In this document: in pieces, positions 1 to 64,000 of the stretch | How the letters are laid out: every line of letters begins with the position of its first letter | Position numbering within the stretch: the stretch's first letter is position 1 | Assembly: GCA_945875915.1 (NCBI GenBank) | Contig: CAMCMT010000011.1 | Span: 1 to 64,000 of the forward strand | Source of the DNA: Synechococcus sp. UW140 | GTDB taxonomy: Bacteria > Cyanobacteriota > Cyanobacteriia > PCC-6307 > Cyanobiaceae | DNA length: 64,000 nt | Direction: 5' to 3' | Position numbers and translations under genes: made by a program | The notes under the pieces: generated by a model | Told to the model about the DNA's origin: nothing | Seen by the model: the letters and a program-made list of their open reading frames with translations, nothing else | Databases searched by the model: none

Positions 1-87
1 TTCTCGGAACTGTCGATGGCCAAGCTGGACAAGACCAGCGAATCGGTTCAAGATCAATCAACAGCTGCATTTGCCGCAGCTGCCTGA
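1..87 (+). CDS. 3' end of an unidentified gene (partial)
   Basis: The reading frame is open from the first base and ends at TGA (85-87), giving the last 28 residues of a protein that starts outside the window. The tail is hydrophilic and ends in an Ala-rich stretch (AAFAAAA). Nothing in it identifies a family. It is in a different frame from the ADO-like gene that follows, so it is not that gene's missing N-terminus. A short inverted repeat follows directly at its stop codon. Confidence 0.45.
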   Translation, partial: FSELSMAKLDKTSESVQDQSTAAFAAAA

Positions 88-109
88 TCACTGATCTCCG
101 ATCAGATCA
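85..109. terminator. Short inverted repeat after the first stop codon
   Basis: TGATC (85-89) can pair with GATCA (105-109), and CTGAT (91-95) with ATCAG (101-105). No T-run follows, so it is a weak terminator candidate. It lies between the partial gene and the ADO-like gene. Confidence 0.2.
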
Positions 110-157
110 CAGGCCTCGGCTTTTACACCACTCCAAGGGACGCAACCCATCAACGCC

Positions 158-781
158 ATGGTGATCGTGGGCGAGGGCCTGGCGGATCGCCACTTCCGCC
201 TGCTCGCCGATGCGATCCCAGAGGATGCCGAAAGACTCCAGGTGTTGGCTGCCATGGAGGGGCGCCATGCCCGGGACTTTGTCGGCTGCGGCGTCCACTT
301 GGGCGTTAAGCCCGATGTTCCCCTGGCCCGCACCCTGTTTGCGCCCCTCCATGCCCTGTTTCTTGAGGCGAGCCGCGCCGGCGATCGGGTGGCCTGCCTG
401 GTGATTCAATGCCTGATCGTGGAAAGCTTTGCCGTGGCGGCCTATCGCTGCTACCTGCCGGTGGCCGATGTCTACGCCAGGCCGATCACGGCCGAGGTGC
501 TCAAGGATGAGGCCCTGCACCTCACCTACGGCGAAGACTGGCTGCGCCCCCGCTTCCAGGCGGTGGCAGAGGAGGTGGTGGCCTGTTGCCGCCGGGCCCT
601 GCCCGTGGTCCTAGGGATGCTGGAGCGACTCAAGCCCGATCTAGACACGATTGGCATTGCACCGGTGGAGCTGATGGGGGAATTCATAGCCTGTTTCCAG
701 GAGTCGCTCGTGGCCATTGGCTTCAACCCCGCCCACTCCCGCCGGGTGCTCAGCGAATTGGCGGCCGCGGCCCTGGCCTGA
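158..781 (+). CDS. Divergent aldehyde-deformylating oxygenase (ADO) paralogue, ferritin-like di-iron protein
   Basis: ADO converts fatty aldehydes to alkanes plus formate, after acyl-ACP reductase. From ATG 158 the protein has 207 residues against about 231 to 243 in the family. The six di-iron ligands are all present with the family spacing: E6, E34, H37, E89, E118 and H121 (gaps 28, 3, 52, 29, 3). The C-terminus (GFNP...AAAALA) also matches. The homology extends upstream of the ATG: the codons before it read PINA, matching the RINA segment of known ADOs. That frame is open only back to TGA 92-94 and has no ATG, GTG or TTG, so the true start is unclear or the N-terminus has been lost. No acyl-ACP reductase gene is next to it, so this may be a second, diverged copy. 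Family assignment is firm; activity is not. Confidence 0.8.
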   Translation: MVIVGEGLADRHFRLLADAIPEDAERLQVLAAMEGRHARDFVGCGVHLGVKPDVPLARTLFAPLHALFLEASRAGDRVACLVIQCLIVESFAVAAYRCYLPVADVYARPITAEVLKDEALHLTYGEDWLRPRFQAVAEEVVACCRRALPVVLGMLERLKPDLDTIGIAPVELMGEFIACFQESLVAIGFNPAHSRRVLSELAAAALA

Positions 782-793
782 GGGCCAGTGGCT

Positions 794-1024
794 TCAGAAG
801 CGCAGCAGCCGTTGGCGGCGCCAGCGCTGTAGGGCGATCACGGTCCACACCGCTTCGGCAATCGCAAAGGGCCAGGCCCCCTGCAGCAGGGCGTAAATGC
901 CGGAGCTAAAACTGCCCCCCGCAAAAATCAACACCCACACCGGACCCCGTTCTTCCAGGGCGTAGGCCAGCAAGGTGATGGCTACGCAAATTAGTCCGAA
1001 GCTATCCAGTTGCGGCGAACCCAT
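794..1024 (-). CDS. Small membrane protein, CBU_0592-like
   Basis: A 76-residue protein with two or three predicted membrane segments (around residues 8-25, 28-45 and 48-65) and a basic C-terminus (RWRRQRLLRF). The segment WPFAIAEAVWTVIAL resembles the conserved end of the CBU_0592 family of small membrane proteins of unknown function. I chose ATG at 1024 because the residues encoded further upstream are not membrane-like and run through a 28-bp palindrome. It converges on the ADO-like gene with a 12-bp gap. Confidence 0.6.
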   Translation of the reverse strand: MGSPQLDSFGLICVAITLLAYALEERGPVWVLIFAGGSFSSGIYALLQGAWPFAIAEAVWTVIALQRWRRQRLLRF

Positions 1025-1326
1025 AGGACCTGTTGCGGCTTGATTGAAGCCAACCCTATCAATGGCCATCCAACCCCATGGGGTTGGATGGCTAGGGACT
1101 ATTTTGGCCTCACTATTACACTCAAGGGGGGTGATTTGGCTTTGTTTGCTGCTGTTGATTCTCACCTTTGCGGCCCTGGAACTGGCCAATCTGGGGCTTG
1201 TTCCCCTGGTGTTTTCTCCCAATCGGGCGAGGATTGGCAACCCCGCTGCCTCGATTATTTCTATCTGGTTGCGGTGGTCAGTTTTCCTTCTAACCCAGTT
1301 TTGAACCGATTAAATCCAGCAGCAAG
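1025..1326. other. Intergenic stretch with a long palindrome
   Basis: About 300 bases between the small membrane protein and the broken glyoxalase gene. It contains the perfect palindrome at 1065-1092. A short plus-strand frame (TTG 1044 or ATG 1062 to 1304) encodes one hydrophobic stretch, but has no clear family or ribosome binding site; I do not call it a gene. Confidence 0.5.
1065..1092. repeat. Perfect 28-bp palindrome
   Basis: GCCATCCAACCCC followed by its exact complement across a central AT, without a mismatch. It sits about 40 bp upstream of the minus-strand start at 1024. It could be an operator for a dimeric regulator, a transcript hairpin, or a remnant of a repeat family. No second copy was noticed in the window. 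Confidence 0.75.
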
Positions 1327-1785
1327 CTATTGATTCTTGGCCAGTTGTTTGTTGTTTTCAATAGTATCGTTGTGCTGATCTCTAGGGCCGTCGGGCTGCT
1401 GGCCTGAGGCGGCAATCGCGGCTCTCAGGCCGCCCGCCGGATCCTGCACCCACTCGAGCCTGTTGCCATCTTGATCGCTCCCATCAAAGGAGCTGCTGCC
1501 ATCGCGATGGCTGTGGATCGGGCCCAGGCCCCGGGCCCCGGCGGCCTGGCAGCACTCCCGCCAGGCGCCCAGTTCTTCCCCCGCCTCCAGGTGGAAGCGC
1601 CGGTGGGGGCCGGCGCCCCGATGGCTGGGGCCGAGCCGGGCCAGCCCCCAACCCACCGGATTGGCCAGGAAGGCCCAGTCCGGAGCACGTCAGAGGGCTT
1701 CAAAGCCCAAGGCGGCGTAGAAGGCGATCGAGCGGCCGATGTCCGTGACGGCAATGGCGTTGTGGCCAGCGAAGGATCGTTCCAT
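1327..1785 (-). pseudogene. Glyoxalase/bleomycin-resistance family protein, interrupted by one in-frame TGA
   Basis: Reading from ATG 1785, the first 31 codons give a typical vicinal-oxygen-chelate N-terminus (AIAVTDIGRSIAFYAALGFE). A TGA follows at 1690-1692. The same frame continues without any shift into the rest of the domain (DWAFLANP, FHLEAGEELGAW, DGNRLEWV) and stops at TAG 1327-1329. Changing the stop to CGA (Arg) restores a complete protein of about 152 residues. It is therefore a recent nonsense pseudogene, a sequencing error or, least likely, a read-through gene. Members of this superfamily bind a metal and act on small adducts; the substrate here is unknown. Confidence 0.75.
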
Positions 1786-1912
1786 GGCCGACCCCGGTTG
1801 CTCACCGCAAAGGGGGACTGGCTGGATCCCAAGCCTGGGCTTGCTGACCTGGGGGCCAGGCCCGCCCTCCTGGCCGTAGGTAGGCCCCCGGGAGCTGTCT
1901 TGCGGGCATCGT

Positions 1913-2365
1913 TCAGTGGCGCGTCCTGGAGCCACCGGTGGCAAGGTCGGCGAGCGGGGGCGGCGAGGGTAGGGTTTGGGCCTTGGCCGCCAGGCTGGCC
2001 TGATCGAGGTCCGCCGCAGCGCTCACCACGCCGCCGAAACGCAGTTGCAGCCAGGTGATCACGCCGGTTTCTAGGGCGGCGATCCCTTCCTGGTCGCGGC
2101 CGCCCAGCCCCAGGCTGACCAGCAGGAACGGGGGCAGGTACCAGAGCTGGGCGTCACCACCGGCATGACTGCCATCACCATGGCCGCGCCGCTCCTGGAT
2201 CAGTTCGCGCAATTGGCCATCGCCACTGAGCTGGCCTAAGGGCGCCAGCAACAGCAGGGGTGTTTGGCTCTCCGCAGCCTGGCCGAGATGGGCTTGGGGG
2301 TTGGGGCTGGGGGGATCGGCCTGGACCGGCGCAGCGACGGAGTCCAGGGACTGGTTTGCAACCAT
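1913..2365 (-). CDS. Conserved hypothetical protein, divergent from heme oxygenase
   Basis: 150 residues from ATG 2365. The sequence has leucine-rich hydrophobic stretches (TPLLLLAPLGQ; LWYLPPFLLVSLGLGG), then GITWLQLRFGG-like text, and no motif that I recognise. The frame is open far upstream, but the sequence before this ATG is GC-rich and unconvincing. It is transcribed away from hemO with 88 bp between the two starts, so the genes may share a control region. It lacks the winged-helix pattern of the MarR-type ChlR activator known to control low-oxygen tetrapyrrole genes. Confidence 0.5.
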   Translation of the reverse strand: MVANQSLDSVAAPVQADPPSPNPQAHLGQAAESQTPLLLLAPLGQLSGDGQLRELIQERRGHGDGSHAGGDAQLWYLPPFLLVSLGLGGRDQEGIAALETGVITWLQLRFGGVVSAAADLDQASLAAKAQTLPSPPPLADLATGGSRTRH

Positions 2366-2393
2366 TGCGAAACGATCGGACAACAAAACAACA

Positions 2394-2408
2394 ATAACGT
2401 AATAACGT
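2394..2408. promoter_or_regulatory. Direct repeat in the hemO divergent control region
   Basis: ATAACGT occurs twice, at 2394-2400 and 2402-2408, with a period of 8. It lies in the AT-richest part of the 88-bp region between the divergent hypothetical gene and hemO. It may be a regulator site or part of a promoter; the assignment is inference. Confidence 0.3.
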
Positions 2409-2453
2409 TGACCTGTTGCAGCTCTCCCCCTCCCTTGTGCTGTCGCCCACCCC

Positions 2454-3269
2454 ATGACCAACCTTCCGACACCCGTAACCGCCCCCGATGCCGTCGCCGG
2501 CCCTGGGACCAGGGCTTCTGGCGCAAACGGCGTCGAGGCGATCTCGACCCATGCCAATGGGGCCGATCGGGCCCAGCGCCAGGTTCTTGGCCCCCGGCTG
2601 CGGCGCCTCCATGCCCGCATCGGCGCCGCCCATCGCCAGGCCGAGGGCATGGCCTTTTCGCGGGCCCTGTTAGCGGGCCAGGTGGAACCGCTGCAACTGG
2701 TGGCCCTGCTGCGGGCCCTGGCCCCTGGCTACCGCCTGCTCGAACAGGAGGGCCCCGCCTTGGCCGCCGCCCTCGGCGCCCAGGCCTTCCCCTGGAGCGA
2801 CCTGGCCCGCAGCCCCGCCCTGGAGCGCGATGCCGCCCAATTAGCCGCCATCGAGGCCAGCCCACCCTCGGCCGCGGCGGCCATCTGGCTGGAGCAGCTG
2901 CGCAGCCTGGCCCGCCAGGCCCCCCACCGCTTCCTGGCCCACGTCTACGTGCGCTACGGCGGTGACCTCTCCGGTGGCCAGCAGCTGGCGGAACAGGCCA
3001 ACGCCATTTTGGCGAGCCGGGGCCTGCCGTCGGTGCGCTTTTGGGCCTTCGAACGGCCGGTGCGGGAGCTCAAAGATGGGCTACACGCGGCCTTTGAACA
3101 GCTCGAGCTCTCCGAGGCCGAGGAGGACGAGCTGCTGGAGGAAGCCGAAATCGCCTTCCGCGCCACCCAGAGCTTGCTAGCCGAGCTGGCGGAGTTGGTC
3201 CCAGGCACCGCCACCGGTTCGGCCACCGCCACCGCAGTTGCCTCCGCCACCCCCCCTGCCACCGCCTAG
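2454..3269 (+). CDS. Heme oxygenase (divergent, HO2-like)
   Basis: Heme oxygenase opens heme to biliverdin IX-alpha, CO and iron, using ferredoxin; this is the first step toward phycobilins. The protein has 271 residues. An N-terminal tail of about 45 residues is followed by the proximal histidine region (AAHRQAEGMAF) and the distal-helix signature YVRYGGDLSGGQ, with the usual all-helical spacing. It is more diverged than the usual cyanobacterial HO1, and its C-terminus is Ala/Thr/Pro-rich. It stands just before hemN. A heme oxygenase next to an oxygen-independent HemN is the arrangement of the low-oxygen tetrapyrrole cluster of other cyanobacteria, so it may be the HO2-type enzyme. A main HO1 would be elsewhere. 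Confidence 0.85.
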   Translation: MTNLPTPVTAPDAVAGPGTRASGANGVEAISTHANGADRAQRQVLGPRLRRLHARIGAAHRQAEGMAFSRALLAGQVEPLQLVALLRALAPGYRLLEQEGPALAAALGAQAFPWSDLARSPALERDAAQLAAIEASPPSAAAAIWLEQLRSLARQAPHRFLAHVYVRYGGDLSGGQQLAEQANAILASRGLPSVRFWAFERPVRELKDGLHAAFEQLELSEAEEDELLEEAEIAFRATQSLLAELAELVPGTATGSATATAVASATPPATA

Positions 3270-3392
3270 GCCGCCAACGCCCCCCCAGGGGCGTCCTGAT
3301 GGGCGCTGGCCTGGGGCTTGTCGAGGGGCCAGCAGGCCGTTTCAGCGCCCCATCCCTTAGGTCCTCTCCCCGCTCGCTTGCCGATTCGCCCG

Positions 3393-4850
3393 ATGCCCCC
3401 AGCCACCAGCGCTCCGGCCACCGTTGCCACGACGACGGCCCCCTCGCCTCCTGCCACCGGAGCAGCAGGGACCGATCCCGTTGGCCGCCCAGCCCCGTCC
3501 AGGCCACCCCAGAGCAGCCCCCTGCAGCTGCTGCTCAAATACGACAAGCCCGTGCCCCGCTACACCAGCTACCCCACGGCGGCCCAGTTCCACAGCGGTG
3601 TCGGGCCGGCGGATCTGGCGGCCCAGCTGGCCCGGCCCAGCGAGGAGCCCCTTTCGCTCTACGTGCATGTGCCCTTCTGCCGCCATGCCTGTTGGTATTG
3701 CGGCTGCACCCGCATCACCACCCAACTGGGCTCGAAGGTGGTGGCCCCCTACCTGAAATCCCTGCAACTGGAGTTGGAGCTGATCGCAGGCCTGCTGCCC
3801 CAGCGGCGGCGCCTGGCCCAGTTGCACTGGGGCGGCGGCACGCCCAATTACCTCAACGCCGAGGAGCAGAGCCAGCTCTGGAATTTGGTCACCCGCCATT
3901 TCGATCTGGAGCCCAAGTTGGAGGCCTCGATTGAGGTCAACCCAGAATTCATCGATCAAGCCCAAGCCCTGCACCTGCGGGCCCTGGGCTTCAACCGCAT
4001 CAGCTTCGGCATCCAGGACGCCGATCCCGATGTGCAGCGGGCGGTAAACCGGGTGGTGCCGGTGGAGCAGCTGCGGCGGGTGATGGGCTGGCTGCGGGAA
4101 GCCCGCTTTGAGAGCGTCAACGTGGACCTGATCTGCGGCCTGCCGCGCCAGACCCCGGAGCGGTTCCACACCACCTTGGAACTAGTGCGCGAACTGCGTC
4201 CCGAACGCATCTCCCTGTTTTCCTTCGCCTACTTGCCCCAGCAGCTACCCCTGCAACGCAAGATCGCCGCCGCCGACCTCCCCAGCCAGCGGCAGCGCCT
4301 GGCCATGCTCGATGACGCCAGCCAGCTCCTGGGCGCCGCCGGCTACGAGGCGATTGGCATGGATCACTACGCCCTGGCCAGCGACAGCTTGGCCATCGCC
4401 GCCCGCGAAGGCCGCCTACATCGCAATTTCCAGGGCTACACCACCGGCGGCGAGCTTGACCTACTCGGCCTCGGCCCTTCGGCGATCAGCCAGTTCCCCC
4501 ATCTGTTCAGCCAGAACCAGCGCCAGCTCAACGGCTACAACGCTGCCCTAGATGCCGGCCAGCTCCCGGTGGAGCGGGGCTTGGCGGTGTTGGAGCAGGA
4601 GGTGTTGGAACGGCGCGCCCTGATTCGCGAAGTGATGTGTCACTTCCGGGTGGAATTGGAGCTGGACCGCTTTGCCAGCGAATGGAGCGATCTGCTGGCC
4701 CTCGCCGCCGATGGCCTGGTGACCCTGAGCCAAAACGGTGACCTGGGCCTGGTGGAGGTGACTACTGAGGGCCGCTGGTTGATCCGCACGATTGCGGCGG
4801 TTTTTGATCCCAGCCAGAGGGAGCGGGCCAGGGGCTCTAGGTTGATTTAG
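3393..4850 (+). CDS. hemN: Oxygen-independent coproporphyrinogen III oxidase (radical SAM)
   Basis: HemN oxidatively decarboxylates coproporphyrinogen III to protoporphyrinogen IX without oxygen. The radical-SAM cluster motif CRHACWYCGC (CX3CX2C plus the extra HemN cysteine) is at about residues 96-105. It is preceded by the HemN start block KYDKPVPRYTSYPTA and followed by the SAM-binding GGGTP. I chose ATG 3393 (485 residues); an upstream TTG at 3318 would add 25 residues and is less likely. The first 40 or so residues are a Pro/Ala/Thr-rich tail absent from the E. coli enzyme. The gene is 123 bp after the heme oxygenase gene on the same strand, probably as an operon for micro-oxic pigment synthesis. 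Confidence 0.92.
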   Translation: MPPATSAPATVATTTAPSPPATGAAGTDPVGRPAPSRPPQSSPLQLLLKYDKPVPRYTSYPTAAQFHSGVGPADLAAQLARPSEEPLSLYVHVPFCRHACWYCGCTRITTQLGSKVVAPYLKSLQLELELIAGLLPQRRRLAQLHWGGGTPNYLNAEEQSQLWNLVTRHFDLEPKLEASIEVNPEFIDQAQALHLRALGFNRISFGIQDADPDVQRAVNRVVPVEQLRRVMGWLREARFESVNVDLICGLPRQTPERFHTTLELVRELRPERISLFSFAYLPQQLPLQRKIAAADLPSQRQRLAMLDDASQLLGAAGYEAIGMDHYALASDSLAIAAREGRLHRNFQGYTTGGELDLLGLGPSAISQFPHLFSQNQRQLNGYNAALDAGQLPVERGLAVLEQEVLERRALIREVMCHFRVELELDRFASEWSDLLALAADGLVTLSQNGDLGLVEVTTEGRWLIRTIAAVFDPSQRERARGSRLI

Positions 4851-4886
4851 ACAGACGGGATCGGGCTGGTTTGGGGTTCATGCCCC

Positions 4887-4903
4887 GGGCCATTATTTGG
4901 CCC
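4887..4903. terminator. Hairpin between convergent genes
   Basis: GGGCCA (4887-4892) and TGGCCC (4898-4903) form a perfect 6-bp stem with an AT-rich 5-nt loop between hemN and the minus-strand permease. There is no T-run, so it is only a candidate bidirectional terminator. Confidence 0.3.
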
Positions 4904-4990
4904 ACGGCTTGGCCTTGGGTAGCCGGTTCTGCCGATCCTGGGCCAGAAGGGGTTGGCCTTTGGCGGGCTGACCTCTCGCCCAGGATCAGC

Positions 4991-6919
4991 TCAGAGATAA
5001 AATCCAACGGTGGTCACCACCCTTGTCCCCTGGGTCCGTAGGGCACTGCGCAGGGAAATGGTCGATTGGTTATGGAGCAGGTTCTCCCAGCGATGGCGGG
5101 TCACGAACACTGGCAACACCACCGTGCAGAATTTATGGCGATCCTTGCGGTGGTCGATCTCGAACTGACGCACAAACTCCAGCACCGGATCGATCAAGGA
5201 GCGATAGGGAGACTCGAGCACCACCAGGGGCACCTCTGGCAATTGTCGCTGCCATTGCTCCTGGAAGGCGCCGGTTTTGCCCAGGCCCAGGTCCACATGC
5301 ACGGCCACCAGTTCGCCGGCGATCGAGCGGGCGTAGCGGATCGCCTCAAAGCTGCCTCGATGGAGTTGCCCCACCAGCACGACCACAGGGGTGCCCCCTT
5401 CAGACGGTGCCGCCGGCAGGGACAGTTTCACATCATTGGCCATGCGCAGGCGCCGGGCCACCTGCTTGTAATGGCGATGGATGGTGAGGAACAGGGCTAC
5501 CAATAGGGGCACGGCCACCACCACCAGCCAGGCCCCCTGGGTGAACTTGCTGAACAGCAAGACGGCCGAAACAATCGCGGTGACCACACTGCCAAAGCCA
5601 TTGAGCAGGGCCTTGCCCACCCAGCCGTGGCCCTTTTCACGCCACCAATGCACCACCATGCCCGCCTGGGACAGGGTGAAGCTGGTAAAAACCCCCACGG
5701 CATAGAGGGGGATTAGGTGGCTGACACTGCCACCGAAGATCACCAGCAAAATTCCAGCAAACGCGCTCAGCATCACGATGCCGTTGCTAAATACCAGCCG
5801 GTCGCCTAGGGAGGCCAGCTGGCGGGGCATGTAGCTGTCCTGGGCCAGGAAGGCGGCCAGGCGCGGGAAATCGGCAAAGGCCGTGTTGGCGGCCAGCAGC
5901 AGAATCAACAGGGTGGACATCTGCAGGATGAACAGCACCGGACCGTTGCCAAACACCTTTTCACCCAATTGATACATCAAGGTGGGGCTGGTCTCCGTAT
6001 AGACGGTGCCCAGTTGCGAGGCGAGCACGCTCACGCCTCCGAACATCGTCGCGAGCAGAATCACCATCACTGTCAACACCCGCCTGGCGTTCCGCCACTC
6101 CGTTGGCTTGAAGGCCATGACACTGTCGCTAATGGCCTCTATTCCTGTTAGGGCCGCGCAACCGGAGCTGAAGGCGCGCATCAGAATCAGGCCGCCGGCT
6201 CCGGCCCCGCCCACGGTGAGCAGGTCCGGGCCATGGACCTCACGAAGCACTTGGTTCTGTTCGGCCGTGGCCAAGCCCGTGATATCCCCTTGGGCCAGCT
6301 TGACTAGGCCCACTACCACCAGGGTGAGCACCGCCGCCATGAACACATAGGTGGGCACGCTCATCACCTTGGCGCTGGAGCGCAAGCCGCGCAGGTTGGC
6401 CACCATCAACACCACGATCGCCAACAGACAGAGCGGCACGTGGTACGGATCGAGACTCGGCAGGTAGGAGGTGAGGGCCGAGATCCCTGCCGCCGTGCTC
6501 ACCGCCACCGTCAGCACATAGTCGATCGAAAGGGAGGCTCCAGCGATCAGGCCCGGGACCCGGCCCAGGTTTTCGTGGGACACCCGGTAGGAGCCCCCCC
6601 CTTGGGGGTAGGCCTTGATCGTTTGGCGATAGCTGAGGGCCACGATCAGCATCAGCAGGATGATCATCCCGGTGACGGGGACGGTGAAGCCCAGGCCGGC
6701 GGCCCCGGCAAAACCAAGCACCAGCACGATTTCCTGGGTGGCGTAGGCCACCGAGGACAGGGCATCCGAGCTGAGGATCGCCAGGGCCTCCGCGTTGGTT
6801 AGCCGTTCTTCGGCGTGGGCGCTGGTCGGCAGGGGAGCCCCGACCAAGGCTTTCTTGAAACGGTCCACCACCGATAGGGGCATGGTGCTTGGGCTTGGCT
6901 GCCCAGAATGAACCATCAA
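4991..6919 (-). CDS. APC-superfamily permease of the KimA (YdaO) type, probable potassium transporter
   Basis: 642 residues. The first ~470 hold about 12 membrane segments with the APC/KimA signature region near the N-terminus (LTNAEALAILSSDALSSVAYATQE, cut here: LSSDALSSVAYATQE). The last ~150 residues form a soluble domain (PVVVLVGQLHRGSFEAIRYA) like the USP-like cytosolic domain of KimA. In Bacillus, KimA is a proton-coupled high-affinity K+ importer inhibited by c-di-AMP. Substrate and c-di-AMP control are inferred from the family. No ydaO-type riboswitch could be recognised in the 105-bp upstream gap. An alternative start is the Met a few codons further on (MPLSVVDRFKKAL). Confidence 0.8.
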   Translation of the reverse strand: MMVHSGQPSPSTMPLSVVDRFKKALVGAPLPTSAHAEERLTNAEALAILSSDALSSVAYATQEIVLVLGFAGAAGLGFTVPVTGMIILLMLIVALSYRQTIKAYPQGGGSYRVSHENLGRVPGLIAGASLSIDYVLTVAVSTAAGISALTSYLPSLDPYHVPLCLLAIVVLMVANLRGLRSSAKVMSVPTYVFMAAVLTLVVVGLVKLAQGDITGLATAEQNQVLREVHGPDLLTVGGAGAGGLILMRAFSSGCAALTGIEAISDSVMAFKPTEWRNARRVLTVMVILLATMFGGVSVLASQLGTVYTETSPTLMYQLGEKVFGNGPVLFILQMSTLLILLLAANTAFADFPRLAAFLAQDSYMPRQLASLGDRLVFSNGIVMLSAFAGILLVIFGGSVSHLIPLYAVGVFTSFTLSQAGMVVHWWREKGHGWVGKALLNGFGSVVTAIVSAVLLFSKFTQGAWLVVVAVPLLVALFLTIHRHYKQVARRLRMANDVKLSLPAAPSEGGTPVVVLVGQLHRGSFEAIRYARSIAGELVAVHVDLGLGKTGAFQEQWQRQLPEVPLVVLESPYRSLIDPVLEFVRQFEIDHRKDRHKFCTVVLPVFVTRHRWENLLHNQSTISLRSALRTQGTRVVTTVGFYL

Positions 6920-7025
6920 GATAGGACTACTACTTATTTGCAGTTATTGCACGGCTGATTGATCCTGTGGGTGCGGCGGTTAGGCCTGGCCAGGTCGAGG
7001 ACGCCATGGGGTAAGCCCCCCAGGT

Positions 7026-8156
7026 TTAGAACCACTCAGCCTTGGCTTCGTTAGCCGGATTGGTGTGGTCTTCGGGGGTGGTGCGCTCGAAGCGCATCAC
7101 GATATGGCGCTCCTGTTCACCGTCGATGGCGGTGGCTTCGATCGGGTAGAGCTGCTGTCCATCACGGAAGGGCACCTGAACACGGAAGGTGCCATCGGCC
7201 GAGAGGGGCACCACCTCTTCGCCAATCTTGAGGGTGGCGGAGGGATCGGTGGCGCCGTACACAATCAGCTCCGCATCGGCCACTAGCCAGAAGGAGCGCT
7301 GGCGGGGCCGCACCCCACCGATGCCAGAGACATTGCGGCCACTGGCCCAGAGGCCAGGACCAGAGTCGTTCAAACCACCATGGCTGGCCCGTGCCCCTGC
7401 GGCATCGTCCAGCAGATCCGGCTCATGGAAGGTCTCCGAACCCCGGCTGATCCGGCGCAGACCCATGGTTGCCGTTTGATAGAGCTGCTCATGCAGCACG
7501 GCGCCGGGGGCTTCAACTGCGTTCTGGCCAGCTGGGCTGGCCTGGGGCTCCCAGGGGGCTGGGGCTGGGGCTGGGGCGCTACCCGGTTGTTCAAAAGCTG
7601 CGAAAGGGGGTGGCACGGAAAGACCATCGCCCAGGCCGGGGATCGGAACCACCGCAGAGCGGGCCAGCAACTGCCAGCCGCCTGGGCTGTGGTATCCGAG
7701 ATCTACCCGGTAGTCCCGGTCGGCCAGGGGAAGGGCCATGCCCCATTGCCTAGCGGAGCGATCCACGCTCACCTCTTGCTGGGCATGGGGGGTGGTTGCC
7801 GCGTCGCTCGAGAGGCCAGTGACATCGGCGATGCGCAGGCTGAGGGCGCTGGCGCCGGACTGCTCCAGGCCCCGGCGGTCGGCCTCGCTTAGCTGCCAGC
7901 TGGCGAAGCCCCACTGGGGGCCCTGGGCCGTGAAATGGAGCTGGGTCTGCTGGCCAATGCCAGAGCTGACGCTGCCAGAGGTCGCGGCACCAGCGATTGG
8001 GGCTTCAGCCCCATCCCCTTGGGTTGGGACCGTACTTACGGGAACCTCGCCAGCAACCTGGGGTTCGGAGCCGCTGCCCTTGCCAAGGAAGGCGTTGAGG
8101 CCTCGCTTGAGGGAACCCAGGGCATTACGGGCGTGGAAACCAAGCGACTGGCTCAT
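7026..8156 (-). CDS. DUF4912 domain protein
   Basis: 376 residues. A basic N-terminal tail is followed by a DUF4912 region (about 80-190: WGFASWQLSEADRRGL, LRIADVTG, DRDYRVDLGYHSPGGWQ, LLARSAVVPIP). A Pro/Ala linker and a C-terminal beta-rich segment (LIVYGATDPSATLKIGEEVV) come after it. DUF4912 proteins are common in cyanobacteria; some are described as carbohydrate-binding-like, but no reaction is known. There is no signal peptide. It stands alone on the minus strand, downstream of an upstream-facing 160-bp gap. Confidence 0.8.
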   Translation of the reverse strand: MSQSLGFHARNALGSLKRGLNAFLGKGSGSEPQVAGEVPVSTVPTQGDGAEAPIAGAATSGSVSSGIGQQTQLHFTAQGPQWGFASWQLSEADRRGLEQSGASALSLRIADVTGLSSDAATTPHAQQEVSVDRSARQWGMALPLADRDYRVDLGYHSPGGWQLLARSAVVPIPGLGDGLSVPPPFAAFEQPGSAPAPAPAPWEPQASPAGQNAVEAPGAVLHEQLYQTATMGLRRISRGSETFHEPDLLDDAAGARASHGGLNDSGPGLWASGRNVSGIGGVRPRQRSFWLVADAELIVYGATDPSATLKIGEEVVPLSADGTFRVQVPFRDGQQLYPIEATAIDGEQERHIVMRFERTTPEDHTNPANEAKAEWF

Positions 8157-8316
8157 GGGCAGGGCCTAACTGGCAGCCTTCCTAGGTGATAAGGGCTCGT
8201 AGATGGTGTCAAGGACGACTAAAATCCCAAAATGCTGACCCTTAACCTCCGGCGGGGGGCCGGCGTTGGCAGGCCGATTTGGCCTAGACCAGGAGCAGCT
8301 TCGTCGTCCCCACTAG

Positions 8317-9612
8317 GTGCCCGAATCCCTCTCCCCAGTGGCTTCCCTCAGCTGGGATCAGCTCCAGGCCCTGGCCCTGCCGGAGCCCGATCGGGTGCGG
8401 GGACCCACCAATGCCCAGGCCCAAATGCGCCTGTTTTGCAGCAACGAGTTCGACGTTCGGGTCACCCTCTACCGCGACCACCACGCCTGGTGTCCCTACT
8501 GCCAGAAGGTGTGGTTGTGGCTGGAGGAACAGCAGATCCCCTACCGGATCCGCAAGGTGACGATGAACTGTTACGGCGACAAGGAAGATTGGTATCGGCA
8601 GCGGGTGCCCTCCGGGATGCTGCCCGCCCTGGAGCTTGATGGCCGGCTGATCACCGAAAGCGACGAAATCCTGTCGGCCCTCGAAGCCGCCTTCGGCCCC
8701 CTGGAGCGCTCCCTGGAGGACCCGGAAGTGCGAGCTCTTCGCCAGCTAGAGCGGCGCCTGTTTCGGGCCTGGTGCCAGTGGCTCTGCTATTCGGGCGAGG
8801 CGGGCCCGGCCAGTGAGCCGGCCGAGCGCCATTTTGACAAAATCGCAGACCTGGTCGATGGGGCCCTGGCCATCCATCCGGGCCCCTGGTTCCTGGAGCG
8901 CTTCAGCAGTGTCGATCTGATCTTCACGCCCTATCTGGAGCGCATGGGCGCGAGCCTTAGCTACTACAAGGGTTATGGCCTGCGCCATCGTCACCCGGCC
9001 ATCGACCGTTGGTTCTCGGCGCTGGAGCAGCGGCCCACCTACCTGGGCACCCAGTCCGACTTCCACACCCACGCCCACGACCTGCCGCCCCAGATGGGCT
9101 GCTGCCTGGCCAGTGGCAGCGAGGCCCAGCGGAACTGCGCCCGCCAGATCGACCAGGGGCCCTGGCTGCCCGGGGAGGCCGATAGCGCTCCTGGGCCTGA
9201 TGACCACGACTTGGCCGCTGCGCCAGGGGCCTTACCCGTGCTGGAAACCCGCCAGCTCGAACCGCCCGGGGCGGCCCTGGAGGCCCTGGCTCGGGTGCTG
9301 AAACACCGGCAGAGCTTGCTGGCCGTGAATCCCCATGCCGGCGCCGGTTTGGACCAGGGCCTGGCCTGTGCCCTCACCCGCCTGGTGACCGGTGAGGCCT
9401 GCCCGCCCCCGGCGGGCTCGGCGGCGGGGCTGCGCTACCTGCGCGACCGCATCAGTGTGCCCCGCGATATGTCCCTGCATGGGGCCCGGCGCCTGCGCCA
9501 GGCCCTCGAGAGCACGGCCCAGCTGGATCCAGCCGTTGGCACCCCATCGCGAATTCCGATCCCAACCAGCCACCGCCGCGACCAGGATCCTCGGGGCTTT
9601 GCCCTGGCCTGA
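8317..9612 (+). CDS. Glutathione S-transferase family protein with a CPYC motif
   Basis: 431 residues from GTG 8317. A thioredoxin-fold N-terminal domain starts at about residue 40 with [18 protein letters not shown]; the CPYC motif is a glutaredoxin/omega-GST type active site. The cis-proline segment ([11 protein letters not shown]) and ITESDEIL follow, then a helical GST C-domain to about residue 240. The final ~170 residues are not typical of GST and appear partly unstructured. Likely role: glutathione-dependent thiol reduction or conjugation in the cytosol. The substrate is unknown. Confidence 0.85.
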
Positions 9613-9665
9613 TGGGCAGTATTTGAAGGGCCCAGCTGGTCTGGCCAGGCGCCAAGATTGTCTGC

Positions 9666-10334
9666 ATGGAATTCAGTAGCCAGGACCTGGTTGAGCTGCT
9701 TGGCCGCTGGGGCTATGGGGTGATTTTTGCCGGCATGCTGCTGGAGAACGCCGGCCTGCCCCTGCCGGGAGAAACCCTCACCCTGCTGGGGGGTTATGCC
9801 GCCGGCAGTGGCCAGATGGCCCTATTTGGCGTGATCGCGGCGGCGGCGACGGGGGCCATCCTCGGCGACAACATCGGGTATTGGGTCGGGCGCCGCTTCG
9901 GCTGGGACCTCCTGCTGCGCCTTGGCTTGTGGTTGCGCCAGAGTCCTGAGCAGATGGAGCTGCTGCGTCAGCGTTTCCTGCGTCACGCATCGGCCTCGGT
10001 GTTCTTAGGCCGCTTTGTGGCGGTATTGCGGATCCTGGCCGGGCCCATGGCCGGAGCCGTTGGCATGCCCTACGGCCGCTTCCTGGTCTGCAACGTCTGC
10101 GGGGCGCTGCTTTGGTCGACCTCAATGGTGAGTTTGGCCTGGTTGGGGGGGCGCTGGATTCCGATCGATCGGATGATTACTGGGGTGATGCAGTTCGGCC
10201 TGGGCCTGCTGGTGCTTGGGGCCCTGCTGGCCTTCCTGCCCCAATGGATCTCGCGCTGGCAAGCCAGTGTCCTGGACAGGGACATCGCTTCCCCCGAGCC
10301 GGGGGCCCTGCCCCCCGGCGATCGGCCCTTCTGA
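9666..10334 (+). CDS. DedA family membrane protein
   Basis: 222 residues with several membrane segments. The family signatures are present: an N-terminal ENAGLPLPGET segment, GDNIGYWVGRRFG, and the block FLGRFVAVLRILAGPMAG with its conserved Gly-Arg-Phe and Arg. DedA proteins act as phospholipid (undecaprenyl phosphate or PE) flippases or are needed for membrane homeostasis. The C-terminal 30 residues are an acidic/proline tail. ATG 9666 is the first start after a 53-bp gap. Confidence 0.9.
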   Translation: MEFSSQDLVELLGRWGYGVIFAGMLLENAGLPLPGETLTLLGGYAAGSGQMALFGVIAAAATGAILGDNIGYWVGRRFGWDLLLRLGLWLRQSPEQMELLRQRFLRHASASVFLGRFVAVLRILAGPMAGAVGMPYGRFLVCNVCGALLWSTSMVSLAWLGGRWIPIDRMITGVMQFGLGLLVLGALLAFLPQWISRWQASVLDRDIASPEPGALPPGDRPF

Positions 10335-10351
10335 ACCGCTGGAGCCTGGGG

Positions 10352-10525
10352 TCAGCGACCCGAGAGGGAGTCTTTGCGGGTAAGCAGGTACTGGACCAGT
10401 TCTTCCTGAAGGGCTAGCAGTTCCCGCGTGCAGCCCCGGAAGGCGGCCCGATGGCGAATCTCATCGTGCCGGGTGTGGAGGTCCCGCAGCATTAGCTCGA
10501 TGGAGTCGAGTTCAGCCCTGTTCAT
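10352..10525 (-). CDS. Small hypothetical protein (57 aa)
   Basis: The frame runs from ATG 10525 to TGA 10352, encoding 57 residues. The composition is charged and helical (LDSIELMLRDLHTRHDEIRH ... ELLALQEELVQYLLTRKD), with heptad-like leucines that suggest a short coiled coil. It fills the gap between dedA and the DUF2808 gene and converges on dedA with an 18-bp gap. No family is recognised. The protein-like composition is the only evidence. Confidence 0.45.
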   Translation of the reverse strand: MNRAELDSIELMLRDLHTRHDEIRHRAAFRGCTRELLALQEELVQYLLTRKDSLSGR

Positions 10526-10633
10526 TAGCCCATGCCACTTGCTAGCACCCTATCAAGCCTGTCTAGGCCCCTTATCGCCATCGGCCTGGCAGCGGGGAGG
10601 CTATCGCTAGCGTTCGGCCATTGCCCGCTCCCC

Positions 10634-11203
10634 ATGCGCCCGTTCCTGTTCGGCTCCGCCGCCATGGCGATCAGCTTGCTGTCATTGACGGTGGCAGCTC
10701 CAAAACTGACTGGACTGCCGCCAGCCCGGGCGGTCGAAATGCAGGGGCAGTCCTGGTTCAGCACACCCCCGTGGCAGGTGATTTTCACCAACTACTACAG
10801 CGATGTGAACCAGGTGGGCGGCGAGTACTACTTCACGGTCACCCTGCCCGAGCTGGCTGGCGCCGGCCTTGGCGGCCTGACGATCACCCAGACCCGGGGC
10901 GTGGATCGCAGCTTTGATTTTGATCTTGCTGCCTCCCGAGCCTTCCTTGGCAGGCCTCGCCAGGAGGGAGTGGCTGTGCCGGTCCAGGTCCGCTTCGATG
11001 GCGATCAGCGTCGCTTCCAGATCAGCTTCCCCGAGCCGCTCCAGCCTGGATCCACGGTTACCTTGGCCCTCAAACCCTGGATGAATCCCACCCAGGCCGA
11101 CACCTATATGTTTGCGGTGGAGGCCCTGCCGGCCGGTCCTAATCCGGCGCCTGCCCCGCTCGGCTACGCCACCATGCAGATCTATAGCCCTTTTCGCTTT
11201 TAG
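10634..11203 (+). CDS. DUF2808 exported protein
   Basis: 189 residues from ATG 10634, which gives a good signal peptide (MRPFLFGSAAMAISLLSLTV, cleavage near the following Ala residues). The DUF2808 domain follows, with FTNYYSDVNQVGGEYYFTVTLPE-type text (seen: YYFTVTLPELAG), LTITQTRGVDRSFDF and the C-terminal YMFAVEALPAG...YATMQIY. The family is restricted mainly to cyanobacteria, is predicted periplasmic and has no known function. A longer frame from 10532 exists but would bury the signal peptide. Confidence 0.8.
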   Translation: MRPFLFGSAAMAISLLSLTVAAPKLTGLPPARAVEMQGQSWFSTPPWQVIFTNYYSDVNQVGGEYYFTVTLPELAGAGLGGLTITQTRGVDRSFDFDLAASRAFLGRPRQEGVAVPVQVRFDGDQRRFQISFPEPLQPGSTVTLALKPWMNPTQADTYMFAVEALPAGPNPAPAPLGYATMQIYSPFRF

Positions 11204-11265
11204 GCCTTCCCCTTTCGGCCTACCCCCAACCCTGCGCCAGGATGGGGAGCCCCTGCCAAGTACCC

Positions 11266-11544
11266 ATGGAAGCCCGCTGGAATGGAGAGTTGATTGCCAG
11301 CAGTGACGACATCGTCAAGCTGGAGGGAAACGCCTATTTCCCCGTAGATTCCCTAGTAACGGCGAATCTTCGCCCCTCAAGCCACACCAGCGTGTGCAGT
11401 TGGAAAGGCACCGCCCAGTATTACGACCTGGTTGTCGGCGAGGCGATCAATGCCAATGCGGCCTGGTACTACCCCGAACCCAAGGCCGAAGCTGCCTCCA
11501 TCAAGGGACGGGTGGCCTTCTGGAAGGGAGTCCAGGTCAGCTGA
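11266..11544 (+). CDS. DUF427 domain protein
   Basis: 92 residues covering the whole DUF427 family: MEARWNGELIASSDD, GNAYFPVDSL, CSWKGTAQYYDLVV, AAWYYPEPK, VAFWKGVQV. ATG 11266 matches the family N-terminus; the ATG at 11242 adds eight residues. Small, cytosolic, beta-rich proteins of unknown function. Confidence 0.88.
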   Translation: MEARWNGELIASSDDIVKLEGNAYFPVDSLVTANLRPSSHTSVCSWKGTAQYYDLVVGEAINANAAWYYPEPKAEAASIKGRVAFWKGVQVS

Positions 11545-11586
11545 ACCCAGCGTTGCTGACCGAGGACATGCGGGGAGGGAGCCCGT

Positions 11587-12045
11587 TCAGAGGCGGCGCC
11601 GGAAGCCATCCTCGGCGACCCGGTTGGCCTGGGACGAATCGTTGTCGGCGTTGCGGCTGAGGCGCCACACATTGCGGCCCAGGCGCCTGGCCACTAGGCC
11701 CCCCCGCTGGACGACGGCGCTGCCGGGGCGGGCTCCAAGCAATAGGGCGACTTCGGCGGTGCTCAAGGGGGCGCCGGTGCGGATGGCCAGGTCGGTGAGG
11801 TCTAGCCGCTGGCGCAGGGCCGTCAGATCGACGCTGGAATCGGCCCCCTCGGGGAGCTCCGGCCAGAACGGCGCCAGGGCCGGGTTGGCCACCTGCAGGC
11901 TGCGCATCAGTCCGAGGCCCATGAAGGCCAGGGCCTGGTCGGGCTGGACCCCCTGGTCGATGGCCTGGGCCAGCCATTCGGCCATGCCATCACGGCTGGG
12001 GGCGACGCCATTGGAGCTATGGGCGGTTGAGGGCTGGCTAACCAC
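11587..12045 (-). CDS. Hypothetical protein with a possible helix-turn-helix, divergent from csoS1D
   Basis: 152 residues. The C-terminal half contains [20 protein letters not shown] followed by [29 protein letters not shown], which looks like a helix-turn-helix with a basic wing. The N-terminal half is helical ([20 protein letters not shown]). I cannot place it in a named family. It is divergent from csoS1D with 137 bp between the starts, so a role in controlling carboxysome genes is conceivable but unproven. Confidence 0.55.
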
Positions 12046-12182
12046 GGATCGGGCCTCAAGCGATGGCTGGACGGTATCGGCTCGGGGCCGGGGCGCAAGG
12101 GGGGCTGACCGGTAAGATCACTCAGCTCCATCAGCATGGATCTGCTGAGGACCGAACCCCGACGTCCTCAAGGTCCGCCGCC

Positions 12183-12989
12183 ATGGAGCGCAATCTTTCC
12201 CCTAGCGATCGAGGCCGAAGGCGACGCCAGGCCCCGATTGCCATTACGGGAACTGATCTGGGCCTGGGCGGTGGCCATGGGGCCCAGGAGGCCTCGGCCC
12301 CTAGCTGCGTGATAACCACGGACAACGAGGCGCCGCGGCTGGCTCGCCAGTCCAGCCAGGTGCAGTCGATTGAGCTGCGCACCTATGTGTTTCTCGATTC
12401 GCTCCAACCCCAGCTGGCGGCCTACATGGGCACGGTCTCCCAGGGGTTTCTGCCGATTCCCGGCGATGCCTGCCTCTGGCTGGAGGTGTCCCCCGGCATG
12501 GCGGTCCACCGCGTTACCGACATCGCCCTGAAGGCAAGCAGTGTGCGCCTGGGCCAAATGATCGTGGAGCGGGCTTTCGGCTCCCTTGCCCTTTATCACC
12601 GGGACCAGAGCAATGTGCTGCACTCCGGCCAGGTGGTGCTCGAGGCGATCGGCAGCCGGATGGAGCTGCGCAGCCGCTGCGAAGTGAGTTGGACCGAAAT
12701 CATCCGGGCCATCACCCCGGACCATGCCGTCCTGATTAACCGGCAGAACCGGCGTGGTTCGATGATTCAAGCCGGCATGAGCATGTTCATCCTCGAAACC
12801 GAGCCGGCCGGCTACGTGCTGATCGCCGCAAACGAGGCCGAAAAGTCCTCCAATATCACTGTCGTTGACGTCAAGGCTGTGGGGGCCTTCGGTCGCCTCA
12901 CCCTGGCGGGGCGCGAAGGCGATGTCGAAGAGGCGGCCGCCGCCGCCATGCGGGCCGTGGCCCAGATCAACCGAACCGCCAAGGCTTAA
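12183..12989 (+). CDS. csoS1D: Carboxysome shell protein CsoS1D (tandem BMC, BMC-T)
   Basis: 268 residues from ATG 12183. Two BMC domains follow a ~60-residue tail: domain 1 begins [20 protein letters not shown] and contains [18 protein letters not shown]; domain 2 contains [20 protein letters not shown] and [19 protein letters not shown]. CsoS1D forms trimers that stack and have a large gated pore, thought to pass larger metabolites such as RuBP into the carboxysome. It lies upstream of the main cso operon with rdgB and sbtAB between, as in other alpha-cyanobacteria. A frame extension to 12063 is possible but not family-like. Confidence 0.93.
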
Positions 12990-13063
12990 GTCCCTGGCTA
13001 GCAGTGGTGTAAGCCCTTGGAACTCCAGTCTTGTTAGGCGGACCCCTTGAAGGCAAGGACTCC

Positions 13064-13672
13064 TTAACGCAAGCCAAGCAACCGGTTCAGCCCCGGGGCG
13101 ATCAATCGGGCTGCCTTGCCGCGGCTGCCGAGTTTGTTTTTCAGGTGGGCGGGCATCTGGCCGTAGGTCATGGCCGCTTCCCGCACCCAGAAAATTGGGT
13201 CATAGCCACCGCCTGGTCCCAGCTTGGCGCTGAGGATTTCGCCGCGGCAGAGGCCCTCGGCTTCCAGCACCGTGGTGCCCGAGGGATCGGCCAGGGCCAT
13301 GGCGCTGTTGAAACTGGCGCTGCGGTAGGGGGTCGCCCCCAGCTCCTGGAGCAGGCGATCGATGCGCTCGGGGTCGGTGGGCGCGTAGCGGGCCGAATAC
13401 AGCCCCGGAGCCCCGCCGAGGGCATCCACTTCCAGGCCGGAATCGTCGGCCAAGGCCCACTGGCCGGTGAGGCTGGCCACGGCTTCCGCCTTGAGGCGGG
13501 CATTGGCCAGGTAGGTGCTGCCCGTTTCCTCGATTTCTAGGGCGTCCGGCTGGCGGCGGACCTCCAGATCAACGGCATCCAACATGGCGGCGATTTCAGC
13601 CACCTTGTAGGGATTGCCACTGGCAATCACCAGAACGGGACGGGGCAAGCCGGTTAGGGCAGGGCCCGCCAT
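13064..13672 (-). CDS. rdgB: Non-canonical purine NTP pyrophosphatase (RdgB/HAM1)
   Basis: Hydrolyses ITP, dITP and XTP to the monophosphates to keep them out of nucleic acids. 202 residues, normal length. Motifs: IASGNPYKVAEI at the N-terminus (substrate binding), ALADDSGLEVDALGG (catalytic Asp and metal), and GYDPIFWV near the C-terminus. It is on the opposite strand between csoS1D and sbtA, a position also seen in marine Synechococcus and Prochlorococcus, where it is often called ham1. Confidence 0.95.
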   Translation of the reverse strand: MAGPALTGLPRPVLVIASGNPYKVAEIAAMLDAVDLEVRRQPDALEIEETGSTYLANARLKAEAVASLTGQWALADDSGLEVDALGGAPGLYSARYAPTDPERIDRLLQELGATPYRSASFNSAMALADPSGTTVLEAEGLCRGEILSAKLGPGGGYDPIFWVREAAMTYGQMPAHLKNKLGSRGKAARLIAPGLNRLLGLR

Positions 13673-14065
13673 TCTCCCTAATGGCGCTCTTTAGGGGTGG
13701 GCTAAGGAGGGATGGCCGTCAAATTTATCCGCCAAGGCCAGAGTCGAAGGCCAGCCTTAGGGGCGAGCTGCAGAGGCCAGCTGGAGAGGGTAATTGGGGT
13801 GAAGGGGCGGCTAGGCCGCTGGCGGTTGGACGGATTCTGTCCTGCGAGTTTAAATATCTCCCACCCTGAAAGGCTCCAGGGACGCCGGTCATCGCGAAAA
13901 CCTAAGCAGGGCCCCTCGGGCAGGGAATGGGGGTCTTCAGGAATTTTTCGAGCTTCTGACGGGCCCCAAGCCCAGTCCAGGGCGGTTGCGATTGCCAACG
14001 CCTGGAGGCACCAGGGGTTTGGCGCCCGTAGACTAGCCATAATCCCTGGGCCCACTGGGCTTGCC
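13673..14065. promoter_or_regulatory. 393-bp control region between rdgB and sbtA
   Basis: No convincing gene. It must hold the rdgB and sbtA promoters. Visible items: a small hairpin GCGGC-TAG-GCCGC at 13807-13819, an AT-rich patch GTTTAAATATC near 13850 that stands out in this GC-rich DNA, and a possible -10 CATAAT at about 14038, just before the sbtA start. Assigning a promoter to any of these is inference. Confidence 0.4.
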
Positions 14066-15061
14066 ATGGAGACCAGCCTGGTTCTACAGAACCTTCTCAC
14101 GCCTCCGGTTCTGTTCTTTTTCCTCGGAGTACTGGCGGTGCTGGTGGGCTCGGATCTCGAGATCCCTGCTCCCCTGCCGAAGCTTTTTTCCCTTTATTTG
14201 CTTTTGGCCATTGGTTTTCGTGGTGGCTTAGAACTTGCCCACAGCGGTTTGGGTGGTCAGGTGCTGCCAACAATCGTGGCGGCCATTTTAATGTCACTGG
14301 CTGTGCCGATTTACAGCTTTTGGGTTCTTAAAACCAAGCTTGACAACTTCAATGCTGCTGCAATTGCAGCCACCTATGGCTCCATCAGTGCGGTGACCTT
14401 CATCACCGCCCAAAGCTTCCTGGAAAGTCAAAAGATCAGTTTTGATGGTTTCATGGTGGCCGCCTTGGCCCTGATGGAATCACCAGCCATCATCGTTGGC
14501 TTGCTCTTAGTGAAATTAGCAGCCCCGCAAAAACGACCAGACACCAAGGGGATGCGTTGGGGGGCTGTGCTGCACGAGGCGTTTCTTAATAGCTCAGTTT
14601 TCCTGCTGATTGGCAGCCTGATCATTGGGGTTTTGGTGGCAACCAGCAGCCCCCATGGTGCGGAAAAGATGTTGCCCTTTACGGATAAACTTTTCTACGG
14701 AGCCTTGAGCTTTTTCTTATTGGATATGGGCATTGTGGCGGCCCAGCGCCTCTCGGATCTCCGCAAGGCTGGCCCCTTCCTGATTGGCTTCTCATTGATT
14801 ATGCCCATGTTCAACGCCGTCGTGGGAGCCTTGATTGCCAAAGGCCTAGGCTTGGGCCATGGCAATGCCTTGCTGTTTGTGGTGCTCTGCGCAAGTGCTT
14901 CCTACATCGCGGTCCCAGCGGCCATGCGCATGACCGTGCCTGAGGCCAATCCCAGTCTCTATATCTCCACAGCGCTCGGGGTCACCTTCCCATTCAATAT
15001 CATTGTGGGCATCCCTGCTTACATGGCTCTCATTAACACACTCCTCCCTGCCGCTAGCTAA
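14066..15061 (+). CDS. sbtA: Sodium-dependent bicarbonate transporter SbtA
   Basis: High-affinity Na+/HCO3- symporter of the plasma membrane. 331 residues from ATG 14066, with about ten membrane segments in two inverted halves. Family text: VLFFFLGVLAVLVGSDLEIP at the start, KLFSLYLLLAIGFRGG, AAIAATYGSISAVTFI, and AVPAAMRMTVPEANPS near the end. It is shorter than the ~370-residue Synechocystis protein, mainly in the central cytosolic loop. Codon use and GC are lower than in the flanks. sbtB follows after 4 bp, so the two are co-transcribed. Confidence 0.95.
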   Translation: METSLVLQNLLTPPVLFFFLGVLAVLVGSDLEIPAPLPKLFSLYLLLAIGFRGGLELAHSGLGGQVLPTIVAAILMSLAVPIYSFWVLKTKLDNFNAAAIAATYGSISAVTFITAQSFLESQKISFDGFMVAALALMESPAIIVGLLLVKLAAPQKRPDTKGMRWGAVLHEAFLNSSVFLLIGSLIIGVLVATSSPHGAEKMLPFTDKLFYGALSFFLLDMGIVAAQRLSDLRKAGPFLIGFSLIMPMFNAVVGALIAKGLGLGHGNALLFVVLCASASYIAVPAAMRMTVPEANPSLYISTALGVTFPFNIIVGIPAYMALINTLLPAAS

Positions 15062-15065
15062 AGCA

Positions 15066-15347
15066 ATGAAACGCGTTGACCTCATCCTCAGTGAGCGGGA
15101 ACTGGACAAAGTGATCAAGGTGATCGATTCGTCCGGCGCTCCGGGCTATTCGGTGATGCGCCATGTCACCGGCAAGGGCCCCCACGGCATGGTGTCGGAA
15201 TCGATGGATTTCAGCGGCTTGGGCGCCAATGCCCATGTGATCATTTACTGCGAAAGCGAAGTGCTCTTCCGTTTGCGGGAGGGTGTGCAGCCACTCCTCG
15301 ATTACTACGGCGGCGTGGCCTTTGTGGCCGATGCCCACCCCCTTTAA
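15066..15347 (+). CDS. sbtB: PII-like regulator SbtB, short form
   Basis: SbtB binds SbtA and adenine nucleotides (cAMP, AMP, ADP, ATP) and blocks bicarbonate uptake under unsuitable conditions. 93 residues from ATG 15066. The PII-like fold is visible: MKRVDLILSERELDKVIKVI, a T-loop region around VMRHVTGKGPHGM, and HVIIYCESEVLFRL. It ends at VADAHPL and lacks the C-terminal loop with two cysteines found in the ~105-residue beta-cyanobacterial SbtB. The nucleotide-hydrolysis redox switch attributed to that loop is therefore probably absent. Confidence 0.92.
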   Translation: MKRVDLILSERELDKVIKVIDSSGAPGYSVMRHVTGKGPHGMVSESMDFSGLGANAHVIIYCESEVLFRLREGVQPLLDYYGGVAFVADAHPL

Positions 15348-15770
15348 GGGCCTGCCCCCGGCAATGATCGGCAGGTGCTGGCGCCGAGGGAGCCGGGGCT
15401 GGGTTTGGCTGCGGATGCAGCAACGTTGGGACAGCCCTTAATCCGTCCGTGGTGGCAAACCCTGCCTCGAAGCCAAAATCCAAGCCAATAGATTCGGCCT
15501 CCATTGGCCTTGCCCAGGGGGCTTTTGGCTTGGAGAGATCGCTCTGATGACTGCCCTGACTGGGATCTGCATGGGTTGGGCGAATTTTGGTCAGCCCAGG
15601 CCAGCGGCCCGAGAAGCAATCCACAACGTTTTGTGTGCTATTGATCAAATCTGCTTATCTGTAGCTCTAGGTACCGTGATGGTGCCAGATGTCCAGAAAG
15701 CTTGACGTAGGGAAGGCTTGGCGAGCATGGTTGCAAATGAACATTCCACCACCTCCTCCAGGAGCAGGTA
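15348..15770. promoter_or_regulatory. 423-bp leader and promoter region of the carboxysome operon
   Basis: No convincing gene on either strand. The 3' half is AT-richer: around 15628-15665 there is TTTTGTGTGCTATTGATC and CTTATCTGTAGCTC, a plausible sigma-70 promoter zone. About 100 bases of leader would remain before csoS1. A good ribosome site (CCAGGAGCAGG) ends just before ATG 15771. The exact -10/-35 cannot be fixed by eye. Confidence 0.45.
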
Positions 15771-16085
15771 ATGGCAAACGAAACCATGGGCATCGCCCTC
15801 GGCATGATCGAAACCCGGGGTCTGGTCCCCGCCATCGAGGCAGCCGACGCCATGACGAAGGCCGCTGAAGTCCGCCTGATCGGGCGTGAATTCGTCGGTG
15901 GCGGTTACGTGACGGTGTTGGTCCGTGGCGAAACCGGCGCTGTTAACGCCGCAGTGCGCGCTGGCGCCGACGCCTGCGAACGGGTTGGTGACGGCCTAGT
16001 GGCCGCCCACATCATTGCCCGCCCCCACCGGGAAGTCGAACCTGCTCTCGGTAGCAGCTCCGGCTTCGTTGGTGCGAAGGACTGA
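15771..16085 (+). CDS. csoS1: Major carboxysome shell hexamer CsoS1
   Basis: 104-residue single BMC domain that forms hexameric tiles, the main facets of the shell, with a small central pore for bicarbonate and phosphosugars. Family text: GIALGMIETRGLVPAIEAAD, EFVGGGYVTVLVRGETGAV, ACERVGDGLVAAHIIARPH. It is the first gene of the main operon and has a strong ribosome site. The BMC domain is nearly identical to that of the longer CsoS1E gene at 22843-23685. Confidence 0.97.
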   Translation: MANETMGIALGMIETRGLVPAIEAADAMTKAAEVRLIGREFVGGGYVTVLVRGETGAVNAAVRAGADACERVGDGLVAAHIIARPHREVEPALGSSSGFVGAKD

Positions 16086-16158
16086 GGTCTGACGCGCGAC
16101 CCGAGCGGCCGCTCCCACCTCTAACCCTTCCCCCCCCCCGAACCACTGGAAATTCCCC

Positions 16159-17571
16159 ATGAGCAAGAAGTACGACGCTGGGGTTAAGGAGTACCGCGAC
16201 ACCTATTGGACTCCTGACTACGTTCCCCTCGATTCCGACCTGCTGGCGTGCTTTAAGTGCACCGGCCAGGACGGTGTGCCCAAGGAAGAAGTGGCTGCCG
16301 CCGTGGCTGCTGAGTCGTCCACCGGCACCTGGTCCACCGTGTGGTCCGAGCTCCTCACCGACCTCGACTTCTACAAGGGCCGTTGCTACCGCATCGAAGA
16401 CGTCCCCGGTGACAAGGAGGCTTTCTACGCCTTCATTGCCTACCCCCTCGACCTGTTCGAAGAGGGATCGATCACCAACGTGCTGACCTCCCTGGTCGGC
16501 AACGTCTTTGGCTTCAAGGCCCTGCGCCACCTGCGCCTCGAAGACATCCGCTTCCCGCTCGCCTTCATCAAGACCTGCGGTGGCCCCCCCAACGGCATCC
16601 AGGTCGAGCGCGACCGGATGAGCAAGTACGGCCGTCCCCTGCTCGGTTGCACGATCAAGCCCAAGCTCGGCCTTTCCGGCAAGAACTACGGCCGGGTGGT
16701 TTATGAGTGCCTGCGCGGCGGTCTCGACTTCACCAAGGACGACGAAAACATCAACTCCCAGCCTTTCCAGCGCTGGCAGAACCGTTTCGAGTTCGTGGCT
16801 GAAGCTGTCAAGCTGTCTGAACAGGAAACCGGCGAGCGCAAGGGTCACTACCTCAATTGCACCGCCAACACTCCTGAGGAGATGTATGAGCGTGCTGAGT
16901 TCGCTAAAGAACTCAACCAGCCCATCATCATGCACGACTACATCACCGGTGGCTTCACCGCCAACACCGGTCTTGCCAAGTGGTGCCGTAAGAACGGGAT
17001 GCTGCTGCACATTCACCGTGCCATGCACGCCGTGATTGACCGCCATCCCAAGCACGGCATCCACTTCCGCGTGCTCGCCAAGTGCCTGCGCCTCTCCGGT
17101 GGTGACCAGCTGCACACCGGCACCGTGGTCGGCAAGCTGGAAGGTGATCGTCAGACCACCCTCGGCTACATCGACCAACTGCGCGAATCCTTCGTTCCCG
17201 AAGATCGCACCCGCGGTAACTTCTTCGATCAGGATTGGGGCTCCATGCCCGGCGTCTTTGCCGTGGCTTCCGGCGGCATCCACGTGTGGCACATGCCCGC
17301 CCTGGTCAGCATCTTCGGCGACGACTCCGTGCTCCAGTTTGGTGGTGGCACCCACGGTCACCCCTGGGGTTCCGCTGCTGGCGCTGCCGCCAACCGGGTC
17401 GCCCTCGAAGCCTGCGTCAAGGCCCGTAACGCCGGTCGTGAAATCGAACGCGAAGGCAAGGACATCTTGCTTGAGGCTGCCAAGCACAGCCCCGAGCTGG
17501 CGATCGCCCTCGAGACCTGGAAGGAGATCAAGTTCGAGTTCGACACCGTCGACAAGCTCGACGTCGCCTGA
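16159..17571 (+). CDS. cbbL: Ribulose-1,5-bisphosphate carboxylase large subunit, form IA
   Basis: Fixes CO2 onto RuBP inside the carboxysome. 470 residues, normal for form IA. Active-site blocks are present: [34 protein letters not shown] (carbamylated lysine and Mg ligands Asp/Glu), HIHRAMHAV, the loop-6 segment KLEGDRQTT and [11 protein letters not shown] 9-C run lies in the 73-bp gap after csoS1. A large open frame on the opposite strand is a codon-bias shadow. Confidence 0.99.
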
Positions 17572-17574
17572 TTT

Positions 17575-17640
17575 GCGGTGAATGATTAGCGGTGAATGAT
17601 TGGAAGGCGCCAGCGCTAGCTGGTTTCCCCAATCATCACC
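17575..17640 (+). promoter_or_regulatory. Hairpin with a duplicated arm between cbbL and cbbS
   Basis: GCGGTGAATGATT occurs twice (17575-17587 and 17589-17601). The second copy, GGTGAATGATTGG (17591-17603), can pair with CCAATCATCACC (17629-17640), leaving one bulged base. The 25-nt loop is itself GC-rich. There is no T-run, so an mRNA-stabilising or processing element is more likely than a terminator. Confidence 0.55.
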
Positions 17641-17679
17641 ATCGACTCGACCGTTCTATCCCATCCCCCAAGGATCCCC

Positions 17680-18021
17680 ATGCCCTTCAAGAGCACCGTG
17701 GGTGACTATCAAACAGTCGCCACCCTGGAGACATTCGGCTTTTTGCCGCCTTTCACCCAGGACGAAATCTACGATCAGATTGCTTACATCATTGCCCAGG
17801 GCTGGAGCCCTGTGGTTGAGCATGTCCACCCCAGCCGTTCAATGTCCATTTATTGGTCCTATTGGAAGCTGCCCTTCTTCGGTGAGAAGGATCTCGGTGT
17901 GATCGTGAATGAACTGGAATCATGCCATCGGGCCTATCCCGATCACCACGTGCGTCTGGTGGGCTACGACGCCTACACCCAGAGCCAGGGCTCTTGCTTC
18001 GTGGTTTTCGAAGCCCGCTGA
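17680..18021 (+). CDS. cbbS: Ribulose-1,5-bisphosphate carboxylase small subunit
   Basis: 113 residues; caps the L8 core to form L8S8. Family text: FGFLPPFTQDEIYDQIAYII, GWSPVVEHVHP, YWSYWKLPFFG, ELESCHRAYPDHHVRLVGYD. Located 108 bp after cbbL with a stem-loop in between; followed by a terminator-like hairpin before csoS2. Confidence 0.98.
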   Translation: MPFKSTVGDYQTVATLETFGFLPPFTQDEIYDQIAYIIAQGWSPVVEHVHPSRSMSIYWSYWKLPFFGEKDLGVIVNELESCHRAYPDHHVRLVGYDAYTQSQGSCFVVFEAR

Positions 18022-18035
18022 TCAGCGGTTTGATC

Positions 18036-18072
18036 TGGGGTTTCGGTGATTCACCGGGCCCCACCCCTTTTT
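18036..18072 (+). terminator. Terminator-like hairpin between cbbS and csoS2
   Basis: TGGGG (18036-18040) pairs with CCCCA (18059-18063) and CGGTG (18044-18048) with CACCG (18052-18056) around a 3-nt loop. A T5 run is at 18068-18072. This resembles a leaky intrinsic terminator that would make more Rubisco mRNA than csoS2 and downstream mRNA. Confidence 0.55.
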
Positions 18073-18185
18073 GCAGCCCAGCCCCCTGGCTCCTTGGCCC
18101 CCCAGTGATCTGGGCCGGCCTAGATCGTTCCAGGCAGGGCTTCATCGCTGCACCCCTATTTAGACCTTCCTTTCGTCGGGCGGAC

Positions 18186-20627
18186 ATGGCCAGTACATCC
18201 AGTCGTGAAGCAGCTCTGGAACGCCGTAGGGCCCTAACGACTGGCGGCAAAAAAGCCGTCAGTCGTTACTCCCAAGCCCCCAGCCGCGTGCGCTCGGCCA
18301 GCGATGCCAAGCCCTCCCGCACCAATGGGCCTGCGCTGGATTCGGTTCCGGCTGCTGAGATCAGTCGTCCCTTGAGTCGCCCCCAGGCCAGCCGATCCCT
18401 TGCCGCGCCAAGCCAGGGCACGTACCGCAGCGCCGCCAAGCCGGTGACGAACCCAAGCCGCGAGTTGGGTCGGGCCCGCCGTGAAGCCCTCAGCAAGCGG
18501 GGCAAACGGGCAGAAACCTCCCGTGATCGCACCCGCACCGACATCGCCAAGGCACCTGCAGCAGCGCCTGCCGCTGGCAAGACAGAGCACAAGTGCAAGT
18601 GCCAAGACACCGTGGCTCCAGCGGCCCACAGCAGCACCGCTTCGTTGTCCCTTTCCGGTGCCCGGGCCAGTGGCCGCACCAGCTCCAGCTTGGGCAATGG
18701 CAGCGCCGCCACCGCTAGCCGCCCCAGCACCAAGAAGCCAACTGCCCTGTACAACCCCAGTCGTTCCCTGGCGTTGGCCCGTCGTGAGGCCCTTAGCAAG
18801 CGCGGCAAAATGGCTAACACCGATTCGAGCCGGGGCTCTGCCGCCGTTGTGCGTCTCAACAATCCCGATCTATCTACCAGGGAGTTGGCCCAAAAAGTGC
18901 GCGAATTGAAGAGCAAGGCCGGTTCGGCTGGAACCGCCCGTAGTGGAGGCACCCGCCCCAGTGGCCCCAATCGCAATGGGGCCAAGACCGCTGCTGCTGC
19001 AGAAGCCTCCTTGAAGGTGGGCGTTAGCGAAACCCTCAGTGGCCAGGTGGTGACCGGCACCCAGGCCAACCGCTCGACCAAAACCACCGGCAACGAGGCG
19101 GCCACCTGTCGCGAGATCACCGGCACCGAGTACATGGGTGCCGAAATCTTCCGTACCTTCTGCCAGAGCGAACCGGGTCCCTCCCAGCCCGCCAAGGTGC
19201 GCGTCACCGCCACTAGCCACGGCAACCGGGTCACCGGCAATGAGGTGGGTCGCTCAGAAAAAGTGACCGGCGATGAGCCCGGCACCTGCAAATCCATCAC
19301 TGGAACTGAATACATCTCGGCTAACCAGTCCGCTGCGTACTGCGGTGGCGTGGTGCCCTCACCCCGCAAGGTGGCCCATAGCCAGACCCAGGGCGGCCGC
19401 TCCGTCTCCGGGGTGATGGTCGGACGCTCCGAAAAGGTGACCGGCGATGAGGCCGGTTCCGGTTTGCAGCTCACTGGTGACCAGTACCTCGGTAATGAGC
19501 CCCCGGTGGGAGGCCGGGCAGCGGCCAAGGTCGACAGCTTCAACACCCTGCGCGGTACAGGCATCACCGGCACCAGCGTCGGCCGCAGCGAGCGGGTCAC
19601 CGGCGATGAGCCAGGCAGCTGCCGCCTGGTCACCGGCGATGAATACGTTGGCAGCCAGCAGTACGACCGTTTCTGCGACACCCGGCCTGCCCCCGAGGCG
19701 GCGAAGGTGGGCTTCAGCGTCACCAATAAGGCCCAGGTGGTGAGCGGCACCCGCACCGGCCGCTCCGAAAAGGTCACCGGCAATGAGCCCGGCACCTGCA
19801 AGCTCGTCACCGGCACCCCCTATGCCGGCATCGACCAGGCCGCCGATTGGTGCTCCTCTGGCCAGGTCAAGGCAATGCGCCAACGCACCCCTGCCCGCGC
19901 CGGCACCCCCGGCCCCCGGCTCAGCGGCCAGCAGCCTGGAATCGGTGGGGTGATGACCGGCGGCAGCCGCGGCGCCTGTGAAAACGTCACCGGCACCCCC
20001 TATATCGGTGGTGACCAGTTTGTGAACGCCAACTGTGCCCCGGCTGAAAGCCACCAGAGCGATTTCCCCCAACCGCTTACCAGTGCCCCCTGGCAGCAGT
20101 TCAGCGTCCAATCCCCCGCCCGCGCCGCCATCGGTAAGCGTGATACCGGCGGGTCGGTGACCGGCAGCAGCTACGAACTGGGTGGAGGACGGGTTACCGG
20201 CCCTTTTGACCTGGCCGGTGACATGGTCACCGGCACCGAGCAGTTCCGTTTTGATCGCGGCGGCGCCCAACTGGGTCGCCTCCAATCCCCCGCCCGGGCC
20301 CGGTTAGCCAACGCTGAGCGCCAGCAGGTGCCCCTCTTAGGCGAGGTTGAGGAGGGTCGTCCCGTTTCCCGGGTTACTGGTGAGGGTATTTCTGCTGGCC
20401 TAAATATCACTGGCGATGATTGGGATCGGGGCGATCGCGTTACCGGTACCGAGGGCCGTTCAGCCCGCCGTCGCAACCCCACCCGTACGGGTCAAATGTC
20501 CGCCATGCCGGGCACCCAGCCCAAGCGCAATGAGGAGGTGGCCCAGCCAGTTAGCCGTGTTACCGGATCTAGTGGAAACACCGACAAGGGTTCCCTGATC
20601 ACGGTGTCCGGCGGCGCTAGGGGCTGA
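18186..20627 (+). CDS. csoS2: Carboxysome scaffold protein CsoS2
   Basis: Intrinsically disordered linker that gathers Rubisco and shell proteins. 813 residues from ATG 18186. N-region: four Rubisco-binding helices, of the form R.ALERRRALTTGGKKAV and ARREALSKRGK (residues ~1-240). Middle region: about five repeats with VTG.EVGRSEKVTGDEPG and ITGTEY, and cysteine pairs (about 275-560). C-region: further VTG motifs and the terminal peptide PVSRVTGSSGNTDKG, which anchors to the shell. The middle region is shorter than the six or more repeats of Halothiobacillus. The upstream frame to 17922 overlaps cbbS and is not used. csoSCA starts 5 bp later. Confidence 0.96.
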   Translation: MASTSSREAALERRRALTTGGKKAVSRYSQAPSRVRSASDAKPSRTNGPALDSVPAAEISRPLSRPQASRSLAAPSQGTYRSAAKPVTNPSRELGRARREALSKRGKRAETSRDRTRTDIAKAPAAAPAAGKTEHKCKCQDTVAPAAHSSTASLSLSGARASGRTSSSLGNGSAATASRPSTKKPTALYNPSRSLALARREALSKRGKMANTDSSRGSAAVVRLNNPDLSTRELAQKVRELKSKAGSAGTARSGGTRPSGPNRNGAKTAAAAEASLKVGVSETLSGQVVTGTQANRSTKTTGNEAATCREITGTEYMGAEIFRTFCQSEPGPSQPAKVRVTATSHGNRVTGNEVGRSEKVTGDEPGTCKSITGTEYISANQSAAYCGGVVPSPRKVAHSQTQGGRSVSGVMVGRSEKVTGDEAGSGLQLTGDQYLGNEPPVGGRAAAKVDSFNTLRGTGITGTSVGRSERVTGDEPGSCRLVTGDEYVGSQQYDRFCDTRPAPEAAKVGFSVTNKAQVVSGTRTGRSEKVTGNEPGTCKLVTGTPYAGIDQAADWCSSGQVKAMRQRTPARAGTPGPRLSGQQPGIGGVMTGGSRGACENVTGTPYIGGDQFVNANCAPAESHQSDFPQPLTSAPWQQFSVQSPARAAIGKRDTGGSVTGSSYELGGGRVTGPFDLAGDMVTGTEQFRFDRGGAQLGRLQSPARARLANAERQQVPLLGEVEEGRPVSRVTGEGISAGLNITGDDWDRGDRVTGTEGRSARRRNPTRTGQMSAMPGTQPKRNEEVAQPVSRVTGSSGNTDKGSLITVSGGARG

Positions 20628-20632
20628 GCGTC

Positions 20633-22240
20633 ATGCCTCCCCGCCGCAGAGCTCCTGCCCCCCTCAGACCGCAAGCGCCGACGGCCCCCCGTCGTCGCCC
20701 TGGGCCTGCGGGTTCGCTGCCTAATTCAGACCTGGGCGCCACCGGCGGTTGGACCAGTTCCAATCCGTCCCTGGAGTCGGGCCTCTCCCTCAACTCTCGC
20801 TTAGCCGATCGGGGCCGTCGCGCTGCGCCTGCTCCGCTCCATCCCCTCAGCAATGCTGCGGCGAACGCCTGCCTGCTCAACTATGACCAGCGCACTAAGG
20901 CGTCGTTTGACCGGATTGTGCCCGTGCTTAAGCGCCTGTCGGCCCTGCAGCACGAGCCGGATTTCGTTGCCCAGGCCCAACAGTTGGCCCAGGCAGAACT
21001 CGGCTATGAATTACCGCTGCCGATTTTGGAATCGGCCTGGGTCACCCAGCTGGACATGCGCACCCTATTTGCCTGGTGTGTGTTTGAGGCCTATGGCCAG
21101 GCCAGCCGCAGTTTCTTTGCTTCCGATCCCCTGGGCGGTCACCAGGGCAGCCAGGGAGCTGAGGCTTTCAACCATTTCTTACTCGAGTGTGGTTTCCACC
21201 TCCTTGATGTCACCCCCTGCGCCGATGGCCGCCTGGCCCATGCCATCGCCTACGCCCTGAGGATTCCCTACAGCAGTGTGCGCCGCCGGCCCCATGCAGG
21301 CGCCATTTTCGATATCCAAAATACGGTGAATCGCTGGATCAAAACCGAGCATCTGCGTTATCGCGAGGCCAAGCCAAATCCTGGCCAGGCTGATACCCGC
21401 TACCTCAAGGTGGTGGTGTATCACTTCAGTTCCTTAGATCCCAACCACGAAGGCTGCGCCGCCCATGCCAGTGATGATGGCGCTGCGGCCTCGGGCGGAC
21501 TGGGTTGCTTGCAGGATTTTCGCGCTGCCATTGAAAACAGCTTTTGCTGTGGGGCTTCCGTCGATCTGTTGCTGATCGGCCTCGACACCGACACCGATGC
21601 GATCCGGGTGCATGTGCCCGGTTTCGATGGCAGCACCAACCTCGATCGTTGGCTGGACGCCCAGGTCGCCTATGACGCCACGGTCCAGTTGCCTGCTGCC
21701 CAGGGCCGGGCCCATCTGTTGGCCCTGGTCGAGCAGGCGGCTGCCTCCACCCCCGACCCCGGCATGGTCAAGCTGGTGGCCAGGTTGCTTGAGCACAACA
21801 TCTCCCAGATCGATTATGTGCGGCAGTTCCATGGCGGTACCTACGCTGATGCCGGCCATGCCGAGCGCTTTATCGGCGTGGGAATCGGTTTCAAGGAGAT
21901 TCATCTGCGTAATCTCACCTACTTCGCCTATCTCGATACCCTGGAGGAAGGCGCTGCCGATCTTGATGTCGGCGTCAAGATCTTTAAGGGGCTGAATGGT
22001 TCCCGCGGGTTGCCGATTCCGGTTGTGGTGCGTTTCGACTACCGCAGCAGTGTGCCCGGGGCCCGCGAGCGGGCCATTTATCGCTGTGAGAGATTGCAAC
22101 AGGCGATTGTCGCGCGCTACGCAGACCTCTGCCGGGACGGTCTGCTCCATACTTTGTTGACGATCCGCGACCACGATCGGGATTCCCCGACTGAAGCGGT
22201 GGGATCGTCGATCACATTCGCCACGGGAGGGGGCCACTGA
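20633..22240 (+). CDS. csoSCA: Carboxysomal beta-carbonic anhydrase CsoSCA
   Basis: Converts bicarbonate to CO2 inside the carboxysome. 535 residues. A disordered Arg/Pro-rich N-terminus of about 75 residues (Rubisco or shell attachment in the family) is followed by a helical domain and the catalytic domain. The active site is visible: TPCADGR gives zinc ligand C196 with the D198/R200 pair, and YHFSSLDPNHEGC gives H264 and C275, an 11-residue interval as in the known enzyme. The C-terminal third is the degenerate second catalytic-like domain. Confidence 0.97.
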   Translation: MPPRRRAPAPLRPQAPTAPRRRPGPAGSLPNSDLGATGGWTSSNPSLESGLSLNSRLADRGRRAAPAPLHPLSNAAANACLLNYDQRTKASFDRIVPVLKRLSALQHEPDFVAQAQQLAQAELGYELPLPILESAWVTQLDMRTLFAWCVFEAYGQASRSFFASDPLGGHQGSQGAEAFNHFLLECGFHLLDVTPCADGRLAHAIAYALRIPYSSVRRRPHAGAIFDIQNTVNRWIKTEHLRYREAKPNPGQADTRYLKVVVYHFSSLDPNHEGCAAHASDDGAAASGGLGCLQDFRAAIENSFCCGASVDLLLIGLDTDTDAIRVHVPGFDGSTNLDRWLDAQVAYDATVQLPAAQGRAHLLALVEQAAASTPDPGMVKLVARLLEHNISQIDYVRQFHGGTYADAGHAERFIGVGIGFKEIHLRNLTYFAYLDTLEEGAADLDVGVKIFKGLNGSRGLPIPVVVRFDYRSSVPGARERAIYRCERLQQAIVARYADLCRDGLLHTLLTIRDHDRDSPTEAVGSSITFATGGGH

Positions 22241-22241
22241 G

Positions 22242-22595
22242 ATGCTGATTTGCAAGGTCGTCAAACCTTTGGTTTCTACCAATCGCATCCCTGATTTTGA
22301 GCACAAGCATCTGCAAGTTGTGCTCGATGGCAGCACCCAGAAAGTGGCTGTTGATGCGGTGGGTTGCGTTCCTGGCGATTGGGTGATCTGCGTTGGCAGT
22401 TCGGCTGCCCGCGAAGCCGCGGGAAGTAAGTCCTATCCCAGTGATCTCACCATTGTTGGCATCATCGACCATTGGGATCCCGAGGCCGCCAAGGCTGCTG
22501 TCGCCGGTCCCCCGGCGCCCAACCCGGCCACTCCTTTGAGTGGCGGCCAACCAGCGGTCGTTGGCCAGTTATCGACCGGTGGGACGACAAGCTGA
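22242..22595 (+). CDS. csoS4A: Carboxysome vertex pentamer CsoS4A with a C-terminal tail
   Basis: BMV-type pentamer that closes the shell vertices. Residues 1-83 are the core (MLICKVVKPLVSTNRIP, VDAVGCVPGDWVICVGSSAA, SDLTIVGIIDHWD). The remaining ~34 residues are a Pro/Gly/Ala/Thr-rich tail that most CsoS4A proteins lack. The ATG is one base past the csoSCA stop, and its stop overlaps the csoS4B start (TGATG). Confidence 0.96.
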   Translation: MLICKVVKPLVSTNRIPDFEHKHLQVVLDGSTQKVAVDAVGCVPGDWVICVGSSAAREAAGSKSYPSDLTIVGIIDHWDPEAAKAAVAGPPAPNPATPLSGGQPAVVGQLSTGGTTS

Positions 22596-22846
22596 TGGAA
22601 ATCATGCAGGTGACCGGATCCCTTGTTTGTAGCCACCGGGTGGGCGGCTTGGGCCATATGCAGCTGCGGGTGCTGCGCACCCCCAAGGGCAAGTTGAACG
22701 TGGCGGTGGACCCGGTAGGGGCGGCACCTGGGAATTGGGTGTTCACCGCCAGCGGTTCGGCCGCCCGCTTTGCCTGCGGTAATCCGGAGATCTTCACCGA
22801 TCTCACCATCGGCGGCATCATCGATCACTGGTCGCCGGACGGATGA
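22595..22846 (+). CDS. csoS4B: Carboxysome vertex pentamer CsoS4B
   Basis: 83 residues, normal length. Core text: MEIMQVTGSLVCSHRVGGL, LNVAVDPVGAAPGNWVFTAS, TDLTIGGIIDHW. Forms pentamers at the shell vertices beside CsoS4A. Starts by TGATG overlap with csoS4A and overlaps the first ATG of csoS1E (ATGA), which points to translational coupling. Confidence 0.96.
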   Translation: MEIMQVTGSLVCSHRVGGLGHMQLRVLRTPKGKLNVAVDPVGAAPGNWVFTASGSAARFACGNPEIFTDLTIGGIIDHWSPDG

Positions 22847-23685
22847 GGTCTAGGGGCCCTGCCCCCAGCTTTCCCTTCCGCGTCCTGTTCTCCCCTGCCA
22901 TGGCCTCCTCCACCCCCCCCGATCCCAGCCCTAAAGGCACGAGCACTCCTGCCGATTCGGCAGCGAAGGCAGTAGCGGCCGCCGCCGCTGCCTCGCCAGG
23001 GACCTCCAAGCCCGCGGCGGTGCCTGGCAACCCCGCCGCGGCCTCGGTGGCTTCGGCATCTGTGGTGACTGCGGCCACCGTCGTACCCACGGCGGTTCCC
23101 AAGGTGCCCGTCCCGGCACCCCTCCCCAGTCCGGGGGCGACCATCCCAGTGGTGGCCACCGCGGTGAGTAGCAGCTCACCGGTGCGCTCCGGCAGCCGCC
23201 AGGCCCCAAGCCGGGCCGCCAGCAGCCGTTCGGCTCCCAGCCGTTCGGTGCCCAGTCGGGCCAGCAGCAGCCGTGCCAGTGGCGGCCGCTCCAGTAAGTC
23301 CGCCCCTGCTTCAACTGGCTCCAGTCGCTCCGGCGGCGGCAGCAACACCCCTTCCACCCCCCCTTCCTCCAACACCATGGCTTCTCCCATTCAGGGCATC
23401 GCCCTCGGCATGATCGAAACCCGTGGCCTGGTGCCTGCGATCGAAGCGGCTGATGCCATGACCAAGGCTGCCGAAGTCACCCTGGTCTCAAGAGAATTTG
23501 TGGGTGGCGGCTACGTCACCGTGATGGTCCGCGGCGAAACCGGTGCGGTCAATGCGGCTGTGCGTGCCGGCGCCGATGCCTGTGAGCGCGTTGGCGATGG
23601 CCTCGTGGCCGCCCACATCATTGCTCGCCCCCACAATGAGCTCGAGCCCATGCTCGCCAGCGTCGATTCCATCCGTCGCAGCTGA
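22843..23685 (+). CDS. csoS1E: Extended BMC shell protein CsoS1E
   Basis: 280 residues from ATG 22843; a second candidate ATG is 22900 (261 residues). The first ~178 residues are low-complexity: Ala/Pro/Thr-rich, then Ser/Arg-rich (residues 113-165, such as APSRAASSRSAPSRSVPSR). The last ~100 residues are a BMC domain almost identical to CsoS1 (GIALGMIETRGLVPAIEAAD). An internal ATG at 23377 lies exactly at the start of the BMC domain and could give a short CsoS1-like product. Proteins with this layout are known only in some alpha-cyanobacteria; the function of the tail is unknown. It may bind cargo or make a minor hexamer. Confidence 0.93.
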   Translation: MRSRGPAPSFPFRVLFSPAMASSTPPDPSPKGTSTPADSAAKAVAAAAAASPGTSKPAAVPGNPAAASVASASVVTAATVVPTAVPKVPVPAPLPSPGATIPVVATAVSSSSPVRSGSRQAPSRAASSRSAPSRSVPSRASSSRASGGRSSKSAPASTGSSRSGGGSNTPSTPPSSNTMASPIQGIALGMIETRGLVPAIEAADAMTKAAEVTLVSREFVGGGYVTVMVRGETGAVNAAVRAGADACERVGDGLVAAHIIARPHNELEPMLASVDSIRRS

Positions 23686-24158
23686 TGGCCAACGCTGGCA
23701 CCCATCCGCGCGTCCTTGGCTATCTGGGCCGCGCCCTGAGCCTCGAGCTCTCGGCGGTGCAGCAGTACATGACCCAGGCCTCCCTGGTGGAGCTCTGGGG
23801 TCTAGCGGAGGCGGCCGAGCGATTCCGACACGAAACCGTGGAGGAAATGCAGCATGCCGAGCGCATCGTCAAGCAAATGCTGGTCCTAGGGGTGGCTCCG
23901 GCTGCCTCCCAGTTGCGGCCCGTGACCCACGCGGCCGATCTAGTTGGCTTGTTGCGCCACAACAATGTGCTGGAGCAGGACCTGATCCACCACTACGACG
24001 ATGCCCTGCGCTTCTGTTTATTGGTGGGGGACCAGCAGAATGGCGCATTTTTTCAGGCCCTGCTGGAGGACGAACAGCACCATGGCGAGGAGCTCATGCA
24101 GTGGCTTCGCCAGCTGAGCGGCGCAGCCTCCCTTGCCAACCAACGGGTCACCTTCTGA
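23685..24158 (+). CDS. bfr: Bacterioferritin in the carboxysome operon
   Basis: Iron-storage ferritin with a ferroxidase centre. 157 residues. All six ferroxidase ligands are present: E21, E54, H57, E97, E130, H133; M55 in EEMQHAER is the family heme ligand. Starts by TGATG overlap with csoS1E, so it is translated from the carboxysome transcript. Bfr genes at this position are known in other cso operons, but their link to the carboxysome is not understood. It could buffer iron or peroxide near Rubisco. Confidence 0.93.
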   Translation: MANAGTHPRVLGYLGRALSLELSAVQQYMTQASLVELWGLAEAAERFRHETVEEMQHAERIVKQMLVLGVAPAASQLRPVTHAADLVGLLRHNNVLEQDLIHHYDDALRFCLLVGDQQNGAFFQALLEDEQHHGEELMQWLRQLSGAASLANQRVTF

Positions 24159-24275
24159 GGGGACCTCACCCTGGCTCTTGAGCCGAGTCCCTTCTGGGGC
24201 TCGGCAGTTCCTTGTTAGGCCGCCTAGATTCCGCCGCCAGCCCCGTCCTTGCGGCGGCCTGCTTTCCCTTTCCCC

Positions 24276-26156
24276 TTGACCGCAGCCCTTCCCCTGCCGA
24301 TCCAGCTGGTCTGGTTGATCCCCGTGTACGGCTTCAGCGGTGTGCTGTTGTCCCTGCCTTGGGCAACTGGCTGGTTCAAGCGCAATGGTCCTAGGCCTGC
24401 GGCCTACCTCAATTTGCTGGTCACCCTGCTGGCCTTTGCCCACGGCAGCCTGGTGACCCTGGAGATCTGGGAACGGGGCGCCCAGCACCTCAGTTTCAAC
24501 TGGTTTTCCGCGGCCGATTTGCACTTGGCGATCGGCTTTGATTTGTCGCTCACGAACCTGGCCGCCCTGGAATTGATCACGTTGTTGAGCCTGCTGGCCC
24601 AGTTCTTTGCCCTGGGTTATCTCGACAAGGATTGGTCCCTGGCTCGTTTTTATGCCCTGGTTGGCTTCTTTGAGGGTGCCCTCAGCGGCCTGGTGTTGAG
24701 CAGCAATCTTTTTATCAGCTATTTCCTCCTGGAGATGCTCACCCTCTCCACCTATCTGTTGGTGGGGTTCTGGTATGCCCAACCTCTGGTGGTAACCGCA
24801 GCCCGCGATGCTTTTCTGACTAAACGGGTCGGCGATGTGTTGTTGCTGATGGGGGTGGTGGCGCTCTCGGCCCTAGCCGGGTCGATGGAGTTCACCGACC
24901 TCTACAGCTGGGCCGCCCATGCCCAGGACGCCTCCCTGGGGACAGCCCGGTTGTCTCCCCTGGCGGGCAGCCTGATTGGCCTGGGCTTGATTGCTGGTCC
25001 GATGGGCAAGTGTGCCCAGTTCCCCATGCACCTTTGGCTCGATGAGGCCATGGAGGGCCCCAACCCCGCCTCAATTCTGCGCAATTCCGTGGTGGTCACC
25101 TCTGGCGCCCTGGTGTTGCTCAAGCTGATGCCCCTGCTGCGGCTGTCGCCGATGGCGACCATTGCTTTGTTGGTCGTTGGCACGATCAGCGCTATCGCCG
25201 GCGCCCTGGTAGCCCTGGCCCAGGTGGATCTCAAGCGCGCCTTTTCCTATTCCACCACGTCCTATTTGGGCCTGGTGTTCATCGCCATCGCCCTGCAGCA
25301 ACCGGCTGTAGCCCTGCTGCTGTTGCTCTCCCATGGCCTGGCCAAGGCCCTGTTGTTTATGAGCGTGGGCAGTGTGATTGCCACCACCAGCTGCCAGGAC
25401 CTCACCGAATTAGGGGGCCTCGGCAACCGCATGCCAGCCACCACCGTGGCCTTCCTGGTGGCGGGGGCCGGCCTCGTGGGCCTGCTGCCCTTGGGCTGCT
25501 ACTGGTGTTTTGGTCTGGGAGTGCAGGCGATCTGGCAGCTCCATCCCCTCTTTGCCGGGGTGATCTTGCTCACCAACCTGCTCACGGCCTTGAACCTCAC
25601 GCGGGTATTCCGCTCTGTTTTCCTAGGATCGGCCATGCCCAAAACCAAGCGGGCCCCCGAAGTGAATTGGCTGATGGCCCTGCCCATGGTCAGCCTCACC
25701 GTGTTGGTGCTGGTCACCCCGTTCCTGATGGCCACCATTAATCCAGTGCCTGGCATTGGCGCCTTCTCCTTGCCAGTTGGCCTCTGCGTGGCCGGATCCG
25801 GCCTGCTGGGAGTGGGCATTGGTAGCCAGATCAGCCTGGATCGGTTCTGGTCCCGCTCCATCTTGCAACCCCTGCGGGGCCTTCAGGATCTGCTGGCCCT
25901 AGATTTTTACACTGAAAAGATTTATCGGTCCACGATTGTGGCCTTTGTGGCAGGACTGGCCCAGTTCACGAACGCCATCGATCGCCAAGTTGTTAATGGC
26001 GTGGTCAATGGCATCGGTCGCCTGTCCCTGCAAAGCGCTGAAAATCTCAAGCTCAGTGTCAGCGGCCAGCTGCAGAGCTACGTGCTCACCGTGGTGATTG
26101 CCATCGTGGTGTTGCTCAGTTCCCTGACCTGGATTGTGGCTGAGGTGGTTCGCTGA
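24276..26156 (+). CDS. ndhF4: NADH dehydrogenase-like subunit 5 of the CO2-uptake complex (NdhF4 type)
   Basis: Membrane subunit of the NDH-1 variant that hydrates CO2 to bicarbonate. About 626 residues from TTG 24276; another TTG at 24249 adds nine, and there is no ATG near. Around 16 membrane segments, with the proton-channel blocks GPMGKCAQFPMHLWLDEAMEG cut as KCAQFPMHLWLDEAME, and LSHGLAKALLFMSVG. The presence of ndhD and a 382-residue CO2-hydration gene directly after suggests the constitutive NDH-1MS' (F4/D4/ChpX) rather than the F3/D3/CupA system. The number is inferred from gene context. Confidence 0.9.
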   Translation: MTAALPLPIQLVWLIPVYGFSGVLLSLPWATGWFKRNGPRPAAYLNLLVTLLAFAHGSLVTLEIWERGAQHLSFNWFSAADLHLAIGFDLSLTNLAALELITLLSLLAQFFALGYLDKDWSLARFYALVGFFEGALSGLVLSSNLFISYFLLEMLTLSTYLLVGFWYAQPLVVTAARDAFLTKRVGDVLLLMGVVALSALAGSMEFTDLYSWAAHAQDASLGTARLSPLAGSLIGLGLIAGPMGKCAQFPMHLWLDEAMEGPNPASILRNSVVVTSGALVLLKLMPLLRLSPMATIALLVVGTISAIAGALVALAQVDLKRAFSYSTTSYLGLVFIAIALQQPAVALLLLLSHGLAKALLFMSVGSVIATTSCQDLTELGGLGNRMPATTVAFLVAGAGLVGLLPLGCYWCFGLGVQAIWQLHPLFAGVILLTNLLTALNLTRVFRSVFLGSAMPKTKRAPEVNWLMALPMVSLTVLVLVTPFLMATINPVPGIGAFSLPVGLCVAGSGLLGVGIGSQISLDRFWSRSILQPLRGLQDLLALDFYTEKIYRSTIVAFVAGLAQFTNAIDRQVVNGVVNGIGRLSLQSAENLKLSVSGQLQSYVLTVVIAIVVLLSSLTWIVAEVVR

Positions 26157-27715
26157 TGACGAGCTCTGTTGGGATGGCCTTCCCCTGGCTGAGCCTGTTA
26201 CTCGCCATTCCCTTCCTAGGAACCTTCGCCCTGTTGCTTTGGCCTGGGGAACCGAGCCCAGGCCGCCTGCGGGGCATCACGATTGCGATCTTGGCGGCCC
26301 AGTTGGTTGCCAGCCTCGCCCTGTTGCTTGTGTTTGATCCCCAGCTATCGGGTATGCAACTGGAAGAGATCCACAGCTGGGTGCCGAGCATTGGTCTCAA
26401 CTACCAGTTGGGGGTGGATGGGCTCTCCTTGCCCCTGGTCTTGATCAATGCGGCACTCACCCTGGTGGCGGCAGTCTGCACCCGGGATTTCAGCAAGCGT
26501 CCGAGGATTTATTTCTCGATGTTGTTGTTGATTAGTGGCGCGGTGAATGGGGCCTTTCTGGCCGAAAATCTTCTGCTCTTCTTCCTGTTCTATGAGCTTG
26601 AACTGATCCCCCTTTGGTTGCTGATCTCGATTTGGGGCGGCACTGAGCGCGCCTATGCCGCCACCAAGTTCCTGATCTTCACGGCAGTCTCTGGCATGTT
26701 GATCCTCGGGGCGTTTCTGGGCCTGGCCCTGTTTACTGGCACGGTCGATTTCAGCCTTACACCGATCAGCAGCGACCGGCTAGCCATGGGCAGTCAGATC
26801 GTGCTGCTCTCGGCCCTGCTGGTGGGCTTTGGCATCAAATTGCCGTTGGTGCCCTTCCATACCTGGCTGCCCGATGCCCACACCCAAGCATCGACGCCCG
26901 TTTCCGTGTTACTGGCCGGGGTGTTGTTGAAGCTTGGTACCTACGGGATCCTGCGCTTCGGCATGGGCTTGTTTCCCGAGGCTTGGGCCCAATTAGCCCC
27001 TGGTTTAGCGATCTGGGCTGCTATTTCAGTTGTGTATGGCTCCCTGGCGGCGATCGCCCAGCGGGACATGAAACGGATGGTGGCCTATAGCTCCGTGGGC
27101 CATATGGGCTATGTGCTGCTGGCTGGGGCCGCGGCCACGCCGGTGGCCCTGCTGGGGGCCGAATTCCAGATGGTCAGCCACGGGCTGATCTCGGCGCTGC
27201 TGTTCCTGTTGGTGGGAACCGTGTATCGAAAAACAGGCACCCGGGATCTCGATGTTTTGCGGGGGCTGCTCAATCCGGAGCGGGGTCTCCCCTTTACGGG
27301 CACCTTGATGATTCTCGGCGTGATGGCCAGTGCTGGCATGCCTGGCATGGTCGGATTTATCGCCGAGTTCCTGGTCTTCCGAGGCAGTCTTTTGGCCTAT
27401 CCGATCGCCACCTTGCTTTGCATGGTGGGATCAGGTCTAACGGCCGTGTATTTCCTGCTGCTCGTGAACCGCGTCTTCTTTGGCCGCTTGGCGATCACCC
27501 CCGCCAGTGACAATCCTGTGGAGGACGCGCGCCTGGACATTCAACTGGCGCCAGTGGCTCCTAGGGAAACCCTGCCTGCCCTCGCCCTGGCCCTTGGGGT
27601 GCTAGCCCTAGGGCTATTTCCAGCCTTCCTGGGCCACTGGAGTGAGGCCACCACAACCGCCATGGCCGAGCTGCCGGGGCTGGTGGCGTCACTACCTGGA
27701 GGGGGGCTGGGCTGA
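26156..27715 (+). CDS. ndhD4: NADH dehydrogenase-like subunit 4 of the CO2-uptake complex (NdhD4 type)
   Basis: 519 residues, 14 predicted membrane segments. Family text: YELELIPLWLLISIWGG with the conserved Glu, KLPLVPFHTWLPDAHTQAST, and MKRMVAYSSVGHMGYV. Works with NdhF4 in the proton-pumping or redox part that drives CO2 hydration. ATG overlaps the ndhF stop (TGATG), and its own stop overlaps the next start in the same way. Confidence 0.92.
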   Translation: MTSSVGMAFPWLSLLLAIPFLGTFALLLWPGEPSPGRLRGITIAILAAQLVASLALLLVFDPQLSGMQLEEIHSWVPSIGLNYQLGVDGLSLPLVLINAALTLVAAVCTRDFSKRPRIYFSMLLLISGAVNGAFLAENLLLFFLFYELELIPLWLLISIWGGTERAYAATKFLIFTAVSGMLILGAFLGLALFTGTVDFSLTPISSDRLAMGSQIVLLSALLVGFGIKLPLVPFHTWLPDAHTQASTPVSVLLAGVLLKLGTYGILRFGMGLFPEAWAQLAPGLAIWAAISVVYGSLAAIAQRDMKRMVAYSSVGHMGYVLLAGAAATPVALLGAEFQMVSHGLISALLFLLVGTVYRKTGTRDLDVLRGLLNPERGLPFTGTLMILGVMASAGMPGMVGFIAEFLVFRGSLLAYPIATLLCMVGSGLTAVYFLLLVNRVFFGRLAITPASDNPVEDARLDIQLAPVAPRETLPALALALGVLALGLFPAFLGHWSEATTTAMAELPGLVASLPGGGLG

Positions 27716-28863
27716 TGCCAGTCATTTCTGCCGATCTCACCCGCCAGGGGGGCATGCCTACGGCCGCGGAACTGGAACGCCGCTTGCTGGCTGGTGAGAC
27801 CCTGCTTGCGGAAACCTCCGACCATGTCTTGGAAGTGGTGGGGGTGCTGGAGAGTTACGGGGAGGTTCTCGATGCCTATAGCCGCAACCTGATCTATCAA
27901 GCTGAGCAGCAATTCCTCAACCCTTTTCCAGTTTTTAAGTTCTTTGATGGTGACTTGAGTCCAGCCAGGATCTGGCGCCATCTCAACCACGACCGCATCA
28001 ATTTTGAGTACGCCGAATATTGCATGAAGTCCATGCTTTGGCATGGTACCGGAGGCCTCGATGCCTACCTCGATTCCCAGGCCTTCGCAGATTGTTGCGG
28101 CGGGATTATCCAGATCAAAACGCGACAGGACCTGCTGCTGGCCCTGCTCAATCCCCTGTTTCGCCAATTCCTGCCGGAGTTGATCCGCACTGCCGCCACC
28201 ACCCATGCCTTGGGCCAGTTTTGGCGGGTTATGAGTGATTTGTTTATCGACCTTGCTGCTGCCGAACGGGACGGACGGGTGGCGACGATCGCCCAAGTGG
28301 TGGACGTCCTCAAGCAAGGCCTGGTGGCTGCGGCAGCCCAGCCGATCACCTACGCGGTGACGGTCGGCCAGCAGACCTTCTGGGTGTTGCCACCCGAGGC
28401 CGGCCTCACCTTCCTGGCCGATGTGGCCGTTCCCTATGTCGAAGCAGTGTTTCTGCGGGGTATGCCCTTTCTGGGCACGGTCAGTTTTAACGCCCAGGCC
28501 CAGCAGATCTCGCCTGACCAGGGACAATTCGCCTACGGCGCCCTGTTCGCCGATCCCCTGCCCAGCATGGGGGCTGGCATCCCCCCCAGCCTGTTGATGC
28601 AGGACATGTATCGCCATCTGCCGGCAGCGCTGCACGATTGGTACCTGCAGCGCAGCCGCGGCGAAGGCGATGTGCGCGTCAAGATCTGCGCCAGCTTCCA
28701 GAAGGCGATGTTCTGCGTCACCAATGCCGCCATCGCCGGCACCTTCGCCTATCCGCTCGGCAGCAGCGATCCCGAGGCCGAGGCCGCCAATCAGACCTAT
28801 GCCCGCGCCTGGGCGAGCCGGCTTGCCCTGGCCCGCACCGATTGCCTCAGGGCCGCCTCCTGA
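27715..28863 (+). CDS. chpX: CO2-hydration protein ChpX (CupB)
   Basis: Carbonic-anhydrase-like peripheral subunit that sits on the NdhF/NdhD arm and makes cytosolic bicarbonate. 382 residues, nearer the CupB/ChpX length than the ~450 of CupA/ChpY. Family region: RIWRHLNHDRINFEYAEYCM with conserved His and Arg residues, SMLWHGTGGLDAYLDS, and FWVLPPEAGLTFLADVAVPY. No cupS gene follows, which also supports the ChpX assignment. Confidence 0.92.
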   Translation: MPVISADLTRQGGMPTAAELERRLLAGETLLAETSDHVLEVVGVLESYGEVLDAYSRNLIYQAEQQFLNPFPVFKFFDGDLSPARIWRHLNHDRINFEYAEYCMKSMLWHGTGGLDAYLDSQAFADCCGGIIQIKTRQDLLLALLNPLFRQFLPELIRTAATTHALGQFWRVMSDLFIDLAAAERDGRVATIAQVVDVLKQGLVAAAAQPITYAVTVGQQTFWVLPPEAGLTFLADVAVPYVEAVFLRGMPFLGTVSFNAQAQQISPDQGQFAYGALFADPLPSMGAGIPPSLLMQDMYRHLPAALHDWYLQRSRGEGDVRVKICASFQKAMFCVTNAAIAGTFAYPLGSSDPEAEAANQTYARAWASRLALARTDCLRAAS

Positions 28864-28907
28864 TTTCAAACCCCATACCCATGCCCACGAAGTTCTAAAT
28901 TCAAGCC

Positions 28908-29153
28908 ATGGAGCAGCCCTGGACCCAGCGACCCCGCCCCGATCGGCTTGAGCGTCGCATCGAATTCAGTGAGTACGAAGCCACCCGGGGCTTTTTGGAG
29001 CGCCTTAACACGCTCTCGGAGCAGCAAAGCCGCTTTCCCGATATCAGCTTTGGTCGCACCTATGTGAATATCACCCTGCGCGCCGAAGAGGAGGATGGCG
29101 CCATCGGTGAGGTCGATCATGCCTTTGCGGCGGCGATCGATGGGTTGCTCTGA
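28908..29153 (+). CDS. Pterin-carbinolamine-dehydratase-like Rubisco assembly factor acRAF
   Basis: 81 residues with the PCD-like fold: [17 protein letters not shown] and [17 protein letters not shown]. Members in alpha-carboxysome clusters help to assemble Rubisco rather than dehydrate pterins; the classical catalytic His-His motif is not seen. Between chpX and cbbX, and its 3' end overlaps the cbbX start by 14 nt, consistent with a shared job in Rubisco biogenesis and repair. Confidence 0.88.
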
Positions 29154-30123
29154 TCCCGAGGGCATCGCGGACGCCATCAGCGACGACCTGACCCCGGTTG
29201 ATCTCAAAGCCGCCTACGAAGGTGGCCATGTGAAGGAGGTGCTCGACCAGCTCGATCAGGAGTTGATCGGCCTGCGTCCGGTGAAAACCCGGATCCGGGA
29301 GATCGCCGCCCTGCTGGTGGTGGAGCGGGCCCGCAAGCAGGTGGGGCTGGCGACCACGGCCCCCAGCTTGCATATGTCGTTCACCGGTCGGCCGGGCACC
29401 GGCAAGACCACCGTGGCCGAGCGCATGTCCAAGATCCTGCATCGGCTTGGCTATGTTCGCAAGGGCCATGTGGTCACGGCCACCCGGGATGATCTGGTTG
29501 GCCAGTACATCGGCCACACGGCCCCCAAGACCCGGGAGATGCTGAAAAAGGCGATGGGTGGCGTGCTGTTTATTGATGAGGCCTATTACCTCTATCGCCC
29601 TGAAAATGAACGGGACTATGGTGCCGAGGCGATCGAGATCCTGCTCCAAGTAATGGAGGCAAACCGGGAGGATCTGGTGGTGATCTTTGCCGGCTACAAG
29701 GACCGAATGGATGTGTTTTATCAATCCAATCCCGGGCTTTCTTCCCGTGTAGCTAATCACATTGACTTCCCGGATTACACTGTTCCGGAATTGTTAGCCA
29801 TTGCAAAGCTAATCCTGGCAAAGGAAAACTACCGGCTCAGTGAAGAGGCCACGGTGGTTTTTGCGGAATATATTCAGCGGCGCATGCTGTTGCCCTTTTT
29901 TGCCAATGCCCGCTCGATCCGCAATGCCATTGATCGGGCCCGCATGCGCCAGGCCAATCGGCTTTTCAATGCCATGGCTGCGGGTCTCACCAAGCGGGAC
30001 CTAATCACGATTGAGGCTGAAGACATCACGGCTAGCCGGGTGTTCGCTGGCGAGTTGGAGGGGCTAGATCCCAGTGCACCATTGACAGACGAACCCGGTG
30101 CCAGAGATAGGGCAGGGCTATAG
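29140..30123 (+). CDS. cbbX: Rubisco activase CbbX (AAA+)
   Basis: Removes inhibitory sugar phosphates from Rubisco by ATP-driven threading. 327 residues from ATG 29140; other ATGs at 29095 and 29119 are in frame. Walker [11 protein letters not shown], Walker [12 protein letters not shown], a sensor/arginine-finger region [16 protein letters not shown], and [12 protein letters not shown]-like text near the end. CbbX is classically the activase of red-type Rubisco, but alpha-cyanobacteria carry it with form IA. Last gene of the plus-strand CO2 cluster; a GC drop starts right after it. Confidence 0.95.
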
Positions 30124-30146
30124 CTATATTGTATTCATTAATGGCG

Positions 30147-31745
30147 TCAGAATCTGAAGCTTGTTTTGACCAGGCCGCCAAACTGGCTAAAGACTTGGTT
30201 CGATGGGGTGCTTTGTCCTAGGGGTCTGCTTAGATAGATTAAGGCAGGCGTCACAGTGATATTGTCGGAGATCTGTAGTTTGTACCACCATTCCCAGATG
30301 AAGTTACCGTCGTCAGGAATTGCAGAGCCTGTTAAGGCGGTGGCAAATGTGGGCTGGCCCACGGCCATGCCGAAATCATTGCCTTTGGCAAGGACATCTT
30401 TCCATTGCAGGCCTGCCATCCAGGATTGGCTTGCGCTAACGCTGCTCACAGGTTGCTCCCTTTGGTAAGAGGTGCTGTTGAAGCCCCAGCCGAGGCTGAT
30501 TGAGGGCAGCCAGCCTGGCGATAAGGGCTGCCAGAAGCCACTGAGGCCAAAGGCATTGGTTGTGGCTTGGCTGTTCGTGTTACTTGTGCTCGTTTGGATC
30601 AATGGAGTGCTGCCTGAAATGGCTGTCCATGGCTGGATTTGGCTCCAAATCGCTGCCAGTCCCCACTGATTAGCTGCGTAGCCAATCTGAAGGCTTGTGC
30701 TTGCTCCAGAACTGTTGCTTCCTAGCCCTCCAGTGGTGTCCGAAGGATCGCCCTGGGCTGCTATGTTGCCACGGCTAGCAACATAGTTTGCGCTTACGCT
30801 ATAACCATTTTGTTGCCACCAAAGACCAGCGCCTGCACCTAGATTTTTATTGTAGGCTGCTGGTGCACCGTTGAGCGTGAGTGCGTTGAGGATTGTGTCT
30901 GCCGGGTAGGCGCTTGGCCATAGGGCAAGCATGTCTTCCTGGCCGACACGGGGGCCAACTGTTGCTGTAAAGCCATGGCCCAAGGGCACTTGATAGTAAA
31001 GTTTGTCGATCCCAATAATGTTGGCACCGGCATCTTCTTGAAAGGCCGTGTCAAGGGTGGAAAGGCCTAGCCCTTCTGGAAAGCCACCAAAGGCGCTTGC
31101 TCCAAAGTCGCCGGCTCGTAGTATCGTTTTGAGTAGGTCTTTACCGCTAAAGCTGGTGTCAAGGCTCAGCTGTAGGTCGTAGTTAAGGGTTGTTGCATTT
31201 GGCAGGTTGATTGTGCTCCCATCCCTCAGGTTGACCGTGTTTGCCTGCGTATTGATGGCATTGCCGCTGAAGATATTTGCGCCAAGGACATAGGTGGCTT
31301 GCCCTGAAAGTTTCGTGGTTGTGGAGAATTGGCTGGCCTCAAGGCTGCCTACTCGGGATGCGAGCCCGTCTACACGTCCCTTCAGCACTGCTAGTTCCTT
31401 TTCGAATTCATTGGTCAGCTTTTTCAGTTGATCACTCACCTCGGAGACACGCTCTAGGCAGGCGTTCAACAGGGCTGCAGCTTCAAAGCGGGTGATCGAT
31501 TTCTTGCCCTCGAAGGTAACATTTGGATAGCCAGCTACACAGCCGTAGCGTTCGAACAGATTGGAGAGTGACTGGTAACTCCAGTCGGTTGGCTGAATAT
31601 CAGAAAACCGTGCAATAGTGGATTGCTGTGCTTGGCTTGAGTATTTGTTTAGTTCCGTAATAGTTAATGTTTCGCAATTGGCTGGGCTGGTATTAAGTGC
31701 TATCAATGCAAGAGTTGAGCTGACGCTAAGGAGCTTGATGGTCAT
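30147..31745 (-). CDS. SLH-domain outer-membrane porin (OprB/Som type)
   Basis: 532 residues from ATG 31745, which gives a signal peptide (IKLLSVSSTLALIALNTSPA). An SLH domain follows (FSDIQPTDWSYQSLSNLFER, CVAGYPN, ITRFEAAALLNACLERV), then a short coiled coil (residues ~120-150) and a beta-barrel ending in aromatic FRF. This is the standard architecture of cyanobacterial major porins: the SLH binds peptidoglycan and the barrel passes small solutes. Its GC is clearly lower than in neighbouring genes. Same strand as znuA, with a 53-bp gap; it converges on cbbX. Upstream Met codons inside the znuA tail are less likely starts. Confidence 0.9.
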   Translation of the reverse strand: MTIKLLSVSSTLALIALNTSPANCETLTITELNKYSSQAQQSTIARFSDIQPTDWSYQSLSNLFERYGCVAGYPNVTFEGKKSITRFEAAALLNACLERVSEVSDQLKKLTNEFEKELAVLKGRVDGLASRVGSLEASQFSTTTKLSGQATYVLGANIFSGNAINTQANTVNLRDGSTINLPNATTLNYDLQLSLDTSFSGKDLLKTILRAGDFGASAFGGFPEGLGLSTLDTAFQEDAGANIIGIDKLYYQVPLGHGFTATVGPRVGQEDMLALWPSAYPADTILNALTLNGAPAAYNKNLGAGAGLWWQQNGYSVSANYVASRGNIAAQGDPSDTTGGLGSNSSGASTSLQIGYAANQWGLAAIWSQIQPWTAISGSTPLIQTSTSNTNSQATTNAFGLSGFWQPLSPGWLPSISLGWGFNSTSYQREQPVSSVSASQSWMAGLQWKDVLAKGNDFGMAVGQPTFATALTGSAIPDDGNFIWEWWYKLQISDNITVTPALIYLSRPLGQSTPSNQVFSQFGGLVKTSFRF

Positions 31746-31798
31746 TGTTCGGATTGGCAAAGGTTTCAGTTCGTGTTTGTTGCCCAAGCCTGGGATCA

Positions 31799-32908
31799 TT
31801 AAATTTTTGCCCATTGCTGAACTAGGCGGCGCTTGCCAGCCTGGTCACAGCGGCCCTTGAGGCCGTTGACGATTAGGCAGGTGTTGGCGGTGAGGGTAGC
31901 GACCAGGCTGCTGCCCTGAGCTGGGCTGCCATGGGCCCCGGCCAGGCCAGCCCCTTTGGCCAGGCCATCAGCCACCAGCGGGGCTGGCGCGATTGGCACG
32001 CCGCTGAGAGAGCTAATGCGTTGCAGTGACTTGCTAGGAGGCAGGCTTTCGGCGAACAGCATTGTTACCCGCTCGCGCTTGAGCTGGGCTATCACCGCTG
32101 CAAAGGTCTGGGGGCGCAGGCTCTGGCTGCTGCTGAGGGAGTCCACCACCGGCAATTCCCGCAGGCCATAGGCCCGAGCCAGGCTGGCGAAGGCGCGATG
32201 GCTGGTGGCCAGGGGGCTGGGCGGGACCGGGATGGTGGCGAACTGCTGGCGGTTCCAGCGGTCGAGCTGCTGGAGCAGGGCCACCATCGCCGCCGCCCGA
32301 GCGGCAATGGCTTGGCGGGCTTGCGGTTTGAGGGCTCCAAGTTGTTGGGCCACCAGCTGTGCCATGGCACTTGCCTGGGCGGGGTCATGCCAGACATGGG
32401 GATCCCGGTCACCATGGCCGTGGCCTTCTTCGCTATGGCCTTCTTTGGCATGGTTGTCGGCATCCGGCCTGGGGCTCTCCAGGCCCATGGCATGTTTCTC
32501 GGCTGGATTCTCCAGCTTGGGGCTATTCGGCACGGCCTGCTCGGCTACGGCCAGCGCCCGGGTTTGTTTCTCCAGGGCAGGGGTGAGGCCATAGCCGTTG
32601 ACCAGCACTAGCTGGGCCCCTTTGAGTTGCTGGCTTTGTTGGGGCGTGAGGTGGAATTGGTGGGGGTCGTCGCCGGGTTGGAGCAGGCAGGCCACCTGGA
32701 GGTCGCTGCCGGCGAGCCGCTGGCTGAGGTCGCAGAGCACCCCATCGGCGGCCACCACCTCCGGACTCCGGCTAGGGCCGCAAGCCATTAGGGCTAGGGC
32801 CGGCCCCAGGGCTGCCAGGGCGAAAGCCGCCGGGATGAAACGCCGCAAAGGGGGCTTGGGCACAGGAGGAACCACCAGGGAAGCGGGAGCGGCAGCGGGA
32901 CAAGTCAC
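31799..32908 (-). CDS. znuA: Zinc ABC transporter substrate-binding lipoprotein ZnuA
   Basis: 369 residues from GTG 32908 (alternatives GTG 32875, 32872 and 32863). A late lipobox (LALMAC) follows the hydrophobic signal (FIPAAFALAALGPALA). Metal-binding features: DPHQFHLTPQQ, a His/Glu/Asp-rich loop (HAKEGHSEEGHGHGDRDPH), TSHRAFASLARAYG and FAESLPPSK. It delivers Zn2+ (possibly Mn2+) to an ABC importer. No permease or ATPase gene (znuB, znuC) is nearby. A Fur/Zur-like box lies 13 bp before the start, and zur is immediately upstream. Confidence 0.9.
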   Translation of the reverse strand: MTCPAAAPASLVVPPVPKPPLRRFIPAAFALAALGPALALMACGPSRSPEVVAADGVLCDLSQRLAGSDLQVACLLQPGDDPHQFHLTPQQSQQLKGAQLVLVNGYGLTPALEKQTRALAVAEQAVPNSPKLENPAEKHAMGLESPRPDADNHAKEGHSEEGHGHGDRDPHVWHDPAQASAMAQLVAQQLGALKPQARQAIAARAAAMVALLQQLDRWNRQQFATIPVPPSPLATSHRAFASLARAYGLRELPVVDSLSSSQSLRPQTFAAVIAQLKRERVTMLFAESLPPSKSLQRISSLSGVPIAPAPLVADGLAKGAGLAGAHGSPAQGSSLVATLTANTCLIVNGLKGRCDQAGKRRLVQQWAKI

Positions 32909-32920
32909 CGGTCTCGCTTC

Positions 32921-32939
32921 GAAATGATAACCGTTCTCG
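32921..32939 (-). promoter_or_regulatory. Fur/Zur-like box before znuA
   Basis: On the minus strand the sequence is GAGAACGGTTATCATTTC, a good match to the Fur-family palindrome GATAATGATAATCATTATC. It lies in the zur-znuA gap. By position and family it should be a Zur operator that represses znuA when zinc is sufficient. Confidence 0.6.
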
Positions 32940-32960
32940 CCTGCAGGTCGACTGTTGTCG

Positions 32961-33368
32961 CTAGGGGGATTGCCGCTCCTGGCAGGCGCTGCAAAGGCCA
33001 AAAAACTCCAGGGTGTGGAAGAGCAACCGGAAGCCGGAAGCCTGCTCGCCATGGAGGTGCACCTCGGGCATGGGGCATTGCTCCAGAAGGGTGGTGGCTC
33101 CGCAGTCGACGCAGGTGAGGTGGTGCTCATCCCGCTCCGTCGGGGCATAGAGCGCCTCGCCGTTGGGGAGGTGGCGACAGCGCACCAGACCCTTTTGCTG
33201 CAGCAGGCGCAAATGGCGATACACCGTGGCCAGGCCCATCGGCAGCTCGCTCTGGCGTAGCAGGGCATGCACCTGCTGGCCCGTGAGTTCCGTTTCCGCT
33301 TGGTGCAGTTGGTCCAGCAGCCGCTCCTGCTTGTCCTTAAGGCCTGCTGCGGCGACCGGCGGGGCCAT
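32961..33368 (-). CDS. zur: Fur-family regulator, probable Zur
   Basis: 135 residues from ATG 33368; ATG 33419 adds 17. DNA-binding helix text LPMGLATVYRHLRLLQQKGLV, the metal region HHLTCVDCGAT and a second CxxC (CSACQ) form the structural zinc site, with HLHGEQ and FHTLEFFGLC providing regulatory histidines. Next to znuA, so zinc sensing is likely; Fur or PerR function cannot be excluded from sequence alone. Confidence 0.88.
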   Translation of the reverse strand: MAPPVAAAGLKDKQERLLDQLHQAETELTGQQVHALLRQSELPMGLATVYRHLRLLQQKGLVRCRHLPNGEALYAPTERDEHHLTCVDCGATTLLEQCPMPEVHLHGEQASGFRLLFHTLEFFGLCSACQERQSP

Positions 33369-33462
33369 GGCCTGGCGTGGAAGACCCCGTGATCTTATGC
33401 AGCCCTTTTCAGCCTCCAAGCCCTGGCCTGCAGCCCGCAGGGCCGGCCTGACCTAGAAGGGG

Positions 33463-34449
33463 ATGGCCAGGGGGCCTGCAGGCAAGGCAGTGATCGGCGT
33501 GGACAAGTTCGGCACCATGTGGGCGGTCTTTCAGGGCCTGATGATTGAGGCCCTGCCATTTCTGGTGATCGGTGTCGTGATCGCCTCCCTAGCCCGCTGG
33601 CTCAGTCCTGGGGGCCGGTGGCTGCAGCGCTTGCCGGCCCATCCCCTGCTGGGCCCCCTCACCGGGGCGGCGCTGGGCTTTGCCCTGCCGGCCTGTGAGT
33701 GCGGCAACGTGCCAGTGGCCCGCCGCCTGCTGGCGGGGGGAGCTCCGCTGGCCACAGCCCTCGGCTTCCTGTTTGCCGCGCCGGTGCTTAATCCGATCGT
33801 GTTGGCCAGCACCTGGGCCGCCTTTCCAGACCAACCTTGGCTGCTGGCCGCCCGGCCCCTGGGGGCCCTCGCCATTGCCATGGTGCTCACCTTGCTTCTG
33901 CGGCTCCTGCCCGAGCAGGACCTGCTCACCGCTGAGCTGCTCGCCGAACGGCGCTTGAATCAGCCGTTGGCTGAGGTCTCCCTGTTGCAGCGGGGTAGCG
34001 GGCTCCTGGGGCAGCGGCTCCCCGGGCCTGGGGCCGGAAAGCGGCTGCCGCCGGCCGAGGCCCTGGGCCATGGGGTGCGGGAGTTTCTCAACCTGGCGGC
34101 CCTGTTGGTATTGGGTTGTGCCATTGCCGCGATGGTCCAAACCCTGCTGCCCCGCAGCTGGTTGCTGGCCGTGGGCGATGCGCCCACCCTCTCGATCCTG
34201 AGCCTGATGCTCCTGGCCGTGGTGGTGTCGGTCTGCTCCAGCGTTGATGCGTTTCTGGCCTTGGCGTTTGCCTCCCATGTCACCCCGGGGGCGCTGCTGG
34301 CCTTTTTGCTGCTGGGGCCAGTGATTGACCTCAAATCGCTCAGCCTCTTTGGCCTCGTGCTGCGGCCCCGGGCCCTTGGACTCACGGTGGCAGGCACGGC
34401 CCTGGTGGTGCTGCTGATCGGCCAGTGGATCAACCTTTGGAAGCTCTAA
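33463..34449 (+). CDS. Permease, DUF318/YraQ-ArsP family
   Basis: 328 residues, about eight or more membrane segments. Signature GFALPACECGNVPVARRLL with the paired cysteines of the family, and a second-half repeat SVCSSVDAFLALAFAS. Members include the organoarsenical exporter ArsP; most have unknown substrates. Divergent from zur with 94 bp between starts. First of a three-gene unit with a DUF1980 gene and an envelope protein; the neighbourhood suggests a metal-related role (inference). Confidence 0.85.
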   Translation: MARGPAGKAVIGVDKFGTMWAVFQGLMIEALPFLVIGVVIASLARWLSPGGRWLQRLPAHPLLGPLTGAALGFALPACECGNVPVARRLLAGGAPLATALGFLFAAPVLNPIVLASTWAAFPDQPWLLAARPLGALAIAMVLTLLLRLLPEQDLLTAELLAERRLNQPLAEVSLLQRGSGLLGQRLPGPGAGKRLPPAEALGHGVREFLNLAALLVLGCAIAAMVQTLLPRSWLLAVGDAPTLSILSLMLLAVVVSVCSSVDAFLALAFASHVTPGALLAFLLLGPVIDLKSLSLFGLVLRPRALGLTVAGTALVVLLIGQWINLWKL

Positions 34450-34457
34450 CCGTGGCC

Positions 34458-35126
34458 ATGGGCTGGCGTTCACTTTGTTTGGGACTTTGGGGGGCGATGC
34501 TCTTGATCAGTTTCAGCACGGGCCGCCTCAATCTGCTGGTGCGGGCCCCCTTCCATGGCGCCATCGTGGTCACGGGAGTGCTGCTCCTGGGGTTGGCGAT
34601 CCAGGATTGGCGGGGCCGCCTCGGCCGCACCGCCCCACGCAGGCGGGAGGCCGCCAGTTGGCTGTTGGCGGCCCTGGTGGCCATCGCCATGGTGCTGATC
34701 CCGCCCCAAGCCTCCTTCTCAGACCTGGCTGCCAACCGCAGCGGCGAGCCCTTGGCTCCTGAGCAACTCAGCTTTGTGTTGCCTCCAGCCCAGCGCACCC
34801 TCACCGACTGGGTGCGTTTGCTGGTGCTGGAACCGGATCCCCGCCTCTATGAAGGGGAGCCCGTGCGGATCCAGGGCTTTGTGCTGCCGATGCCCGATGG
34901 GCCGCCCCAGTTGGCGAGGTTGCTGGTGCGCTGCTGCATCGCCGATGCCACCCCCATCGCCCTACCGGTGCGCTGGCCCCAATCCGGGCCGCCGCCCCAG
35001 ACCGACCAATGGCTGGCCATTGATGGCGTCATGGGCGTGGAGATGCGCGCGGGCCAGGCCCGCAGCCTGGTCCTCCCGAGCCGGATTGTGCCGATTGCCA
35101 GGCCCGCTAGCCCCTTCGAAGCATGA
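34458..35126 (+). CDS. TIGR03943/DUF1980 membrane protein
   Basis: 222 residues from ATG 34458 (GTG 34452 or ATG 34425 possible). Three N-terminal membrane segments; then a soluble domain with IQGFVLPMPDGPPQLARLLVRCCIADATPIALPV (key: a CC pair and following Asp) and WLAIDGVMG. This family is regularly paired with DUF318 permeases, as here, where the genes almost touch. No reaction known. Its stop overlaps the next start (ATGA). Confidence 0.85.
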   Translation: MGWRSLCLGLWGAMLLISFSTGRLNLLVRAPFHGAIVVTGVLLLGLAIQDWRGRLGRTAPRRREAASWLLAALVAIAMVLIPPQASFSDLAANRSGEPLAPEQLSFVLPPAQRTLTDWVRLLVLEPDPRLYEGEPVRIQGFVLPMPDGPPQLARLLVRCCIADATPIALPVRWPQSGPPPQTDQWLAIDGVMGVEMRAGQARSLVLPSRIVPIARPASPFEA

Positions 35127-36487
35127 AACCCTGGCCTTGGCTACTGGCGGCTGCGGGTCTGTTGGGGCTGGTTCAGCAGCAGATCCTGCTGCGGCGTCAG
35201 CCCCGCCTGGTGCGGGTTCAGCCTGCCCTGGCCAGTTCCGGCCCCGGGGCCCTGGACCTGCGCTTCAGCCGTCCAATGGACCGGACCAGCCTGCAGCGCG
35301 GCAGCGTTCTGGCGCCGCAGTTAGCCCACAGCTGGCTGGGCGACGGCCATACCTTGCGACTGTTGCTCGGCCCCACGGGTCTGCTGGACGGGCCCATCAG
35401 CCTCAAGCTGGCGGGCCGCGATCAGCGCCAGGTGGCCATGGTTCCCCAGCTCTGGCGATGGGATCCCCGGCCCAGGATCGTGGCGGTCGTGCCGTTGGGG
35501 GCTGGTGACCAGCTCCAGTTGCAACAACATGACGGCCGTTGGCAGGCCCTCAGCCCAATCTGGCCCTCGATTTCCGGCCTGGAGGTGCTGGCGGATGGCT
35601 CGGGAGTGGTGCTGGCCGCCGCCGATCGCCAGGGGCGCGTGCAGGTCTGGCGGGTGCCGCTGCAGCAACGCAACCTGGCAGAGCCGGGCCAGGGGTTGGC
35701 CGAGCCCCGGCCGGGCCCGATCGAGCGGTTGTCGAGCCAGCCCCTGCTATTTGCCTATTTGAGTAGCAACCAACAGGGACAGCTGCTGATTCAAAGCTCC
35801 AGCGTGGCCTCTGGCCAGGCCCAAATCCAGCTTCTCGATGCCAGCGATCGTGCCAGGCCCTTGAGGCTGGACACCAGTGGCCCAATCCGGTTGGTCCCCC
35901 AGGGCGGCTCCCTGGTGGTGCCCCATCCGGAGGGCTTGATCTTGATGGGGCTACCGGGCCAGCCCCAGAACCGCCAAATGCTGCCTGGTAACCGCGATCT
36001 CAGTGCCTTCTGCCCGAGCGGTGGCCGGGCGCTCTTGGTGCACTACCGGCCCGATTTCACCCGGTCCTTGGAGCTGGTGGAGCCGGGTCAGCCGCCCCGC
36101 ACCCTCTGGCAGGGCCGCGAGGGGGTGGCCGCGAGTGCCTGTGCTGGCAGGGGGCAACGGGTGTGGCTGTTGTTGGTTGATGGGGTGGGAAAACCCAAGC
36201 TGCAGCTGCTGGCCATCAACCATGACGGTCAGACCCTGCAACGCAAGCAGCTGAAAGGCTGGGAATTCGAGCCGGGCACCAGCCTGGAGTTTGATTCCAG
36301 CCGCAATCAATTGCTGCTGGCCCTGCGACCCCTTGGGGCTAGCACCAAGGGGAAAGGGCCTCGGCCTGAAGCCAGGCCCGAGTCAGGGCGCCTGGCTGCG
36401 GTCCCCGCGCTGATCGATGGCACCAATTTGAGTTTGAAGCTGCTGGCCAAACCGATCCGCCAGGCGCACTGGTTGCCGGCCAAGTAG
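35123..36487 (+). CDS. Unknown exported protein with an Ig-like domain and possible beta-propeller
   Basis: 454 residues with an N-terminal signal or anchor (WLLAAAGLLGLVQQQILL). Residues ~30-110 look like an SbsA-type Ig-like domain (LDLRFSRPMDRTSLQRGSVL). The rest is beta-rich with repeating units (LEVLADGSGVVLAAADRQGR; GGSLVVPHPEGLILMG; SGGRALLVHYRPD), suggestive of a propeller. Starts by ATGA overlap with the DUF1980 gene, so it is part of the same operon, but no function can be assigned. Confidence 0.7.
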   Translation: MKPWPWLLAAAGLLGLVQQQILLRRQPRLVRVQPALASSGPGALDLRFSRPMDRTSLQRGSVLAPQLAHSWLGDGHTLRLLLGPTGLLDGPISLKLAGRDQRQVAMVPQLWRWDPRPRIVAVVPLGAGDQLQLQQHDGRWQALSPIWPSISGLEVLADGSGVVLAAADRQGRVQVWRVPLQQRNLAEPGQGLAEPRPGPIERLSSQPLLFAYLSSNQQGQLLIQSSSVASGQAQIQLLDASDRARPLRLDTSGPIRLVPQGGSLVVPHPEGLILMGLPGQPQNRQMLPGNRDLSAFCPSGGRALLVHYRPDFTRSLELVEPGQPPRTLWQGREGVAASACAGRGQRVWLLLVDGVGKPKLQLLAINHDGQTLQRKQLKGWEFEPGTSLEFDSSRNQLLLALRPLGASTKGKGPRPEARPESGRLAAVPALIDGTNLSLKLLAKPIRQAHWLPAK

Positions 36488-36500
36488 GCGCCGAATCAGA

Positions 36501-37937
36501 CTATTTGCGTTTGCGCGAATCAATCTGCAGCAGGTCGCGCACCTGCTGCACCTGGCGTCCGAGCTGGGGATCGGCCGCCAATTTTTTCTCGATCTGGACA
36601 ACCGCGTACATCACGGTGGAGTGGTCCTTGCCGCCGAAAGCTTCGCCGATGCGCGGCAGGCTCAAGCTGGTGCCCTGGCGCATCAGATACATGCCCACCT
36701 GGCGGGCTTGGCTCACGGCCCGCTTGCGGCTCGGGCTGCGCATATCCTCCACCGCCACGCCGAACACTTCGGCCACCTTGGCGAGCACTTGCTGGGGGGT
36801 GACAGCCACTTCCACCCCGGTGGGATCGAGCATTGGCGCTACCGATTCCACCGTCATCGGCATGCCGGTGATTGAGGCGAAGGCCACGGCCCGGGTCAGG
36901 GCCCCTTCCAGTTCTCGGATGTTGGAGGTGAAGCGGCCGGCGAGATATTGGATCAGATCCCGAGGCAGGCTCATGCGTTCCTGCTCCGCCTTTTTGTGCA
37001 GGATCGCCATGCGGGTTTCCAGGTCTGGGGCCTGGATGTCGGCAATCAGGCCCATCGAGAACCGGGAGATCAACCGTTCCTGAAGGCGCGGAATCTGGCT
37101 GGGGGGACGGTCGCTGGCAATCACGATCTGGCGCCCAGCCTCATGGAGGGCGTTGAAGGTGTGGAAGAACTCTTCCTGGGTGTATTCCTTTCCTTCGATA
37201 AACTGAATGTCGTCGACCAAAATCAAATCGGCGGCGCGGTAGCGATCGCGGAAGGCCTGCATGCCGTCCTTGCGGATCGCCTGGATCAGGTCGTTGGTGA
37301 AGGTTTCGGTAGACACGTAAAACACCCGCGCCTCCGGGTCGATCTCGAGCCTGTAATGGCCGATCGCCTGCATCAGGTGGGTTTTGCCCAGGCCAACGCC
37401 GCCGCAAAGAAACAGGGGGTTGAATTCCCGGCCCGGGGCTTCGGCCACCGCCAAAGAAGCGGCGTGGGCCATGCGGCTGTTCGGGCCCACCACGAAGCGA
37501 TTGAACACATAACGGGGGTTAAGGCCGGGAGCGAGCTTGCGCGGCGTTTCGCCCGTGGCGGTGGTGCCGTTTGCGGTGCCAATGGCCCGGTTGGCCTGGC
37601 CCGCACCGCCCCCCTGGCTGCGGCTGGATTCACCCGAGGGGCCTGCCCCCGTGGCGGCCACCGGGGGCAGCAGGGTGGCCGCTTCCTGATCGACGGCGGT
37701 TTCGACAACCACGCGGATCGGCCGGCCGGCCAGCTCACTGGCAACGGCTGCAATCGTTTCCAGGTAGTTCTTGCGCAGCCAGCCGCAGGCAAAGGCGTTG
37801 GGGGCGATCAACTGCAGCTGGTTGCCGTCCAGGGCGGCGCAGCGGGCCGGCCGGATCCAGGTTTCAAAGGTGGGCTTGCTGAAATTGCCCTGCAGCGCTG
37901 CTTGAACCTGGTGCCAGAGCTCCTCTCCCTGCTGCAC
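36501..37937 (-). CDS. dnaA: Replication initiator DnaA
   Basis: Binds DnaA boxes and opens the origin. 478 residues from GTG 37937 ([12 protein letters not shown]), with AGGTGACGG upstream; the longer frame to 38060 would cover the htrA start. Domain I at 1-80, a Gly/Ser-rich domain II, AAA+ Walker [11 protein letters not shown], Walker [11 protein letters not shown], and domain IV helix-turn-helix ending in the signature [12 protein letters not shown] saw no cluster of DnaA boxes in the 60 bp before it, so this need not be the origin. Confidence 0.97.
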
Positions 37938-37997
37938 CGTTGGTCCGTCACCTAGGGACCGAATATAGGCAGGTCTTAGGCGGCCAAACCGTCTTAA

Positions 37998-39212
37998 ATG
38001 AAGCGATCCGTTCTGGCCTCTCCCACCCCCGCCATGGCAGCCCCCAAGCAGGCCCCCCAACGCCGTCGCCCTACCCTGCGGCCCTTGGTTGGGTCGTTGC
38101 TGGGGCCGGTTGTGCTCGGATCGCTGCTAGTGGGCTGCACCACAATCGCCCTGCCGGGCCTGCCCTCCCTGCCCGGTCAGCGCTCTGGGGCCCAGAAGGT
38201 GCCGATTAGCGATGCCCCGCCCCAGGCCTCGCTCCAGCAGGGCAACAATTTCGTCGTTAACGCCGTCGATAAGGTCGGTCCCGCCGTTGTTCGCATCGAC
38301 ACGGTCAAGCGCGTGATCAACCCCCTTGGCGGCCTGTTCGGGTCCGGCCCATCGGTGCAGCAGGAGCAGGGCCAAGGCTCCGGCTTCATCACCCGCTCCG
38401 ACGGGGTGGTGCTCACCAATGCCCACGTGGTTGATGGGGTCAGTGAGGTGGGCGTCACCCTGCCCGATGGCCGCCGCTTTCGCGGCAAGGTGGTGGGCGC
38501 CGATCCCGTCACCGACGTTGCTGTGGTCAAGCTGGCCGCCACGGGCTTGCCCGTGGCCCCGCTGGGGGATTCGAGCAAGGTGCGGCCCGGCCAGTGGGCG
38601 ATTGCGATTGGCAATCCCCTGGGCCTCGACAACACGGTGACCCTGGGCATCATCAGCGCCGTGCACCGCACCAATGCCATCGGTGCCGGCCAGCGGGTGC
38701 CCTACCTCCAGACCGATGCCGCCGTTAACCCCGGCAATAGCGGTGGCCCGCTCATCAACGACCGGGGCCAGGTGATCGGCATCAATACGGCGATCCGCAA
38801 GGCCCCCGGAGCTGGCCTGAGCTTCGCGATCCCGATTGATTTGGCCCGGGATGTGGCCGCCGAGATCCTGCAGCTGGGCCGCGCCTCCCATCCCTATATC
38901 GGTGTGCGCCTGCAGGCCCTCACCCCCGAGCTGGCCCGGGAAGTAAATGCCACCAATGCCGAGTGCCGGCTGCCAGAAACTGATGGAGTGGTGGTGGTCG
39001 AGGTGTTAAGGGGCAGTCCGGCGGCCAAGGGCGGCCTGCGGGCCTGCGACCTGATCGAGGCCGTAGCTAGCAATGCGGTGAAGAACCCCGCCGATGTGCA
39101 ACTGGCGGTGGACCAGGGCCAGATCGGCCAACCCCTCACGCTCAAGGTGCGGCGGGCCGGCCAGAGCCTCAGCCTTGACCTGCGCCCGGCCGAATTGCCC
39201 AACAACAACTGA
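37998..39212 (+). CDS. HtrA/Deg-type serine protease with PDZ domain
   Basis: 404 residues. Basic N-terminus, hydrophobic segment and a possible lipobox (LLVGC, Cys-47). The trypsin-like triad is H143 (LTNAHVVDG), D173 (VTDVAVVKL) and S248 (PGNSGGPL); one PDZ domain covers about residues 300-395. Periplasmic or envelope quality-control protease, one of the HhoA/HhoB/HtrA set. Start ATG 37998 or 38034. Divergent from dnaA with 60 bp between starts. Confidence 0.92.
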
Positions 39213-39223
39213 GGGGCCTCCCG

Positions 39224-39952
39224 ATGGGGCCGGATCGCCCGCAGGGCCTGGTGGGGCCGGGACCGGCAGGCCCCAGGGGTGGCCCGGTTGGGGGACAGCG
39301 TTGTTTGGTGGTGCTGGCCCGTTGGCCGTCCCCGGGTCGCTGCAAGCGACGACTGGCTGCCGGGTTGGGTTTGGGAGGGACCGTGTTGGCGGCCCGGATC
39401 CAGGCTCGGTTGTTGTGCCACACCCTGGCCGTGGCCCAGGCCGCTAGTTCCGAGCTGGGGTTTGGGCTGGTGCTAGCCGTTGATGGGCTGGGGCCGGGCG
39501 CCCGGCGGCGCTGGGGCCAGCAGCTGGGGGTCCACCACCTCTGCGACCAGGGACCGGGCGGCCTGGGCGTACGCATGCAGCGCCAATGGCAGCGAGCCTT
39601 TGGTGCCGGCGCCGAGCAGGTGGTCCTGATTGGTACGGACCTGCCCGACCTGGCCGCTGCCGACCTGGCGTCGGCCTTTGGGGCCCTCGGGGCCGGGCCG
39701 TTGGTGCTCGGGCCAGCCCAGGATGGGGGCTACTGGTTGATCGGTCTCAACCGCAGCGGCTTTGAGCGGGCGGGTGCCGCCCTGATGGAGGGCCAGCCCT
39801 GGGGAACGGCCGCGGTGCTGGAGTGCTGCCTACGGGCTGCCAGCCGGCGGGGGCTGGCGGCCCAGCTGCTGCGCTGCCAGAGCGATCTCGACCGCCGGGC
39901 CGACCTGGCCCCGTGGTTGGACTGTGCTTCCCCGGCCTGGTGGCCCCTGTGA
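39224..39952 (+). CDS. TIGR04282 glycosyltransferase-like protein (DUF2064)
   Basis: 242 residues, a Rossmann-like nucleotidyl/glycosyltransferase fold: VVLARWPSPGRCKRRLAAGL, VVLIGTDLPDLAAADLASAF and LGPAQDGGYWLIGL. The family is found beside TIGR04283 genes in predicted arsenosugar biosynthesis. The stop overlaps the next ATG (TGATG). Confidence 0.85.
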   Translation: MGPDRPQGLVGPGPAGPRGGPVGGQRCLVVLARWPSPGRCKRRLAAGLGLGGTVLAARIQARLLCHTLAVAQAASSELGFGLVLAVDGLGPGARRRWGQQLGVHHLCDQGPGGLGVRMQRQWQRAFGAGAEQVVLIGTDLPDLAAADLASAFGALGAGPLVLGPAQDGGYWLIGLNRSGFERAGAALMEGQPWGTAAVLECCLRAASRRGLAAQLLRCQSDLDRRADLAPWLDCASPAWWPL

Positions 39953-40737
39953 TGGCAAGGGATGGGCGAGGGCCTAGCGATCGGCCAGGGGAAACTCCGG
40001 GTAGCGGCCCCTCCCCCCGCCCGCCCCTGGCCGTGGTGATTCCGGCCCTGAACGAGGCGGCCCACCTGCCCCTGCTGCTCGCCCAGCTGGCGGCGATGCC
40101 GGCTTTGGTGGCCGAGGTGCTGGTGGTGGATGGGGGCAGTCGCGATCGCACCGGGGCGATCGCCCGCCTGGCGGGGGCCCGGGTGGCGGAGGTTCCCGGG
40201 GGCCGCGGTGCCCAGCTGGCCCTGGGCGCCCAGCAAACCATGGCCCCCTGGCTGCTGTTTCTCCACAGCGACACCCGCCTGCCGCCCGACTGGGCCGCTG
40301 CCGTGACCCGGGCCCTGGCTTCGCCGCCGGCGGGCTGGTATTTCCAGCTTCAGATCGAGGGGGCCGGCCTCGGGCTGATGTTTTTGCAGGCGGGCGTGGC
40401 CCTGCGCAGCCGCTGGCTGCAACGCCCCTACGGCGACCAGGGCCTGCTGGTGCGCCGCGACATTTACCTGGCCGCTGGCGGCTTCCGACCCTTGCCCCTG
40501 ATGGAGGACCTGGATCTGGTCGAACGGCTCGCAGACCAGCTGCGGCTGCGCTGCTTGGGACCCGCCCTGCTAGTGGCGGGTCGCCGCTGGCAACGCCTGG
40601 GCCTCTGGGGTTGCCTCTGGCAGAACTGGCGCCTGCGCCGGGCCTGGCGCCGGGGGGTTGGCGCCGAGGCGTTGGCCCAGCGTTACTACTCCCAAGACCC
40701 TAATGGGCTAAAAAAAGACGGATCAAGCATCAGCTGA
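39952..40737 (+). CDS. TIGR04283 family 2 glycosyltransferase (predicted arsenosugar type)
   Basis: 261 residues from ATG 39952. GT-A fold: VVIPALNEAAHLPLLLAQL, VVDGGSRDRT, the metal motif FLHSDTRLP and PLMEDLDLVERL. Paired with the TIGR04282 gene, typical of arsenosugar gene sets, although no arsM (methyltransferase) or arsS is in this window. The product is therefore only predicted. Confidence 0.85.
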   Translation: MARDGRGPSDRPGETPGSGPSPRPPLAVVIPALNEAAHLPLLLAQLAAMPALVAEVLVVDGGSRDRTGAIARLAGARVAEVPGGRGAQLALGAQQTMAPWLLFLHSDTRLPPDWAAAVTRALASPPAGWYFQLQIEGAGLGLMFLQAGVALRSRWLQRPYGDQGLLVRRDIYLAAGGFRPLPLMEDLDLVERLADQLRLRCLGPALLVAGRRWQRLGLWGCLWQNWRLRRAWRRGVGAEALAQRYYSQDPNGLKKDGSSIS

Positions 40738-40753
40738 TCCGGCCCAAAATTAG

Positions 40754-40774
40754 CTTTTAGAGAACCTCTAAAAG
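40754..40774. terminator. Hairpin terminator between convergent genes
   Basis: CTTTTAGAG (40754-40762) and CTCTAAAAG (40766-40774) form a perfect 9-bp stem with a 3-nt loop between the glycosyltransferase and glnA ends. The A/T-rich arms act as short U-tracts in both directions. Another weaker repeat (GATCAAGCATCAGCTGATC) overlaps the end of the glycosyltransferase gene. Confidence 0.65.
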
Positions 40775-40786
40775 GGGCACAAATGA

Positions 40787-42205
40787 TTAGGCATCGTAGT
40801 ACATGCTGAACTCGTGGGGGTGGGGCCGCTGGCGCAGTTGCTGCACCTCCTCATACTTGAGGGCGATCCAGTTATTGATGAAGTCTTCGGTGAAGACGCC
40901 ACCGGCCAGCAGGTAGTCCTTGTCGGCATCGAGGGCTTCGAGGGCGCCGTTGAGGGAGGCGGGCACCGTGGAGATTTCGGCCAGTTCCTCCGGCGAGAGG
41001 TCGAACAGGTCAACGTCGGTGCCATCACCTGGATCGATCTGGTTCTTGATGCCATCGAGGCCGGCCATCAGCATCGCCGCGAAGGCGATGTAGGGGTTGG
41101 CGAGGGCGTCGCCGGAGCGGAACTCCAGGCGCTTGGCCTTCGGGCTGGGGCCGGTGAGCGGAATGCGCACGGCGGCCGAGCGGTTGCCCTGGGAATACAC
41201 GAGGTTCACGGGTGCTTCAAAGCCGGGCACCAGGCGCTTGTAGCTGTTAGTGGTGGGGTTGGTGAAGGCCAGGAAGGAGGGGGCGTGCTTGAGCAGGCCA
41301 CCGATGTACCAGCGGGCCGTTTGCGACAGGTTGGCGTAGGTGCCTTCGCCAAAAAATAGGGGCTGGCCAGCCTTCCAGAGGCTTTGGTGTACGTGCATGC
41401 CACTGCCGTTGTCAGAGAACACCGGCTTGGGCATGAAAGTGGCCGTTTTACCGTATTTGCGCGCCACGTTACGCACCACGTATTTGTAGATCATCACGTT
41501 GTCGGCCGCGCTGATCAGCTCGGCAAACTTCATGCCCAGTTCATGCTGGGCGGTGGCCACTTCGTGGTGCTGCTTCTCGATCGGCACCCCCAAGGAGGCC
41601 ATGGTCAGCAGCATTTCGCTGCGCATGTCCTGGAGGGTGTCGTTGGGGGCTACCGGGAAATAGCCCTCCTTCAGTTGAATCTTGTAGGCCAGGTTGCCGC
41701 CTTCTTCGAGGCGGGCCGTGTTCCAAGGAGCCTCGATCGAATCAACGCTGTAGAAGCTGCTGCCGGGGCTGGAGTTGTAGCGAACGTCGTCAAAGACGAA
41801 GAACTCGGGCTCAGGGCCAAAGAAGGCCGTATCGGCCAGACCGGTGGAATTGAGGTAGTTGAGAGCTTTTTGGGCTAGGGCCCGGGGGCAGCGGCCGTAG
41901 GGCTGGCCGCTGCGGGGCTCCTGGATTGAGCAGATCAGGCTGAGGGTTTTGTGGCTGTAAAAGGGGTCGATCCAGGCGGTGTCCGGGTCCGGCACCATCG
42001 CCATGTCCGACTCGTTGATCGCCTTCCAGCCGCGGATCGAGGAGCCATCGAAGGCCAGCCCTTCCGTGAAGCTTTCCTCCTCCACCAGATCTTTGTGGAC
42101 CGTGAGGTGCTGCCACTTGCCGTGCAGATCGGCGAACTTCAGGTCGATCAGTTCGATGCCCTCGTCCTTGATCAGGCGAAGGACGTCCTGAGCTGTTTTG
42201 GCCAT
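40787..42205 (-). CDS. glnA: Glutamine synthetase type I
   Basis: Makes glutamine from glutamate, ammonia and ATP. 472 residues from ATG 42205, the family start ([20 protein letters not shown]); an upstream extension to 42430 is promoter DNA. Motifs: [60 protein letters not shown]. In cyanobacteria it is inhibited by small GS-inactivating proteins rather than adenylylated. An NtcA-type promoter lies upstream. Confidence 0.98.
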
Positions 42206-42264
42206 GACGGTGGGATCGGGGGGGAACGGGGCGGACTGGGGTGCCGAACAGCCGGCAAACGGAG

Positions 42265-42307
42265 AACGTACGGAGCCCAGCCCGGGGGACTTTGTATCAA
42301 CCGTAAC
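42265..42307 (-). promoter_or_regulatory. NtcA-activated promoter of glnA
   Basis: On the minus strand GTT-N8-TAC (42307 to 42294) is one base from the NtcA consensus GTA-N8-TAC. After 23 bases comes TACGTT (42270-42265), a TAN3T -10 element. This is the class II NtcA promoter geometry. It implies a transcript start near 42258, about 50 bases before the glnA ATG. Confidence 0.7.
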
Positions 42308-42488
42308 CAAATTGCCGCCCGATTCCCGGGGCGGGGTCGGGTCGGGTGGGGCCGCAGGCCCCCCCGCAAGCGGCCTGGCCCAGGTTGCGTAACCGTTTCT
42401 GTCAACTTCGCCAGAACCGGCGCCTGGCAAGGGATCTGGGCGTTTCCAGATGCTACGTTCTGGCTAGGTGCGTCGAATTTTCACCGCC

Positions 42489-43007
42489 ATGCGCGATGCC
42501 ATTACCGGCCTGATCGGTCGTTACGACCAGTTGGGGCGCTATCTCGATCGGTCCGCCATCGACCGCATCTCTACCTATTACGACGAGTCGGCCGTGCGCC
42601 TGGCCGCCGTGGAACTGATCAACCGTGAGGCCGCCGAGATCGTGCGCGAGGCCAGCCAGCGCCTTTGGCGGGCCGATCCGGAACTGCTGCTCCCTGGCGG
42701 CAATGCCTACACCACCCGCCGCTGGGCCGCCTGCCTGCGGGACATGGATTACTTCCTGCGTTACGCCAGCTATGCCCTCGTGGCCGATGACGCCACGATC
42801 CTCAATGAGCGGGTGCTCAACGGGCTTGATGACACCTACAAGAGCTTGGGCGTGCCCACGGGTCCCACCGTGCGCAGCATTGCCCTGATGGCCGATGTGG
42901 TGTGTGAGCAACTCTCCGATGCGGGCATTGGCCCGGTTGCCATCGTGCGGGTGCCGTTTGAGCACCTCTGCCGCGGTTTGGCCGACACCAACGTGCGCGC
43001 CCGCTGA
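42489..43007 (+). CDS. apcF: Allophycocyanin beta-18 subunit
   Basis: Minor core protein of the phycobilisome that sits with ApcE in the terminal emitter trimers. 172 residues from ATG 42489 (MRDAITGLIGRYDQLGRYLD). The chromophore-binding block GGNAYTTRRWAACLRDMDYF carries the bilin cysteine (AACLRD); GLDDTYKSLGVPTGPTV follows. The N-terminus and FDREAI-like helix match ApcF rather than ApcB. Confidence 0.93.
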   Translation: MRDAITGLIGRYDQLGRYLDRSAIDRISTYYDESAVRLAAVELINREAAEIVREASQRLWRADPELLLPGGNAYTTRRWAACLRDMDYFLRYASYALVADDATILNERVLNGLDDTYKSLGVPTGPTVRSIALMADVVCEQLSDAGIGPVAIVRVPFEHLCRGLADTNVRAR

Positions 43008-43013
43008 AGCTCC

Positions 43014-43033
43014 GCGCCAGGGCTGACTGGCGC
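43014..43033 (+). terminator. Hairpin after apcF
   Basis: GCGCCAG (43014-43020) and CTGGCGC (43027-43033) form a 7-bp GC-rich stem with a 6-nt loop, beginning 6 bases after the apcF stop. Followed by mixed C/T but no clean T-run. Confidence 0.4.
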
Positions 43034-43132
43034 CCTCCAGATTGCTTGCTTTCCCCTGATAAGCCCAGGCTCCAGGCCGCTTTCGCCCTTCATCCCGAGG
43101 CCAGCGCCTAGGCGCTTGCTGGGATCGGCTGA

Positions 43133-43146
43133 GGGGGCTAGCCCCC
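43133..43146. repeat. 14-bp palindrome upstream of the aminotransferase gene
   Basis: GGGGGCTAGCCCCC is a perfect palindrome in the 215-bp gap between apcF and the serine-glyoxylate aminotransferase gene, about 75 bp before the chosen start. It could be part of a terminator or an operator. Confidence 0.45.
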
Positions 43147-43222
43147 GAGCCGGCGGCTGCTTAGGCTCCCATCCAACGCTTGACCATCTCCGGATTTGGC
43201 CCCCACCGCTGCTCCTATCCCC

Positions 43223-44395
43223 GTGAGTGATCGCCATCGCCTCTCCCTGGGGCCGATCGCGACACCGGATCGACTGTTGCTGGGTCCCGGTCCATCCAAT
43301 GCCCATCCCACCGTGCTGGAGGCCCTCTCCCGCATGCCGATTGGCCACCTCGATCCCCTCTATATCGAGCTGATGGGGGAGGTGCAGGAGCTGCTCCGCT
43401 ACGTCTGGCAGACCGATAACCGCCTGACGATTCCGATGAGCGGCACCGGCAGTGCGGCCATGGAAGCCACGATCGCCAACATGGTCGAACCGGGCGACAG
43501 CGTGTTGGTGGCGATCAAGGGCTACTTCGGCCTGCGCCTCGCCGATATGGCCGGGCGCTACCGGGCCGAGGTGCACACGATCGAGAAGCCCTGGGGCGAA
43601 GCCTTCAGCCTCGAGGAGATCGAAGCCGGCCTGAAGCAGTATCAGCCCAAGGTGCTGGCCGTGGTCCATGCCGAAACCTCCACCGGCGTGCTCCAGCCGA
43701 TGGAGGGCATCGGCGACCTCTGCCAGAAGTACGACTGCCTGCTGCTGCTCGACACGGTGACTTCCCTTGGCGCCGTGCCCCTCAAGCTGGACGAGTGGAA
43801 GGTGGATCTCGCCTATAGCTGCAGCCAGAAGGGCCTCAGCTGCCCGCCGGGCCTGGGTCCCTTCACCATGGGCCCCCGGGCCGAGGCCAAGCTCAACGCC
43901 CGTAGCGGCAAGGTGCCCAACTGGTACCTCGATGTGAGCCTGCTCAACCAGTACTGGGGCAGCAACCGGGTGTACCACCACACGGCGCCGGTGAACATGA
44001 ACTTCGGCATGCGCGAGGCCCTGCGCCTGCTGGCCGAAGAGGGCATCGAAAACGCCTGGGCGCGCCACCGCAGCAATTCCGAGCGCCTTTGGGCTGGCCT
44101 CGAGTCCCTGGGCCTGGAGCTGCACGTGCCACTGGAGCGGCGCCTGCCCACCCTCACCACCGTGCGCATCCCTGAAGGGGTGGATGGCAAGGCCTTCAGC
44201 CAACACTTGCTCAACAAGCACGGCATCGAGGTTGGTGGCGGCCTCGGCGCCCTGGCTGGCCAGGTCTGGCGGGTGGGCCTGATGGGCCACAACAGCCGCA
44301 GCGAAAACGTCGACCTGCTGCTCAATCTGCTGGAGCAGGAGCTGCCTGCCTTCCAAAACCAGGCTTCGGCCGTGCCTGTTGGCGCCGCCGTCTGA
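43223..44395 (+). CDS. Serine-glyoxylate (alanine-glyoxylate) aminotransferase, class V
   Basis: PLP enzyme that moves the amino group of serine or alanine to glyoxylate in photorespiration. 390 residues from GTG 43223; TTG 43196 would add nine. Family text: LLLGPGPSNAHPTVLEAL, SGTGSAAMEATIAN, HAETSTGVLQP, LLLLDTVTSLGAVPL, and the PLP lysine in SQKGLSCPPG. The 3' end overlaps the end of the convergent tadA gene by 74 bp. Confidence 0.93.
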   Translation: MSDRHRLSLGPIATPDRLLLGPGPSNAHPTVLEALSRMPIGHLDPLYIELMGEVQELLRYVWQTDNRLTIPMSGTGSAAMEATIANMVEPGDSVLVAIKGYFGLRLADMAGRYRAEVHTIEKPWGEAFSLEEIEAGLKQYQPKVLAVVHAETSTGVLQPMEGIGDLCQKYDCLLLLDTVTSLGAVPLKLDEWKVDLAYSCSQKGLSCPPGLGPFTMGPRAEAKLNARSGKVPNWYLDVSLLNQYWGSNRVYHHTAPVNMNFGMREALRLLAEEGIENAWARHRSNSERLWAGLESLGLELHVPLERRLPTLTTVRIPEGVDGKAFSQHLLNKHGIEVGGGLGALAGQVWRVGLMGHNSRSENVDLLLNLLEQELPAFQNQASAVPVGAAV

Positions 44396-44840
44396 ACCAG
44401 CTCTCCAGCTGCTCCTTAGCGGCCTGGGCCTCGATGCCACCCACCACCTCCATGGAGTGATGGGCGCTGGCATCGAGGGCCAGGTTGAGGCAGCCCCCTA
44501 GGGCGCCCCGTTTCGGATCGCCGGCAGCAAACACCACCCGGCCCATGCGGGCCTGGACGAGGGCTCCGGCGCACATCGGGCAGGGCTCCAGGGTGACCAG
44601 CAGGCTGCAGCCGTTGAAGCGCCAGTCCTGGCGCAGCCGGGCCGCCTGGCTCAGGGCCTGCAATTCGGCATGGCCGAGGGGATCGTGGTCCCGTTCGCGC
44701 CGGTTCACCCCCCAGCCGATCGCCCGTCCGGATTCGTCGATCACCACCGCTGCCACGGGGATTTCGCCCTCGTCTCCCAGGCGTTCCGCCCGGCGCAGCA
44801 GCCTCGCCATCCAAACGTGGTCTGGGCCCGGCCGGGCCAT
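44322..44840 (-). CDS. tadA: tRNA-specific adenosine deaminase
   Basis: Converts A34 of tRNA-Arg(ACG) to inosine. 172 residues from ATG 44840. Zinc/catalytic motifs: LGHAELQAL (His, Glu) and TLEPCPMCAGALV (two Cys); then GAAGDPKRGALGG-like text (seen: AAGDPKRGALGG). The basic C-terminal tail (RRRRQQARPKPGFGR) is encoded in the overlap with the aminotransferase gene. Confidence 0.93.
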   Translation of the reverse strand: MARPGPDHVWMARLLRRAERLGDEGEIPVAAVVIDESGRAIGWGVNRRERDHDPLGHAELQALSQAARLRQDWRFNGCSLLVTLEPCPMCAGALVQARMGRVVFAAGDPKRGALGGCLNLALDASAHHSMEVVGGIEAQAAKEQLESWFRRRRQQARPKPGFGRQAAPAPAD

Positions 44841-44925
44841 CGCAGGGGTCGCAGGGGCTCGAACCATCTTCCTGCCTCGGCGGGCACCGGCCGCACGGGA
44901 GGATGGGGACCCCCACCGGACCCGC

Positions 44926-46341
44926 TTGGCTCCTGCCCCCCAGACCGCCTCCCTGCTACCGGTGCCGGCCTTTCCGGATCCCGCCAGCCTGGATCCCGCC
45001 TTGGGTGCCTTTCTGCACCAGGCCAGCGACCAGCTCTGCCGGTGGTGGGCGACGGCGTCCGAGCGCTCGCCCCTGCCGGCCCTGAGCGTGTTGCCGGAGG
45101 TGGCTCCTGGCCCCCAGGGGTTGGCGCCGGCCCAGTTGTTGGCGGAGCTGCAGCAGGTGATGGAGGGGGCCTACAACCCCTGCCATCCCGGCGCCCTGGC
45201 CCACCTGGATCCGCCGCCCCTCACCGGCTCGGTGGTGGCGGAACTGGTCTGCGCCGGCCTCAATAACAATCTGCTGGCCGAGGAACTGGCCCCAAGCCTG
45301 TCGCGCCTCGAGCGCCAGCTCACCGGCTGGATGGCGGCTGCCCTGGGCCTGGGCGCTGCGGCGGGCGGGGTGCTGGCCAGTGGCGGCAGCTTGAGCAATT
45401 TGATGGCCCTGGTGGTGGCCCGCCAGCGGGCTGGCTTGGCCGGCCACCAGGGGGCCCTGGTGTTGGGCAGCGTTGATGCCCATGTCTCCCTGGGCAAGGC
45501 CCTGGCCGTGATGGGCCTGCCGCCAGCGGCCCTGCGGACCCTGCCGGTGGATGGCGACGGGCGCCTGCAGCCGGCCGCCTTGGCGGAAGCCCTGGTGGCG
45601 GCCCGCCGGGCAGGCCAGCCCGTGCTGGCGGTGGTGGCCACGGCGGGCACCACGGTGCGGGGGGCGGTCGACCCGCTAGCAGCGATCGCGGCCCTCTGCC
45701 GCGCCGAGGGGATTTGGCTGCATATCGATGGGGCGATCGGAGCCGTGTGCGGTCTCACCCGGGGCCATCGCCAGCGGGTGGCGGGCCTGGAGCTGGCCGA
45801 TTCGATCACGGTCAATCCCCAGAAGCTGCTCGGCATCACCAAGACCTCCTCCCTGTTGCTGTTGGCCGAGCCCGGGCGGCTGGGCGCCTGCTTCGGCACC
45901 GGCCTGCCCTACATGGAGGCCAGCTGGGGCGGCGGCCACGGCGGCGAATGGGGCCTGCAGGGCAGCCGGGCTGCCGAGGTGCTCAAGCTTTGGCTGGGTT
46001 TGCGGCAACTGGGCCTTGCCGGCATTGAGGCCGTGGTCGATGGCGCCATTGGCCGGCGCCGCTACTTACAACGGCAGTTGGAGCCCCTGGGCCTCGACCT
46101 CTGCGGCGGACCGTTGCACTTGCTCGCCTTTGCCCCGGCGGGAGTCTCCGCCAGCGAGGCCGACGCCTGGTCGGCCCGGACGCGCCAACGGCTGCTCGAT
46201 CACCAGCTGATGCTCTCGCGACCCCTCTATGGCGGCCGCCACTACCTCAAGGCGGTGCTGGGCAATCCCCACACCAGCGCCAGCCACCTCGACCAGTTGG
46301 CCGATCTGGTGGCCCAATCCCTGCGCAATCAGCAGCCATGA
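44926..46341 (+). CDS. PLP-dependent group II decarboxylase
   Basis: About 471 residues if TTG 44926 is the start (GTG 44962 is an alternative); no ATG fits. The frame is open far upstream through the tadA gene, which is not used. Family text: GAYNPCHPGALAHLDPPPL, VLASGGSLSNLMALVVAR, VVATAGTTVRGAVDPL, HIDGAIGAVCGL and the PLP lysine in VNPQKLLGITK (Gln replaces the usual His before Lys). Substrate unclear: diaminobutyrate, aspartate or an aromatic amino acid. The stop overlaps the next ATG. Confidence 0.85.
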   Translation: MAPAPQTASLLPVPAFPDPASLDPALGAFLHQASDQLCRWWATASERSPLPALSVLPEVAPGPQGLAPAQLLAELQQVMEGAYNPCHPGALAHLDPPPLTGSVVAELVCAGLNNNLLAEELAPSLSRLERQLTGWMAAALGLGAAAGGVLASGGSLSNLMALVVARQRAGLAGHQGALVLGSVDAHVSLGKALAVMGLPPAALRTLPVDGDGRLQPAALAEALVAARRAGQPVLAVVATAGTTVRGAVDPLAAIAALCRAEGIWLHIDGAIGAVCGLTRGHRQRVAGLELADSITVNPQKLLGITKTSSLLLLAEPGRLGACFGTGLPYMEASWGGGHGGEWGLQGSRAAEVLKLWLGLRQLGLAGIEAVVDGAIGRRRYLQRQLEPLGLDLCGGPLHLLAFAPAGVSASEADAWSARTRQRLLDHQLMLSRPLYGGRHYLKAVLGNPHTSASHLDQLADLVAQSLRNQQP

Positions 46342-46676
46342 CCGGTCCGAATCAGGCCAAGCCCGACCTGGCTAACCCCACTGGTGCTCAACCAACCGAG
46401 GGTGCTCCTAAGCCGTCCGAACGCCGCGGCCGCTGGGTGGCGATCCTCACCGGTGCCCTCTCGATCCTGATCGGGCTGGTGTACCTGGTGCTGATCACCG
46501 TGCTCGATGCCCGGGGTCCGATGCAGCCGCCGCCCCCCGAGGCCCTGGGCCTGACGGCGGCCCCTACGGCCCCGGCCGCGGCGGCAACTGGGGATCGCTG
46601 GCCCGCTGTAGCGGTTCGACCACCCGCCGGATCGCCAGGTCCAGGAATTGGCGCAGGGCCGAATCGCGGCGGTTGA
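46338..46676 (+). CDS. Small single-span membrane protein
   Basis: 112 residues. Hydrophilic N-terminus, then RRGRWVAILTGALSILIGLV as the start of one membrane helix and VYLVLITVLDARGPM after it; conserved text in cyanobacteria of unknown function. The C-terminal ~45 residues are Pro/Ala/Gly-rich and overlap the end of the convergent GTPase gene by 113 bp, so this tail may be recent read-through. Starts by ATGA overlap with the decarboxylase gene. Confidence 0.65.
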   Translation: MTGPNQAKPDLANPTGAQPTEGAPKPSERRGRWVAILTGALSILIGLVYLVLITVLDARGPMQPPPPEALGLTAAPTAPAAAATGDRWPAVAVRPPAGSPGPGIGAGPNRGG

Positions 46677-48117
46677 GGTCGTACTGGCGTTGCACCACCT
46701 CCTGCAGGCCGCCATCGCCCCAGTCCTGGTCCTGCTGGAAGTAGGTGGTGAAACTGCGGCCGGCGATGCGGGTCAACCAGGCCGCCCCCACCGCCTGCAC
46801 GGCCTTGCCCAGCAGCAGGGCTGGCAGGTTCAGGCTTAGGGCCGTGCCGATCAGGCCCAGCCCCCCCTGGATCACCCCCAGGCTGGCCAGGGTGCGTCCC
46901 ACCGAGAGGGCCAGGTCCTGGGCGGAGGCTTTCGAAAGGCTCACCCCGTAGATGCGGCCAATCTCGATCACCATCTGGGCGTTCACGGCTGCCGTGCCCA
47001 GCAGGTCCACCACCGGCAGGGGTGTGACCACCAGCACCCCGGCGCTGATCCACATGTAGCGACTGATGATGCGCTCGGCGTCGCGGCGGCGTTGCTCGCC
47101 CAGCAGGCGCCGGCCGGTGTCACTAAGGCGGCGGCTCTGCAACAGGATGTTGTCGGCGATCAGGTCTTCGCCATCGCGGTGCAGCACGCTGGCGATTCGG
47201 CGCAGCAGCGGCTCCACCTCCGGCTCCACCTGCAGGGGCCTGCCCCCCGGCATCGGCACCGACTGGGGCGAGGCACTGGCAGCCACCACATCGTCCGGAG
47301 CGAGACGCCCGGCGCCGCGATTGCGCAGCAGGTCGAGTAGCTGGCTCTCCTCGGCCTCGCCGCGCAGGTCGCATTTGTTGAGCACCAGCACCAGGCGCTT
47401 GCCCAGGCTGGCCAGGGCCGTGAAGACTTCCATCTCGGCAGCACGCAGGTCGCCATCGACCACGAGCAAGAGCAGGTCCGCCGAGGCCGCCTGCTGGCGG
47501 GCGAGCTGTTCGCGCTGCTGGCCGGCTGCGCCGGCCTCGAGGATGCCTGGGGTATCCACCAGCACCAGGCCGCGGCTGAGGCCCCGCAGCCGCAGCCGAT
47601 AGCTGCTGCTGGAGCGGGTCGAGCCCATGGCGGCGCCCACCTCGCCGACCACCTGGCGCAACAGGGCCCGGATCAGGGAGGTTTTTCCGACCGAGCCGCT
47701 GCCGAACACCACGAGCACCAGGTCACCGCGCTGTAACTGGGCTTCCACCCGCAGCCGTTCCTGCTGCAGGGCCTGGCGTTGCACGTCATCGCGGATTCGC
47801 TCGAGCAGCTGGTCGATCGCCGCCAGGTTTTGCTGGGCCGCCTCCTGGCGGTTGCTAGGCGCCTCGATCGCTGGTTTGGCGCCGGCTTGGTTGATTGGTT
47901 TGCGGCCCAGGTCCCGAAGCCAGGGCCAGGCCAGTCGGCCGATCACCAGGGCGCCACCGCCAAAGACCAGCAGGACCACGGGCCCCGCCAGCCAGTAGGG
48001 AAGCACGGTTTGCAGATCCCAGATCAGCCGGCTGATCGCATTGAGCACGGCCACGATCGCCACCAGGGCAACCAGGGCGATGCCGGCGAAGAGCCACAGG
48101 CGCGGCGGGGTTTTCAT
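46564..48117 (-). CDS. DUF697 (YcjF-like) membrane GTPase
   Basis: 517 residues. Two N-terminal membrane segments; a G domain with G1 FGSGSVGKTSL, G3 DTPG (VLVDTPGILEAG) and G4 NKCD; C-terminal DUF697 region with hydrophobic helices (ISAGVLVVTPLPVVDLLGTA). Cyanobacterial homologues are conserved but uncharacterised; an envelope or thylakoid membrane role is likely. The 5' end overlaps the 3' end of the FHA-PBP gene by 4 nt. Confidence 0.85.
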   Translation of the reverse strand: MKTPPRLWLFAGIALVALVAIVAVLNAISRLIWDLQTVLPYWLAGPVVLLVFGGGALVIGRLAWPWLRDLGRKPINQAGAKPAIEAPSNRQEAAQQNLAAIDQLLERIRDDVQRQALQQERLRVEAQLQRGDLVLVVFGSGSVGKTSLIRALLRQVVGEVGAAMGSTRSSSSYRLRLRGLSRGLVLVDTPGILEAGAAGQQREQLARQQAASADLLLLVVDGDLRAAEMEVFTALASLGKRLVLVLNKCDLRGEAEESQLLDLLRNRGAGRLAPDDVVAASASPQSVPMPGGRPLQVEPEVEPLLRRIASVLHRDGEDLIADNILLQSRRLSDTGRRLLGEQRRRDAERIISRYMWISAGVLVVTPLPVVDLLGTAAVNAQMVIEIGRIYGVSLSKASAQDLALSVGRTLASLGVIQGGLGLIGTALSLNLPALLLGKAVQAVGAAWLTRIAGRSFTTYFQQDQDWGDGGLQEVVQRQYDLNRRDSALRQFLDLAIRRVVEPLQRASDPQLPPRPGP

Positions 48118-50339
48118 GGCCTAGGGCTCGCCGCGGTTCTAGCGCCGGTCCCCAGGCTGCCAGTGCCGGCGGCGCGCACGATCTCGCCCCAAAGGCCAGC
48201 TGCCAGGGCGCTGCTACTGCCGGTGGGCCGGTTGTCGTCATTGCCGAGCCAGATGCCGATCACCCAGTGGCGCTGGGGCTCGTAGCCAACGAACAGCAGG
48301 TCGAGGCCGTTGTTGGTGGTGCCGGTCTTGCCCCCCTCCATGCCGCCGAGCGAGGCGGCCCCGCCAGTGCCCTGACGCACTACGGCCCGCAGCAGCCCCT
48401 GCATCTGCCGGGCCGTGGCCACGCTGGTGACGCGGCGGCCGGGGTTGATCGGCCGATCCCCCTTGCCCTTGAGGGTGCGGCAGCGCTGGCTCTCTAGACC
48501 ACCGCAGGTTTCTGCGTCGGTGAGGTGGCGGATCGTGGTCGGGGCATGCCAGATGCCGTCGTTGGCCACGGCCGCGTAGGCGGACGTGAGCTCCACCAGC
48601 CGCACCTCGCTCTGGCCGAGGGCCAGCCCCGGCACCGGCTCTAGGGGGGTGCTGATGCCGAGTTCTCGGGCCTTCTGGGCCACCTGCTCCAGGCCGACGC
48701 GCCTAGCCAGCCGCAGGGCGGCTGTGTTGCTGCTGCTGGCGAAGGCGCTGGTGAGGCTGAGGCTGCCGCCACAGGAGCTGCTGAAGGCCTGGCCGCCCCA
48801 ATCGAGGGGTGCACAGCTGATCCCATCCTCTGGGCGCAGGCCCCGCTCCAGGGCCGTGAGGTAGGTAAAGAGTTTGAAAGTGCTCCCCGGTTGGCGCAGG
48901 GCCATGGTCGCCCGGTTGAACTGGCTCTGGCGGTAGTCGCGCCCACCGGCCACGGCCAAGATGCCGCCATTGCGGCTGTCCAGCACCACGACGGCCCCCT
49001 CGCTGACGGCCGGCTTAGTGCTGGCCAGGAGCTGGCCCAGGCGCCGTTCCACCACCTGCTGCAGGAGCGGATCGAGGTGGGTTTCCACGAGGAAGTTGCC
49101 CTCGGCCGCCACGGGATCTCCCAGTAAGGAGCCCAGGTCCAGCCGCACCTGGTCGGTGTAAAAGGGGACCGGCCGGCGGCCGCCATTACCACTCCCACTG
49201 CCATGGCAGGCGAGGCCGGCTAGGGCGATCGGCCGGCGGCTGGCCCGGTGGGCCTGCTCGGAGCTCAGATGGCCCGTATCGACCATCTTGCTGAGCACGC
49301 CATTGCGGGCCTCCAGGGCCGCCTGGGGGTTGCTGCAGGGATCGCGGCCGTTGGGGGAGGGCAGCAGGCCCACCAGCAGGGCCGCTTCGTCGAGGTCGAG
49401 CCGGGCGGCGGGCTTGTTGAAATACAGCCGCGAGGCATCCTCAAAGCCCCAGCCCACCCCCAGATACACCCGGTTGAGGTAGGCGAGCAAGAGGTCGCGC
49501 TTGCTGAAGCGCTGCTCCAATTGCATGGCCACGAGTAACTCCCGCCACTTGCGCTCCAGGGTCTGGCCCTGGCCGACGGTTTCGGGATAGAGGCTGCGGG
49601 CCAGCTGCTGGGTGAGGGTGCTGCCGCCCTCCAGCACCCGGCCACCCACCAGGTTGGCCACCAGGGCCCGGCCCGTGCCGATCGGATCGATGCCTGGGTG
49701 CCACCAGAAGCGGCTGTCTTCGCTGGCCAGCAGGGCGTTGATTAACACGGCTGGGTAGTTGCGCAGGCCCGGGTTTTCGTGGTGCAGGCTCGACTCGGCC
49801 GAACTGAGGGGTCGGTTGGCGCCGTCGTAGAGGGCGAGCGGACCGCGCACCGAGGCCAGCCGGTTGCGCAACGGCACCTGCCCCAGGGACAGGGCCCCTA
49901 GCCCTAGGCCGCCGGCGGCGATGGCCGCCAGGGCCAGGCTCACCCCCCGGGCCACCAGGCCCAGCCTGGGCGGCGGTTGGCGATGGAAGCTCAGTTCCGG
50001 TAGGCCCGGTTCCTGACTCGGTCCGAAGCGCACCACATCGCCATCGGCCAGGAGGAGCTCCTGCACCCGGCGGCCGCGCCACCAGAGGCCATTGGTGGAC
50101 CCGCTGTCCTGCAGTAGCCAATGGCGTCCCCGTTGCTCCAGAAGGGCGTGGTGCTTGCTGACGGCTGGATGGACCAGGCTGATCTCCTGGTGGTGATCGC
50201 GGCCGATGCGGTAGGTGCCGCCATAGAGGGGAAGGCGCTGGCTGGCCTGGCCTGGAATGAAGAGCTCCAGCCATTCACGGACCTGGGGCTGGGCCGCGGC
50301 GAGCCGCTGGCGCAGCCGGTCAACTAGGGGAGGAGCCAT
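48114..50339 (-). CDS. FHA-domain class A penicillin-binding protein (bifunctional)
   Basis: Peptidoglycan glycosyltransferase and transpeptidase. 741 residues. N-terminal FHA domain (residues ~38-110: TYRIGRDHH, SKHHALL, DSGSTNG), one membrane helix (~130-155), GT51 domain with catalytic Glu-207 in LASEDSRFWWHPGID and GGSTLTQQLARSLYPE, then the transpeptidase with SxxK (PGSTFKL), SSN and GGKTGTT. The cytosolic FHA should bind a phosphothreonine partner and so tie wall synthesis to Ser/Thr kinase signalling. lspA and bioY lie upstream on the same strand. Confidence 0.93.
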   Translation of the reverse strand: MAPPLVDRLRQRLAAAQPQVREWLELFIPGQASQRLPLYGGTYRIGRDHHQEISLVHPAVSKHHALLEQRGRHWLLQDSGSTNGLWWRGRRVQELLLADGDVVRFGPSQEPGLPELSFHRQPPPRLGLVARGVSLALAAIAAGGLGLGALSLGQVPLRNRLASVRGPLALYDGANRPLSSAESSLHHENPGLRNYPAVLINALLASEDSRFWWHPGIDPIGTGRALVANLVGGRVLEGGSTLTQQLARSLYPETVGQGQTLERKWRELLVAMQLEQRFSKRDLLLAYLNRVYLGVGWGFEDASRLYFNKPAARLDLDEAALLVGLLPSPNGRDPCSNPQAALEARNGVLSKMVDTGHLSSEQAHRASRRPIALAGLACHGSGSGNGGRRPVPFYTDQVRLDLGSLLGDPVAAEGNFLVETHLDPLLQQVVERRLGQLLASTKPAVSEGAVVVLDSRNGGILAVAGGRDYRQSQFNRATMALRQPGSTFKLFTYLTALERGLRPEDGISCAPLDWGGQAFSSSCGGSLSLTSAFASSSNTAALRLARRVGLEQVAQKARELGISTPLEPVPGLALGQSEVRLVELTSAYAAVANDGIWHAPTTIRHLTDAETCGGLESQRCRTLKGKGDRPINPGRRVTSVATARQMQGLLRAVVRQGTGGAASLGGMEGGKTGTTNNGLDLLFVGYEPQRHWVIGIWLGNDDNRPTGSSSALAAGLWGEIVRAAGTGSLGTGARTAASPRP

Positions 50340-50802
50340 GGCGCCGCAGCAGGTCGAAGGCGATGCAGATCACCGCCAGGTTGATGGCCACATCCGCCCC
50401 ATTGAAGATCGGGAAGCGCACCGGCACGAAGGCCAGAAAATCAATAACCGTGCCCAGGCGCCAGCGATCGAGACCATTGCCGATGGCGCCGCCGAGGAGC
50501 AGCCCCGCCCCCAACCATTGACCTGGCCGCAGGGGAGCGCTGCGTTGGATCCACACCAGCAGGCCCATGGTCACTAGCAGGCTGACCACGGCCAGCAGCC
50601 AGGTGGAGTTCGTCAGCAGGCTGAAGGCCGCACCGCTGTTGAACACCAGCTGCAGGTTGAGCAGGCCGGGGAGGAGGGGAACAGGCCCTGAGCCCCCGAG
50701 GTGGCTCAGGGCCCAGGCCTTGCTGAGCTGGTCGATGGCCACGACTACCAGGGCGACCAGCCAGGCGCCCTGGCGGCTCAGATCCCGCTTGGCACGTGCC
50801 AT
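50320..50802 (-). CDS. lspA: Lipoprotein signal peptidase
   Basis: Cleaves the signal peptide of prolipoproteins. 160 residues from ATG 50802. Four membrane segments; motifs AIDQLSKAW, FNSGAAFSL, GGAIGNGLDR and the catalytic Asp region PIFNGADVAIN. The ATG overlaps the bioY stop (ATGA) and the 3' end overlaps the PBP start by 20 bp, giving a bioY-lspA-PBP-GTPase run. Confidence 0.95.
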   Translation of the reverse strand: MARAKRDLSRQGAWLVALVVVAIDQLSKAWALSHLGGSGPVPLLPGLLNLQLVFNSGAAFSLLTNSTWLLAVVSLLVTMGLLVWIQRSAPLRPGQWLGAGLLLGGAIGNGLDRWRLGTVIDFLAFVPVRFPIFNGADVAINLAVICIAFDLLRRHGSSPS

Positions 50803-51374
50803 CAGGATTCGACCAGCAGCAGCCGCCGCAGGGGCAGGGCCAGCACGGCAACCGCGCAGCACAGCATCAGTTGGGGCAAGATCGGGCCGAGGCTGTAGTT
50901 GATTAACAGACCGGCTAAGCCGCCGCCCCAGCGTTGCACCAGGCCTCCGAGCAGGAGGTTGGTGATGCCGCAGGCCTGCAGCACGGCCAACCCCATGCAG
51001 GCGGCTCCCGCCAGGCTGACGCAGTTGTCCATGCCCTGCTGGCGCGCCAGGCGACCGGTCACCCAGGCCGCCGGCAGGAAGCCGGCCACATAGCCAAAGG
51101 CGGGATCCATCAGATAGGCCATGCCGCCGCCGGCATGGAAGACGGGCAACTGGAATAGGCCCAGGCTGATATAGGCAACCCCAGCCAGCATGGCCGAGCG
51201 GGGACCGCAGACCAGGGCAGTAAGCAACAGGGCTGGCACCTGCAGGCTGATCGGCAGGGTGACGTAGGGGAGGCCGTCGGGGGCCGGGAAGGCCAGGGCC
51301 GCCTGGATCAGGCCGCCGATCACGATCAGGAGCAGTCCGGCGATGGCACCACTCCAGTTGGCAAGTGCGCGCAA
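50802..51374 (-). CDS. bioY: Biotin transporter BioY
   Basis: S-component of the ECF-type biotin importer. 190 residues, six predicted membrane segments; family text LPISLQVPALLLTALVCGPR, YISLGLFQLPVFHAGGG, YLMDPAFGYVAGFLPAAW. The ECF ATPase and T-subunit are not nearby. Overlaps lspA at its 3' end. Confidence 0.92.
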   Translation of the reverse strand: MRALANWSGAIAGLLLIVIGGLIQAALAFPAPDGLPYVTLPISLQVPALLLTALVCGPRSAMLAGVAYISLGLFQLPVFHAGGGMAYLMDPAFGYVAGFLPAAWVTGRLARQQGMDNCVSLAGAACMGLAVLQACGITNLLLGGLVQRWGGGLAGLLINYSLGPILPQLMLCCAVAVLALPLRRLLLVES

Positions 51375-51431
51375 GGGGGGACTCAGTCAGAGCCCCATCC
51401 TGCAGGAGAGTGGGTCCCTTGAGAAGTCGCC

Positions 51432-51761
51432 TTGATGCCAAGTCCCGAGCCGGGTGCACAGGTGGAGTCCAACCAGGGGTCTGCCCAGCCAGCGTCCCCT
51501 GGGTCTAACGCGAGCCCTGAGGCCAGTCCCGCCTGGCTCACGCCGGGTTGCGCGGTGCAGCTGCTGCAACGACCCAGCTACCTGAAAACGGCCGATCCGA
51601 TGCCGATGCTGCGCCCGGCCGACCTGGTCAATCTCGCCGAGGTGGGTGAGGTGGTGGCGCTCCGCCCCCTGGGCACGGTCGCCGTGCGCTTCCGCCGGGG
51701 CACCTTCCTGATCGATGGGGCCCTGTTGCGTCGCCCGCCGGGCGAGGCGACTGCGGGCTGA
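51432..51761 (+). CDS. sipA: SipA-like protein (DUF3148)
   Basis: 109 residues. After a Ser/Pro/Ala-rich tail of ~35 residues, the SH3-like core matches SipA: PSYLKTADPMPMLRPADLV, GEVVALRPLGTVAVRFRRG, FLIDGALL. SipA binds and stimulates the histidine kinase NblS (Hik33), which controls high-light and phycobilisome degradation genes. Divergent from bioY by 57 bp. Confidence 0.88.
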   Translation: MMPSPEPGAQVESNQGSAQPASPGSNASPEASPAWLTPGCAVQLLQRPSYLKTADPMPMLRPADLVNLAEVGEVVALRPLGTVAVRFRRGTFLIDGALLRRPPGEATAG

Positions 51762-51792
51762 AGCCCTGCCAGGCCCCAGCTGCTGGGTTGGC

Positions 51793-53133
51793 CTAGACCG
51801 AGAGGGGGTGCTGTTGCCAGGCCTTTTCCGCTTCGGCCAGGGCCAGGGCTGGGCCGCAAAGACTCAGGCTGGGGCTAGCCAATAGCTCCCGGGCAGCGGC
51901 CAGCAGATCGGCGGGTTCGAGCCGATCGAGCTCGCCCAGGCAACGGTCGGTGAAATCGGCTGGAAGCCCGTGGCCAAGCACCAGGGCGAGCCGATCGGCC
52001 ACCTGGCTGCCGGTTTGGCGGCCCATGGCTTCCTGGCCGCGGAACTTGGCGCGGGCTAGGGCCAGCTCGTCGCCCGTGAGGGGCTGCTCCAGCAACCGCT
52101 GCCATTCGTTCAGAAGCTCTGTGGTGGCCTCGAAGGCCCGCTCCGCCGAGCTGGAGAGGTGGAACACAAAAGGAGCAGCCCCCAGGCGGGCCGGGTGGTG
52201 CACGCCCACGTCGTAGGCGAGACCGTGCTCCTCACGCATGGTCACAAACAGGCGACTCGACATACCGACGCCCAGGTGGCAGTGCAGCAGCCGCAGGGCC
52301 AACCCCTGGCGATGGCCCAGGGGCACGGTGGCGGCCCCGAGCATCAACACCAGCTGTTCGGTGTCCTCCTCGTTGTAGGCCAGGCGTTGGCAGGGGCTGC
52401 CTGGCTGGTGGGTGGGCGCCCAGCTGGGGTTGGCCAGGGGGGCCTGGGTGGGCCAGCCCCCAGGACCGCTGTCCCGGGTGAGCAGCTCCTCCAGGTTGGC
52501 GGGGGGCTGGCCGGCTAGCACCAGCACGGCCCCCTGGCGTCCCAGGTGCGTCGCCAGCTGGCTGAGGCCATCCCGGCCGATCGCCGCCAGCTCGGCCTCC
52601 ACCCCGAGGGGATCGTGGCCATAGGGACCGTTGCCATAGAGCTGCTGGCGCAGGCGGTCATGGGCCAGTTGAAAGGGATCTTCGCGGTGACGCTGGAGGG
52701 CCTGCAGGTTGAGCTGGCGCTCCAGGTCGATCTGGTCGTTGAGTAGCCAGGGCTTTTGCACCAGGAGTAGCAGCAGGGGCAGGAGCTGGCTGGCATCGGC
52801 GGCGGCGCATTTCAGGCTAATCAGCAGGCCGTCTTCGGAGGCTTCGCAGCGCAGGCCGGCGCCCAGGCCTTCCACCTGGTCGGCCAGGGCCTCGCCGCTG
52901 TGGTCGCCGCAGCCGCGGCTGAGCAGGCCGGCCAGCAGCTGGTGGCTGCCCCGCTGGCCCATGGGGTCGTAGCTGCTGCCGCCTCGGATCCAGAGCTTCG
53001 CCGACACAAGCTCGGGGCCGGGTCGCTGCACCACCCACAGGGGGCAGCCCCCGGGCAAAACGGACCTGGACCGGGGACCGGCGAGGGACCCCGCTCTGGA
53101 GGCAGGCCCGGAGCTGCTGGTCAGGGCGCTCAT
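51793..53133 (-). CDS. M16-family peptidase-like subunit lacking the zinc motif
   Basis: 446 residues from ATG 53133. M16 fold: LWIRGGSSYDPMGQRGSHQL, GLGAGLRCEASEDGLLISL, MSSRLFVTMREEHGLAYDVG (the substrate-binding R/Y motif). The HxxEH zinc site is replaced (RGSHQLLAGLL), so it is likely the non-catalytic partner of the upstream gene. Starts at the stop of that gene (ATGA-type overlap). Confidence 0.88.
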   Translation of the reverse strand: MSALTSSSGPASRAGSLAGPRSRSVLPGGCPLWVVQRPGPELVSAKLWIRGGSSYDPMGQRGSHQLLAGLLSRGCGDHSGEALADQVEGLGAGLRCEASEDGLLISLKCAAADASQLLPLLLLLVQKPWLLNDQIDLERQLNLQALQRHREDPFQLAHDRLRQQLYGNGPYGHDPLGVEAELAAIGRDGLSQLATHLGRQGAVLVLAGQPPANLEELLTRDSGPGGWPTQAPLANPSWAPTHQPGSPCQRLAYNEEDTEQLVLMLGAATVPLGHRQGLALRLLHCHLGVGMSSRLFVTMREEHGLAYDVGVHHPARLGAAPFVFHLSSSAERAFEATTELLNEWQRLLEQPLTGDELALARAKFRGQEAMGRQTGSQVADRLALVLGHGLPADFTDRCLGELDRLEPADLLAAARELLASPSLSLCGPALALAEAEKAWQQHPLSV

Positions 53134-54578
53134 GCTGGTAGGGCCCGCAGGCAGAAGGCCCGCTCGGGATCGAGCAGGGGTGTGAGTTCGTGCCACAGCC
53201 GCTGGGGATCCCAATGGGCTAGGGCATCGAGCGGAGCCTGGATCGGTTGGTGCCGGCCCCAGAGGTGGTTGTTGCCCAGCAGGCCGGCTACCGAGCCAGC
53301 GGCCTCCAAGCCGAATCGATAGCCGTTGCCCACTAGGCGCTTGGCCCGCTCCACTTCCGCCAGGGGCGGCGGGGCTGCGATCAGCTCCTGGAGCACCCTT
53401 TTGATTTCCGCTTCCACGGCCGGCAAGTGCTCGCTCTCGCACACCGCCTCGAGCAACACCAGGCTGCCGGCTTCGAGGCCATTGAGGTCGAGGTCGATGC
53501 TTTCCACCAGTCGCAGCTGCTCGCGCAGGCGGGCCACCAGGCGGCTGCGCCGGCCTTCGGCCAGCAGGGTGGTGAGCAGGTCGCAGCCGATCACGGCCTC
53601 CAGGTCGCCGGCGGCGGGGACTTGCCAGGCCATCAGCAGCCGGGCCGCCTCGAGGCGCGGCAACGCCACCGTGTCGGAGCCTGGGTGCAGCTGCAGGGGA
53701 GGCACCACGCCTCGGGCCCCAGCCTGGCTTCGGGCCCGAGGCGAGGAGGTTCCAGAATCGGTCGATAGGGGCTGGTCAGAACTGGCCAAGCTGGCCAGGG
53801 CGGAGTTCTCGAGGTGCTCCAAAATCGCTCCGTCTCCCAGGGGGCCTACCACGGCCAGGCAGCAGTTGTCGGCCCGGTAGAGGCGCTGGTGGAAGGCGGC
53901 CATGGCCCCGGCCCGGTGGCCTTCGAGGGCCTGGCGGCGGCCCAGGATCGGCTGGCCATAGGCGTGGCCCGGGCAGGCCCGGCTCAGTAACTGCTGGAAG
54001 GCCACCTCTTCGGGCTGGTCTTCGCTCTGGGTTAGCTCTTCGAGCACCACTTGGCGCTCCATGTCGAAATCCTGGCCATCGAGCCGGGGCGCCAGCACCA
54101 AATCGAGCAGCAGATCGATCGCCTCGGCCGCGGCGCTGGGGGGCACGAGCACGTGATAGTGCACGTCATCGAAGCCAGTAGCTGCATTGCTGCTGCCACC
54201 TAGGGCCTCGACCCGCAGGTCAAACTCGCCGGCACCGAGGCGCTCACTGCCCTTGAAGACCATGTGCTCGAGGAAATGGGCCAGGCCCGATTCGGCCGGC
54301 GTTTCGGCGGCGCTGCCGGCGCGGCACCAAAAGTCCAGGCAGGTCACGGGTGCCTGGGGTAGGTCCAGGCTCACCACTGCGCCCCCCTGGCCCAGGCGCC
54401 GCTGCTGGGGCTTGCCCAGGCTGGTGCCGCCTCCGGCACGGGAGAGCGGCCTAGGGGCTGCCCCGGCAACGCCGCTTGAAGCCCAATCCGTAGCCAAGGT
54501 CGAACCCACGGGCACCCCCCCCTCCGAGACCACTTGCGAAACCACCAAATGCGTGACGCCGCGTGTCAGGACCTGCAT
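53130..54578 (-). CDS. M16-family zinc peptidase, catalytic subunit
   Basis: 482 residues. Zinc motif LAHFLEHMVFKGSERL (HxxEH) with the downstream Glu in VVLEELTQSEDQPEE. The substrate R/Y region is partly diverged. With the next gene it forms the usual bacterial PqqL-like pair of M16B peptidases, which degrade peptides; in cyanobacteria these are exported or periplasmic in some reports. Divergent from pcyA with 118 bp between starts. Confidence 0.92.
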   Translation of the reverse strand: MQVLTRGVTHLVVSQVVSEGGVPVGSTLATDWASSGVAGAAPRPLSRAGGGTSLGKPQQRRLGQGGAVVSLDLPQAPVTCLDFWCRAGSAAETPAESGLAHFLEHMVFKGSERLGAGEFDLRVEALGGSSNAATGFDDVHYHVLVPPSAAAEAIDLLLDLVLAPRLDGQDFDMERQVVLEELTQSEDQPEEVAFQQLLSRACPGHAYGQPILGRRQALEGHRAGAMAAFHQRLYRADNCCLAVVGPLGDGAILEHLENSALASLASSDQPLSTDSGTSSPRARSQAGARGVVPPLQLHPGSDTVALPRLEAARLLMAWQVPAAGDLEAVIGCDLLTTLLAEGRRSRLVARLREQLRLVESIDLDLNGLEAGSLVLLEAVCESEHLPAVEAEIKRVLQELIAAPPPLAEVERAKRLVGNGYRFGLEAAGSVAGLLGNNHLWGRHQPIQAPLDALAHWDPQRLWHELTPLLDPERAFCLRALPA

Positions 54579-54696
54579 TCTGCTGGCTGGATGGCGATCC
54601 TGTTGTCAGGATCAGAACCGCCCTGCAACAGATCCAGCGTTGACGACCGCAGCCCCAGGCCCTACCCCAGGTCCATCCTTGGGGGTCCACCCCCTG

Positions 54697-55392
54697 ATGG
54701 ATGCCCTGGCAGGCCGCATTCGCGCCTGTTGGCTGGGCTTGCCGGAACTGGAGTCCCTGGCCATCGACCCCGAGCTCGAAGCGATCAGCGGCAGCCTCGA
54801 TGGCGAGGCCCTGTTCATCCGCAATGAACTGCGCCGTTGCCGGGGGCTACGCAAGCTCCACCTGGAAACCGCCCGCTTGGGGGCAGGGCTGCAGATCCTT
54901 CACTGCGTCTTCTTCCCCGATCCCCGTTTCGATCTGCCCGTCTTTGGCGCCGACATCGTCGCTGGCCGGGGCGTGGTGTCGGCGGCCATTGCTGACCTCT
55001 CGCCGGTGGGCCCAGCCCTGCCCGAGAGCATCGCCGGCCCCCTTTCGGCCCTGCCCCGCCTCACCTATAGCCAGGAGCGCGACCTGCCGGATTGGGCCTC
55101 GATCTTCTCGCCCTTCGTGCGCTTCGTGCGTCCGGCCGATGGGGCCGAGGAACTGCAGTTTGTGGAGGAGGTGGACCGCTTTTTGACCGTGCTGAGCCAG
55201 GCCTGCCGTAACGCCGAGCCCCAGGCCAGCGACCACCCTCTTACTGTGGCAAGGCACGCGGGACAGCTTTCCTATTGCAGGCAGCAGAAACGCAACGACA
55301 AGACCCGTCGGGTGTTGGAGAAGGCCTTCAACCCCCAGTGGGCGGACCGCTACATCGAGGAGCTGCTCTTCGACGAACCCCGGTTGGGCTGA
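54697..55392 (+). CDS. pcyA: Phycocyanobilin:ferredoxin oxidoreductase
   Basis: Reduces biliverdin to phycocyanobilin in two ferredoxin-dependent steps. 231 residues from ATG 54697; the frame upstream to 54187 is antisense to the peptidase and not used. Catalytic residues are visible in GLQILHCVFFPDPRFDLPVF (His) and AAIADLSPVG (Asp); RQQKRNDKTRRVLEKAFN is the conserved C-terminal block. Supplies the pigment for phycobilisome proteins such as ApcF, after heme oxygenase. Confidence 0.96.
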   Translation: MDALAGRIRACWLGLPELESLAIDPELEAISGSLDGEALFIRNELRRCRGLRKLHLETARLGAGLQILHCVFFPDPRFDLPVFGADIVAGRGVVSAAIADLSPVGPALPESIAGPLSALPRLTYSQERDLPDWASIFSPFVRFVRPADGAEELQFVEEVDRFLTVLSQACRNAEPQASDHPLTVARHAGQLSYCRQQKRNDKTRRVLEKAFNPQWADRYIEELLFDEPRLG

Positions 55393-55418
55393 AGCGTCCC
55401 TTCTTAAGCCGCAGGTCC

Positions 55419-56321
55419 GTGCAGATCGCCGTGGCCGCCGCAGTGGTGGTGGCCGTGGTCTTTGCGGTGCTGCAACGGCGCCCCCAATCCCGGCCCACCG
55501 CCTCGGGCGCCGCAACCAGCGCCTCCCGGCCGGCAGCGGCGCCAGCCCTCGAAGCCGTCTCGGCTCTGGGGCGCCTGGAGCCCGCTGGCAATGTCCGCAA
55601 GCTGGCAGCCCCGGTTACCGATTTCGGTGCCTCGCCGCGCCTCACCGCCCTCTACGTGCAGGAGGGCCAGCGGGTTAGGGCGGGCCAGGTGCTGGCCAGT
55701 TTTGACAACCGGCCGACCCTGCTGGCCCAGGAGAATCTCCTGCTGACCCGCATGACCAGCCTCAAGCAGCAGCTCGATCTGCTGGATCGCGAAACCAGCC
55801 GCTATCGCCAGCTCACCAGCCGCGGTGCCATCGCGATCGGCGCCCTAGAAGCGCGCGAGATCAAGGTCGTGGACCTGCGCGGTGATCTCCAGGAGGCCAA
55901 GGCCGAGCTGCGCAAGGTGCGCACCGACCTGGCCAAGAGCCAGTTGCGCTCGCCGATGGATGGGTTGGTGCTGCGCATCAACACCCACCCGGGTGAGCGC
56001 CCAGGCGATGCCGGCATCCTCGAGATTGGCGCCAACGACCAGATGGAAGCGGTAGCAGAGGTCTACGAGAGTGACATCGGCCGGGTACGCCTGGGACAGG
56101 CCGTAACGCTCACCAGTGAGAACGGCGGCTTCTTGGGCAGCATGGAGGCCAAGGTGCTACGCATCAGTCCCCAGGTGCGCCAGCGCCAATTGCTCTCCAC
56201 CGATCCCACCGGCGATGCCGATGCCCGGGTCGTGGAGGTGCGCTTGGCCCTCAGCCCCGCCGAGATCCAGCGGGTGCGCCAGCTGGCTGGTCTCAAAATT
56301 ATCGCCCGCTTCACGCCGTGA
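55419..56321 (+). CDS. devB: HlyD-family membrane-fusion protein DevB
   Basis: 300 residues from GTG 55419 (just after pcyA); an ATG-type frame start at 55275 would overlap pcyA by 118 bp and is less likely. N-terminal membrane anchor (AVAAAVVVAVVFAVL), then Ala/Pro linker, biotinyl-lipoyl half-motifs (LYVQEGQRVRAGQVLASFDN; LRSPMDGLVLRIN), and a coiled-coil hairpin between them. Periplasmic adaptor of a DevBCA exporter, which with TolC secretes glycolipids or other lipids in heterocystous species; the substrate here is unknown. Confidence 0.88.
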   Translation: MQIAVAAAVVVAVVFAVLQRRPQSRPTASGAATSASRPAAAPALEAVSALGRLEPAGNVRKLAAPVTDFGASPRLTALYVQEGQRVRAGQVLASFDNRPTLLAQENLLLTRMTSLKQQLDLLDRETSRYRQLTSRGAIAIGALEAREIKVVDLRGDLQEAKAELRKVRTDLAKSQLRSPMDGLVLRINTHPGERPGDAGILEIGANDQMEAVAEVYESDIGRVRLGQAVTLTSENGGFLGSMEAKVLRISPQVRQRQLLSTDPTGDADARVVEVRLALSPAEIQRVRQLAGLKIIARFTP

Positions 56322-57496
56322 ATCCGCTGCTGGCGATCTGGTCGGGCCGCCGCATTCCCCTGGCCTGGTTGTTGCTGACACGCCAGCCGGTGCGGTTAGC
56401 CGTGGCCCTGGCGGGCATCAGCTTTGCGGGCATCTTGATGTTCATGCAGCTGGGCTTCCGCGATGCCCTGTTTGATGCCAGCGTCACCGTTCACAAGATG
56501 TTCAACACCGATTTGGTGTTGATGAGTCCGCGCACCAAAAGTTCGATCAGCATGGCCGGTTTCCCGCGCCGCAGGCTGGTGCAGACCCTGGCCGATCCCG
56601 AGGTGCAAGGCATCTCGCCGGTGCATTGGAACCTGCTGCTTTGGCGCAACCCGGAAACCCGCGGCACCCGCTCGATCCTGACCTTGGGCTTTGAGCCCAG
56701 TGACCCCCTCTTCAACGATCCGGCCCTTACGGCCAAGGCCTCCCTGCTCACCCAGAAGGGCAGGGTGCTGTTTGATGAGCGCTCCCGCAATGAATTCGGC
56801 CCGGTGGCCAGCTGGTTCCGCCAGGGGCGCACGGTTGAAAGCGAAGTGTCCGGCAAGCGGCTGCGGGTAGCAGGCCTCTTTGCCGTAGGGCCCTCCTTTG
56901 GCGCCGATGGCAACCTGCTCACCAGCAGTGAAACCTTCCTCAGCCTGCTTCCTAATACGCCACCGGGCAGCATTGAGCTGGGCCTGATTCGGCTCCGGCC
57001 TGGTGCTGATCCGGAGGCTGTAGCCAAACGGCTCCGCCGCAATTTGCCCAAGGACGTGATTGTGTACACGCGCAATGGCTTCATCGAAATGGAGAAGGAT
57101 TACTGGCGCACCAGTACCGCCATTGGCTTTATTTTTACCCTGGGCGCAGGCATGGGTTTTGTGGTTGGTTGTGTGATCGTGTATCAAATTCTCTATTCCG
57201 ATGTGAGTGATCACCTGCCCGAATACGCCACCTTGATGGCGATGGGCTACAAGCTCACCAGCCTGCTCGGGGTGGTAGCGCGGGAGGGCTTCTTCCTGGC
57301 GGTGTTGGGTTACCTGCCGGCCTACGGAGCTGGTGTTGTTCTCTATGGGGTGATTAAGGGCGCCACGAAATTGCCGGTGCAGATGGATCCGGACCGGGCC
57401 CTGGTGGTGTTCACCATGATCCTGGTGATGTGTATGGGCTCGGCCGCCCTGGCCATGCGCCGTCTGGGTGATGCCGATCCGGCGGAGATCTTCTGA
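56318..57496 (+). CDS. devC: ABC transporter permease DevC
   Basis: 392 residues. One N-terminal membrane segment, a large periplasmic MacB-like domain (~60-270: DLVLMSPRTKSSIS, GFEPSDPLFNDPAL) and three C-terminal segments, the FtsX/MacB layout. Overlaps the end of devB (GTGA). Pairs with DevB and DevA. Confidence 0.92.
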   Translation: MNPLLAIWSGRRIPLAWLLLTRQPVRLAVALAGISFAGILMFMQLGFRDALFDASVTVHKMFNTDLVLMSPRTKSSISMAGFPRRRLVQTLADPEVQGISPVHWNLLLWRNPETRGTRSILTLGFEPSDPLFNDPALTAKASLLTQKGRVLFDERSRNEFGPVASWFRQGRTVESEVSGKRLRVAGLFAVGPSFGADGNLLTSSETFLSLLPNTPPGSIELGLIRLRPGADPEAVAKRLRRNLPKDVIVYTRNGFIEMEKDYWRTSTAIGFIFTLGAGMGFVVGCVIVYQILYSDVSDHLPEYATLMAMGYKLTSLLGVVAREGFFLAVLGYLPAYGAGVVLYGVIKGATKLPVQMDPDRALVVFTMILVMCMGSAALAMRRLGDADPAEIF

Positions 57497-57499
57497 GCG

Positions 57500-58279
57500 A
57501 TGTCGTCAGGCCCTGATCAAGCTGCAATCCAGCTCGGGCGCCCCAGCCCGCCGGCGATTGAGATTGCCGGCCTGAGCCATTGGTATGGCGAGGGCAAGAT
57601 GCGCCGCCAGGTGCTTGAAGGGGTGGATCTCTCGATCGCCAGCGGCGAGGTGGTGCTGCTGACCGGCCCGTCTGGCTGCGGCAAAACCACCCTGCTCACC
57701 CTGGTGGGGGCCCTGCGCCAGGTGCAGGCGGGCCAGGTGAAGGTGTTCGGCCAGGAACTGGCCGGCTCGAGCCGGGCTGAGCGCCAGCAGCTACGCCGCT
57801 CGATTGGCATGATTTTCCAGGGCCACAACCTGCTGCGCTGCCTGAGTGCCGAGCAGAACGTGCAGATGGGCGCCGACCTGCTCCCTGGCCTCAGTTCCCG
57901 GGCCCGGCGCGACCAGGCGCGCGAATGGCTGCGGGCCGTGGGCCTGGGCGACCAGCTCCACAAGTTGCCCCACGACCTTTCCGGTGGCCAGAAGCAGCGG
58001 GTCGCCATTGCCCGGGCCCTGGCGACCCACCCGCGCCTGTTGCTGGCCGATGAACCCACCGCCGCCCTCGACAGCCGCACCGGCCGCGATGTGGTGGTGT
58101 TGCTGCACGGCCTGGCTAAGGAGCAGGGCTGCGGCGTGCTGATGGTGACCCACGATCCCCGCATCCTTGATCTGGCTGACCGGGTGCTGCGCATGGAGGA
58201 CGGCCGGGTGGTGGACACGGCGTCCGCCGACTCCGTGACAGCAGGTGCCTTGGCGGCCACTGAAGCGGGGTCCAACTAG
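57500..58279 (+). CDS. devA: ABC transporter ATPase DevA
   Basis: 259 residues. Walker A TGPSGCGKTTLL, Q-loop GMIFQGHNLL, signature DLSGGQKQRVAIARAL, Walker B LLLADEPTAALDS, H-loop VTHD. 3-bp gap after devC. Energises the DevBC exporter. Confidence 0.95.
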   Translation: MSSGPDQAAIQLGRPSPPAIEIAGLSHWYGEGKMRRQVLEGVDLSIASGEVVLLTGPSGCGKTTLLTLVGALRQVQAGQVKVFGQELAGSSRAERQQLRRSIGMIFQGHNLLRCLSAEQNVQMGADLLPGLSSRARRDQAREWLRAVGLGDQLHKLPHDLSGGQKQRVAIARALATHPRLLLADEPTAALDSRTGRDVVVLLHGLAKEQGCGVLMVTHDPRILDLADRVLRMEDGRVVDTASADSVTAGALAATEAGSN

Positions 58280-58405
58280 GGGCCCTGCGGGCTTCTGGGG
58301 CCGGTGCGACTCCTGCCGGCCGCCCCTTGGGCGCCGGGCAACCGGCTGGACCACCGGTCCCATTTGAGTATGGTGAAGGATCTCTCCAACCGAACCGGCC
58401 CGCCG

Positions 58406-58561
58406 ATGTCGAAGCGCAGGAATCTCAAGAAGGAAAAGCAGGAACGCAACCGCGCCTACGCCCGCAAGTTCAAAAAGCGCAAGCTGCGTAACGACGGCCG
58501 CGGCGAAGGCGCTGGCAATGGCGTGACCGGCACGGCCAACAACGGTGGCGCCGCCGACTGA
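58406..58561 (+). CDS. Small basic protein (51 aa), conserved in cyanobacteria
   Basis: 51 residues from ATG 58406. Begins MSKRRNLKKEKQERNRAYAR and continues with KFKKRKLRNDGRG, a dense Lys/Arg stretch, followed by a Gly/Asn/Ala tail. This looks like a small nucleic-acid- or ribosome-associated protein; I recall similar short proteins in cyanobacteria, but no function. A strong terminator follows, which supports a separate transcription unit. ATG 58370 is an in-frame alternative. Confidence 0.65.
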   Translation: MSKRRNLKKEKQERNRAYARKFKKRKLRNDGRGEGAGNGVTGTANNGGAAD

Positions 58562-58598
58562 GCAGGCCTGAAACCCCCTCGGGGGTGGTCTGCGCTGT

Positions 58599-58626
58599 GG
58601 GGATCCTGCGGGATCCCCCTTTTTTT
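58599..58626 (+). terminator. Strong intrinsic terminator
   Basis: GGGGATCC (58599-58606), loop TGCG, GGATCCCC (58611-58618), then C and seven T (58620-58626). A second hairpin (CCCCCTCGGGGG) lies just before, at about 58574-58585. Ends the small basic protein transcript; the next gene starts 34 bp later. Confidence 0.88.
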
Positions 58627-58660
58627 AGGTGTCCTGCCCCTTGGCTGTTTCGACGAACCC

Positions 58661-59593
58661 ATGTTTCTCAGCGTCGTCATCCCCACCTACAACCGCCGGC
58701 CGATCCTGGCCAAATGCCTGCTTGCCCTCGAGCAGCAGCAGCTAGGCGAGTTGATCAGCGCCTACGAGGTGGTAGTGGTTGATGACGGCTCCAGCGATGA
58801 CACGGTGGCCTGGTTGCGGGCCGAGGCGGCGTCGTTCCCCCACGTGCGCCTGGTCGAGCAGGACCACGGCGGGCCGGCCGAGGGTCGCAACCGGGGTGTT
58901 GAGCACGCCCAGGGCGATGTGATCGTTTTTATCGATAGCGATTTGGTGGTGACGGACGGCTTCCTGCTCGCCCACGCCACGGCCCTGCAGCAGCAGTGGC
59001 AGCGCAGCGGCGATCGCCTGTGTTTCACCTACGGGGCCGTGATCAACACGGCCAACTTTGACGATCCCAGCAGCGAGCCCCACAAGCTGCGCGACCTCTC
59101 CTGGGCCTATTTCGCCACGGGCAACGTGGCGATTGATCGCCAGCTGCTCGAGCGCAGTGGCCTGTTTGATACCCGCTTCCGCCTCTATGGCTGGGAAGAT
59201 CTTGAACTGGGCGAGCGGCTGCGGCGCCTGGGCGTGCTGCTGGTGCGTTGCCCCGAGGCGGTGGGCTACCACTGGCACCCGGCCCTGAGCCTGGCGCAGA
59301 TTCCTCGCCTGATTGAGGTGGAACAGGAACGGGCCAAGATGGGTCTCGTTTTTTACCGCAAGCACCCCACCCGCCGGGTGCGCTTCATCATCCAGTTCAC
59401 CCTGCTGCACCGCCTGCTTTGGGAGCTGCTCACCCTCGGTGGCCTGCTGAATGAACGCAGCCTGCGCCCCCTGCTGGCCTGGTTGATCCGCCAGGGCAAA
59501 CCAGGCCTGGCCCAGGAGCTGCTGCGCCTGCCCCTCAACCGCATCGGCGTGCGGGCCCTCTATGCCGAGGCACGGGCCGCCGGCCTGGCCTGA
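58661..59593 (+). CDS. Family 2 glycosyltransferase
   Basis: 310 residues. GT-A fold: SVVIPTYNRRPILAKCLLAL, VVVDDGSSDDTVAWL, the DxD-type VIVFIDSDLVVTDG, and YGWEDLELGERLRRLGV. No membrane segments. Transfers a sugar from a nucleotide donor; the acceptor is unknown. Stands alone between a terminator and the rpsB leader. Confidence 0.9.
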   Translation: MFLSVVIPTYNRRPILAKCLLALEQQQLGELISAYEVVVVDDGSSDDTVAWLRAEAASFPHVRLVEQDHGGPAEGRNRGVEHAQGDVIVFIDSDLVVTDGFLLAHATALQQQWQRSGDRLCFTYGAVINTANFDDPSSEPHKLRDLSWAYFATGNVAIDRQLLERSGLFDTRFRLYGWEDLELGERLRRLGVLLVRCPEAVGYHWHPALSLAQIPRLIEVEQERAKMGLVFYRKHPTRRVRFIIQFTLLHRLLWELLTLGGLLNERSLRPLLAWLIRQGKPGLAQELLRLPLNRIGVRALYAEARAAGLA

Positions 59594-59828
59594 GTCTTGG
59601 CCAGGGGTCCTGGCGGCAAACTGGCCTGGCAGCAAGGGTCCATTTGATAGGTTGGCTCAGTCCCTAACAATCCGCACACCTGTCCGTTTCGGGTGACCAG
59701 GCACCGGCTATTCCGCCTGTGCCGCCGGCTAGGCCCCTGGCCTTGCCCTGACCCTCTGGCCGATTTCGGTCCGTCGGTCAACCCCATGGTCCCTGGCAGG
59801 TGGAGGCGAACCCGAAACCCCCACTTCA

Positions 59829-60551
59829 ATGGCTGTTGTCACACTCTCAGAAATGATGGAGGCGGGTGCCCACTTTGGGCACCAAACCCGCCGCTGGAAT
59901 CCCAAGATGGCGCGCTACATCTATTGCGCGCGCAACGGGGTCCATATCATCGACCTCGTGCAGACTGCTGTCTGCATGAATAACGCCTACAAGTGGACCC
60001 GCAGTGCCGCCCGTAGTGGCAAGCGGTTCCTTTTTGTTGGCACCAAGAAACAGGCCTCCGAAGTGATTGCCCAGGAGGCGACCCGTTGCGGTGCTTCGTT
60101 TGTGAACCAGCGCTGGTTGGGCGGCATGCTCACCAACTGGACAACGATGCGCGCCCGGATCGATCGGCTCAAGGACCTGGAGCGGATGGAATCCTCCGGC
60201 GGCATTGCCCTGCGTCCCAAGAAGGAGGCGGCTGTTTTGCGTCGCGAACTGGAGCGTCTGCAGAAGTATCTCGGTGGCCTTAAAAACATGCGCCGCCTGC
60301 CCGATGTGGTGATTCTGGTGGATCAGCGCCGGGAAACTAACGCCGTGCTCGAGGCCCGTAAGCTCGATATTCCCCTGGTGTCGATGCTCGACACCAACTG
60401 CGATCCCGACCTTTGCGACGTGCCCATCCCCTGCAACGACGACGCCGTGCGTTCGGTGCAACTGGTGCTCGGCCGCCTAGCCGATGCCATTAACGAAGGT
60501 CGCCACGGCGCCCAGGACCAGCGTGGCGGCTACGAGGAAGAGGAAGGCTGA
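59829..60551 (+). CDS. rpsB: 30S ribosomal protein S2
   Basis: 240 residues. Family text: [87 protein letters not shown]-terminus ends in an acidic EEEEG tail. A 235-bp leader precedes it and holds the promoter; TTTGATAGG near 59642 is AT-richer than its surroundings. tsf follows after 62 bp. Confidence 0.98.
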
Positions 60552-60613
60552 AGCCTGAATCTGACCCGATTCCATTCCCTCCCACTCCCTAACCCCCTAC
60601 TCCCCGCCCTCCG

Positions 60614-61273
60614 ATGGCTGAGATTTCAGCGAAGCTGGTCAAGGAACTGCGCGGCATGACCGGCGCAGGCATGATGGATTGCAAGAAAGCTCTCACCGAG
60701 TCTGGTGGCGATACCACCAAGGCCACCGAGTGGCTGCGCCAGAAGGGCATTGCCACGGCCGAAAAGAAATCGGGTCGCACCGCAGCCGAGGGTGCCATCG
60801 GCAGCTACATCCACACAGGTGCTCGCGTCGGTGTTCTCGTGGAGGTCAACTGCGAAACCGATTTCGTTGCCCGCGGCGACCTCTTCCAGGACCTGCTGCG
60901 CAATGTGGCGATGCAGATTGCTGCCTGTCCCAACGTGGAATTCGTGAGCACGGCCGACATCCCTAAGGAGGTGGCCGAGCGCGAAAAGAGCATTGAGATG
61001 GGCCGCGATGACCTGGCCGGCAAGCCTGAGGCGATGAAGGTGAAGATCGTCGAAGGACGGATTGGCAAGCGCCTCAAGGAGCTCGCCCTGCTGGAGCAGC
61101 CCTTCATCAAAGACAGCGCCATCACCGTGGAGGAGTTGGTCAAGCAGGTGGCTGGCAAGATCGGCGAGAACGTCCAGATCCGTCGCTTCACCCGTTACAC
61201 CCTGGGTGAAGGCATTGAGGTGGAGCAAAGCGATTTCGCTGCCGAAGTCGCCGCCATGACCATCTCCGCCTGA
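60614..61273 (+). CDS. tsf: Elongation factor Ts
   Basis: Exchanges GDP on EF-Tu. 219 residues, the short cyanobacterial form. N-terminal UBA-like domain [20 protein letters not shown], then [30 protein letters not shown], the core [18 protein letters not shown] and [18 protein letters not shown]. Co-transcribed with rpsB. Confidence 0.98.
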
Positions 61274-61286
61274 GCTAGCGGTCCCA

Positions 61287-63191
61287 TTGCACCCCAACAT
61301 CAGCCCCCTGGCGGAGGCCGAGCGTCAACTGGAGCTGCAGCGTCAGCTGATCGTGGCGCTCACCCCTGAGCTTTACCGCCAGCTGGCCCTTTATTTGCAA
61401 GTGCTGCGCAAGGGCCTGTTGCACGCCGTGCAGCAGGCCTGTTTCCATCTGGCCACCCAGACCTACCCAGAACGCTTCAGCGCCATCGGCTCCAGCCGCC
61501 GCCTGGAACTGCAGCAGCGGCTCCAGGCCCTAGTTCAGCGCTGCAATTGCCTGCTCACGGTCGAGCAGCTGATGGGCCTGGCCTCCCAGCTGCAAAGCCG
61601 TCAGCAACGGCAGCGGCGGCGGGACCAGCAACGCCTCTTGTTAGCCCTGGCAGGCGACAACGGTATCGGCGATGCTGCTGGAGAGGTCGACGGCGAGGCT
61701 GGAGGCCAGGACGGGGGCCTGCAACCAGGCGATTCCCGGGACAGTCCCTTTCGCCCGCATCGGGGCTCGGTGCACCTGGGTCTCGATCTGCCCCTCAGCG
61801 CTGATCTTTTTGGATCGGGTCTGGAGGGGCTGGGGGCCTGGCTAGCGGGATTTACCGCCAAGAGTGATGCCCTCGAAAGCGATCCAGAGCAGGATGGGGT
61901 CCTGGAGGAGGAGGAGATAGAGCCGGAGGTCCAGCAGGCCAGCGCCCAGCCGGCTCAAGGCCCAGATCGGGATCCGGACCAGCCCCTCTCTCCCCTGGAT
62001 CCAGGCGGAGAGCCTGGCCTAGCTCCCGCCTTGGACCAGGCAAGCGATCCCGCCGATCCATCTGGCCCCGTAGGCGATCTGGGCGACCAGGCTGGCCTTG
62101 GTGCGGGCGAGGACCACCCTGCCTCGGGCCCCAACGAGCCGGCCCAGCTCTACTCGGACCAGCTCCCCGGGGATGGAGCCACACCCCCGCAGCAGCGGGC
62201 AGCTAGTCCTGCTCCGCCGATGTCCCTGCCCAGCTCCGGGGCTGGGCAGCCCTCCAGTCCCCAGGACGCCAGCGATGATCCCCGTCGTCCCAGGCGCCCT
62301 CCCTTCCAGCGGGGCCCTGGACCCAGCGGCGGGCGCCAGCGGCCCGCTTCCGCTGAAGGATTGAGCGACGACTTCCAGTTCTTCCAATCCCTTTTTGCCC
62401 TGGCTGCCGAGGGGCTGGGCCGGGAGACGCCAGGCCTGGCCAACCCGGGTTCTGCTGCTTCTGGCCCAGCTGAGACGGGCCCAGTTGAGTCTGGCCATCG
62501 CCAATCTGGTCAGGGCGAGTCCGACCAGGGGCCGGGCAACGAAAGCGCTGATGGCCCGGGTGGTGGCCAGGTTCCGGCCGAGTCCCCGGGCCCGCCGGAG
62601 GGGGGAGGGGCGATGGTGATCCGTCTCGAGCGTTTGCGCCAGGCCGGAGGCCTTGGCCAGGCCCCAGATCCGGCGGGCTGGCGTGCCCTCGACTCCTTGA
62701 TGCCCCAAGACGCCCCAAGCCTGTTGGCCTGGTGGGAGGCCCTCGATGGGGCCCTGCAGCGGCGGTTGCGCAACCTCTCGAATGCGGTTAATGGCGAGCT
62801 GCTGAGGCTGGGGATCACCAGGAGCCACTTGCCGATGCCCCTGCTTGATGCCGTGCTCCAGGGCCAGCTCGATCCCCTGCCGGCACCCGCCAACCTGGTG
62901 CGCCTGCAGATGCCCTTTGGAGGCGACAGCCCCGCCAGCCCTGGCGCTGAGGGCCCAGGGGTCTTCCCCCTCGGCGGTCCGCTGGACATGGTGGCCCTGT
63001 TGCTCCGGCCAACCGATCTCGAATTCGAGGCGCCGCCCCTGAGGGTCTGTCGCCGGCGCCTTGAGCAGAATCGGGCCCGATTGCGCACAATGGCCCAACG
63101 GCACCGCTACTGGCAGCGACGTGTGCAGGCCCTTGAGGCAGAGCGGCAGTGGTTTCAGGACAGTCCCCCAACCAGCCGCGAACCCGCCTAG
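61287..63191 (+). CDS. Large unknown protein with a long low-complexity centre
   Basis: 634 residues from TTG 61287, 13 bp after tsf. Residues 1-120 are helical (AERQLELQRQLIVALTPELY, LLTVEQLMGLASQLQSRQQ). Residues ~130-430 are a disordered Pro/Ser/Gly/Gln/Asp-rich region, strongly acidic at ~190-215. Residues ~430-560 form a conserved-looking helical part (ALDSLMPQDAPSLLAWWEAL, LRLGITRSHLPMPLLDAVL). The C-terminus is a coiled coil (RRRLEQNRARLRTMAQRHRY). I do not recognise a family. Between tsf and recG on one strand. Confidence 0.75.
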   Translation: MHPNISPLAEAERQLELQRQLIVALTPELYRQLALYLQVLRKGLLHAVQQACFHLATQTYPERFSAIGSSRRLELQQRLQALVQRCNCLLTVEQLMGLASQLQSRQQRQRRRDQQRLLLALAGDNGIGDAAGEVDGEAGGQDGGLQPGDSRDSPFRPHRGSVHLGLDLPLSADLFGSGLEGLGAWLAGFTAKSDALESDPEQDGVLEEEEIEPEVQQASAQPAQGPDRDPDQPLSPLDPGGEPGLAPALDQASDPADPSGPVGDLGDQAGLGAGEDHPASGPNEPAQLYSDQLPGDGATPPQQRAASPAPPMSLPSSGAGQPSSPQDASDDPRRPRRPPFQRGPGPSGGRQRPASAEGLSDDFQFFQSLFALAAEGLGRETPGLANPGSAASGPAETGPVESGHRQSGQGESDQGPGNESADGPGGGQVPAESPGPPEGGGAMVIRLERLRQAGGLGQAPDPAGWRALDSLMPQDAPSLLAWWEALDGALQRRLRNLSNAVNGELLRLGITRSHLPMPLLDAVLQGQLDPLPAPANLVRLQMPFGGDSPASPGAEGPGVFPLGGPLDMVALLLRPTDLEFEAPPLRVCRRRLEQNRARLRTMAQRHRYWQRRVQALEAERQWFQDSPPTSREPA

Positions 63192-63226
63192 CCGGAGCCT
63201 CGCCGGGGTTTGCCAGTCCGGCCCCC

Positions 63227-64000
63227 ATGCCGGTTCCCCCGCCGCCCGGTGGGTCAGCGTCCCCGGGGCCAGTCATGGGCCAAACGGCCCTTTCAGGGGC
63301 CCCAGCCCCGGCACCCGCCGTAACTGGCGTGGCTGCCTTCACCGAATGGGCCAGGCCCCTGCAGCAGGCCCTGGAGCTGGAAGCGGACCGGGGTTTTGGC
63401 AATCTTCAGGGGCGACGCGAACGGTTCAGCAGCTTCCTGGCACGCCAGTGCGGCGAGCCTCCGGCCGGCCTGCCGCTTGCCGATCAGGGGGCCCTGGGCC
63501 AGCTTGCGGACGACTATCGCCTTTACGACAGCCTGAGTCCGGCCCGCCGCCAGAGCCTGGTGCGCCGCAGCCGCCAGCGGCTGCATGACATCCAGCGGGC
63601 CCTTCATCCGGTCACGCCGCCGGCGCCGCCGCGCTTGAACCGGCCCCAGGACAGCCCGGTGCCAGCAGCGAGCCCCAACCTCGCCGGGCTCCAACCCCAG
63701 ACCCCCCTGGTCGAGATTCGCGGCATCGGCCCTAAGGGCGCTGAAAAACTGGCCGCCCTGGGCCTGTTCGTTGCCCGCGATTTAATCCGCTACTACCCGC
63801 GCGATTATCTCGATTACGCCAACCTGGTGCGCATCACCTCCCTGGAGCCGGGCTCCACCGCCACGATCGTGGCCACGGTGCGGCGCAGCAGCAGCTTCAC
63901 CAGCCCCCGCAATCCCAACCTGTCGATCCTGGAATTGCAGCTGCAGGACCCCACCGGACGCTTGCGGGTGTCGCGGTTTTTTGCGGGCAAACGCTTCAGC
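63227..64000 (+). CDS. recG: ATP-dependent DNA helicase RecG (5' part; continues past the window)
   Basis: The frame is open for 258 codons to the last base. A Pro/Ala-rich start (ATG 63227, or ATG 63275) is followed by a cyanobacteria-type N-terminal helical region (EWARPLQQALELEADRGFGN) and the wedge/OB domain: TPLVEIRGIGPKGAEKLAAL, FVARDLIRYYPRDYLDYANL, ATVRRSSSFTSPRNPNLSIL, LQDPTGRLRVSRFFAGKRF. RecG remodels stalled forks and branched DNA. The helicase motifs lie beyond the window. Confidence 0.95.
   Translation, partial: MPVPPPPGGSASPGPVMGQTALSGAPAPAPAVTGVAAFTEWARPLQQALELEADRGFGNLQGRRERFSSFLARQCGEPPAGLPLADQGALGQLADDYRLYDSLSPARRQSLVRRSRQRLHDIQRALHPVTPPAPPRLNRPQDSPVPAASPNLAGLQPQTPLVEIRGIGPKGAEKLAALGLFVARDLIRYYPRDYLDYANLVRITSLEPGSTATIVATVRRSSSFTSPRNPNLSILELQLQDPTGRLRVSRFFAGKRFS

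Follow-up and report, generated by a model that had tools for sequence, protein, structure and literature searches.

The window, the first 64,000 nucleotides of contig C11 in the assembly of Synechococcus sp. UW140 (92 contigs, 99.94% complete), starts next to a gene of the alkane-synthesis (ADO) family whose beginning is hard to place. The open stretch of its frame (+2) extends from 95 to 781, directly after a TGA at 92 to 94, and no in-frame ATG, GTG, or TTG lies between that stop and the ATG at 158, just as the preliminary description of this DNA had stated. That description weighed an unusual start against a new protein that had lost its N terminus, and it supposed that a second ADO with other substrates would be new. 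The locus raises the questions of where the gene begins and what its intact form does.

The truncated ado2 gene

The gene, here called ado2 for the second ADO, has the following coordinates.

149..781, plus strand: 5'-truncated ado2, codons I24 to stop, identified by ortholog identity and PF11266
158..781, plus strand: longest remaining open reading frame with an ordinary start, 207 amino acids, beginning inside helix 1

The encoded protein matched Pfam family PF11266 (Ald_deCOase) with an E value of 1.6e-56 and 192 bits (cut-off, 28). Numbered from ATG 158, residues E6, E34, H37, E89, E118, and H121 correspond in the alignment to E32, E60, H63, E115, E144, and H147 of the Synechococcus elongatus PCC 7942 enzyme (SeADO), and these six di-iron ligands are invariant in 39/39 ADO2 and 54/54 canonical sequences; the complete di-iron site at ADO spacing was thus described correctly. 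From the junction onward, the protein is 90, 86, and 87% identical to its intact orthologs in three close relatives (loci L004, L005, and L006). This homology begins exactly at base 148, which completes the Arg23 codon and precedes I24. The homology noticed at 'PINA' before the ATG is real and reaches back only to base 148, and upstream of it there is transposon DNA instead of further homology. The open frame and the ADO homology at 95 to 781 also stand, but position 95 is the wrong gene start, because everything before base 148 is insertion sequence DNA and the true gene runs from base 148/149.

An insertion sequence at the start of the contig

The first bases of the window and the junction were assigned as follows.

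1..147, plus strand: IS256-family insertion sequence, right end; the first base of contig C11 falls within the element
1-87, plus strand: C-terminal tail of the transposase (TGA at 85-87), matching the tail in full-length relatives
122..147, plus strand: right terminal inverted repeat; 20 to 21 of 26 bases match the inverted left end of the full copies in genomes G081, G190, and G158
148..155, no strand: CATCAACG, presumed 8-bp target-site duplication within ado2 codons R23 to A26, by comparison with the 8-bp duplications of the element elsewhere

The same genome has bases 1 to 147 at four further contig ends (C8, C37, and C45 at their starts and C37 also at its end). The recurring right ends are 100% identical over 144 to 147 bases and are followed by a different flank each time, from the same base onward. 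Relatives in G081, G190, G158, and other genomes are 82 to 93% identical (full copies, 82 to 91%) and measure 1,450 to 1,459 bp where both ends could be located. They encode a transposase of about 416 amino acids with the tail '...VFSEQSMAKLDNTSEPVQD', assigned to Transposase_mut (PF00872) on the full-length relative from G190, and they carry imperfect inverted repeats of ~26 bp (20 to 21 of 26 bases) and 8-bp target duplications (GGGATGAT in G081 and ATGGAGTG in G190). Judged from its sequence, the element is a multicopy IS256-family insertion sequence, sharing transposase family, inverted repeats, and 8-bp duplication through its full relatives, whereas the window holds the right end only. 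A PF00872 profile search of the source genome found no assembled transposase body. As the copies are identical, the element has been active recently.

The junction is found at a contig end, where the 147 bp of repeat equal the reach of other contigs into it. The contig end could accordingly have been wrongly extended into the repeat by the assembly, leaving the true gene intact. We give this reading little credence. All five right ends stop at one base, and the left end of the element is present at nine contig ends of the source genome, with three right/left pairs of contig ends joined by identical 8-bp duplications (C21/C45, CCTTGACC; C1/C37, GCCTTGGC; C37/C49, AATCTGAC). Such exact pairing speaks against an artifact, which would not produce it. 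In addition, an intact N-terminal piece occurs nowhere else in the 99.94%-complete assembly.

The insertion reading has evidence against it as well. The left partner of the ado2 insertion, CATCAACG before the left end of the element, was not found in the assembly, and a genome-wide search by DNA similarity and pattern did not recover the first 23 ado2 codons. Their absence points either to a neighboring deletion or to a piece of ~200 bp between two mobile elements that was not assembled. The gene order at L005 and L006 is acsF, desaturase, ado2. In the source genome, acsF and the desaturase lie on contig C47 (locus L057), where the desaturase is cut as follows.

L057:48-1010, minus strand: desaturase, broken off close to its 3' end, at one end of another multicopy element

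The end of this second element occurs with 100% identity at three further contig ends; one such copy, on C38, adjoins istA/istB-like genes, and from that gene order the element is probably IS21-like. By synteny, C47 and C11 would be neighbors. The unrecovered piece between the two elements comprises the end of the desaturase, the spacer, and the first 23 codons of ado2. With ado2 and the desaturase each interrupted, the low-oxygen gene cluster described below is broken twice in this genome.

Intact orthologs and the effect of the truncation

ADO2 proteins at L004, L005, L006, and other loci start at an ordinary ATG and read 'MTxTI...YxxAYSRIN' (in these three, MTxTI..PDYSSAAYLDAYSRINAMV or near that). 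The proposal of an unusual start did not survive this comparison, since the orthologs begin at ATG and the end of the element abuts codon 23/24. Translation from the end of the element would have to begin before codon 24 at a noncanonical codon (ACG or ATC), for which the frame is indeed open from 95 to 158. This is extremely unlikely: the stretch is transposon DNA common to unrelated sites, and the true N terminus is known from the orthologs. An unusual start codon was therefore rejected. A transposase-ado fusion as a new N terminus was also considered and rejected, as the transposase frame ends at 85 to 87 and the stop of the ado frame lies at 92 to 94. The window copy is a recent insertion mutant, and it has no start codon because the insertion sequence removed the first ~23 codons.

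The missing codons specify the lid residues Y17 and Y21 together with the first part of helix 1. In SeADO, helix 1 spans S16 to M45, and Y17 and Y21 close the substrate channel (PMC4286721). Both tyrosines are nearly invariant across ADO2, and the complete helix 1 with its channel lid is present in the orthologs and absent from the window copy. AlphaFold predicted a first helix of 31 residues for the intact L004 protein (mean pLDDT, 95.8) and of 12 residues for the product from ATG 158 (mean pLDDT, 88.4). In the latter, the first 10 residues had a mean pLDDT of 65, and residues 1 to 7, including the ligand E32 (E6 in the window numbering), were nonhelical.

Several observations count against a loss of function or would suit a shortened working protein translated from ATG 158 (or GTG 161) that has kept the di-iron core for a new role. 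None of the six ligands is missing, the remaining frame is open, the model retains the core fold (mean pLDDT, 88), and none of the residues conserved in at least 95% of ADO2 sequences is changed in the alignment. The intact remainder of the frame, in which no codon is broken, also fits a recent insertion. We consider such a protein improbable. Its start was created by a recent insertion, the element copies being 100% identical; its form is seen in no relative; the ligand E32 falls in the predicted unstructured leader; the channel lid formed by Y17 and Y21 (PMC4286721) is gone; and no sigma-70-type promoter was found for the window gene. Unique amino acid changes numbered 12 in the window copy and 4 in its sister, with 7 and 8 synonymous changes, respectively. 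This comparison for relaxed selection suggests faster amino acid change in the window copy and is not significant (P = 0.15). The new, N-terminally shortened protein of the preliminary description is thus better explained as a gene whose N terminus, intact in the orthologs, was removed by an IS256-family element.

Under the favored reading, an IS256-family element inserted between codons 23 and 24, and the truncated copy would be inactive because it has lost its start, its promoter, and the lid tyrosines Y17 and Y21 and because the E32-bearing helix is without its N-terminal half. The window ado2 is probably a pseudogene, and most likely a dead one. Four other ADO2 copies have been disrupted through internal stops or frameshifts (L026:5881-6378, L027, L028:1448-2148, and G075:C8:41489-41986). 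ADO2 appears to decay repeatedly in other picocyanobacteria, whereas canonical ado apparently does not.

ADO2 is distinct from canonical ADO

On contig C22, the source genome also has a canonical locus in the order ado, aar, accA, so the ado-aar pair that the preliminary description had thought worth looking for is present. In a tree of 94 proteins, all canonical ADOs fell outside a single ADO2 clade (SH-aLRT, 100). No aar was found beside the window gene or at any of 26 related loci, including by tblastn, and aar adjoins most of the canonical ado copies tested. Position away from aar, correctly noted before, is thus a property of the whole ADO2 clade, as the orthologs also have no adjacent aar. 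The orthologs that the preliminary description had envisaged, with a clear upstream start and a neighboring aar, were accordingly found with the ATG and without the aar.

The reported divergence from canonical ADO was confirmed as well. ADO2 shares the ligands, Q110, Y122, D143, and the fold with canonical ADO (TIGR04059; S. elongatus PCC 7942 and Prochlorococcus MIT 9313) but is only about 43% identical to it. Against TIGR04059, the window, L004, and L012 proteins scored 194.4, 213.8, and 211 bits, which do not reach the equivalog cut-off of 222.65, compared with 395.5 bits for the canonical ADO of the source genome. Fixed or nearly fixed differences in the alignment include N38H, Y39F, F86L, N170C, and L191I. 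In SeADO, Y39F alone lowers activity by at most 20% (PMC5356278).

A second ADO is not new. Two ADO homologs per genome were reported in 2014 for, among others, Cyanobium gracile PCC 6307 and Synechococcus strains CB0101 and RS9917 (Coates et al. 2014, PMC3903477), and the second copies of these strains most likely belong to the same clade as ADO2; the passage on them gives no cluster context or function. A structure from within the clade has also been solved. PDB 5ux2, titled 'Protein 19 with aldehyde deformylating oxidase activity from Synechococcus', fell inside ADO2 in the tree and is the nearest solved relative (55% identity; TM, 0.93), with an intact N terminus where the window copy is without its first 23 codons. 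The paper on 5ux2 is presumably 10.1021/acs.biochem.0c00665, which appears in the reference list of PMC9743570. One further record, L021 (CALPNT020000022.1), is titled as a Bifidobacterium breve metagenome-assembled genome and holds cyanobacterial ADO2 and acsF genes; it is probably mislabeled or contaminated.

ADO2 lies within a presumed low-oxygen gene cluster

The genes around ado2, in the window and on contig C47, include the following.

794-1024, minus strand: small hydrophobic protein of 76 amino acids, 'MGSPQLDSFGLICVAITLLAYALEERGPVW', directly downstream of ado2; closest relatives only
1913-2365, minus strand: protein of ~150 amino acids, 'PLLLLAPLGQLSGDGQLRELIQERRG', just before the heme oxygenase gene; conserved in about 21 related loci, with no Pfam match
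2454..3269, plus strand: heme oxygenase (HO2-like), PF01126 E = 7e-25; near ado2 in most related loci
3318..4850, plus strand: hemN, oxygen-independent coproporphyrinogen III oxidase, TIGR00538 471 bits (cut-off, 325)
L057:2189-2635, minus strand: hemerythrin-like protein preceding acsF
L057:2748-3140, plus strand: ArsR-like regulator, divergent, preceding acsF; gene conserved in about 22 loci

Where the contig extends that far, acsF lies upstream of ADO2 within about 3 kb in 24 or 25 of 26 loci. Most of these 26 loci have heme oxygenase on the other side of ado2, with hemN conserved beside it, and several have the desaturase between acsF and ado2. Among 151 genomes of the family, an acsF(II)-type cyclase was found in 22 of 23 genomes with ADO2 and in 19 of 128 without it (Fisher P = 3e-14, a guide only, as related genomes are not independent). 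ADO2 and acsF(II) are at most 1.7 kb apart in all 20 genomes that have both on one contig. The source genome has a second AcsF, 44% identical, on C17.

The acsFII, ho2, and hemN genes occur jointly here, as in a ChlR-type low-oxygen tetrapyrrole cluster. In Synechocystis 6803 and Synechococcus 7002, acsFII-ho2-hemN(-desF) is a low-oxygen cluster under ChlR, whose members are isoforms for micro-oxic conditions and in which desF is essential (PMC4500134). The ADO2 loci have acsF(II), heme oxygenase, hemN, and, in several cases, a desaturase in common with it. They differ in containing ado2, and the cluster of the source genome is interrupted by two insertion sequences. A further difference counts against the low-oxygen reading: unlike the 4Cys ChlR, the divergent regulator adjoining acsF here is ArsR/SmtB-like and has no cysteines. 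This ArsR-like protein might control the cluster in place of ChlR. We found no mention in the literature of an ado gene in an acsFII-ho2-hemN cluster, which is not proof of absence, and the placement of ADO2 there is apparently unreported.

Possible role of intact ADO2

From its position, the simplest reading of ADO2 is a low-oxygen isoform of ADO. AcsFII, HO2, and DesF are low-oxygen isoforms of aerobic counterparts, and ADO uses oxygen too, hence our reading of ADO2 as a low-oxygen isozyme. The intact protein would be an oxygen-dependent aldehyde deformylase that turns fatty aldehydes into alkanes when oxygen is scarce, taking its aldehydes from the AAR encoded beside canonical ado. Intact ADO2 may convert fatty aldehyde to alkane and formate, ADO activity being stated only in the title of the clade member 5ux2.

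An ADO for another aldehyde, for example, one linked to desaturase products or pigment turnover, would agree with the fixed differences around the iron site and the channel (N38H, Y39F, F86L, and L191I), of which F86 has been mutated in studies of the SeADO channel, and with the desaturase that adjoins ADO2 in several loci. This possibility is unlikely, though it deserves some weight. PDB 5ux2, inside the clade, carries ADO activity in its title, and the other O2-using members of the cluster catalyze, as low-oxygen isoforms, the reactions of their counterparts and no new ones (PMC4500134).

We are fairly confident of the overall explanation, in which ado2 was cut at codons 23/24 by a recent IS256-family insertion, the remaining copy would be inactive, and intact ADO2 would be a low-oxygen deformylase. 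There is perhaps an even chance that freshwater picocyanobacteria have a low-oxygen ADO that is encoded within and co-regulated with acsFII-(desaturase)-ho2-hemN and sustains hydrocarbon synthesis under oxygen scarcity, and that the present lineage is losing it through insertion sequences.

The window gene itself is an ordinary insertion mutant, and the ADO2 family is the more important subject. We found no stated reason in the literature for the presence of two ADOs in some cyanobacteria. The association of ADO2 with low-oxygen isoforms of oxygen-using enzymes offers a direct, testable reason, and alkane production might draw on ADO2 for ADOs that use oxygen better. What deserves further attention is the connection of the intact family with low oxygen.
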